The notes under the pieces: model-generated
Seen by the model: the letters and a program-made list of their open reading frames with translations, nothing else
Told to the model about the DNA's origin: nothing
The model's database searches: none
Position numbers and translations under genes: made by a program
Part shown: positions 1 to 38,119 of the stretch, piece by piece
Layout: the number at the start of each line of letters is the position of its first letter
Position numbering within the stretch: the stretch's first letter is position 1
Assembly: GCA_024695445.1 (NCBI GenBank)
Contig: JAILIG010000186.1
Span: forward strand, 1 to 38,119
DNA length: 38,119 nt
From: Oscillospiraceae bacterium
GTDB taxonomy: Bacteria; Bacillota; Clostridia; Oscillospirales; Ruminococcaceae
Direction: 5' to 3'

Positions 1-545
1 AGCATATACTTGGAGAACCTTAGGGGATAGGGGGAATGGAGCTGCGCCAGCAGCGGTTTTCCCCCTGTCCCCTGTGGTTCTCCCCTCGCATTCGCGCCCC
101 GCGGCCGGCAGTTCCGGCGGCCAATGATCTAAAGCCCGCCGGGAACGCCCACAAATCATATTTCTCCTTTCTCCTCCATTGCACAAAAGACAAGGGCGCT
201 CAATTTCAGCTTCTCGTAAAACGCCGGCTTATGGAGAATAATGTATCCGCTTCGCGGATGCTATTTGAGAATGGGGACCTCTGATCGCACAGGTTTCGCA
301 AGCGAAACCGCTCAGTTTGCCTTCGGCAAACTGGGAGCCCCAAGCCCTCAGAGCTCTTCTAAGGCGGAGAGAATTTCGCGCTCTGCGGAGCGCGACTTAG
401 GGTTCCGCCCTAAGAGCCCGCGAGCTTTTTGAAAAAAGCTCGACCAAAAACTTTAGTTTGGGCTGCCGGAGCGCTTTAGATCAATGCCGGCGCGGGCTCC
501 GCGCAAAAGGCTTGACCGAAACTTTAGTTTGACTTCCGGCGCGCT
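1..545 (+). repeat. Dispersed hairpin-chain intergenic repeat, copy A
   Basis: Positions 1-265 align at about 90% identity by eye with 26469-26733. Contains successive hairpins: GGAGAACC..GGTTCTCC, GGTTTCGCaaGCGAAACC, CAGTTTGCCttcGGCAAACTG, CTTAGGGttccgCCCTAAG, CGAGCTTTTTgaAAAAAGCTCG. Confidence 0.85.
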
Positions 546-582
546 CCGCCCCGCTCTTTTTTCAATTTTCACCCTTCTGCCA

Positions 583-611
583 TTGCATTTCCGCCCGTAA
601 TGTGCTATAAT
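583..611 (+). promoter_or_regulatory. Sigma-A-type promoter for lipoprotein gene at 642
   Basis: TTGCAT (583-588), N17, TATAAT (606-611) with extended -10 TGc. Confidence 0.7.
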
Positions 612-641
612 GTAGAAAAACCACGCAAAGGAGAGGGCTAT

Positions 642-1283
642 ATGCGTCATTCCATGCTCCGCCGTTCTGCGGCGGTTCTCTGCGGAGCTGTACTGCTCCT
701 GACCGGATGTGCCGGCGGCAATTCCTCGTCCGCTGCACCCGCCGAAACACTTCCCTACGGCTCCACTTTGACACACAATGTCAAGGCTTCGCCGTCCATT
801 CAGTATGACTCCCGCTTCCTGCCGGAGGGTGCGGCAGACGCGATCTGCCGGTATTACCGCGCTATCCAGTCGCAGGATGTCAACCTGTTCATCGGCGTCC
901 AGTATCCGCTCTGGCACGACTACTTCCTGAACGAATACCTCGAAAAAAAATACACCGATGCCGATATTCTCAAGAACACAAACAAGTCGATGCGCGATTT
1001 CTTCGGCGGCAACTTCCGCTATTCGCTGATTGATGTCACCGACTGCGAAATGAACACGACTCATATCGAGACGGAATCCGTCGTCTCCGTCATAGACGAC
1101 CTTGCGCAGGAGCAGGGGCTCGACCGTGTCTCGAAGGATATTGACGCCTTTGCAAAGGTCACCGTCACACGGTATTTCACCGAGCCGTCCTCCACGCACA
1201 ACGACATCACCGATATCGCACTGAAGGACGAGGTGCTCTATCTGATGCACCATCAGCAGACATGGTATGTCATCTACCAGTGA
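642..1283 (+). CDS. Putative lipoprotein (NTF2-like?)
   Basis: RBS aaaggagagg before ATG 642. Signal peptide with lipobox LLTGC. The provided ORF begins at 600, but the internal ATG has the RBS. Confidence 0.75.
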   Translation: MRHSMLRRSAAVLCGAVLLLTGCAGGNSSSAAPAETLPYGSTLTHNVKASPSIQYDSRFLPEGAADAICRYYRAIQSQDVNLFIGVQYPLWHDYFLNEYLEKKYTDADILKNTNKSMRDFFGGNFRYSLIDVTDCEMNTTHIETESVVSVIDDLAQEQGLDRVSKDIDAFAKVTVTRYFTEPSSTHNDITDIALKDEVLYLMHHQQTWYVIYQ

Positions 1284-1292
1284 GGCGGCAGC

Positions 1293-1862
1293 ATGAAAAA
1301 ACGCGTACCTGCAATCATTTTCGCCGCGCTGCTCCTGACCGGCTGCCGCGGCGGGGAATCCTCCGGCAGTGAAACCGTTCCGGCCGACGGCATCACGATG
1401 CACGCCGATGAGAGTGTTTCCGACGAATACACCGAAGCGGTCAAAACCTATTTCACCGCGATCGAGCAAAGCGACTTTGCCGCCTATGCCGCCATGATGC
1501 ACCCCGTTTACAGCGAGGCATTCGGCGAATACCTCAGGCAGAAGGGCAGCAGCCTCGAAGAAAACTTTGCGGCGCAGCACAAGCGCTTTGACGAGGACGG
1601 CTACGACAGCTGGCGGATCACCGACATCTCGCTGACCAAACACACCGATCCCGACTACGATTATTTCTTCAAACAGTTCGTCAACGCCGGCATCCTCACG
1701 GATGCGCAGGCGCAGTCCGTCCGCGACGGTGCGGAGGCGCTCGAAGACCTGAAATTCTCAGTGGATGTGCTGTACGCGGGCGACGACGCGCCCGTGACTG
1801 CCGTCACGAACATGGAGCTCGTTCTGTTCAAGACCGCAGACGGCATCAAGCTCTTCGGCTGA
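1293..1862 (+). CDS. Putative lipoprotein, likely paralogue of the preceding gene
   Basis: Signal peptide MKKRVPAIIFAALLLTGC with lipobox. Shares the Y-F/Y-x-A-I-x-S/Q-x-D region with the upstream protein. 9-nt gap, operonic. Confidence 0.75.
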   Translation: MKKRVPAIIFAALLLTGCRGGESSGSETVPADGITMHADESVSDEYTEAVKTYFTAIEQSDFAAYAAMMHPVYSEAFGEYLRQKGSSLEENFAAQHKRFDEDGYDSWRITDISLTKHTDPDYDYFFKQFVNAGILTDAQAQSVRDGAEALEDLKFSVDVLYAGDDAPVTAVTNMELVLFKTADGIKLFG

Positions 1863-1883
1863 GCAAATCCATTCAGACAAATA

Positions 1884-1925
1884 CGCCCGATGCTTCCGGC
1901 TTTCCGGTACATCGGGCGCTTTTTG
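1884..1925 (+). terminator. Intrinsic terminator
   Basis: CGCCCGAT...ATCGGGCG followed by CTTTTT. Confidence 0.75.
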
Positions 1926-1949
1926 TGTCCGCCGGAGCAGCCGGCAGAC

Positions 1950-1984
1950 AAAAAGAGACTGCCGCATTTGCAGCAGTCTCTTTC
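1950..1984 (-). terminator. Intrinsic terminator of the dockerin gene
   Basis: On the minus strand AAAGAGACTGCTGCAAATGCGGCAGTCTCTTTTT. Confidence 0.75.
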
Positions 1985-2018
1985 GTATTGCGTAAGGTTT
2001 GCGCAGCGGAATCAGGAA

Positions 2019-4514
2019 TCAGCCCTGCTTCTCGTATGCAAACGGCTCGCTGTGCAGTCTGTCAAGAACCTTGACATCCGGACCGCAGAGATCAGGATCC
2101 GTCCAGTCAATGTCATCGAAGCCGGTATTGTACTTCCAGTTGAAGTAGGTCAGAATTTGCTGTGCATCAAGTGCAAAGATCATGCCGTCGCCGTTCACAT
2201 CGCCTGCATAGTGTGCATACTTGCCGACTGCCTGCATGGAAGCCGGAAGTGCGTTGAAGGTCGGATCCTCGGTGTAGGTGAGGATTTCCTCCAGCGAGAA
2301 ACCGGTGTTGTAGAGCTGGTTGAAGAAGGTCAGAGCGCAGGTTGCGTCGAACGCGGTAACCATGTTGTCGAGGTCGAAGTCGCCGCGGAGGACGAGGATG
2401 ACCGGCAGCACGCCGTTGGTGTCAGCGATCTTGCCCGCCTCAACCTTGTACTTCTTTTCCAGTGCGGAGATGATGTCGGCAGCGACGCCTTCATCGGTCA
2501 GTGCCTTCTCGATCGCAGCAACATCCTGCAGTGCGATCTGGATGTTGTAGTTGCCGAAGCCCTTGAACTCGAAATCCTGCGGGGACTTCTTGTCCGGAGC
2601 AAATGCAGCCGTCACATCAGCGGTCTTGTCGGTCTTTGCGCCGTTCTTGTCGATGACGGACAGAACCATCTTGACAGCCAGGTTGGTGAAGTCGAACTCT
2701 TCCGTCTCTTCGGACCAGTAGACCAGCTCTTCTGCCAGACCCTCAGCATCGAAGCTCAGCTCGTAGGTGTTGCCCTCCTTGTCGGTGACAGGAGCGGTCT
2801 CATCGGTGGTAGCAGTGGTGGTCGGCTCAGTGACCGGCTCAGTAACCGGTGCGGTGGTCAGCTCAGTCGTCGTGGACTCCGAAGTCGTAGACTCAGAAGT
2901 GGTGGACTCGGTGGTGGTCTCCGAGGAAGTGGTGGACTCGGTGGTGGTCTCCGAAGTCGTAGACTCAGAAGTGGTGGACTCGGTGGTGGTCTCCGAGGAA
3001 GTGGTAGACTCGGTGGTGGTCTCCGAGGAAGTAGTGGACTCGGTGGTGGTCTCCGAGGAAGTAGTGGACTCGGTAGTGGTCTCCGAGGAAGTAGTAGACT
3101 CAGTGGTGGACTCGGTGGTTTCCTCCTCGACCTTCTTCAGCAGGACCTCGTCGATGATACGGACGACATTGTAGTACAGCTTCTCGCTGTCGGTCAGTCT
3201 GTCCGTCTCAGCGTTCAGGGTGACTTCCTTGTGGGAGGTGACGGAAACGAGCTCGTAGCCTTCCTCTGCCCACTGGTCGCCGTATGCCTTCTGGATCTCG
3301 TCGAAGACCTCGTCGTTCTTGTCATCCTCAAGCTTGAACTCTGCGTCTGCAGAGAAGCCGTTCGGAATGGTGATCTCGTAATCGTAGCCTTCCTTGATGA
3401 TGGAAGCGAAATCGTCAGCGGAAAGATCCACATCGACCTTATCGGCAGCGATGCGCTTTGCGCCTTCGATCACATAGTCGATCCATGCCTGACCGCGGTC
3501 ACCGGTCAGAGCGCCCATGAAGGTCTCAGGCAGGCGATACATCTCAGCTCTTGCGCGCTTTGCGAAGCGGACAGAGGTCTCAGCATCGCCGATTGCATCG
3601 TAGACAGCCTGCTTGTAGTCAGCATAGACTGCATCCGGATCAGAACCGCTCAGGCTGATCGCGTTGATCGTATCGACAACGGACTCAACCTCGCCCTTCA
3701 GCGTCTCATAGCGGCCTCTGTAATACTGAATGTCCTCAGCGAGCTGCGGAGCATTCTGAGCAGTTGCCTCGTCAGCGATGAAGTCAACAGCAGCGTTGAA
3801 CTCCTCGGTGACATACTGGGTGAACTCATCGTAGCCGTCATAGGTCTTCTTGCCGTCGGTAAACACGACATTGTAGGAAGCGGTCTTGTCGTACTTGCTG
3901 TAATCGACCTCAACCGTGACCTCGCCGGTCATCGGGAACTTGTTCCAGTCCAGAACGACCGGATCGCCGTCTGCATTGACGAACTTGATGCCGCGTCTGG
4001 TGAGCGCATCCTCTGCCACGGAGCCGACGATCTCGTTGACGCCCTCGACGCTCATCACAGCGATGATCTTGCCCGGTGCTGCAACCTTGACATCAGCATT
4101 GCTGAAGCCGTTGACAAATGCGGTTGCCTCTGCGCGGGTCATGTAGGAGGTTCTTGCCAGGTTTCTGATGACAAGCTCTCTTGCCTTTGCGCCGAAGAAG
4201 CTTGCCTGGACGGAATCCTTGTCGCCCAGCAGGGTGTTCATTGCGCTTTCGAGCTGATCGTTCCAGTCGGACTCACCCCACTGAACAGCCTCAGCATCGG
4301 ACTCCTCGCCTTCGATAACGACAGGGAGCTCGTCGATGGCCGGAAGCGGGCAGACATCGGTATCCACAGGGACATCGGTCAGCCAGGCCTTGTCAAGGAC
4401 GGTGCCGGAAGCGCTGTCAGCTGCGTTGATGTTGATGCCTGTCGCGGCAAGCTGGCTCACGAGGAGCACGGAACCGGTTGCGGTTGCGAGCACACGCTTA
4501 AAAAGTGATTTCAT
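2019..4514 (-). CDS. Secreted dockerin-like protein with Thr/Ser/Glu-rich linker
   Basis: Signal peptide MKSLFKRVLATATGSVLLVSQLAATG. C-terminal EF-hand-like pair GDFDLDNMVTAFDA.../GDVNGDGMIFALDA... typical of dockerin-like modules. Linker of ETTTESTTSS repeats. Confidence 0.8.
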   Translation of the reverse strand: MKSLFKRVLATATGSVLLVSQLAATGININAADSASGTVLDKAWLTDVPVDTDVCPLPAIDELPVVIEGEESDAEAVQWGESDWNDQLESAMNTLLGDKDSVQASFFGAKARELVIRNLARTSYMTRAEATAFVNGFSNADVKVAAPGKIIAVMSVEGVNEIVGSVAEDALTRRGIKFVNADGDPVVLDWNKFPMTGEVTVEVDYSKYDKTASYNVVFTDGKKTYDGYDEFTQYVTEEFNAAVDFIADEATAQNAPQLAEDIQYYRGRYETLKGEVESVVDTINAISLSGSDPDAVYADYKQAVYDAIGDAETSVRFAKRARAEMYRLPETFMGALTGDRGQAWIDYVIEGAKRIAADKVDVDLSADDFASIIKEGYDYEITIPNGFSADAEFKLEDDKNDEVFDEIQKAYGDQWAEEGYELVSVTSHKEVTLNAETDRLTDSEKLYYNVVRIIDEVLLKKVEEETTESTTESTTSSETTTESTTSSETTTESTTSSETTTESTTSSETTTESTTSESTTSETTTESTTSSETTTESTTSESTTSESTTTELTTAPVTEPVTEPTTTATTDETAPVTDKEGNTYELSFDAEGLAEELVYWSEETEEFDFTNLAVKMVLSVIDKNGAKTDKTADVTAAFAPDKKSPQDFEFKGFGNYNIQIALQDVAAIEKALTDEGVAADIISALEKKYKVEAGKIADTNGVLPVILVLRGDFDLDNMVTAFDATCALTFFNQLYNTGFSLEEILTYTEDPTFNALPASMQAVGKYAHYAGDVNGDGMIFALDAQQILTYFNWKYNTGFDDIDWTDPDLCGPDVKVLDRLHSEPFAYEKQG
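2870..3120. repeat. Intragenic minisatellite (about 30-bp unit) encoding ETTTESTTSS
   Basis: Repeated gtggtggactcggtggtggtctccgaggaa units inside 2019-4514. Confidence 0.85.
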
Positions 4515-4627
4515 TCAAACCTCTCCTTAGTATGAAATTTATGTAAGGTGCGGCGCGGCAGACTGCGGCTGCAAATCAGCGGGGTACGGCAGACGGCACT
4601 TCGCCCACGGCACATATACATATTGAC

Positions 4628-4656
4628 ATTATAGCATTGTTTTTTAGAAAATGCAA
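4628..4656 (-). promoter_or_regulatory. Promoter for dockerin gene
   Basis: Minus strand TTGCAT-N17-TATAAT. Confidence 0.7.
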
Positions 4657-4860
4657 GCCCTTTCCCCCAAATTGTAAATATTCAACAAACGCCCCTGTCC
4701 ATATTTGTTCCGTTTTGCTGAATCTAACATTTTGTATACTAAAAGTTGTGATTTTGCGCGGATGCGGGCTGTTTTTTATGCACAATTTCTCCAATTTCCG
4801 GTAATTTTCTGTATACATTTTGTTTTATAATAAAAATATATAAAACTTTCACAAAACCTC

Positions 4861-4889
4861 TTGACATTCTTTGAAACTTGTGGTATAAT
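4861..4889 (+). promoter_or_regulatory. Consensus promoter of orphan RNA transcript
   Basis: TTGACA (4861-4866), exactly 17 nt, TATAAT (4884-4889) with upstream TGg. Confidence 0.85.
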
Positions 4890-4895
4890 ACAATC

Positions 4896-5322
4896 AAACC
4901 AAAGCTGTACCGCGTACAGCCGGAACGGAGGAGAGACCAATGGGCTGACCGCACAAGATTCACCAATCAAACGCTGAAAAAGGATGTGTTTCCCATGCAG
5001 AAGTTGATTTCCCGCTGAACCCCTGCAAAGCATCAGGGAAAGCGGCTGTCCGAAGATGAATTCAGGACATTCACGATATAAGCCCTGCGGCTGCTGCAGA
5101 CCGGCACCGCAGTTCACGAAAAAAGGATGTGTTTCCGATGTACAGGAAATCAGGGCTCGCAGAGCCGTAAAAGAAAGTCCATTCAAGACTCCGAAAGGAA
5201 GTGCTTCCGATGCAGTCGGAACCGGGTGCGGAACGGCGCTGAGGCGCACCGCACCGCTCAATCAGGGATTACAACAGGGCAGAGCCGTCACCCGTGCAGA
5301 CGGCTCTGCCCTTCCTTTTGTC
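4896..5322 (+). ncRNA. Candidate structured RNA or micro-ORF transcript with three internal repeats
   Basis: Own promoter and terminator. Hairpins at 4904-4920, 5012-5045, 5047-5069, 5085-5112, 5154-5166 and 5225-5255. Repeats AAAAAGGATGTGTTTCCCATGCAG, AAAAAAGGATGTGTTTCCGATGTACAG, CGAAAGGAAGTGCTTCCGATGCAG. No plausible long CDS. Confidence 0.65.
5277..5322 (+). terminator. Intrinsic terminator of orphan RNA
   Basis: GGGCAGAGCCGTC acccgtgca GACGGCTCTGCCC then TTCCTTTTG. Confidence 0.8.
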
Positions 5323-5372
5323 CGGCGCCGGAAAACCGGACAATGCCCCATATAAATGGTATAAAATCGCGC

Positions 5373-5401
5373 TTGCATTCTCGCGCATTTTGTGGTATGA
5401 T
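5373..5401 (+). promoter_or_regulatory. Promoter for LRAT-like gene
   Basis: TTGCAT-N17-TATGAT, preceded by TGg. Confidence 0.6.
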
Positions 5402-5451
5402 AGAGGGAGCAGCGCAGACTGCGCGGATCATCCGAAAGAGAGGAAACTGCT

Positions 5452-6291
5452 ATGGATATTTTAGACGCACTCAGCCGCGGCATGAACCGGCTCGCAGACC
5501 GGCTGGACGCATACACCGGAAGCCGGCAGCCGGCCGGCGGTGACACTTCCTTTTCCGTCCTGGACAAGGCCTACTGCTGGGAAGACCTCGACTACGCCGG
5601 GGATTTCACGCTTCAGCGCCATGTCGTGGACGGCTCCTGCCGCATCATCGACAAATTCGGCACGGTCGTGGACCGCGGTACGCAGGAGCAGCTGGAGCAG
5701 TCTATGATCCGCCGTGCAGCGCAGTCCGCCGCGATCCGGGATGCAGGCGGTGTTCCGCCCGTGAGCGGCAATGCGCCGCAGCCTGTGCAGGCGCAGTACG
5801 GCGACATCATCGGTGTTGTCCGCAGAAACGGCGCATACGAGCATTACGGCATCTACCTGAGCGACACCTGCATTGTGCATTACGCGATTCCGGCGAGCAT
5901 GACGATCGGCCACGCGACGGTTCACGCGACCGATCTGCGGAACTTCCTGCGCTCGGACACGGAATACTTTGTGCTGGACTTTCCGCGGCCGTATGAGCCG
6001 CCTGTCCGCATTGAAAACAACGGCTCCGTTCCGCACACCGAGACGGTTTCGGAGGAGCTGGCGCGGCATTTGCAGCAGCGGTTCGGGTATCATCTGTACT
6101 CGCCGGAGGAGACGGTTGCGCGGGCGCGTTCGCGTCTGGGCGAGACAAACTACAATCTGCTGACGAACAACTGCGAGCATTTTGTGATCTGGTGCAAGAC
6201 GGGCGTGAGTGAGTCGATGCAGATTTCGGGGATGTTCCGGTCGCTGCTTGGCGCACAGGGCTGGCAGTTCCGCAAGCCGGCGTATCACTGA
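5452..6291 (+). CDS. LRAT-domain (NlpC/P60 superfamily) protein
   Basis: GDIIGVVRRNGAYEHYGIYL and NLLTNNCEHFVIWCKTG match the His-box and NCEHF catalytic motif of LRAT/H-rev107-like proteins. Confidence 0.8.
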   Translation: MDILDALSRGMNRLADRLDAYTGSRQPAGGDTSFSVLDKAYCWEDLDYAGDFTLQRHVVDGSCRIIDKFGTVVDRGTQEQLEQSMIRRAAQSAAIRDAGGVPPVSGNAPQPVQAQYGDIIGVVRRNGAYEHYGIYLSDTCIVHYAIPASMTIGHATVHATDLRNFLRSDTEYFVLDFPRPYEPPVRIENNGSVPHTETVSEELARHLQQRFGYHLYSPEETVARARSRLGETNYNLLTNNCEHFVIWCKTGVSESMQISGMFRSLLGAQGWQFRKPAYH

Positions 6292-6330
6292 GCGGAGAGA
6301 ATCCGCAACCATTGACGAAAGCCCGGCGGA

Positions 6331-6400
6331 AAAATTAAAGTTTTTGGTCAAGCCTTTGAAAAGGCTTGACCGAAACTTTAGTTTGGGCTGCCGGAGAGCT
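6331..6400. repeat. Short copy of dispersed hairpin repeat (copy D)
   Basis: AATTAAAGTTTTTGGTCAAGCCTTTgaAAAGGCTTGACCGAAACTTTAGTTTGGGCTGCCGG, near-perfect inverted repeat. Same module at 430-470 and 26885-26920. Confidence 0.8.
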
Positions 6401-6405
6401 TTCGA

Positions 6406-6684
6406 TCACTGCCCGCCGCAGGCATCGTACTCCGCCTGCAAAAAGGCCAGCATCTGCTCAAAGCCCTCCTCCGTCAGCGGAAACTGCTCCGCTGCCTCGA
6501 TCTCTCCGCGGTCGCGCACAATCTCGTAGCAGAGATCCTGCCGCCAGACCGATACCAGCAGCTGCCCCTCCTCCGGTACCACAATGTACCGCAGCTTCCC
6601 GCGGCTGCCTGTGTGCGTGTTTTTGCTCTCAAAATAAAACAGTTTCGGGATGTCAAATGCATTGCGCGGCTGATGTTCCTGCAT
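6406..6684 (-). CDS. Hypothetical small protein
   Basis: ATG preceded by aaaggagcagatt. Located just downstream of tatD. Confidence 0.6.
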   Translation of the reverse strand: MQEHQPRNAFDIPKLFYFESKNTHTGSRGKLRYIVVPEEGQLLVSVWRQDLCYEIVRDRGEIEAAEQFPLTEEGFEQMLAFLQAEYDACGGQ

Positions 6685-6696
6685 AATCTGCTCCTT

Positions 6697-7464
6697 TCAT
6701 TTCAGCTCAACACGGAACAGCCTTGCGGCGTTTTCCGCGGTGATGCGGCACATTTCTTCTGTCGTGACGCCCTTTTCCCGCGCCATGACGGCAGCAGTCT
6801 CGGTCAGCATCGTGCTGTCACAGCGCTGCCCGCGGTACGGAACCGGCGCCATGTACGGGCAGTCCGTTTCCAAAAGCAGCCGGTCCGCCGGAACCGCCCG
6901 CAGTGCCGCGAGCGGCTTCTTCGCGTTTTTGAAGGTAATGACGCCCGTGAAGCCGATATACAGCCCCATCGCCAGCACCTCCGCTGCCGTCTCCGCAGAG
7001 CCGGGAAAGCAGTGCATTACGCCCTCCAGAGGCGCAAACTCCCGCAGCAGCTCCAGCATATCGCCGATCGCGTCGCGGCAGTGCAGAATGACCGGCAGAC
7101 AAAGCTCCTTTGCGAGCGCGAGCTGCTCCCTGAGGACGCGCCGCTGCAAATCGCGGTCGTAGCCCTCGTAGTGATAGTCCAGCCCGATCTCCCCGACGGC
7201 CCGCACGGACGGATGCTGCGCCATTTTCCGCAGCCGCTCCAAATAATCCGGTTCGGGGGACGGGCATTCCGGATGCACGCCGACTGCCGTGACAATCAGC
7301 TCCGGGAACTGCTCCGCCAGCGCGATACTGTCCGCGGCATTCGCGGTATCCGTCGCGCAGACCATGAGCTTCACGATGCCCTTTTCCGGAAAAGACGAGA
7401 GCAGTGTCGTCCGGTCGGCGTCAAATGCCTCGTCCGTATAGTGAGAATGACTGTCAAAAATCAT
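6697..7464 (-). CDS. tatD: TatD family metal-dependent hydrolase
   Basis: MIFDSHSHYTDEAFD..., GVHPE, GEIGLDYH, HCRDA, ETDCPYMAP motifs. Confidence 0.93.
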   Translation of the reverse strand: MIFDSHSHYTDEAFDADRTTLLSSFPEKGIVKLMVCATDTANAADSIALAEQFPELIVTAVGVHPECPSPEPDYLERLRKMAQHPSVRAVGEIGLDYHYEGYDRDLQRRVLREQLALAKELCLPVILHCRDAIGDMLELLREFAPLEGVMHCFPGSAETAAEVLAMGLYIGFTGVITFKNAKKPLAALRAVPADRLLLETDCPYMAPVPYRGQRCDSTMLTETAAVMAREKGVTTEEMCRITAENAARLFRVELK

Positions 7465-7543
7465 GTCTTTGACGGGGCTCCTTTCCGTTCATAGTTTATT
7501 CATAGATTATTGAGAAAATCTGCTATTATTCCGCGGCAAAAAA

Positions 7544-7637
7544 TGATATACTGATTCCGTAATCATGATAAATAATACCTCTCTACCTAATCTGTGAACG
7601 CACGGCTGCTTGAGCAACAGCCGTGCGTTCCTTTTTT
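7544..7637 (+). ncRNA. Possible short sRNA ending in an orphan terminator
   Basis: Extended -10 TGaTATACT (7544-7552), then perfect inverted repeat GAACGCACGGCTG...CAGCCGTGCGTTC plus T7 on the + strand, with only minus-strand genes on both sides. Confidence 0.35.
7597..7637 (+). terminator. Strong intrinsic terminator, + orientation
   Basis: GAACGCACGGCTGcttgagcaaCAGCCGTGCGTTC followed by CTTTTTTT. Confidence 0.8.
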
Positions 7638-7655
7638 TGCCCGGATTTACGCCGT

Positions 7656-7955
7656 TCAGAGCAGCAGGCCGGTAAGGTAAGCCGCAAGCGAGGCGGCCAG
7701 TGCAACCGCGATCAGCGGCAGCCCGAAGAAGGCGAGACACAGCGCGGCAGCCGTACCGGCCAGTGCCGTCAGGACACTTCCGGTGCTGTAAAAAATCGCC
7801 GGAATCGTCATCGCGCTCAGCACGGCATAGGGAATATAGTAGAGGAAGCTCCGCAGAAAGCGTGAGCGGATTTTTTTGCGAAAAAATCCAAACGGAACCG
7901 CACGGATCAGATAGGTCACGCCCGCCATCACGGCGATGTAAACGGTGTGATTCAC
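7656..7955 (-). CDS. azlD: AzlD family branched-chain amino acid transport subunit
   Basis: GTG start overlapping the azlC stop (GTGA). VNHTVYIAVMAGVTYLIRAVPFGFFRKKIRSRFLRSFLYYIPYAVLSAMTIPAI is AzlD-like. Confidence 0.85.
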   Translation of the reverse strand: MNHTVYIAVMAGVTYLIRAVPFGFFRKKIRSRFLRSFLYYIPYAVLSAMTIPAIFYSTGSVLTALAGTAAALCLAFFGLPLIAVALAASLAAYLTGLLL

Positions 7956-8680
7956 GGCCGGCCCCCTTTCTCCGCGGCGTCCTCCTCCGGACGCGGGAAC
8001 AGCAGCGCCGCCGCGGCCGCAGCCGTCACTGCACAGAGGATGACCGCAAAGCCCTCGGAGAGCGCGGGGAGCAGGTATCTGCAAAGAACGCTCAGTGCGG
8101 CAGCCGCCAGCACCGTGCAGAGGATTGCCCGGTCTTTTCTCGCAGGAGGCACGATGATCGCAAGGAACATCCCGTAAAGCAGGATGCCGAGCGCTGCCGT
8201 CACAGAAGCCGGAAGCAGTGATCCGGCAAATGCGCCGAGAAAGGTCCCCAGCACCCAGCCGGTCATGGAAATCAGAGTCATGCCGAACAGGTACGGCGGT
8301 TCGAGCGCGCCCTCCTGCGCCGCACAGACGCCGAAGATCTCATCGGTGATGCCGTGGGCGCCGAGCAGACGCTGCGGCAGCCGGAACCGCGGGCTGCATT
8401 TCTGCGAAAGAGAAAGCGCCATCAGCGCATAGCGGATGTTGACGGTCAGCTGCACGAGCGCCATTTCCGCGAGCGTGCCGCCCGCCGCAATGACATTGAC
8501 GCCGGCTGCCTGTCCCGCAGAGGTCAGGTTGAGCAGAGAAATCAGTGTTGCTTCGAATACACTCATGCCGACGCGCACTGCCATGATGCCGAAGCCGAAC
8601 GAGACAGACAGGTATCCGAGCCCGATCGGCAGACCGTGCAGCAGGCCGCGCCGGAAAAAGTGCGGTTGTGTATCAGTCAT
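7952..8680 (-). CDS. azlC: AzlC family branched-chain amino acid permease
   Basis: GLLHGLPIGLGYLSVSFGFGIMAVRVGMSVFEATLISLLNLTSAGQ typical of AzlC. Adjacent azlD. Confidence 0.9.
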   Translation of the reverse strand: MTDTQPHFFRRGLLHGLPIGLGYLSVSFGFGIMAVRVGMSVFEATLISLLNLTSAGQAAGVNVIAAGGTLAEMALVQLTVNIRYALMALSLSQKCSPRFRLPQRLLGAHGITDEIFGVCAAQEGALEPPYLFGMTLISMTGWVLGTFLGAFAGSLLPASVTAALGILLYGMFLAIIVPPARKDRAILCTVLAAAALSVLCRYLLPALSEGFAVILCAVTAAAAAALLFPRPEEDAAEKGGRP

Positions 8681-8737
8681 GAGGTTACTCCTTCGTCCCC
8701 TGCCGCGGCAGCGGACAGATCGTGTGCCGGGTACGGG

Positions 8738-9586
8738 TTATTCCGCGGCATTCCTGGCGGCGGTAAGGGTGTTGCGCATGAGAATGGCGCGTGTCATCGG
8801 GCCGACGCCGCCCGGCACGGGCGTAATGGCGGACGCCTTCGCGGCGACCTCCTCATAGCAGACATCGCCGCAGAGCTTGCCCGCAGCGTCGCGGTTCATG
8901 CCGACATCAATGACGACAGCCCCCTCCTTGACCATATCCGCGGTGACAAAGCCCGCCTTGCCGACGGCCGCGACGAGAATATCCGCCTGACGCGTCTGCG
9001 CGGCGAGATCCTTCGTTCTGGAATGGCAGATCGTGACGGTGCCGGAGCGGTGCAGCAGGAGCATGGCCATCGGCTTGCCGACGATGTTGCTTCTGCCGAT
9101 GACGACGCAGTGCTTTCCGGCAATCTCAATGCCGGAAGCGTCCAGCATCTCGATGACGCCGGCGGGCGTGCAGGGCAGAAACTGGAAATCGCCGATCATG
9201 ATGCGGCCGACATTTTCCGGGTGAAACGCATCCACATCCTTTGCCGGCGAGATCGCGTGCAGAACGGTCTGCTCGCAGATCTGCTTCGGGAGCGGGAGCT
9301 GCACCAGAATGCCGTTGACGCTGCTGTCCGCATTGAGTCTGTCAATCAGTTCGAGCAGCTCTGCCTCGGTCGTCTCCTCCGGCAGCGCGTATTCATAGGA
9401 GCGGAAGCCGCACTCTGCGCAGTCCTTCTCCTTGTTGGAAACATAGACGCGGGATGCGGGGTTGTTGCCGACCAGCACCACCGCGAGGCCGGGATTTTTG
9501 CCCGCTGCCCTGAGCTTTTCGACCTCTGCGCGGACTTCTGCCTTGACATTTGCGGCAATCTTCTTGCCGTCGATGATCTGTGCCAT
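8738..9586 (-). CDS. folD: Bifunctional methylenetetrahydrofolate dehydrogenase/cyclohydrolase
   Basis: VGNNPASRVYVSNKEKDCAECG, GILVQLPLPKQI, VVIGRSNIVGKPMAMLLL, TPVPGGVGPMTRAILMRNT. Confidence 0.97.
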   Translation of the reverse strand: MAQIIDGKKIAANVKAEVRAEVEKLRAAGKNPGLAVVLVGNNPASRVYVSNKEKDCAECGFRSYEYALPEETTEAELLELIDRLNADSSVNGILVQLPLPKQICEQTVLHAISPAKDVDAFHPENVGRIMIGDFQFLPCTPAGVIEMLDASGIEIAGKHCVVIGRSNIVGKPMAMLLLHRSGTVTICHSRTKDLAAQTRQADILVAAVGKAGFVTADMVKEGAVVIDVGMNRDAAGKLCGDVCYEEVAAKASAITPVPGGVGPMTRAILMRNTLTAARNAAE

Positions 9587-9675
9587 CTGTAATTACCTCC
9601 GTATTTGAAAATCTGTCCGGCTGACCGCAGAACGGCCAGCCGGTTTTTGTCTGAAAGCTGTTTGCAGCCCTGCGC

Positions 9676-10920
9676 TTACGACTCTGCTTTGCCGTCGGCA
9701 TCCGCCGCGCCGGTCAGGGCGTCCTTTGCGGATTCTGCGGCATCGCTGACGGCCTCTTTTGCTGCATCCGTTACGGATTCTGCCGCATCGCTGACCGCTT
9801 CTTTTGCGGATTCCGCCGCGTCACTGACCGCGTCCTTTGCTGCATCCGTTACGGATTCCGCCGCATTGCTGACGGCTTCTTTTGCGGATTCTGCCGCATC
9901 CTTTGCGAGCAGGACATCGGTTTTCTCCTCGTCGGGGCTGATCTGCGCCTTTTTGCGGGAGCGCTTTGCCTCATATTCTGCCGCCTTGCGGTCGGCCTCC
10001 TCGAGCAGCGCCCTGGATTCCGCCGTCTGCGCATAGAGCTGATAGTCACTGCCCATGCGCTTTGCGCGGCTCAGTCCGACGAACAGCAGCACCAGCGCCG
10101 CGGTCACGGAGACCAGCGCGACGGCCTGCGAAATCTTGACCGTGCCGAGATAGAGTGAATCCGTGCGCAGACCTTCGATGAAGAATCTGCCGGCACCGTA
10201 CCAGATGACATACATCAGGAAGATCTGGCCGTCAAATTTCCGCCACTTCTTCGAGACAAAGTGCAGCAGCAAAAAGCCGAGCAGACACCACATGGATTCG
10301 TAGAAGAAGCAGGGGTGAACGGTCTCGTTTGAGACCACGGAACCGTCGGCATAGTTGCGGGCGATCCAGGTCTGGATCCTGCCGCTGGACATTCCGAAGA
10401 TATTGTCCGTGTTGCCGCCGAAGGCCTCGTGATTCATGAAATTGCCCCATCTGCCGATGCACTGGCCGATCAGGAAGCCGAGCGACACGACATCGAGCAT
10501 CGGGAGCAGACGCACCTTGCGCAGCTTGCAGACGACCGAACCGACCAGCAGCGCACCGATGATGCCGCCGTATATCGCAAGCCCGCCGCTGCGGATATTG
10601 AAAATGGATTTCCAGTCACCGGCATAGCTGCTCCAGTGGAACGCGATGTAGTACAGCCGCGCACCGATGATGCCGCCGATCACGCCGCCGATCACGCCGT
10701 CAATCGCCCGGTCGGGATCCAGACCGAAGCTGCGCATCCGGCTGAAACCGTAGACCATTGCCAGCAGCATACCCGCCGTAATCAGCACGCCGTACCAGGT
10801 CACGGTCAGCCCGAAGAGCGTGAATGCCTCGCTGTGTACGCGCAGGTCGAGGCCGAGGCGCGGGAAGACGATCTGATCCTGTTCCAGAGCGCCGACAGTT
10901 TGGAAAAGTACAGGGAACAT
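9676..10920 (-). CDS. lgt: Prolipoprotein diacylglyceryl transferase with repetitive Ala-rich C-terminal tail
   Basis: HSEAFTLFGLTVTWYGVLI..., GQCIGRWGNFMNHEAFG, FIEGLRTDSLYLG. C-terminus carries DAAESAKEAVSDAAESVTDAAKEAVS repeats. Confidence 0.95.
   Translation of the reverse strand: MFPVLFQTVGALEQDQIVFPRLGLDLRVHSEAFTLFGLTVTWYGVLITAGMLLAMVYGFSRMRSFGLDPDRAIDGVIGGVIGGIIGARLYYIAFHWSSYAGDWKSIFNIRSGGLAIYGGIIGALLVGSVVCKLRKVRLLPMLDVVSLGFLIGQCIGRWGNFMNHEAFGGNTDNIFGMSSGRIQTWIARNYADGSVVSNETVHPCFFYESMWCLLGFLLLHFVSKKWRKFDGQIFLMYVIWYGAGRFFIEGLRTDSLYLGTVKISQAVALVSVTAALVLLFVGLSRAKRMGSDYQLYAQTAESRALLEEADRKAAEYEAKRSRKKAQISPDEEKTDVLLAKDAAESAKEAVSNAAESVTDAAKDAVSDAAESAKEAVSDAAESVTDAAKEAVSDAAESAKDALTGAADADGKAES
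9690..9905. repeat. 78-bp (26-aa) internal repeat in the lgt tail
   Basis: DAAESAKEAVSNAAESVTDAAKDAVS / DAAESAKEAVSDAAESVTDAAKEAVS / DAAESAKDALTG. Confidence 0.8.
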
Positions 10921-10971
10921 AGTGAAATACCAGCCTTTCGTTTGTGATCTGAAAACCGCAGCTGCGGAGTA

Positions 10972-12240
10972 TCAGCAGGGATCAATGACCGCAAGACAGA
11001 CACGGTCCGGACGGAGCCGTTCTGCTGTCAGGGCTTCTGCCTCCGCCGCGGTCAGAGCGGGGAGCAGCGCCGTCACCGCATAGGGTGAGGACAGTCTGCG
11101 GAGCATGGCGTCGGTCATCGCCTCCGCTGCCGCCGCAGGGGAATTTGCCGAGAGGATCGCGTCGCCGTAAGCGGCCCGCTTGAGCGCCGCAAAGCGCTCC
11201 CCGTCGATGCCCTCCCGCCGGACGCGGGCGATCTCGGCCGTGAGGGCGTCCCGCACCGCCTCCGGTGCATCGGATTCGCCCTCTGCCATCAGCACAAACC
11301 AGCTTTCGCCGGTAAACGCGCTGACGGAGAATGTATCGTTGATGAGCCCCTCCGAGAGCATCCGCTGACAGCACGGAGAGGACGGTCCGGCAATGTAATC
11401 CAGCACCAGCTCGCCGAGCAAGGTCTGGCGCAGCAGCGCCTCCCCCGTGACGGGCGGGCTCTTGAAGCCGACCGCAAACTGCGGCTTGCTGACGGTCATG
11501 CGCTCGCGCACCTCCTGCCGGAACACGGTCTCCGGCTCGCGGACGGGCTCCGTAACGGTCTGCACGGGCGGCAGAATCTGCACGGTGCGGTCTGCGATCT
11601 CCAGCACCTCCTCCGCCGTCAGATTGCCCGCGCAGCAGAGCACGAGGTTTGACGGGTGATAAAAGGCGCGGTGACACTGATACAGCAGCTCCGGTGTGAT
11701 GTCCTGAATGCTGCGGAGCGTGCCGGCGACATCGCAGCGCACCGGATGCCGGTGAAACAGCCCCTCAAGCAGCAGGAAGAAGATGCGGTCCTCCGGCGAA
11801 TCCAGCGAATACTCGTGGATTTCCTGCGCGATGATCGGGCGTTCCTTTTCGAGCGATTCCGCCGTGAAATACGGCCTCTGCACGAAGTCGAGCAGCAGCG
11901 CGAGCGCCTCCGCAAACCGCTGCTGTGCGGAAAAGTAATAGACCGTGCGGTCAAACGCGGTGTAGGCGTTGTCCGAGGCGCCGAGGCGCGTGAACTTCGT
12001 CACGGCATCGCCGTCGGCACTGTCATAGAGCTTGTGTTCGAGGAAATGCGCCGTGCCGGCGGGCAGCGAGACGGACCTGCCGTCCGCGGTAAACTGCCGG
12101 TGAACCGAGCCGAAGCGCACGCCGAGCAGCGCGGACGCCGTATGGAAATCGGGCTGCTCCGCGATGCAGACGGTCAGGCCGCTTTTGTGCGTGACGGTCA
12201 TGCAGCGGTCGCCGGTAACGGGATCGGTGAGAATGTTCAT
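10972..12240 (-). CDS. M16 family zinc peptidase, catalytic-motif subunit
   Basis: HFLEHKLYD = HXXEH zinc motif; M16 architecture. Confidence 0.9.
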   Translation of the reverse strand: MNILTDPVTGDRCMTVTHKSGLTVCIAEQPDFHTASALLGVRFGSVHRQFTADGRSVSLPAGTAHFLEHKLYDSADGDAVTKFTRLGASDNAYTAFDRTVYYFSAQQRFAEALALLLDFVQRPYFTAESLEKERPIIAQEIHEYSLDSPEDRIFFLLLEGLFHRHPVRCDVAGTLRSIQDITPELLYQCHRAFYHPSNLVLCCAGNLTAEEVLEIADRTVQILPPVQTVTEPVREPETVFRQEVRERMTVSKPQFAVGFKSPPVTGEALLRQTLLGELVLDYIAGPSSPCCQRMLSEGLINDTFSVSAFTGESWFVLMAEGESDAPEAVRDALTAEIARVRREGIDGERFAALKRAAYGDAILSANSPAAAAEAMTDAMLRRLSSPYAVTALLPALTAAEAEALTAERLRPDRVCLAVIDPC

Positions 12241-13514
12241 TCCGCGTCCTGCCCCCCTTCCTCCGTGCCGCAGAGCCGGTAAACGGCGCTGAGCCGGAGC
12301 CGGTTTGCCGCCGCCCGGAGCTGTTCATCCGTTACGGCGCGGAGCCTGCCGAGCCATGCCGCCGGATCGTAGGGAATACCGGCACGGTGTGAGGCGGAAA
12401 CCGCCTTGGCGATGCCGCCGGCACTGTCCAGTGCGGCCGCCGCCGAGAATTCCTCATAGAGCTTGCAGGCGCCGGGCAGTCCGGGCGGGTAGTCTCCGGT
12501 TTGCAGCGCAGTGATCTGCGCCCGGATGGCCGCCTCTGCCGCCTGCTCCGTACCGGGACGGACGCCGCACTCGATCATCAGCACCTGCTTTGCCGCCGAA
12601 AACGAGGCGGTGCAGTCATAGCAGAGGCCGAGCTGTTCGCGCACATTTGCAAACAGCAGCGAGTCGCCCGTACCGGAAAGCATCCGGCAGAGCAGTGTCA
12701 TGACATCGCGGCCGGCGCGGTCATACTGATAGGTCAGAATCAGTCTCGACTGCGTCATGTCCATTTCTTCCGTCACAGTCTGCACGGTCTGACGCAGCGG
12801 AGAGGGTGCCGAAAAGGATACGCTCTGCGGCGCACGCGGGATGCCGGAAAACGCTGCTGTCAGCCGCTCGCGCAGAAGCGGTTTTTCCGCGGGCAGAACG
12901 GCGATCAGATCAACCGGCGCCGTACACAGAACCTCCTGCCAGATGCGGAAGCAGTCTGCGGCAGTCACGGCTTCGGCCGCCGGCCGGTTTCCCTGCGGCG
13001 GAATCGCGGCGGGCTCGCCGGCAAAGGCAATTTCCGTTGCGCGGCGGAGTGCAAAGGCGCGTTTGTCGTTGACAGCCGCGTCAATGTCGTCGAGCAGATT
13101 CTGCCGGCAGATGCGGAAGCGCTCTGCATCAAAGGCGCCGTTTGCCGCGTGCGGGCGGAGCAGGCAGCCCAGCACGAGTGAGAGCATCTCCTCCGTGACG
13201 GATTCGCCGTTCATCGCGTAGGCGTCGTCCAGCCATGAGGCGGAAAAATACAGATCGGCCGCGTCGCCGCAGAGGTGCAGCGAGCCGGGAAAATCCGCCG
13301 CATAGAGCGAATCGAGCTGCGCGGAAAGCGCACCGGGCGCCGGATAATCCGCAGAGGAGCCGGTCAGCAGATCGGTCAGAAGCGCGTGGACGGGCGCGGT
13401 GTTTTCATCGCGCCGCAGCGCAAAGTGCAGCGAAAGCAGACACCCGCGCAGCTTGCTGTCACAGACCTCGGTGCAGCGCACGCCGTTTGCGATTTCCGCA
13501 GTTTCCAGCCGCAT
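12237..13514 (-). CDS. M16 family peptidase-like partner lacking HXXEH
   Basis: ATGA overlap with the next gene. M16-like features (ISYQYDRAG-like, ANVREQLGLCYD) but no HXXEH. Start placed at MRLETAEI after aggaggtgcgg. Confidence 0.85.
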   Translation of the reverse strand: MRLETAEIANGVRCTEVCDSKLRGCLLSLHFALRRDENTAPVHALLTDLLTGSSADYPAPGALSAQLDSLYAADFPGSLHLCGDAADLYFSASWLDDAYAMNGESVTEEMLSLVLGCLLRPHAANGAFDAERFRICRQNLLDDIDAAVNDKRAFALRRATEIAFAGEPAAIPPQGNRPAAEAVTAADCFRIWQEVLCTAPVDLIAVLPAEKPLLRERLTAAFSGIPRAPQSVSFSAPSPLRQTVQTVTEEMDMTQSRLILTYQYDRAGRDVMTLLCRMLSGTGDSLLFANVREQLGLCYDCTASFSAAKQVLMIECGVRPGTEQAAEAAIRAQITALQTGDYPPGLPGACKLYEEFSAAAALDSAGGIAKAVSASHRAGIPYDPAAWLGRLRAVTDEQLRAAANRLRLSAVYRLCGTEEGGQDAE

Positions 13515-13555
13515 ATCCGCACCTCCTTCTGTCCGCTGTTCCTGCATACAGAACT

Positions 13556-13584
13556 ATTATACCATATTATGCAAAAAAACGCAA
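13556..13584 (-). promoter_or_regulatory. Promoter for M16 operon
   Basis: Minus strand TTGCGT-N17-TATAAT, ..AATATGGTATAAT. Confidence 0.7.
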
Positions 13585-13668
13585 TGGGCAAGCGCAAGAG
13601 AATGCGGAATTCCAAATCAGGAGTGCGGAGCTGTTCCGCAGATACGCGATGATCGGAAGCGCCCGGCC

Positions 13669-13698
13669 TTGACACCCTGCGCTGCACCGTGCTATAAT
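13669..13698 (+). promoter_or_regulatory. Promoter for decarboxylase gene
   Basis: TTGACA-N18-TATAAT. Confidence 0.65.
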
Positions 13699-13766
13699 AA
13701 ACCCGGTACAGCATCCCGACGGCGGGGCTCTGACACCCGTCCGCCACCGGAAAGGAGGGCATCCGC

Positions 13767-15119
13767 ATGGAGACGCCGATTTGTGATTTTGCACGAAAAT
13801 ACGCAGAAAGCGGCAGCACCCGGCTGCATATGCCGGGGCACAAGGGCAGCGGCCCTCTGGGCTGTGAGGCCCGCGACCTGACCGAAATCGAAGGCGCGGA
13901 CAACCTCTCCGCACCGGCCGGAATCATTGCGGAGAGCGAGCGGAATGCGTCGGCGCTCTTTGGCTGCCCGACTTATTATTCCGTGGAGGGCTCCTCGCTC
14001 TGCATCCGCGCCATGCTGTATCTCGCGGTGCTGCACGCGGCGCATCTCGGCAGAAAACCGGTCATTCTTGCGGCGAGAAATGCGCACCGCACCTTTCTGA
14101 CCGCGGCCGTGCTGCTCGGCTTTGAAACCGTCTGGCTGCCGCCGTCCGGTTCCTATCTGCGGACGGAGCTTTCGCCGGAGACTCTGCGGGACGCGCTGGA
14201 TGCACTGACGGAACCGCCCGCCGTGCTCTGGCTGACCTCGCCCGATTATCTGGGGAATCTTGCGGACATCCGCGCCGCCGCGGAAATCTGTCATGAGCGG
14301 GACATTCTGCTGCTGACGGACGCCGCGCACGGGGCATATCTGCGCTTTCTGCCGGAGTCGCTGCACCCCGCCGATCTCGGCGCAGACCTCTGCTGCACTT
14401 CGGGGCACAAAACGCTCCCCGTCCTGACAGGCGGGGCATATCTCCACTGCGCGCCGAACCTGCCGGCGCACCTCGCAGAGCGTGTCCGGACGGCGCTGTC
14501 GCTCTTTTCCTCGACCAGTCCGAGCTATCTGATTCTGCAATCGCTGGACGCCTGCAACGCGGAGCTGGAAACAGCATTTCCCGCAAAAATCAGGACAATC
14601 TTGCCAAAGCTGGACGCCGTGCGCACGGCACTGACGGCGGCGGGCTGGGCGCTCTGCGGCGGCGAACCGATGAAGCTGACGCTGCTGCCGAAATCCCGCG
14701 GGTACACCGGCACAGAGCTGGCAGAAATTCTGCAAAAAGCCGGAATCTACGCGGAATTTGCGGATCCGGACTACCTTGTGCTGATGCCCTCGCCGCACAA
14801 CAGGGCCGCGGATCTTCGGCATCTGACGGAGCTGCTCTGCGCTCTGCCGCGGCGTCCCGCGGTGACGGAAACGCCCCCGCCGCTGACGGTTCCGGCGCGT
14901 GTCTGCACGCCGCGGGAAGCGATGTTCTCGGAGGCGGAGCGTCTGCCGCTGACGGCGTGTATGGGGCGCGTCTGCGCGGAGCTTGCTGTCAGCTGTCCGC
15001 CGGCGGTTCCGGTGGTCATGTGCGGGGAGCGGGTTGACGCGGGCGTCATGCGCGTACTGGAATATTACGGCATCCGGGAGCTGACGGTGCTGAAAGCCGG
15101 TACCGCCGGCTCCCAATGA
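13767..15119 (+). CDS. Orn/Lys/Arg decarboxylase family PLP enzyme
   Basis: TRLHMPGHKGSG near N-terminus, LLLTDAAHGAYL, CTSGHKTLPVLTGGAYLH Lys-PLP motif. Confidence 0.9.
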   Translation: METPICDFARKYAESGSTRLHMPGHKGSGPLGCEARDLTEIEGADNLSAPAGIIAESERNASALFGCPTYYSVEGSSLCIRAMLYLAVLHAAHLGRKPVILAARNAHRTFLTAAVLLGFETVWLPPSGSYLRTELSPETLRDALDALTEPPAVLWLTSPDYLGNLADIRAAAEICHERDILLLTDAAHGAYLRFLPESLHPADLGADLCCTSGHKTLPVLTGGAYLHCAPNLPAHLAERVRTALSLFSSTSPSYLILQSLDACNAELETAFPAKIRTILPKLDAVRTALTAAGWALCGGEPMKLTLLPKSRGYTGTELAEILQKAGIYAEFADPDYLVLMPSPHNRAADLRHLTELLCALPRRPAVTETPPPLTVPARVCTPREAMFSEAERLPLTACMGRVCAELAVSCPPAVPVVMCGERVDAGVMRVLEYYGIRELTVLKAGTAGSQ

Positions 15120-15142
15120 CAAAAGCGCTCCGGTCAGCGCAA

Positions 15143-15167
15143 AGGCGGCGGACAATGTCCGCCGCCT
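15143..15167. repeat. 25-bp perfect palindrome, left copy
   Basis: AGGCGGCGGACAATGTCCGCCGCCT, identical to 15404-15428. Confidence 0.9.
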
Positions 15168-15189
15168 CGGCTTGTCGATCAACCCGCCG

Positions 15190-15380
15190 GCAGTGCAAAC
15201 TAAAGTTTTTGGTCAAGCTTTTTTCAAAAAGCTTGCGGGTTCTTAGGGCGGAGCCCTAAGTCGCGCTCCGCAGAGCGCGAAACTCTCTGGACTTAAAAAG
15301 AGCTCCGCAAGGGGGTGAATTGCCGCAAAGCGGCAAGAGGGGGACGCCCTGCGATAGAGGGCGTCCCCCTAAAAAGACAG
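15190..15380 (-). repeat. Dispersed hairpin-chain repeat, inverted copy C
   Basis: Reverse complement of 26735-26915 by eye, including the GGGGGACGCCCT..AGGGCGTCCCCC hairpin and the AACTAAAGTTTTTGGTCAAGCTTTTTTC end. Confidence 0.85.
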
Positions 15381-15403
15381 TGATGACCTTTTTTGATAGA
15401 CTG

Positions 15404-15428
15404 AGGCGGCGGACAATGTCCGCCGCCT
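15404..15428. repeat. 25-bp perfect palindrome, right copy
   Basis: AGGCGGCGGACAATGTCCGCCGCCT. Confidence 0.9.
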
Positions 15429-15433
15429 TCCTG

Positions 15434-16834
15434 TCAGTTCGCGTACTTCGATGTAATACCGAGGTACTCCTCCAGCGTCAGTCCGCTGTCATACACCTTC
15501 TTCGCAAGGTCCTTGCCGAGATACCGGACATGCCACGACTCGTACATATATCCCGTGATGCTCTCCTTGCCCTCCGGATACCGGATGATAAAGCCGTATT
15601 TCCAGCAGTTTGCCGCAAGCCACTTGGCCTCCTTCGTCCCGTTGAAGGACGAGCTTGCACGGTTGATGTCCATGCCGAGGCCGGACTGATGCTCGGAATG
15701 TCCCGGACGCGCCGAATACCGGTCTGCCTCCGCCTTTCCGTCACGGGCGCAGTAACGGTCGTAAAGCGCCTTCTGCGTCGTGTAGCTGCGGAATCCGGAG
15801 CAGATGTTCAGGCTGATCTTCTCCTTTGCCGCCGCGGCCTGCATCTCGTTGAACGCAGCCTGCGCATTCTTGTCCAGGCCCGGATTGTAATTTGCCGGCA
15901 GAGAATAGGTCTTGTTGACAATCAGAATGCCGTTGACATAGGTGATGCCGTTTCTGACCTCGATTGTCGGCTTCGGCTGGTTCTGGCCGGCGCCGCCGGA
16001 CGATGCCGTCGTGCCGGTCTGGGACGAGGCGCCGCTGTCTGCCGCCGACTCGCCGGAGGCCGTTGTTGTTTCCGTCGCAGTCGTCGTGGACGAGGCAGAC
16101 TCCGACGCGGAGGAAGTCGCGTTCGGATCCACAACATTCACTTCAATTTCCGCGAACACGAACGGATTGCTGACCGATGTGACGCGGATCATGCACTTGC
16201 CCGCGCCGACACCCGTGATGCGGCCCGCCTTATCGACCGTGGCCACCTTGTCGTCGCTGGTCGTCCAGAGCTCGCTCTTGTCGGTCGCGTCCGCCGGCGT
16301 CATTGTGACGAGTGCATAGGGATGCACCTCGCCGACCTTGACATTCGCGGAATAATACGAGAGGGTGATGCCGGAGACCACGCCCGCCGGAACGGTCGTT
16401 GTCTCGGTTGTCGTCAGTTCTGTTGTCGTTGTGGTCACCTCCGTGGTGACAGTGTGCCGGACAGTCGCGCCGGGGTGATCGGGATTCTCCACGACCGTCA
16501 CGACAAAGGTTTCGCTCGCGCCGGTGACGCTGTCCTTCGCAATGACCGTGGCTTCACCGGCGGCCTTTGCCAGCAGCAGGTTGGTGCCGGGCGCGATATA
16601 CACCACGCCCTCCGCGGAGCTCGCGCAGGTGTAATCATGCTCCAGCAGCGCTTCGAGCGTCTTCTGGTCGCCGACCTGCATGGTGAAGGTGTATTTTTTC
16701 TCGTTTCTGCCGACATCAGCCTTCTTCTTGTAGACCAGCCAGACGCCGGCTGCGATTCCGGCCAGTGCAATCAGCACCAGCAGGAACAAGGGCAGTGACA
16801 TTCCGCCGCTTTTTGATTCCTTTGTATTCGCCAT
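15434..16834 (-). CDS. Membrane-anchored VanY-type D-alanyl-D-alanine carboxypeptidase with BIG2-like domain
   Basis: N-terminal TM segment. VSGITLSYYSANVKVGEVHPYALVTMTPADATDKSELWTTSDDKVATVDKAGRITGVGAGKCMIRVTS is BIG2-like. SGFRSYTTQKALYD..., RPGHSEHQSGLGMDI, ESWHVRYLG are M15B motifs. Confidence 0.9.
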   Translation of the reverse strand: MANTKESKSGGMSLPLFLLVLIALAGIAAGVWLVYKKKADVGRNEKKYTFTMQVGDQKTLEALLEHDYTCASSAEGVVYIAPGTNLLLAKAAGEATVIAKDSVTGASETFVVTVVENPDHPGATVRHTVTTEVTTTTTELTTTETTTVPAGVVSGITLSYYSANVKVGEVHPYALVTMTPADATDKSELWTTSDDKVATVDKAGRITGVGAGKCMIRVTSVSNPFVFAEIEVNVVDPNATSSASESASSTTTATETTTASGESAADSGASSQTGTTASSGGAGQNQPKPTIEVRNGITYVNGILIVNKTYSLPANYNPGLDKNAQAAFNEMQAAAAKEKISLNICSGFRSYTTQKALYDRYCARDGKAEADRYSARPGHSEHQSGLGMDINRASSSFNGTKEAKWLAANCWKYGFIIRYPEGKESITGYMYESWHVRYLGKDLAKKVYDSGLTLEEYLGITSKYAN

Positions 16835-16957
16835 GATCGTCATCCTTTCTGTAATTACGGCATTCCTTTTCTGCGACACGCGGATTTTTCCGCGCAGAAC
16901 ACTTCTGTATTATTATAGCACAGTTTTCCGGATTTGTCACTACTCCCCGCAAAATTT

Positions 16958-17431
16958 TCATTTTCCGCCGCCGGCGAGCAGATAAATCAGCCCGTAAACG
17001 GCGGATGCGGCGGTGCCGTAGAGGATGACCGGCCCTGCGATCGTGAAGATTTTGGTGCCGATGCCCGTGACGGCACCCTCGGTTTTCGCCTCGACGGCCG
17101 CCGCGGAGACGGCGTTGGCAAAGCCCGTGACCGGCACGAGCGTCCCCGCGCCGCCGTGCTTTGCGAGCTTTTCGTAGAGGCCGAGCCCCGTTGCGAGCGC
17201 CGAGCAGAAGACCAGAATCACCGAGGTCCACGCCGCGGCATCCGGCGCGGAAAGCCCCGCGGACAGCAGCAGCTCCCGCAGCTGCTCTCCCGCGGCACAG
17301 ATGCCCCCGCCGATCAGAAAGGCCTTTGGGGCGTTGACGGCTGTGCGGCTCCTGACCGATGCGGCAGCGACCATGCGCCGGTATTCGGCAGCGTCCGGCA
17401 GACGCTTCTCCGGTTTCGTTTGCGGTATCAT
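16958..17431 (-). CDS. spoVAC: Stage V sporulation protein AC-like (SpoVA family)
   Basis: KAFLIGGGICAAGEQLRELL..., GTLVPVTGFANAVSAAAVEAKTEGAVTGIGTKIFTIAGPVILYG matches SpoVAC/E-type. Start at MIPQ after gaggaacatcaggag. Confidence 0.85.
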   Translation of the reverse strand: MIPQTKPEKRLPDAAEYRRMVAAASVRSRTAVNAPKAFLIGGGICAAGEQLRELLLSAGLSAPDAAAWTSVILVFCSALATGLGLYEKLAKHGGAGTLVPVTGFANAVSAAAVEAKTEGAVTGIGTKIFTIAGPVILYGTAASAVYGLIYLLAGGGK

Positions 17432-17569
17432 CTCCTGATGTTCCTCCCTTTCCGACGCGCCCTGACAGCGGTCTGTCCAAAATAGTCTGCCCATGTGCCG
17501 CAAAATCATGTATCTGTGCAAAAAATCCGCAATGACGGAAAATAACCGGTTTTCCGTCCGGTTTTGCTC

Positions 17570-17598
17570 TTGCAATCAAAGCGGAAAAGTAGTATAAT
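17570..17598 (+). promoter_or_regulatory. Promoter for asnB
   Basis: TTGCAA-N17-TATAAT. Confidence 0.7.
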
Positions 17599-17657
17599 AG
17601 AGATGTATGTGCGGACGGAAAAGCCGCACGGCAGAACGCAAGGGAGGCGGCACAGGT

Positions 17658-19550
17658 ATGTGCGGATTTGTTGGCTTTACCGGGCATCCGGACGGCGCGG
17701 AGCAGATTCTTTCGGAAATGGCGGACCGCATCCGTCACCGCGGGCCGGACGCAGACGGCAGCTATCTTGACGACAGCATCGCACTGGGACACAGACGGCT
17801 TTCTATCATTGATCTGACAGAACAGGGCACGCAGCCGATGTTCAACGAGGACGGCTCGCTCGTGCTGGTATTCAACGGCGAAATTTACAACTACCGCGCA
17901 CTGCGCGAGGAACTCAGGGCAGCGGGACATATCTTCCGCACGGAGACAGACTCTGAGGTGCTGCTCCACGGCTATGAACAGTACGGGGCAGAGCTGCTCC
18001 CGAAGCTCCGCGGAATGTTCGCCTTTGTCATCTGGGACAAGCAGGCGAAAAAGCTCTTCGGCGCACGCGATTTCTTCGGCATCAAGCCCTTTTACTACGC
18101 GCAGATGAACGGCACACTGCTCTTCGGCAGCGAAATCAAGGCGTTTCTGCCGCATCCGGACTTCAAAAAGGAGCTGGACACCGCCGTTCTGGAGCAATAT
18201 CTGACCTTTCAGTATTCCCCGACCGAGGACTGCTTCTTCAGGGGCGTGAAAAAGCTCCTGCCTGCGCATTATTTCACCTATGAAAACGGCAGCATGACCG
18301 TCAGCCGCTGGTGGGATATGACCTTTGAGGCGGACGAGCAGCCGCTGCTCGGCGACTGGGTGCGGGACATCTCCGAGACCTTCCGCGATTCGGTCAGTGC
18401 GCATAAGATCGCGGATGTCGAGGTCGGAAGCTTCCTGTCCTCCGGCGTCGATTCGAGCTATGTCGCCGCCGTCGCGGATGTGGACAAGACCTTTACCGTC
18501 GGCTTCGGCACCGACGAGAAATACAACGAAATCAGCTGGGCAAAAAAGTTCTCCCACGCGATTGCGAAGGAAAACTACAGCCATGTCATCACCAGAGAGG
18601 AATACTGGGACGCGCTGCAGGCCGTGCAGTATCAGATGGACGAGCCGCTGGCGGATCCGTCCTGCATCGCGCTGTGGTTTGTCTGCAAGCTGGCGGCGGA
18701 GCAGGTCAAGGTCGTGCTCTCCGGAGAGGGCGCCGACGAGCTCTTCGGCGGCTACAATGTTTACAGTGAGCCCGATTCCTCGGACTACGAAAAGCTGCCC
18801 TTCGGTCTCCGGCGGGCGATTGCGGGGGCGGCGTCCCGTCTGCCCGCAAGGCGCGGCCTGAATTTTCTCGTCCGCAAGGGAACACCGCTCGAAAAGCGGT
18901 TCATCGGCAATGCGTATATGTTCACGCCGGCCGAGCGGAAAAAGCTGCTGAAAATCCGCACGGCCGCTCCGGATCCGACCGAAATCACAAAGCCCTTTTA
19001 CGAGCGTGTGAAGGACGCCGATCCCGTAACGAAAATGCAGTATCTCGACATCCACCTCTGGATGATGGGCGATATTCTGCTCAAGGCAGACAAGATGAGC
19101 ATGGCGCACTCGCTGGAGCTGCGCGTGCCGTTCCTCGACAGAGAGATCGCGGCGCTCGCGGGCAGAATCCCGCGCCGGTTCCGCGTGACGCGCAGAGTCG
19201 AAACTGATGCCGACACGCCCTATGTGACGAAATATGCGATGCGCCTCGCTGCCAAGCGCGACACCCCGAAGGAGACCGCGGACACCGCCGCCAAGAAAAA
19301 GCTCGGCTTCCCGGTCCCGATCCGCGTCTGGCTCAAAGAGGAAAAATGCAGCGAGACCGTAAAGCAGGCGTTCACCTCGCCCGCCGCGGAGCAGTTCTTC
19401 CATACGGAACAGCTCGTAAAGCTGCTGGACGACCACAAAAAGGGCAAGGCGGACAACTCCCGCAAGATCTGGACTGTATATATGTTCCTTGTGTGGTACA
19501 AGGTGTACTTTGAGGAGAATCCGGCGTGCGGAATGCGGAATGCGGAATAA
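17658..19550 (+). CDS. asnB: Asparagine synthase (glutamine-hydrolysing)
   Basis: MCGFVGFTG (catalytic Cys2), RHRGPDADG, FNGEIYNYRALR, SFLSSGVDSSYVAA, LSGEGADELFGGY, MAHSLELRVPFLD. Confidence 0.96.
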   Translation: MCGFVGFTGHPDGAEQILSEMADRIRHRGPDADGSYLDDSIALGHRRLSIIDLTEQGTQPMFNEDGSLVLVFNGEIYNYRALREELRAAGHIFRTETDSEVLLHGYEQYGAELLPKLRGMFAFVIWDKQAKKLFGARDFFGIKPFYYAQMNGTLLFGSEIKAFLPHPDFKKELDTAVLEQYLTFQYSPTEDCFFRGVKKLLPAHYFTYENGSMTVSRWWDMTFEADEQPLLGDWVRDISETFRDSVSAHKIADVEVGSFLSSGVDSSYVAAVADVDKTFTVGFGTDEKYNEISWAKKFSHAIAKENYSHVITREEYWDALQAVQYQMDEPLADPSCIALWFVCKLAAEQVKVVLSGEGADELFGGYNVYSEPDSSDYEKLPFGLRRAIAGAASRLPARRGLNFLVRKGTPLEKRFIGNAYMFTPAERKKLLKIRTAAPDPTEITKPFYERVKDADPVTKMQYLDIHLWMMGDILLKADKMSMAHSLELRVPFLDREIAALAGRIPRRFRVTRRVETDADTPYVTKYAMRLAAKRDTPKETADTAAKKKLGFPVPIRVWLKEEKCSETVKQAFTSPAAEQFFHTEQLVKLLDDHKKGKADNSRKIWTVYMFLVWYKVYFEENPACGMRNAE

Positions 19551-19580
19551 ATGTATCCGCTGTGCGGATGATTCTAAACG
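19525..19580. repeat. Mini copy of dispersed repeat (E)
   Basis: GTGCGGAATGCGGAATGCGGAATAAATGTATCCGCTGTGCGGATGATTC; same words at 23969-24015 (reverse complement) and 26309-26330. Confidence 0.7.
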
Positions 19581-19658
19581 GAGCTTTGCCCCAAGTCCCC
19601 TGCATTCACCTTTGATTTCGCTCTCTGTATGATTTTACATGAGAGAAAGGATTATCAG

Positions 19659-20255
19659 ATGATTTGTCCTTACTGTCTGAAGGAAATGAAATCCGGCTGG
19701 CTTCAGAGCGATCGCGGTGCCATACTGTTCTCCGAGAAGAAAAAAACCGTGCTCTGGCGGCTTTTGCCGCACGCCGCAAAGGATGATATCCGGTTATCGC
19801 ACACGCAGTTCAGCTGGTTCTGTCCGGGCTGCGAAAAGATCGTGATAGATGTCAAGGGGAAAAGCCGGTACAACCCGGACAGAGCCCTGACGGATACGGA
19901 TGTCAGCGAACGGAATATCACCATCGGGGAATGGTCTTACCGGATGCCGGATTTCAGCCGGGGCCCGGACGGCCGGTTGATTCTGATTGACCGGTATTCC
20001 TTTCAGTCGCCGGAGGCGTCCCTCTGGGGACTTGATGCGGACAACGAGCCGTTTGCGGAGCATCATCGCAGCGATGAAGGGGCATGGTTTGAGGATTCTG
20101 TCGAAGCGGATTTCATCACAAAGGAGCAGCTGGCAGACGAAATCGAGCGCCTGAGCGATTTCTTCGCGGAAAACGGCTGTCTCGACTGGGCGGGCGCCTA
20201 TCAGAATATTCTGGTCTGGCTTCGTGCCGACTCCTCATTCCCGACTTCCAACTGA
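19659..20255 (+). CDS. Zinc-ribbon-containing hypothetical protein
   Basis: MICPYCLKEMKSGWLQSDRG...WFCPGCEKIVIDVKGK (two CXXC), RBS gagagaaagg. Confidence 0.75.
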   Translation: MICPYCLKEMKSGWLQSDRGAILFSEKKKTVLWRLLPHAAKDDIRLSHTQFSWFCPGCEKIVIDVKGKSRYNPDRALTDTDVSERNITIGEWSYRMPDFSRGPDGRLILIDRYSFQSPEASLWGLDADNEPFAEHHRSDEGAWFEDSVEADFITKEQLADEIERLSDFFAENGCLDWAGAYQNILVWLRADSSFPTSN

Positions 20256-20276
20256 ACAGAACAGAGAGGTATTGTT

Positions 20277-21359
20277 ATGAGCGAACCGAAATACTCCCAC
20301 CTGATTGACCTGAACGACTATCCCGTCGAATGGTGGAACAAGATCATCCGTCTGGGCGCGACGATCTGCGCGCATCCGCAGCGCTATGTGCAGGCCTGTG
20401 CCGGCAAGATCATGGCGACGCTCTTTTATGAGCCGTCCACGCGCACGCAGATGAGCTTTCAGTCCGCGATGATCCGGCTGGGCGGCAGCATCATCGGCTT
20501 CGACAACCCGATGAGCAGCTCCGTCGCCAAGGGCGAAAACCTGAAGGATACCACCAAGGTCGTCAGCTCGTATTCCGATATTCTCATCATCCGGCACCCG
20601 ACTGCCGGTGCGGCCAAGGCCGCCGCCCTGACTGCGGAATGTCCGGTCGTCAACGCCGGCGACGGCGGCCACCTGCACCCGACCCAGACGCTGACCGATC
20701 TGCTGACGCTGCACATGGAAAAGGGACGGCTCGAACACCTCACCGTCGGGCTCTGCGGCGACCTGCTCTACGGGCGCACCGTCCACTCGCTGCTGAAGGC
20801 GCTCTCATGCTACGCCGGAAACCGCTTCGTGCTGATCTCGACGCCGGAGCTGCGCGTGCCGGATTACATCCGCAAGCTGCTGACCGATTCCGGCTGCGAA
20901 TACCGTGAGGAGACCTCGCTCGACGCCGCAATCGGGGAGCTTGATGTGCTCTACATGACGCGCATCCAGCGGGAGCGTTTTGCCTCTGAGGCCGAGTATC
21001 TCGCGCAGAAGGACACCTACTGCCTCACGCCGGAGAAAATGTCTCACGCAAAGGCAGACCTCGCCGTGCTGCATCCGCTGCCGCGTGTCGATGAAATTGC
21101 GATTGCCGTCGATGACGACGCCCGTGCGCTGTACTTCCGGCAGGCAAAGTACGGAATGTATGTGCGCATGGCACTGATTATGAAGCTGCTCGAAAGCGAG
21201 GAGCATCTGCCCGTGCTGCACGGCACCGATGACGGCGCGCTGCACTGCGTCAACCCGAAGTGCATCACGGCAAAGGAACACTATCTGCCGCAGAAATTTC
21301 TCTGCCAGCACGGCCGAACGGTCTGTGAATACTGCGAGGAACGCGCTCTGCCGCGGTAA
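20277..21359 (+). CDS. pyrB: Aspartate carbamoyltransferase catalytic chain fused to a C-terminal PyrI-like zinc domain
   Basis: FYEPSTRTQMSFQSAMIRLGG, DGGHLHPTQTLTDLLT, HPLPRVDEI. C-terminal CVNPKCIT...CEYC. Confidence 0.95.
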   Translation: MSEPKYSHLIDLNDYPVEWWNKIIRLGATICAHPQRYVQACAGKIMATLFYEPSTRTQMSFQSAMIRLGGSIIGFDNPMSSSVAKGENLKDTTKVVSSYSDILIIRHPTAGAAKAAALTAECPVVNAGDGGHLHPTQTLTDLLTLHMEKGRLEHLTVGLCGDLLYGRTVHSLLKALSCYAGNRFVLISTPELRVPDYIRKLLTDSGCEYREETSLDAAIGELDVLYMTRIQRERFASEAEYLAQKDTYCLTPEKMSHAKADLAVLHPLPRVDEIAIAVDDDARALYFRQAKYGMYVRMALIMKLLESEEHLPVLHGTDDGALHCVNPKCITAKEHYLPQKFLCQHGRTVCEYCEERALPR

Positions 21360-21378
21360 CCTGATTACGGAGACTGAT

Positions 21379-22413
21379 ATGACCGACTTTACAAAGAAAA
21401 GCACCTATTTTTACGAGCTGCCGCAGGAGCGGATCGCGCAGACACCGGTCGAGCCGCGCTCCGCGTCCCGCCTGCTCTGCATGGACCGGCAGACCGGCGC
21501 GCTTGCCCACCGGCATTTCTATGAGCTCGGCGAGCTGCTGAGGCCGGGCGACCTGCTCGTCATGAACGATTCCCGCGTGATTCCGGCGCGGCTGTACGGC
21601 GTGCGCGAGGACACCGGCTCCCCGATCGAATTCCTGCTCTTAAAGCCCACCGCCGAGAAGGTCTGGGAGATCATCTGCAAGCCGGCGAAAAAGGCAAAGC
21701 CCGGCGTGCGCTTCCGCTTCTCGGACAAGCTGACCGCCGAGGTGCTGGGCAGCACGGAGGACGGCGGCCGCCTCGTGCGCTTTTCCTGCGAGGGCAGCAT
21801 CTATGCCGTGCTGGACGAGATCGGACAGATGCCCCTGCCGCCCTACATCACCGAAAAGCTCAGGGACAAGGAACGCTATCAGACCGTCTACGCGAGAGAG
21901 CGCGGCTCCTCTGCCGCTCCGACCGCCGGTCTGCACTTCACGCCGGAGCTGCTCGAAGCCCTGAAGACACAGGGCGTGGATGAGGCCTTCGTCACACTCC
22001 ATGTCGGGCTCGGCACCTTCCGCCCCGTCAAGGAGGACGACATCACCAGGCACCATATGCACATCGAGCATTACATGATTCCGGAGATCACCGCCGAAAA
22101 GATCCGCCGCACGAAGGAACAGGGCGGGCGCGTCATCGCGGTCGGAACCACCTCCCTGCGCACGCTGGAGGGCGCTGCCGCCGCACACGGTACGGTCTGC
22201 GCCTGCGAGGGCGACACCGGCATTTTCATCTATCCGCCGTATGATTTCAAGGTCATCGACGGGCTGATTACGAACTTCCACCTGCCAGAATCCACCCTGA
22301 TTATGCTGGTCGCGGCCTTCGCCGGCTACGAGCACACGATGAACGCCTATCAGACCGCCGTCGAAGAGAAATACCGCTTCTTCTCGTTCGGCGACGCAAT
22401 GGCCATTTTATAA
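21379..22413 (+). CDS. queA: S-adenosylmethionine:tRNA ribosyltransferase-isomerase
   Basis: YFYELPQERIAQTPVEPRSASRLL, ARERGSSAAPTAGLHFTPELL, GTTSLRTLE, NFHLPESTLIMLVAAFAG. Confidence 0.96.
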   Translation: MTDFTKKSTYFYELPQERIAQTPVEPRSASRLLCMDRQTGALAHRHFYELGELLRPGDLLVMNDSRVIPARLYGVREDTGSPIEFLLLKPTAEKVWEIICKPAKKAKPGVRFRFSDKLTAEVLGSTEDGGRLVRFSCEGSIYAVLDEIGQMPLPPYITEKLRDKERYQTVYARERGSSAAPTAGLHFTPELLEALKTQGVDEAFVTLHVGLGTFRPVKEDDITRHHMHIEHYMIPEITAEKIRRTKEQGGRVIAVGTTSLRTLEGAAAAHGTVCACEGDTGIFIYPPYDFKVIDGLITNFHLPESTLIMLVAAFAGYEHTMNAYQTAVEEKYRFFSFGDAMAIL

Positions 22414-22437
22414 CACACCGGAAGGAGTGACAGCGGA

Positions 22438-23865
22438 ATGCAGCAGGAGCTGAGAAAAACCAAGATCGTATGCACCGTCGGTCCGGCAACGGACAAGGAG
22501 GAGGTGCTGCGGCAGATGATGCAGGCCGGCATGAATGTCGCCCGCTTCAATTTCTCCCACGCGGACTACGAAAAGGACAAGCAGCGCTTTGACATGATCG
22601 TGAAGCTGCGCGAGGAGCTGGGACTCCCCGTGGCAACCATGCTTGACACCAAGGGTCCGGAGGTGCGGCTGCGCACCTTCCCGGACGGCCCCGTCGAAAT
22701 TTCCGACGGCGACCTCTACACGCTGACCACCAGAGATGTCCCCTGTGACGGCAAAATCGGCAGCGTCAGCTATGCGCGCCTTGCAAAGGATGTCAAGCCC
22801 GGCGACACCGTCATGATTAACGACGGACTGGTCGAGCTGCGCATCGAGCATGTCACCGCCACCGATATCGAGTGCCGCGTCATCCACGGCGGCACGCTCT
22901 CGAACCACAAGTCCTGTAATTTCCCCGATGTCCACCTCTCGATGCCCTATCTCTCCGATGCGGACATGGAGGATCTCGAATTCGGCGCGAAGCTCGGCTT
23001 TGACTTCATCGCGGCAAGCTTTGCGCGAACTGGCGCGGATATCCGCTATCTGCGGAAATTTACGCAGAGCCTCGGCTGGTACGGCGTGCGCATCATCGCA
23101 AAAATCGAGAACCGCGAGGGCGTCAGCAACATCGACGAAATTCTCGAAGCGGCAGACGGCATCATGGTCGCCCGCGGCGACATGGGCGTCGAGATTCCGT
23201 TTGAGCAGATCCCCGCGATCCAGAAGGAGCTGATCCGCAAGGGCTACGAGGCCGGAAAGCAGGTCATCACCGCGACGCAGATGCTCGAAAGCATGGTCAC
23301 GCACGCCCGTCCGACGCGTGCGGAGATCACCGATGTCGCAAACGCGATTTATGACGGCACCAGCGCGATCATGACCTCCGGCGAGACCGCCGCGGGACAG
23401 CATCCGGTCGAGACCGTCAAGACCATGGCGCGCATCGCGCTGACGACCGAAGCGAGCATCGACTACAAGGCGGACTTCATGGCGCGTGTCGGCGAAAAGG
23501 GCACTGTGGCCGACGCCATTGCACACGCGACCGTCACGACGGCGCATGACCTCGATGCCAGCGCGATCATCACCGTGACGAAGGGCGGCGAGACGGCGCG
23601 GCTGATCTCGAAATACCGGCCGATGTTCCCGATTGTCTCCTGCACGACCGAGCCGATGGTTCAGCGGCAGATGAATCTCTCGTGGGGCGTGCATCCGCTG
23701 GTCATCAGCGAGGAGACGAACACGGACGCGCTCTTCCGGCACGCCGTTGCGGCGGCCTGCGCGGCAGGCTACACCGAGCCGGGCGACATCGCGGTCATCA
23801 CGGCCGGCGTCCCGCTCGGCATCTCCGGCACCACAAACCTCCTCAAAGTCGAAGTCGTCGAATAA
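22438..23865 (+). CDS. pyk: Pyruvate kinase
   Basis: RKTKIVCTVGPATD, MNVARFNFSHAD, DTKGPEVR, MVARGDMGVEIPFEQIPAIQK, ATQMLESM..PTRAEITDVANAIYDGTSAIMTSGETAAG. Confidence 0.97.
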   Translation: MQQELRKTKIVCTVGPATDKEEVLRQMMQAGMNVARFNFSHADYEKDKQRFDMIVKLREELGLPVATMLDTKGPEVRLRTFPDGPVEISDGDLYTLTTRDVPCDGKIGSVSYARLAKDVKPGDTVMINDGLVELRIEHVTATDIECRVIHGGTLSNHKSCNFPDVHLSMPYLSDADMEDLEFGAKLGFDFIAASFARTGADIRYLRKFTQSLGWYGVRIIAKIENREGVSNIDEILEAADGIMVARGDMGVEIPFEQIPAIQKELIRKGYEAGKQVITATQMLESMVTHARPTRAEITDVANAIYDGTSAIMTSGETAAGQHPVETVKTMARIALTTEASIDYKADFMARVGEKGTVADAIAHATVTTAHDLDASAIITVTKGGETARLISKYRPMFPIVSCTTEPMVQRQMNLSWGVHPLVISEETNTDALFRHAVAAACAAGYTEPGDIAVITAGVPLGISGTTNLLKVEVVE

Positions 23866-24016
23866 GCCGGCAGCGAAGTCAAGCCTGTTTGTCCGCTTCT
23901 CTCCGGTGAATTTTGCAGATTGATGCTCTTCAAAGGCGAATGCAGGGGGCTTCGGGCAAAGCCCCCTGCAGAAGTATCCGCGCAGCGGATACATTCATTC
24001 CGCATTCCGCATTCCC
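23866..24016. repeat. Dispersed repeat modules (F)
   Basis: GCCGGCAGCGAAGT..TTTGTCCGCTTCTCT (cf. 26339-26375), GTATCCGCgcaGCGGATAC hairpin, CATTCCGCATTCCGCATTCC. Confidence 0.65.
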
Positions 24017-24041
24017 TGTTCATCTTTGGTCAAAATGCCCC

Positions 24042-24070
24042 TTGAGAAGTCCGGCGATTTGTGCTATAAT
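24042..24070 (+). promoter_or_regulatory. Promoter for carD-like gene
   Basis: TTGAGA-N17-TATAAT with TGc. Confidence 0.65.
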
Positions 24071-24119
24071 ATAAGTGTAGCGATTGCGCGGAATTCCGAA
24101 CAGAAAGGAGCGTCAGATC

Positions 24120-24647
24120 ATGAGCAGATCATTTGAAGCCGGCAGCCATGTCCGGTACGGCGGAAACGGCATCTGTCTGGTAGACCGGATTGAGGAGATC
24201 GTCTATCCCGGCCAGAGCGCGGCGCGCCGCTGCTATGTGCTGCGCCCGATCCGGAATCCCGGTGTCGAAATCACCGTCCCGCAGGACAACGAAACCCTCT
24301 GCGAACGCTTGAAGCCGCTCCGCACCAAGGAGGAACTCGACGGGATGCTCCGCATTGCGGCCGGCGAAGCCGCGATGCCATGGCAGGAGGACCGCAAGCT
24401 CCGCGCACAGGAGTTCCGGCGGATTCTCGCCGGCGGTGACGCGCAGGCGCTGCTGTCGCTCGTTCACTGCATCTTAACGCAGAGCGCCGTGCTGGCAAAG
24501 CGCGGCAGACATCTCTCCGCCGCAGACGACACCGTCCGCAAGGACGCGGAACGGATGCTCGATGAGGAATTCGCCTTCACCCTCGGCACCACGCCGCAGG
24601 AGGCCGGCAGATATATCTGCGAACGGCTGGCACCGCCCGCGGAGTAA
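24120..24647 (+). CDS. CarD/CdnL-like transcriptional regulator
   Basis: FEAGSHVRYGGNGICLVDRIEEI...CYVLRPIRNPGVEITVPQDNE matches the CarD N-terminal RNAP-interaction domain. RBS agaaaggagcg. Confidence 0.85.
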   Translation: MSRSFEAGSHVRYGGNGICLVDRIEEIVYPGQSAARRCYVLRPIRNPGVEITVPQDNETLCERLKPLRTKEELDGMLRIAAGEAAMPWQEDRKLRAQEFRRILAGGDAQALLSLVHCILTQSAVLAKRGRHLSAADDTVRKDAERMLDEEFAFTLGTTPQEAGRYICERLAPPAE

Positions 24648-24767
24648 CATCTGCGCAATTTCTTCCAGAAATTTCCGCCGCATAGACAGCCGCAGGTTCG
24701 CCCATACTACCAGCACGGGCGTGCAGCGATGCACTCCCTCATCACTCTCGAAAAGAGGACTTTTTCA

Positions 24768-24977
24768 ATGTGGGATAAGCTTGCGCTGATTCTGCTGGTC
24801 ATCGGCGGAATCAACTGGGGCCTTGTCGGAATCTTTGAGCTGGACCTTGTCGCGTGGATGTTCGGCGGCGCCGCATCTCTCGTGAGCAGAATGATCTACA
24901 TTCTGGTGGCGGTTTCCGCTGTCTGGTGTATTTCGTTCCTGTTCCGCGACCGGACCGCCGTCCGCGCCGAAAGCTGA
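24768..24977 (+). CDS. DUF378 (YuzA-like) small membrane protein
   Basis: LALILLVIGGINWGLVGIFELDLVAWMFGGAASLVSRMIYILVAVSAVW is diagnostic of DUF378. Confidence 0.85.
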   Translation: MWDKLALILLVIGGINWGLVGIFELDLVAWMFGGAASLVSRMIYILVAVSAVWCISFLFRDRTAVRAES

Positions 24978-25217
24978 CCGGCAGCCGTCCCCGGAATCGC
25001 AGAAAACCCGTGTGCAGTGCGCTGCATACGGGTATACATTTCCCGCCGGCGGCATTCGACCGGTTTCCCTCTGCGAACTGCCTAAATTTCGCGGTGATAT
25101 TCGTACAGATTGCCAAAAATTGTGCGTTCACTTGCGTTTTCACCAAAAATATGATATACTGAATTGATGACAGTCAGAAATAGAATCGAGAGCAATGACA
25201 AGGAGGCTTGCAATTTT

Positions 25218-26222
25218 ATGAACACAACGCAGCAGACCGTTCTGAACGGCACGCCCTGCATTCAGCTCACAGCGGGCGGATACGAAGCCTACATCGCGTA
25301 TGAGATTGGCTCCAATGTGATCCGGCTGCGGGATGTCCGGAACAATATTGATGTGTTCCGCTTCTCGCCCGACAATACACCCGAAACACTCCGCGCTTCC
25401 GCAGAGGTCTGGGGACTTCCGACGCTCTACCTCCCGAACCGGTTTGCGGACGGTGTGCTGAAAACCTCGGATGCAGTCTACCACCTGCCGGTCAACGAGC
25501 CGGAACCGTGGCATAACCACATTCACGGCTTTCTGCACAAGCGCGTACATAATGTCGTCTCGCACTACGCGGACGAGAACTGCGCCGTCGTCAAGACGGA
25601 GTACATCTACGACGAAACCGATCCGTTTTTCCAGCATCTGCCGCTGAAATTCCGCGCAGAGCTGACCTTCACGCTCAGCGCCTACGGCCTCGAACACAAG
25701 ATTGCAATTTTCAATCTGTCCGAGAAGATGCTGCCGATTTCCGTTGCGACGCACACGACGATTCAGGCGCCGTTTCTGGACGGAGCCAGAGCAGAGGATA
25801 TGCGCCTGATGGTGCCGATCGGCAAGCGCTGCGAGCTGAACGAGCGCTGTCTCCCGACGGAGCGCCTGCTGGAGCCGAAGCTGTCCGATCTGGAATACAA
25901 GAACGGCACGAAGGTTCCGGTTCTGCAGAATATCGACAATGATATGTATCAGGCCGAGAACGGAATGCTGGACGGCCAGCGGTTCTACGGCGCGGTTGTC
26001 GAGGATGCGGCAAGCGGCAGAAAGATCTGCTATCAGATCAGCGGCGAATACCGGTTCTGGATCATCTGGAATGACAAGGGCTTCAACGGATACTTCTGTC
26101 CGGAGCCGATGACGGCGATGATTGACGCACCGAACCTCAGTCTGCCGGCAGATGTGACCGGTTATGTAGAGATTCGCCCGTATGCTTCGTTCGAGGCAAA
26201 CCAGCGGTTCTTCACGGCATAA
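25218..26222 (+). CDS. Aldose 1-epimerase family protein
   Basis: Galactose-mutarotase-like features (PTLYLPNRFADG, HNHIHGFLHKR). RBS aaggagg. Confidence 0.8.
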   Translation: MNTTQQTVLNGTPCIQLTAGGYEAYIAYEIGSNVIRLRDVRNNIDVFRFSPDNTPETLRASAEVWGLPTLYLPNRFADGVLKTSDAVYHLPVNEPEPWHNHIHGFLHKRVHNVVSHYADENCAVVKTEYIYDETDPFFQHLPLKFRAELTFTLSAYGLEHKIAIFNLSEKMLPISVATHTTIQAPFLDGARAEDMRLMVPIGKRCELNERCLPTERLLEPKLSDLEYKNGTKVPVLQNIDNDMYQAENGMLDGQRFYGAVVEDAASGRKICYQISGEYRFWIIWNDKGFNGYFCPEPMTAMIDAPNLSLPADVTGYVEIRPYASFEANQRFFTA

Positions 26223-26250
26223 GACAGGGATCGGGGAATAAAAAAGAATG

Positions 26251-26288
26251 AACAGCCTGCGTACCAAGATGCGCAGGCTGCTGTTTTT
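26251..26288 (+). terminator. Intrinsic terminator
   Basis: CAGCCTGCG...CGCAGGCTG ctgTTTTT. Confidence 0.75.
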
Positions 26289-26299
26289 GCCGGCAGTGC

Positions 26300-26920
26300 C
26301 GGGCGCATGAATGCGGAATGCGGAATAAACTAAAGCACGCCGGCAGCGGAGTGAGAACCTTTTGTCCGCTTCTCTACAGCAGAGTCAACGAAACAGCAGC
26401 CCATCGAGCGAAAGCCGGGCAATAAAGGGGTCAAAGGTAAGGAAAGGGGATGCGCGCCGTATATGCAAAGCATATACTTGGAGAACCTTAGGGGATAGGG
26501 GGAATGGAGCTGCGCCAGCAGCGGTTTTCCCCCTGTCCCCTAAGGTTTTCCCCTCGCATTCGCGCCCCGCGGCCGGCAGTGCCGGCGGCCAATGATCTAA
26601 AGCCCGCCGGAAACGCCCACAAATCATTTTTCGCCTTTTCCCTCCATTGCACAAAAACGAAGGCGCTCCATTTCAGCCTCTCGTAAAACGCCGGCCTATG
26701 GAGAATAAGGTATCCGCTTCGCGGATGCAATCAAAAAAAGGGGACGCCCTCTATCGCAGGGCGTCCCCCTCTTGCCGCAAGGCGGCAATTCACCCCCTTG
26801 CGGAGCTCTTTTTAAGTCCAGATTGTTTCGCGCTCTGCGGAGCGCGATGAGGGGCGCCGCCCCTCAACCCCGCGAGCTTTTTGAAAAAAGCTCGGCCAAA
26901 AACTTTAGTTTGGGCTGCCG
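26300..26920 (+). repeat. Dispersed hairpin-chain repeat, full copy B
   Basis: 26469-26733 matches copy A (1-265); 26735-26915 matches copy C inverted. About 25-bp stem around CCTTAGGGGATAGGGGGAA...TTCCCCCTGTCCCCTAAGG. Confidence 0.88.
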
Positions 26921-26925
26921 GCTTC

Positions 26926-27306
26926 TTACCGGATCTCGATAAACGGGAACTCAATCAGGCCGCTCTCGTCCGTCTTTACGGTGCCCGCATCGGTCTCCGC
27001 GGGTTGCGCGGATTTCGTGCTGCTGCCCGCCGTGCTGCCGGTTTTCTCCTGCCCGGACTGCGCCGCCGTCCCCTCCGAGGCCGCGGTGCTGCCGCTGACA
27101 GCCGTCGTATTCTCCGACGCGGGCGCCGTCGTCCCGTCAGAGGCAGTCGTGCGCAGCTCTGTGCCGGTCGATTCGCTCTGCGCCGTCTGCTCCGTCACGG
27201 TGCCGGTCTCCGGCGCGGCGCTGCTGTCATTTGGCTCGGAGCACCGGACCGCCAGCATTCCCGCAGCCGCAAGCAGCCCGCAGCAGATTCTCCTGGTCCA
27301 GATCAT
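26926..27306 (-). CDS. Small secreted/lipoprotein-like Ser/Thr/Glu-rich protein
   Basis: RBS gggaggg before ATG. MIWTRRICCGLLAAAGMLAVRC signal-like segment, then low-complexity STE-rich stretch. Confidence 0.6.
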   Translation of the reverse strand: MIWTRRICCGLLAAAGMLAVRCSEPNDSSAAPETGTVTEQTAQSESTGTELRTTASDGTTAPASENTTAVSGSTAASEGTAAQSGQEKTGSTAGSSTKSAQPAETDAGTVKTDESGLIEFPFIEIR

Positions 27307-27328
27307 ATTCGTCCCTCCCTTTGCATTC

Positions 27329-27357
27329 ATTATACCATATTGTCGGCGGAAATGCAA
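27329..27357 (-). promoter_or_regulatory. Promoter for the small lipoprotein-like gene
   Basis: Minus TTGCAT-N17-TATAAT, ..AATATGGTATAAT. Confidence 0.7.
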
Positions 27358-27474
27358 CGGGGACGGCGGAAGTCCGGCGCGTGCCGCTGTTGATATTGTT
27401 AGAAACTGTTGAAAAAACTGTTGATTCCGCATTTGCTTTTATGAAATTTGTGCAGGAATGTTGTGCAAATCATA

Positions 27475-27503
27475 TTGACAATCCCGATGCTGTATGGTAT
27501 AAT
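27475..27503 (+). promoter_or_regulatory. Consensus promoter
   Basis: TTGACA-N17-TATAAT with TGg. Confidence 0.8.
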
Positions 27504-27556
27504 AATTTTATCCTGCTGCGGCTGACCGCGGCTTTATTTCAAAGGAGGGCTCTGTT

Positions 27557-28081
27557 ATGGGACTGCTTTCTAATTTACTCGGCGGCAAAAAGCCGGACAG
27601 CCCGCTGCTCGACAAACTGTTCGATATGATCGAAAAAACCGCGGAAGAGGCACAGCAGAATGCGTCTGCCGAAGCGCCGGCGGAATCTGCATCCGCAGAG
27701 CCGGCAGCCGAGACTGCCCCTGCTCCGCAGGCCTCCGGTCTTCCCTGGGGCGGCGATTATCCGCCGGCGGAGGAAAATTCCTTCACCTTCCAGGGGACTT
27801 ATCTTGAGTATTTCGACCGGATTTTCCGCGCTGAATTTCCGGAGTATGCGCTGGAGACCGAACAGTTCAACAACGGAAAGCGCGCCGTCGTGCGCTTCAT
27901 GAAGGACGGGCAGTGTGCGCTGGTCGTCGAGCTGCTCAACGACTCTTCGAGCGTTTTCAAGCTGCGCCGGGATACCCTGCGCGCCGGCATTCCGTATCTG
28001 CGGTATTACTACGACCACGAGGGCTGGTGGAACACCCGCTCCTATGTGACCGAGCGTACCCGTGCAGCGCTGAACCGCTGA
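27557..28081 (+). CDS. Hypothetical protein
   Basis: RBS aaaggagggc. Pro/Ala-rich N-terminal linker then folded C-terminal region. Confidence 0.7.
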   Translation: MGLLSNLLGGKKPDSPLLDKLFDMIEKTAEEAQQNASAEAPAESASAEPAAETAPAPQASGLPWGGDYPPAEENSFTFQGTYLEYFDRIFRAEFPEYALETEQFNNGKRAVVRFMKDGQCALVVELLNDSSSVFKLRRDTLRAGIPYLRYYYDHEGWWNTRSYVTERTRAALNR

Positions 28082-28104
28082 ACCTTTGCGGCATTCCATA
28101 TTGT

Positions 28105-28244
28105 CAAAAACAGAAAGAGAACGCTTTTGCGCCTGCGGCGGATCAGGCACGGGCTTTTATTGCACTTCGCAGGCAGTCTGCCCGTGTACGGTCTGGTACA
28201 TTCCGGGATTTCCCGGAATTTAACGCCTTCTCTTTCTGTTTTTG
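28105..28244 (+). ncRNA. 140-nt structured RNA element upstream of DinB-like/RT operon
   Basis: 17-bp closing stem CAAAAACAGAAAGAGAA (28105-28121)/TTCTCTTTCTGTTTTTG (28228-28244). Inner hairpins GCCTG..CAGGC, CACGGGC..GCCCGTG, ATTCCGGGattTCCCGGAAT. Possible pseudoknot GCCTGCG/CGCAGGC. Confidence 0.5.
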
Positions 28245-28287
28245 TATCCGCCTGCCAATCTGCATTCATAAAAGAGGTGACATTCGC

Positions 28288-28812
28288 ATGAACACGCTCT
28301 GCATGATGATCAAAGAGGTCGTCCGGCCGAATTTTATGAACATCCGGACTTCTATTCAGACCTATGACCGCGACGCACTCTGCTGCGGCGCTCCCTGCTG
28401 GCGCTGGGCCTATCATGCGCTGCACTCCGCCGACAAGTGGTTCATCAACCCGAACGACTACGAGGAGCCGCCCTTCCACGAAGCCGGCATGGACAATCCC
28501 GACAACCCGACCTCGGTTGTCCTGACGGACGAACAGCTCCTCGCCTATCTCGATGCCGTTGAACAGAAAACCCTGAGCTACCTCGACACGCTGACCGACG
28601 AAATGCTGTACGAAAAGCCCGAAAACTGCCGTTTTACGCGCATGGAGCTCGTGCTGCGGCAATTCCGGCATATCTCGTTCCACACGGGAATGCTGAACGG
28701 TCAGACCGCGCTGGCAACCGGAAAATTCCCGATGTGGGTTTCGCAGGCAGACCAGTATGTCGATGACGGCATTCTGTTCGGGCGTTACCGCAAGGGCCCG
28801 ACCAAAATCTGA
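28288..28812 (+). CDS. DinB-superfamily-like protein
   Basis: Helical-bundle-like sequence with spaced His (WRWAYHALHSADKW, LRQFRHISFHTGMLNG). RBS agaggtg. Confidence 0.65.
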   Translation: MNTLCMMIKEVVRPNFMNIRTSIQTYDRDALCCGAPCWRWAYHALHSADKWFINPNDYEEPPFHEAGMDNPDNPTSVVLTDEQLLAYLDAVEQKTLSYLDTLTDEMLYEKPENCRFTRMELVLRQFRHISFHTGMLNGQTALATGKFPMWVSQADQYVDDGILFGRYRKGPTKI

Positions 28813-28845
28813 ATCCGCCCGGAAGCCGGCAGAAAAGGAACAGTC

Positions 28846-30087
28846 ATGATGTCCATGCTCGAACAACTGAAAGAACCCGCCGTCTGGGAACGGTTTTACG
28901 AATACAAAGCTTCGCTCGCAGTTCCGGGCTCGTTTCTGCCGGAGCTGCGCCGTTTTATCGACAGTCAGGGCTATCTGCCGGTCTGCGCACGCATCGAAGC
29001 GGGCGAGGCATTTCCCCTGCCGTCCAAAAGCATCATCAGCAAGCTGCACACGCAGAAAAAGCGCACGGTCTATACCTATCCGGATGCGGAAAACACCGTT
29101 CTCAAGCTGCTGACTTATCTGCTGCTGCGCAAATATGACAGCCTGTTCAGCCCGAATCTGTTTTCGTTCCGGCCCGCCCGCACGGCCAAGGACGCCGTCC
29201 GCCGCCTGACGGGGACAAAAGGCATCCGGCAGATGTACGCCTACAAGGTCGATATCAGCAATTATTTCAATTCGGTGCCGGTCGGACGGCTGCTGCCGAT
29301 GCTGGAGGCCGTAATGCCGGATGATCCGGCGCTGTTCGCGTTTCTGTCGGAGCTGCTGACGGCAGAGGGCGTCCGCGACCGCGGGCGCATCATCTCCGAG
29401 GAAAAGGGCATCATGGCCGGAACGCCGCAGTCCTCCTTTTATGCAAACCTGTATCTGCGGACGCTGGATGCGGCGTTTTATGCGCGGGGCATCCCCTATG
29501 CGCGCTATTCGGATGACATCATCCTTTTTGCGCCGACACCGGAGCTGACTGCGGAATACGCCGCCGAGGTGCGGGACGCGCTCCGTGCGGCAGGGCTTCG
29601 GATCAATCCGGCAAAGGAATGCTTCTTTGCGCCGGAGGACGGCTGGAGCTTCCTCGGCTTTTATTTCCGGGACGGCGAAATTGACATCGCGCCGGCATCG
29701 GTGACGAAAATCAAGCATAAAATGCGCCGCAAGGCACGGGCGCTGGCACGCTGGAAAGCACGCGGGCGCTTCACGGGCGAGCAGGCGGCAAAGGCGTTTA
29801 TCCGGATCTTCAACCGCAAGCTGCTGGAAAGTGCGGACGGCGGAGAGCTGTCCTGGAGCTGCTGGTTTTTCCCGGTCATTACGACGGCTGACAGCCTCCG
29901 CGTGATCGACCGCTACGCGCAGGACTGCCTGCGGAGCCTCATCAGCGGGAAGCACACAAAGGCGCGGTTCAATGTCCGGTACGGCGATCTGAAGCGTCTG
30001 GGCTACGAGAGCCTCGTGCATCATTATTATGCCGGCGGAGCGTCCGCACAGGCTTCCGCCGCAGCACCGCCGCCCGAAAACAGATAA
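28846..30087 (+). CDS. Stand-alone reverse transcriptase (RNA-directed DNA polymerase)
   Basis: RT motifs: FSFRPARTAKDAV, YKVDISNYFNSVP (Asp at 29251), GIMAGTPQSSFYANLYL, YARYSDDIILFA (YSDD at 29506-29517), GWSFLGFYF. No intron endonuclease domain. Confidence 0.88.
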   Translation: MMSMLEQLKEPAVWERFYEYKASLAVPGSFLPELRRFIDSQGYLPVCARIEAGEAFPLPSKSIISKLHTQKKRTVYTYPDAENTVLKLLTYLLLRKYDSLFSPNLFSFRPARTAKDAVRRLTGTKGIRQMYAYKVDISNYFNSVPVGRLLPMLEAVMPDDPALFAFLSELLTAEGVRDRGRIISEEKGIMAGTPQSSFYANLYLRTLDAAFYARGIPYARYSDDIILFAPTPELTAEYAAEVRDALRAAGLRINPAKECFFAPEDGWSFLGFYFRDGEIDIAPASVTKIKHKMRRKARALARWKARGRFTGEQAAKAFIRIFNRKLLESADGGELSWSCWFFPVITTADSLRVIDRYAQDCLRSLISGKHTKARFNVRYGDLKRLGYESLVHHYYAGGASAQASAAAPPPENR

Positions 30088-30095
30088 AAATGAAA

Positions 30096-30122
30096 AACCC
30101 GCATCGAACCGATGCGGGTTTC
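30096..30122. terminator. Bidirectional hairpin terminator between RT and tRNA
   Basis: AACCCGCATCGaacCGATGCGGGTT, A-rich on left and T-rich for minus strand. Confidence 0.7.
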
Positions 30123-30123
30123 A

Positions 30124-30196
30124 AGCTGTTTACTGGATTTGAACCAGCGACCTCATCCTTACCAAGGATGTGCTCTACCAACTGAGCTAAAACAGC
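30124..30196 (-). tRNA. tRNA-Thr (anticodon GGT)
   Basis: Minus GCTGTTTTAGCTCAGTTGGTAGAGCACATCCTTGGTAAGGATGAGGTCGCTGGTTCAAATCCAGTAAACAGCT. Cloverleaf with anticodon loop TTGGTAA. Confidence 0.95.
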
Positions 30197-30357
30197 ATAT
30201 TCTGCGCAGTTTTGCTTCGCAACTGCCCTATCATTATACAACAATCCGGATGAAATGTCAAGCAGAAAATGAAAAAATCCCATTTTTGTCGCTTTGTATA
30301 TATTGCATAAATCCCATAACTTAAATTTTGGCACATGGATAAACTTGCAAAAAACAC

Positions 30358-30387
30358 TTGCAATATGTCAGCGGATTATGGTAAAAT
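30358..30387 (+). promoter_or_regulatory. Promoter for GH25 gene
   Basis: TTGCAA-N18-TAAAAT with TGg. Confidence 0.5.
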
Positions 30388-30528
30388 AATAAAGAACAGT
30401 CGTAACCGCTGGCATAAGAACACTGGAAAAAGGTTGGGGGTTCTGTGAACCGAAAAACAGAAAATGCCGCGGGTTCTGTAAATACAAAGAAGAATCCGCC
30501 TGTCTGACTGCATCACAGGAGGTATATT

Positions 30529-31770
30529 ATGATCCGGAAGCATTTCATGCGAAGAGTGGCTGCCGTATCCGCGGTAATGCTCGCTGTTACTTCCGTATTC
30601 GCTGTTCCTGTCTCCGCCGAAATGGAAATCGGCGACCGGAACGGGGACGGCGTGGTCAATGTCTATGATTACATTCTGATAAAGCGCGACTCCGTGGAGG
30701 CCTGTGCGCCGCTGACGCTCGCCGTCTCCTCGGCGGAAAGCTATGCCGGAAAGACCGTAAAGGTTCAGGTTTCGATCGAGGACAACCCCGGCTGCCGCAA
30801 CGCCTCCTTTATCGTGCGGTATCCGAAGGAGCTGACACTGCTGAACGGGCGGGACTCCGTCCGGCTCGATGAGGAATGCTTCTGCGAAGCCTCGCCGAAT
30901 ATCATTTTGTCGGAAGAAAACCACTCGATTCTGTATATGACAAACAGCATCAGCCTCTGTGCGGACAACGGCAGACTGATGGAGCTGGAATTCCGGATCG
31001 AAAAGGATACCATGCCCGGCACGCTCTGCCCGATCACGCTCGAAATGATCAATCTGCGCGGCGAGAAGGGACAGCTTCCGAAGCTCACCGAGCGCGGCAA
31101 AATCCGCGTGCTCCCGCCGCCGGCCTCCAGACGCTCCACGGCCATCAAGGGCGCGGATGTTTCGCAGTGGCAGGGTGACATCGACTGGGAGGCCTTCGCC
31201 TCGAACAGTGACATCAATTATGTCATGCTGCGCGCCGGCTTCGGCAAGGCGCTGAAGCAGGAGGACAAAAAGTTCCGGAAGAACTACGAGGGCGCAAAGG
31301 CCGCCGGTCTTCCGGTCGGCGCGTACTGGTATTCCTACGCGATGACGCCGGCAGAGGCGATTCTCGAAGCGCACACCTGTGCAAAGGTCATCGAGGGCTG
31401 CACCTTCGAGTACCCGGTCGCCTTCGACTTTGAGGAGCCCAAACAGCTGAAGCTGCCGGTGGAAAAGGCCTCGGCCATCATCGACGCCTTTTGCAAGGAA
31501 ATGGAGTCCATGGGGTATTACGCCACACTCTACTGCTCCTCCTTCTATCTGAACCACACCGTCAGCCAGGCGGTCCGGCAGCGCTACGATGTCTGGGTGG
31601 CGCACTACAATGTCGCCAAGCCGACCTATGAGGGCAGCTACGGAATGTGGCAGTACGGCATCGAAGAAGGCAAAGCGGGTGTCAACGGCGCCGTCGATAT
31701 GAACTACTGCTACCGCGACTACCCGGAGATCATGCGGTATGCCGAACGGAACGGCATCACGATCAACTGA
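30529..31770 (+). CDS. GH25-family lysozyme with N-terminal half-dockerin and cohesin-like region
   Basis: Signal peptide; GDRNGDGVVNVYDYILIKR; cohesin-like SYAGKTVKVQVSIEDNPGCRNASFIVRYPKELTLL; GH25 GADVSQWQGDIDWEAF, FDFEEP, DMNYCY. Confidence 0.85.
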   Translation: MIRKHFMRRVAAVSAVMLAVTSVFAVPVSAEMEIGDRNGDGVVNVYDYILIKRDSVEACAPLTLAVSSAESYAGKTVKVQVSIEDNPGCRNASFIVRYPKELTLLNGRDSVRLDEECFCEASPNIILSEENHSILYMTNSISLCADNGRLMELEFRIEKDTMPGTLCPITLEMINLRGEKGQLPKLTERGKIRVLPPPASRRSTAIKGADVSQWQGDIDWEAFASNSDINYVMLRAGFGKALKQEDKKFRKNYEGAKAAGLPVGAYWYSYAMTPAEAILEAHTCAKVIEGCTFEYPVAFDFEEPKQLKLPVEKASAIIDAFCKEMESMGYYATLYCSSFYLNHTVSQAVRQRYDVWVAHYNVAKPTYEGSYGMWQYGIEEGKAGVNGAVDMNYCYRDYPEIMRYAERNGITIN

Positions 31771-31774
31771 ACGC

Positions 31775-31819
31775 AAAAACGCCTGCGGCTTCTCAAAAGG
31801 AAACCGCAGGCGTTTTTTT
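31775..31819 (+). terminator. Intrinsic terminator
   Basis: AAACGCCTGCGG...CCGCAGGCGTTTTTTT. Confidence 0.85.
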
Positions 31820-31882
31820 CTGCCGGAAAATAAACAGGGAACCCGCCCGACAGCGGATTCCCCGAACTGCTTGCATCTTCAA

Positions 31883-32074
31883 TCAGCCGTTTGCACGCTC
31901 AACTTTACCGGAGCGCAGGCATCTGGAGCAAACATAAATGTGACAGGGCGTCCCCTTCACGATCGCTTTCACGCGCTGGACATTGGGCTTCCATGTACGG
32001 TTGGTACGACGGTGAGAGTGAGAAACCTTGATACCAAAAGTAACGCCCTTGCCGCAGATTTCGCATTTTGCCAT
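31883..32074 (-). CDS. rpmB: 50S ribosomal protein L28
   Basis: MAKCEICGKGVTFGIKVSHSHRRTNRTWKPNVQRVKA...CSRCLRSGKVERA. Confidence 0.97.
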   Translation of the reverse strand: MAKCEICGKGVTFGIKVSHSHRRTNRTWKPNVQRVKAIVKGTPCHIYVCSRCLRSGKVERANG

Positions 32075-32324
32075 AGCTGGCACCTCCTTTACAGACTTGT
32101 GGACATTCTCTATTGTAACAGATATCGCCGGAAAAAGCAAGCCCTTTTTGCAATTTTATGAAAATTTATCAGAATTCACGAAAAATCCCTCTGCCGGACT
32201 TGAAAAGCCGCGCAAAATATAGTAAAAGCGTCCAGCCGGACTGCACCCGGACCGCTGTGCGGCAGTCCGGAGCGGGAAATCCGCCGCCGAGAACACCGTC
32301 CGGCGCTTTTTTCGCGTTCGCCCA

Positions 32325-32353
32325 TTGCATTTTACCGGTGAATATGGTATAAT
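32325..32353 (+). promoter_or_regulatory. Promoter for esterase gene
   Basis: TTGCAT-N17-TATAAT with TGg. Confidence 0.7.
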
Positions 32354-32404
32354 AAAATTCAGCGTCCGTGCGCAGTCTTTTCAACCGGCCGAAAGGAGCC
32401 TTTT

Positions 32405-33265
32405 ATGTCACTCGCAGCATATATATTCCGCAAAAACTGTACCAAAAGCGATACCGAGCGCGACGCAGGGCTGACCACGCCGCCGCAGGTCGTCCGGTAT
32501 GACAATCTGATCTACGGCAGCGACACGAAATGGCAGTCCCTTGACCTCTACTGCCCGAAGGCGCAGAGCGGCTCTCTGCCGGTCATCGTCAGCTTTCACG
32601 GCGGCGGCTGGGTGTACGGCACAAAGGAAACCTATCAGTTCTACTGCATGGACCTCGCACGCCGCGGCTTTGCCGTCATCAACTATAATTACCGGCTCGC
32701 ACCGGGGAACCGCTTCCCTGCCCCGCTGGAGGACACCAATCTCGTGTTCCGCTGGCTGCAGGAGCACGCCGGGGAGTACGCGCTCGATCTGTCGCGGCTC
32801 TTTGCGGTCGGCGATTCCGCCGGCGCGCTCGGCATCGTCCTCTACGCCTGCATCCTGACCAATCCGGACTATGCCGCGCAGTACAGCTTCCGCGCACCGG
32901 ACGGGCTCTGCATCCGCGGACTGGGACTGAACTGCGGAATGTATACCGTTCTGGACAAGGAACGGGCGCTCCGCGATTTCCTGCCGAAAAAGCGCCGCAC
33001 GGAGACACTTCCGCTGCTGCACGCCGTCGATCATATCACGGCGGCCTTCCCGCCGAGCTTTGTCATGACTGCAAATGCGGATTTTCTCCGCCATGAGCCG
33101 CAGTATCTGACCGATGTCCTCGACCGGCTTCATGTGCCGTATCATTTCCGGATGTACGGCGACGAGGCACAGCCGCTCGGCCATGTCTTTCACTGCAATA
33201 TCCGGACAGAGGCGGCCAGAACGGTCAATGACGACGAATGTGCGTTTTTCCGCTCGCTGCTCTGA
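32405..33265 (+). CDS. Alpha/beta hydrolase (HSL/esterase-like)
   Basis: FHGGGWVYGTKE oxyanion motif, NYNYRLAP, VGDSAGALG nucleophile elbow. Confidence 0.9.
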   Translation: MSLAAYIFRKNCTKSDTERDAGLTTPPQVVRYDNLIYGSDTKWQSLDLYCPKAQSGSLPVIVSFHGGGWVYGTKETYQFYCMDLARRGFAVINYNYRLAPGNRFPAPLEDTNLVFRWLQEHAGEYALDLSRLFAVGDSAGALGIVLYACILTNPDYAAQYSFRAPDGLCIRGLGLNCGMYTVLDKERALRDFLPKKRRTETLPLLHAVDHITAAFPPSFVMTANADFLRHEPQYLTDVLDRLHVPYHFRMYGDEAQPLGHVFHCNIRTEAARTVNDDECAFFRSLL

Positions 33266-33292
33266 ACGCCCCGACCGAAAGGAGTTTTTTTC

Positions 33293-34009
33293 ATGCTCTC
33301 ACTGTTATCCGGCAATTTTACAACGAATGATCTGCATCAGCTGCTTGTGCGTCTGATTATCATTCTGCTGATTCTGCCGCTGCATGAATTTGCACACGCC
33401 TGGACCGCCCACAAGCTGGGCGACGACACCGCCAGCTACCGCGGCAGAATGACACTGAACCCGATCGCACACATTGATCCGATCGGTGCGCTGCTGCTGC
33501 TCTTTACGGGATTCGGCTGGGCAAAGCCCGTCCCGATTGATCCGACGCGCTTCAACCGCAAGCACAGCATCCGCTTCGGTGTGGCAATCACTGCGCTGGC
33601 CGGTCCGGTCAGCAATCTGATCGCATCGCTGATCGGCATGATCGCGCTGCGCCTCTATCTCGTTTCCGATGTGTACTGGAACTATCTGGAGGCGATGAGC
33701 GCCGGAGAATCCGTGCGCAGCACCCCGCAGACCGTTTATCTCTGCCTGACCTATTTCGTCATCATCAACATCGGTCTGGCGCTCTTCAACCTGATTCCGA
33801 TTCCGCCGCTGGACGGCTCGAAGGTCGTCGGCTACTTCACCAGCGCCAAGGTGGACCGCTGGTTCATGCAAAATCAGCAGATCGTGCGCATCGTGTTCCT
33901 GGTGGTGGTCTTCAGCGGACTGCTCAGCAGGCCGCTCAGCTGGCTCAGCGGAGAACTGTTTGACCTGTTCTGGACGATCACGAACTGGATTCCGAGGGTG
34001 TTCGGCTGA
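33293..34009 (+). CDS. M50 family site-2-type metalloprotease
   Basis: LPLHEFAHAWTAHKLGD (HEXXH-like HEFAH), FNLIPIPPLDGSKV. Confidence 0.93.
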   Translation: MLSLLSGNFTTNDLHQLLVRLIIILLILPLHEFAHAWTAHKLGDDTASYRGRMTLNPIAHIDPIGALLLLFTGFGWAKPVPIDPTRFNRKHSIRFGVAITALAGPVSNLIASLIGMIALRLYLVSDVYWNYLEAMSAGESVRSTPQTVYLCLTYFVIINIGLALFNLIPIPPLDGSKVVGYFTSAKVDRWFMQNQQIVRIVFLVVVFSGLLSRPLSWLSGELFDLFWTITNWIPRVFG

Positions 34010-34782
34010 TGGCTGCACAGAGCCTTTCCTTCCGGCTACCGGTCTTTGAGGGGCCGATGGATCTGCTCCTCAGTCTGATTGCCAAGCACAAGCTCAATAT
34101 TCACGATATTGAGATCTCGGTGCTGCTGGAGCAGTATCTGCTCTATATGCAGCAGTGTGCGGAGCAGGACTATGAGCTGGCGGGTGAATTTCTGGAAATG
34201 GCAGCCCGCCTGATCTGGATGAAAACCGCAGCGCTTCTGCCGCGCCCTGAGGAAGCGGAAGCGGCAAAGAAGGAACTGGAGGGCGCACTGATCGAATATT
34301 CCCTCTGCAAGCTCGCGGCGGGCAATCTGCGGGAGCAGTGGCTCGGCGATGTGCTGTTTGTACGCAGGCCGGTCGTGCTGCCGGTGGACATGACCTATCG
34401 CCGGACACATGAGCCGGAGCTGCTGGTCACGGTCTATCAGGGCATGGGGCTCAGAAAGATGCCGCAGGGCGTGCGCGAGGGCAATGCCGCCCGCATCCAG
34501 GCGGTGGTGCAGGCGCATCACCGTGTGACGAGCGTCGCCTCGAAGATCATCTATCTGCTGCGGCAGTTTTTCACGGCGGAGACGGTCAGCCTGACCACGC
34601 TCTTTGACGGGCTGACACGCCGCACCGACCGCGTGGCGCTGTTCCTCGCCGTACTGGAGCTGACCAAGGCCGGCAGAACGCGCATCAGCGATGACGGCAC
34701 CGAGCTGATTATGCCGCACCGCGACCGGCTGCTAAACGGCCGGCGCCGGCCGGAAGAGCCGCGGCCGCTGACCAGAAGCTGA
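34009..34782 (+). CDS. scpA: Segregation and condensation protein A
   Basis: FEGPMDLLLSLIAKHKLNIHDIEISVLLEQYLLYMQ...; TGATG overlap with upstream gene. Confidence 0.95.
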   Translation: MAAQSLSFRLPVFEGPMDLLLSLIAKHKLNIHDIEISVLLEQYLLYMQQCAEQDYELAGEFLEMAARLIWMKTAALLPRPEEAEAAKKELEGALIEYSLCKLAAGNLREQWLGDVLFVRRPVVLPVDMTYRRTHEPELLVTVYQGMGLRKMPQGVREGNAARIQAVVQAHHRVTSVASKIIYLLRQFFTAETVSLTTLFDGLTRRTDRVALFLAVLELTKAGRTRISDDGTELIMPHRDRLLNGRRRPEEPRPLTRS

Positions 34783-34810
34783 CGGCAGCCCAAATGAAAG
34801 TATGCTGAAC

Positions 34811-34847
34811 CGGGGAGTTCCTTTCGGAGCTCCCCGGCCTGTTTTTT
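34811..34847 (+). terminator. Intrinsic terminator after scpA
   Basis: CCGGGGAGTTCctttcGGAGCTCCCCGG then TTTTTT. Confidence 0.8.
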
Positions 34848-34848
34848 G

Positions 34849-37155
34849 TCATCCCTTCGTTTCCCACAGAATCTGGACTGCACCGTTTGCAAGCGAAACC
34901 GCTGCGTGAGTTCTGTAGGTGTTTGCCGCCACGCTGACGATCACCAGGTCATCCCAGATGCCGTCCACGCATATGATCCGGCCTTCCCGGCCGAGCTCTG
35001 CCAGCTCTGCCTGCAGGGCGATGTTGGCACTGTCCTTTGCAGCTGCCGCATATGCGCTGCGGATATCCGCGACCGTTCTGGTCTCGCCGGTTTCCGGCAG
35101 ATACTCTGCGAGCTTCGTGCCGTCTTGCGTCACGCCGTAGATCCTGCCGCCGGCCTTGAATGTCCAGTCCAGCTTGAAGTGCTTCTCTGTCGGCGTCTTG
35201 CTGCCTTCCGGCTCCACGGTAATCACATCACCGCTCGGGCTGCCGTCGCCGTTGTATGTCACCGGAATATAGATCGTGCCGTTCTTCAGGAATGCAGCCT
35301 GCCAGTCCGTATAGGTCTCCATCTGGTCAGTTCTCGCAGCACGGATTGCATCGCCGCTGACGATATTGACTGCGGTGTCCTCGAACAGGCCGGCACGGTA
35401 AATACCGTTCTCGTCGAGATAGTAGACGCAGGAGCCGTCCTCTGCGAGCAGCACCGTGTAGGACGGTGTGGTGTCTGCGCTGATCTCCACGGTCTTGCCG
35501 TTTCCGTCGCACCAGTATTCATTCTGCCAGCCGCCGCCGTTCTCCCAGGACTCGTTCATCGTCACGAGCCAGCAGCTGTTGTTGACCTTTTCGACCTTGC
35601 TCAGCGAGTAGTGCTGTCCGGCCGAGGTACGGATACCGGTCATCAGGACGCGGCTGCCGTCTGTGGAAACGATCTGACCGTCCTTCAGAATATAGGCCTT
35701 TTCGCCGTCCGAAACCGGATAAGTGCCGTTATAGATCGCGTCGTTCGGCTTGGTATCGGCCAGCTGCGTGACAGCCGTGCCGCCGCCGTTGAGCATCGCA
35801 GTCATTGCATGGCGGTTATCGTATACAAAGTCCTCCAGCTGAAGCTCGTCGCCGTCGCGGTAGAAAATCCAGCCCGAATAGAAGCCGTAGGGCTTTTCAC
35901 CCTGCTGCCAGACTTTGGTCTCATCGGCCTGTGCCGTGGTCGTCGTTTCCGTCTTGTTGCCGGAATCGGTTGTGCCGGTTGCGTCATCTCCGTACTGCTT
36001 GGCTGCGGTCAGGCGGTTCCAGTTGGCCTCCTCGCCGTCCTGCGGCGCACGGAGCGAATCAAAGATCACTTCGATCTCGGCCGGATTCACATGGCTGCTC
36101 AGGCGGCTGCTCAGATACTGTGCCTGATAGATCGCATTGTCTTCATTCTGTGTGAGCAGGAAGGTCACAAGCTGTCCCTGCACCAGCTCCGCTCTCTTTT
36201 TGTACGGGTAGTATATCGGGAAGACCGACTTGTGATCGGGCGACTCCGCAACGACAAGGCAGCGCGCAAAGTCATTTGCTTCCGCTTCGGAGCTGCTGCC
36301 GAGGTCCGGATTCAGGACGCCGCGGATATATGCCGTGAGGCTGCCGCCGAGGCGGTAATAATTGTGATCGACATCCAGATTCAGCAAAACATCGCGGTAG
36401 CCTTCCTGATAGCCCCGGACATAATCTGCTGCGGTATTGCCGTTTGTTTCGGCGCGGCTGAAGGTGATGTCATCCTCGTAATCCGTGCCGCTCTCCACCT
36501 CTGCGGCGGAAAGGAAGCTCAGCGCGGGCACACCCTTATTTTCCTTCAGCGCGGAAGGATCCGTCTCGGTGATCCGCTCGTCGATCGTGAAGCGGTAGAA
36601 CTTGCCGACTTCGAGGGAATCGGCCAGCGTGCGGCTCACATGGATGACTCTGGCGTAATCGTAAGCAGCGGCGCGTCCGAGCGCCACATACTTCATGTCG
36701 CTGTCCAGCGCATCGTCATAGATGCCGGCCACCTGATCGGTCACGGTGCCGGAGAAGATGATTCTGTCTCTGCCGGCTGCGACGGCTTCTCTTGCGGCAG
36801 CGGCGCCGGCCTCGTGTCCCTGCTGGAAGTCGCCGCTGATTTCGGTGGTGTCGGTCGCTGCGGTGACAGCGGTCGTCACCTCGCTGTTGCCCGGCTTGGT
36901 CGGAACCTTGTTCCGGAATTTGGAAATCAGCACGCCGCCGCCGATGACGACTGCAAGTGCTGCTGCGGTTGCAAAACCGGTCGTCACCCAGTGGGCGATC
37001 CGGTGCTGTCTGCTGCGGACATCCGGCAGCTCTTCTTCTGCCGGACGGAAGTCCGCCCCTTGATTGCCGGCGCTCTGCAGGCGCTTCGGCCTGGCTTCGG
37101 TGATATACTGTTCGGCGATGCGGGATGTCGCCTCAAACCACTCATTCTGTTTCAT
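34849..37155 (-). CDS. Single-pass membrane protein, putative anti-sigma/sensor partner of ECF sigma
   Basis: ATGA overlap with sigma gene. Short cytoplasmic N-terminus, one TM segment (VTTGFATAAALAVVIGGGVLI), large extracytoplasmic domain. Confidence 0.75.
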   Translation of the reverse strand: MKQNEWFEATSRIAEQYITEARPKRLQSAGNQGADFRPAEEELPDVRSRQHRIAHWVTTGFATAAALAVVIGGGVLISKFRNKVPTKPGNSEVTTAVTAATDTTEISGDFQQGHEAGAAAAREAVAAGRDRIIFSGTVTDQVAGIYDDALDSDMKYVALGRAAAYDYARVIHVSRTLADSLEVGKFYRFTIDERITETDPSALKENKGVPALSFLSAAEVESGTDYEDDITFSRAETNGNTAADYVRGYQEGYRDVLLNLDVDHNYYRLGGSLTAYIRGVLNPDLGSSSEAEANDFARCLVVAESPDHKSVFPIYYPYKKRAELVQGQLVTFLLTQNEDNAIYQAQYLSSRLSSHVNPAEIEVIFDSLRAPQDGEEANWNRLTAAKQYGDDATGTTDSGNKTETTTTAQADETKVWQQGEKPYGFYSGWIFYRDGDELQLEDFVYDNRHAMTAMLNGGGTAVTQLADTKPNDAIYNGTYPVSDGEKAYILKDGQIVSTDGSRVLMTGIRTSAGQHYSLSKVEKVNNSCWLVTMNESWENGGGWQNEYWCDGNGKTVEISADTTPSYTVLLAEDGSCVYYLDENGIYRAGLFEDTAVNIVSGDAIRAARTDQMETYTDWQAAFLKNGTIYIPVTYNGDGSPSGDVITVEPEGSKTPTEKHFKLDWTFKAGGRIYGVTQDGTKLAEYLPETGETRTVADIRSAYAAAAKDSANIALQAELAELGREGRIICVDGIWDDLVIVSVAANTYRTHAAVSLANGAVQILWETKG

Positions 37156-37709
37156 AAATACCCCTCCTGTTCCAGATAGGTCTGTAATTTTTGTCTGGTA
37201 CGCATCAAAGTGACTGTAACCTTGCTCTTTGTGATGTTCAGGTCCTCGGCGATATCTTCAACCGGCATAAAGTACCAGTAACGCTGTACGAAGATTTTGC
37301 GGTGCTGCTCTGAAAGCGTTCCGAGAAAATCGTTCAGTGCATCACCGAGCGCATGGCCGTCCACCTCACGCTCCACATCGTCTGAGGCGGCAGGCATGGA
37401 GACCAGTTCGTCGAGTGCGACGGCGGCTTCTCCGCCGCCTCTCCGCTGCCGGTGAGCGCCCGTCCAGCGGTTGCGTGCGAGATTTCTGGAAAGCGCCGCG
37501 ACATATGCGTAAAGATTGTCGGGCTTTGCCGGCGGAATTGCATTCCAGAGCTTGATGAGCATATCGTTGACGCATTCCTCTGCGTCCTGTGAATTGCCCA
37601 GAATATTATAGACGATCGTGTAGCAGTATCCGCCGAATTTCTCCTGTGTCTGTACCAGCGCGGCTTCGTCGCGCGCCTCGTACAGTGAAATGATCGCGTC
37701 GTCATTCAT
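37152..37709 (-). CDS. ECF-type RNA polymerase sigma factor
   Basis: DAEECVNDMLIKLWNAIPP (region 2), LSEQHRKIFVQRYWYFMPVEDIAEDLNITKSKVTVTLMRTRQKL (region 4). Start at MNDDAI. Confidence 0.9.
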   Translation of the reverse strand: MNDDAIISLYEARDEAALVQTQEKFGGYCYTIVYNILGNSQDAEECVNDMLIKLWNAIPPAKPDNLYAYVAALSRNLARNRWTGAHRQRRGGGEAAVALDELVSMPAASDDVEREVDGHALGDALNDFLGTLSEQHRKIFVQRYWYFMPVEDIAEDLNITKSKVTVTLMRTRQKLQTYLEQEGYL

Positions 37710-37901
37710 GCCTGTTTCCTCCTGTTCAACTTCCGTTTGAAGCGCTTCTAATCTGACAGACAACATTCCCGCCCGTCTGATTACATTCTGCCGAAAAAAA
37801 TTTTTCGGCACCGCCAAAGCGATGCCTGAGGGGCGCCCCTATTATACTATATTTATACGGGATCCGTCAAGTGCTGCCCGCTGCGGGCACCGGGAGCACC
37901 G

Positions 37902-37942
37902 AAAAAAACACCCGCGGCAACTCCGGAGAGCTGTCGCGGGTG
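37902..37942 (-). terminator. Intrinsic terminator of the edge gene
   Basis: Minus CACCCGCGACAGCTCTCCGGAGTTGCCGCGGGTG then TTTTTTT. Confidence 0.75.
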
Positions 37943-37993
37943 TGAAATGCAGTCAGCAGAAAGCTGAAAGATGCTGCAATGCTGCAAGCGGTT

Positions 37994-38119
37994 TTACCGC
38001 AGCTTCAATGTCAATCTGTAAGTACCGGAGCCGTCGGATTCCAGCTGAGACGGTTTGAATACCCGGTCACTCTGGTACTTGCCGGACGGCGAGCTTTTGA
38101 TTTCGATCCGGTACCATCT
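37994..38119 (-). CDS. 3' end of a CDS truncated by the window edge
   Basis: Open minus frame RWYRIEIKSSPSGKYQSDRVFKPSQLESDGSGTYRLTLKLR* followed by a terminator. Missing from the ORF track because its start lies outside the window. Confidence 0.65.
   Translation of the reverse strand, partial: RWYRIEIKSSPSGKYQSDRVFKPSQLESDGSGTYRLTLKLR

Follow-up and report, generated by a model that had tools for sequence, protein, structure and literature searches.

The closest described counterparts of the RNA gene reported here are minigenes or mini-ORFs (lambda bar, the LEE1 and LEE4 leaders and axe-txe; PMC8708949), in which a Shine–Dalgarno (SD) sequence precedes an open reading frame (ORF) of 2–10 codons and the start–stop arrangement matters, not the peptide. 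These are single leader elements acting in cis. A repeated GGA-containing motif in a stand-alone small RNA (sRNA) is familiar from CsrB and CsrC, an RNA of 0.3–0.5 kb with a short ORF from the peptide-coding sRNAs SR1 and RNAIII, and genus-wide occurrence at a length of a few hundred nucleotides from the large ornate RNAs OLE, GOLLD and ROOL. The present locus lies in a 38,119-nucleotide stretch of DNA from an Oscillospiraceae bacterium (the window) and resembles all of these in part. Its predicted modules each place an SD, a start and a stop within a few codons, as minigenes do, but they are arrayed in tandem on an RNA that stands alone and has its own terminator, and there is no constant downstream gene on which they could act in cis. 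GGA motifs are multiple (usually 3–6), as in CsrB/CsrC, yet each leads into an AUG and a stop in the same frame, and the host has no CsrA. Unlike the peptide-coding sRNAs, it holds many ORFs with no peptide conservation; unlike the ornate RNAs, it has no Rfam match and no conserved large fold. An independent RNA consisting of a tandem start–stop array was found neither in Rfam nor in the papers searched (a limited library, which did return minigenes). Because the array matched nothing in either, we rate the stand-alone tandem-minigene architecture, with conserved starts and stops and free peptides, as new.

All parts of the unit are on the plus strand. Its promoter (TTGACA-N17-TATAAT, 4861–4889) had been called textbook in a sequence-only reading of this DNA, and deserves the name: 12 of 12 consensus positions match, an extended −10 TG is present (TGGTATAAT) and the element is conserved in homologues. 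An A/T-rich UP-like element with a conserved CACAAAAxCT stretch (4820–4860) lies 5′ of the −35 and is kept in 28 of 28 homologues; the transcript probably starts near 4896, at an A. A 5′ hairpin (GCTGTAC-cgc-GTACAGC, 4904–4920) is apparent from sequence and folding, with no conservation across the genus. Near-identical repeats, three copies of AAAGGAWGTGYTTCCNATG, stand at 4979–4997, 5122–5140 and 5194–5212, against a chance expectation of 0.10, with none of the shuffles giving three; that reading had recognized them as resembling ribosome-binding sites (RBSs), and a fourth module is present besides. The whole genome of the organism contains no further exact match to the repeat pattern beyond the three of the window, so this motif is not its ordinary RBS. 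At the 3′ end, the proposed intrinsic terminator (5276–5321) is a 14-bp hairpin with loop ACCCGUGCA and a U-rich tail, and the hairpin itself (5276–5312) has a fold z of −6.7; the predicted 428-nucleotide transcript as a whole has z = −3.3. With its own promoter and terminator, and conserved as a family, the locus is the self-contained unit that had been suggested. It is also undescribed, as claimed, and distinct from tmRNA, RNase P, SRP and 6S RNA: Rfam covariance models gave nothing at the gathering score and one insignificant match at a permissive threshold, and ARAGORN found no tmRNA.

We searched for homologues by blastn of relatives, a motif scan, a covariance model of the terminal hairpin, and synteny. 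The architecture is present, in single copy, in 28 of 30 congeneric genomes; of the two without it, G002 retains only about 130 bases of contig upstream of the partner gene, and G011 is fragmented. The RNA gene is probably universal in its genus, whose members are gut and rumen bacteria. Outside the genus no array was detected by the terminal-hairpin model in 299 family genomes (matches lacked modules) or by the module model in 199 (isolated weak matches only), and viral contigs yielded nine single-copy pattern matches and no arrays. The RNA is always divergent from an ortholog of the same partner gene (2019–4514, minus strand; MKSLFKR...), which is found at every homologous locus, encodes an 831-aa secreted protein with a weak C-terminal dockerin match, and has its start codon ~290–400 nucleotides from the −35. 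Downstream genes and their orientation vary between genomes; three distant congeners share a tRNA gene immediately 3′ of the RNA, with GAC as its apparent anticodon. The dockerin-like partner gene has a conserved transcript start of its own (AAUAUGUAUAUGUG; ~4514–4650, minus strand), which in many congeners has a potential pairing partner, GACACAU..GUACAUAAU, 5′ of the RBS; such a 5′ stem could possibly stabilize the mRNA.

Each repeat in the window comprises an RBS and an ATG that opens a micro-ORF of 2–10 codons. Module 0, the additional one, lies 5′ of the three repeats behind GGAGGAG, and is supported by sequence and homologues: its RBS (AACGGAGGAGAGACCA, 4924–4939) leads into micro-ORF 0 (ATGGGCTGA, 4940–4948), which encodes MG before the stop, most congeners having MG, MGC, MGA or MGR. 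Repeat counts and module comparison define the RBSs of module 1 (AAAGGATGTGTTTCCC, 4979–4994), module 2 (AAAGGATGTGTTTCCG, 5122–5137) and module 3 (AAAGGAAGTGCTTCCG, 5194–5209); module comparison also defines their micro-ORFs MQKLISR (4995–5018), MYRKSGLAEP (5138–5170) and MQSEPGAERR (5210–5242), each closed by a stop. Homologues in the genus usually carry 3–6 modules per RNA. A stop occurs within 14 codons in 93 of 102 modules, compared with a mean of 54 in shuffles (s.d. 5, maximum 70), figures that give a direction and not an exact probability because the homologues are related (shuffles therefore overstate significance) and because GG and CC were demanded of every module. The same count in the other two frames is 42 and 41; the nine exceptions with longer ORFs are each the last module of their RNA, and not one of 74 micro-ORFs reads into the following module. 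Stop codons are freely interchanged (45 TGA, 43 TAA and 14 TAG across the 102 modules). In most species micro-ORF 0 is ATGGGC with a stop directly after or one codon later, the stop being kept by way of TGA, TAA, TAG, TGCTGA, TGTTAA, GCATAA or CGCTAA. Differences among homologues in codons 4–7 of micro-ORF 1 fall evenly over the three codon positions (283/320/309), with no third-position bias to indicate purifying selection on the peptide, which is therefore not the selected thing. By sequence comparison, start and stop are conserved and the peptides are not.

The module consensus, AAAGGA-T/C-GTG-n-T-n-CC (the module criterion itself demanded GG and CC), approaches complementarity with the 16S rRNA 3′ end, read in a congener as GGATCACCTCCTTT (complement AAAGGAGGTGATCC). 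Later modules universally carry an SD mismatch at −10, where G never occurs (0 of 74); in module 0 the mismatch is mostly at −8, not −10. The module CC may also pair with the 16S tail, to judge from its sequence, and CC at −3/−2 is seen in 2 of 42 ordinary genes. In the predicted local fold the GG of the SD is partly paired with the CC 5′ of the AUG (unpaired probability 0.26–0.32), so initiation might be weak. A putative GGA..UCC hairpin that would close the RBS keeps its third pair in 64 of 74 later modules, and not in module 0.

A hairpin around the stop of micro-ORF 1 (CCGCT..AGCGG, inner CCCTG..CAGGG; 5012–5045) is supported by folding and by covariation in homologues. Among 24 distinct ATGCAG ORFs of 6–8 codons, a stem of at least five Watson–Crick pairs surrounds the stop in 15 (shuffles 1.2, maximum 6), the longer hairpin of the window itself falling outside this scoring, and the pairs of the scored stems change among homologues (CCGGG/CCCGG, GCGGT/ACCGC, CGGAT/ATCCG and CCGGC/GCCGG). 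In the micro-ORF 1 cases among the homologues, the stem begins at +16 to +18; ribosome footprints place the leading edge of a ribosome sitting on a start codon at about +16 to +18. The terminal hairpin also covaries (259 pairs kept versus 103 in shuffles, 23 sequences), with several pair types at most stem positions. Its loop core is CCCGUG in 27 of 28 genomes (UUCGUG in the other, G005) and is kept even in genomes with no U-run after the hairpin, for which reason the loop sequence probably has a role beyond termination. A complement to the loop within the RNA itself occurs in only 2 of 28, and a further hairpin near the 3′ end, CCGGUAUGGUAUAGGCCGG, is kept in a subset of the congeners (seven loci). 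Of the at least seven hairpins counted at the outset, comparison thus supports the terminal and ORF1-stop ones, where covariation is present; the other linkers lack conservation. The idea of a large ornate RNA class finds no support here, the linkers being poorly conserved and the start–stop modules being what is kept, and putatively translated tandem-minigene RNA is accordingly a better term than structured noncoding RNA.

Elsewhere in the window is an RT-5 RNA (Rfam RF03026, 92.8 bits; 28127–28231), upstream of a reverse transcriptase gene (28846–30087) that resembles group II and Drt/retron reverse transcriptases below their cut-offs; a tRNA-Thr gene lies beyond it (30124–30196, minus strand). 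The group may represent an RT-based system, either for defence or mobile. The micro-ORF RNA loop, CCCGUGC, has a complement in the RT-5 RNA, GCACGGG; this segment is paired inside RT-5, so the match is probably coincidental.

With a probability of roughly 0.45, we read the locus as a strongly transcribed, stand-alone tandem-minigene RNA that would load and hold ribosomes, either as a decoy or reservoir or for an action of the RNA in trans. Comparison shows conservation of the promoter, the modules, the shortness of the ORFs, the ORF1-stop hairpin and the terminal CCCGUG hairpin; high expression we infer. Ribosomes would initiate at each module, slow down where the hairpin meets their leading edge, terminate after a few codons and then leave or rebind, and each RNA would carry several ribosomes in unproductive initiation. 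The likely effect in trans would be to keep initiating ribosomes occupied, buffered or reserved, with the RNA itself kept stable; pairing via the terminal loop would be a secondary, putative activity. Some features count against ribosome loading: it does not by itself account for the CCCGUG loop or for a CC that never varies, and the SD mismatch at −10 is systematic after the first module. We consider it unlikely that this is a ribosome-parking RNA, with each module built to hold one initiating ribosome and the whole acting on translation initiation as a reversible reservoir or governor; in micro-ORF 1, the hairpin would then sit at the leading edge with the stop in the hairpin loop.

The CCCGUG loop could instead be the seed with which a trans-acting sRNA pairs with target mRNAs, micro-ORF translation serving only as a shield from nucleases. 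This is somewhat unlikely. The loop is held over covarying stems, including those with no U-run where it is not part of a terminator, and transcript stabilization by minigenes and strong SDs has been reported (PMC8708949), but complements of the loop in the 5′ UTR of the partner gene are scattered matches only, pairing with that UTR is at chance by the crude measure of full-length duplex energies (own UTR mean rank 14 of 28), and the 3–6 modules go unexplained. A protein sponge would make use of the repeats, and for GGAUG repeats CsrA is the natural candidate. The CsrA version fails, the genus lacking this protein: PF02599 is absent from this genome and 18 congeneric ones, the search having found it in three control genomes and three genomes of the order's other families. 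The original suggestion of a decoy or sponge thus falls for CsrA and may hold for ribosomes. We regard as quite improbable a sponge for some other RNA-binding protein that recognizes the GGAUGUG..CC element; the motif recurs 3–6 times, is constrained far beyond the needs of an RBS and has a GG..CC able to close a small hairpin, yet the in-frame stops would be superfluous and its absence at other genes leaves no obvious regulon to relieve.

Nor does the array readily pass for a tRNA-titrating RNA like phage lambda bar, whose ORFs of 2–3 codons slow translation through the release of peptidyl-tRNA. Toxicity by this route is reported for two-codon minigenes (PMC8708949), and micro-ORF 0 is MG-stop with others MYR-stop or AUG-stop, but the last codons are diverse and many ORFs have 7–10 codons, which makes this very unlikely. 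An operon of functional micro-peptides is less likely again: micro-ORF 1 often reads MQKYSxG, but the even spread of its differences over codon positions and the free variation of the other ORFs in length and sequence argue against selection on products. As for control of the downstream gene by the RNA as its leader or attenuator, the next gene in the window is co-directional, but the terminator intervenes, that gene has its own promoter-like site, and the differing downstream genes and orientations contradict the constant regulated gene of a leader-peptide attenuator; we find the proposal scarcely credible.

If the tandem-minigene RNA is translated, as the ribosome-loading reading supposes, it would represent a new use of ribosomes by a cell, on an RNA without a protein product, and ribosome sequestration by RNA would become directly testable.
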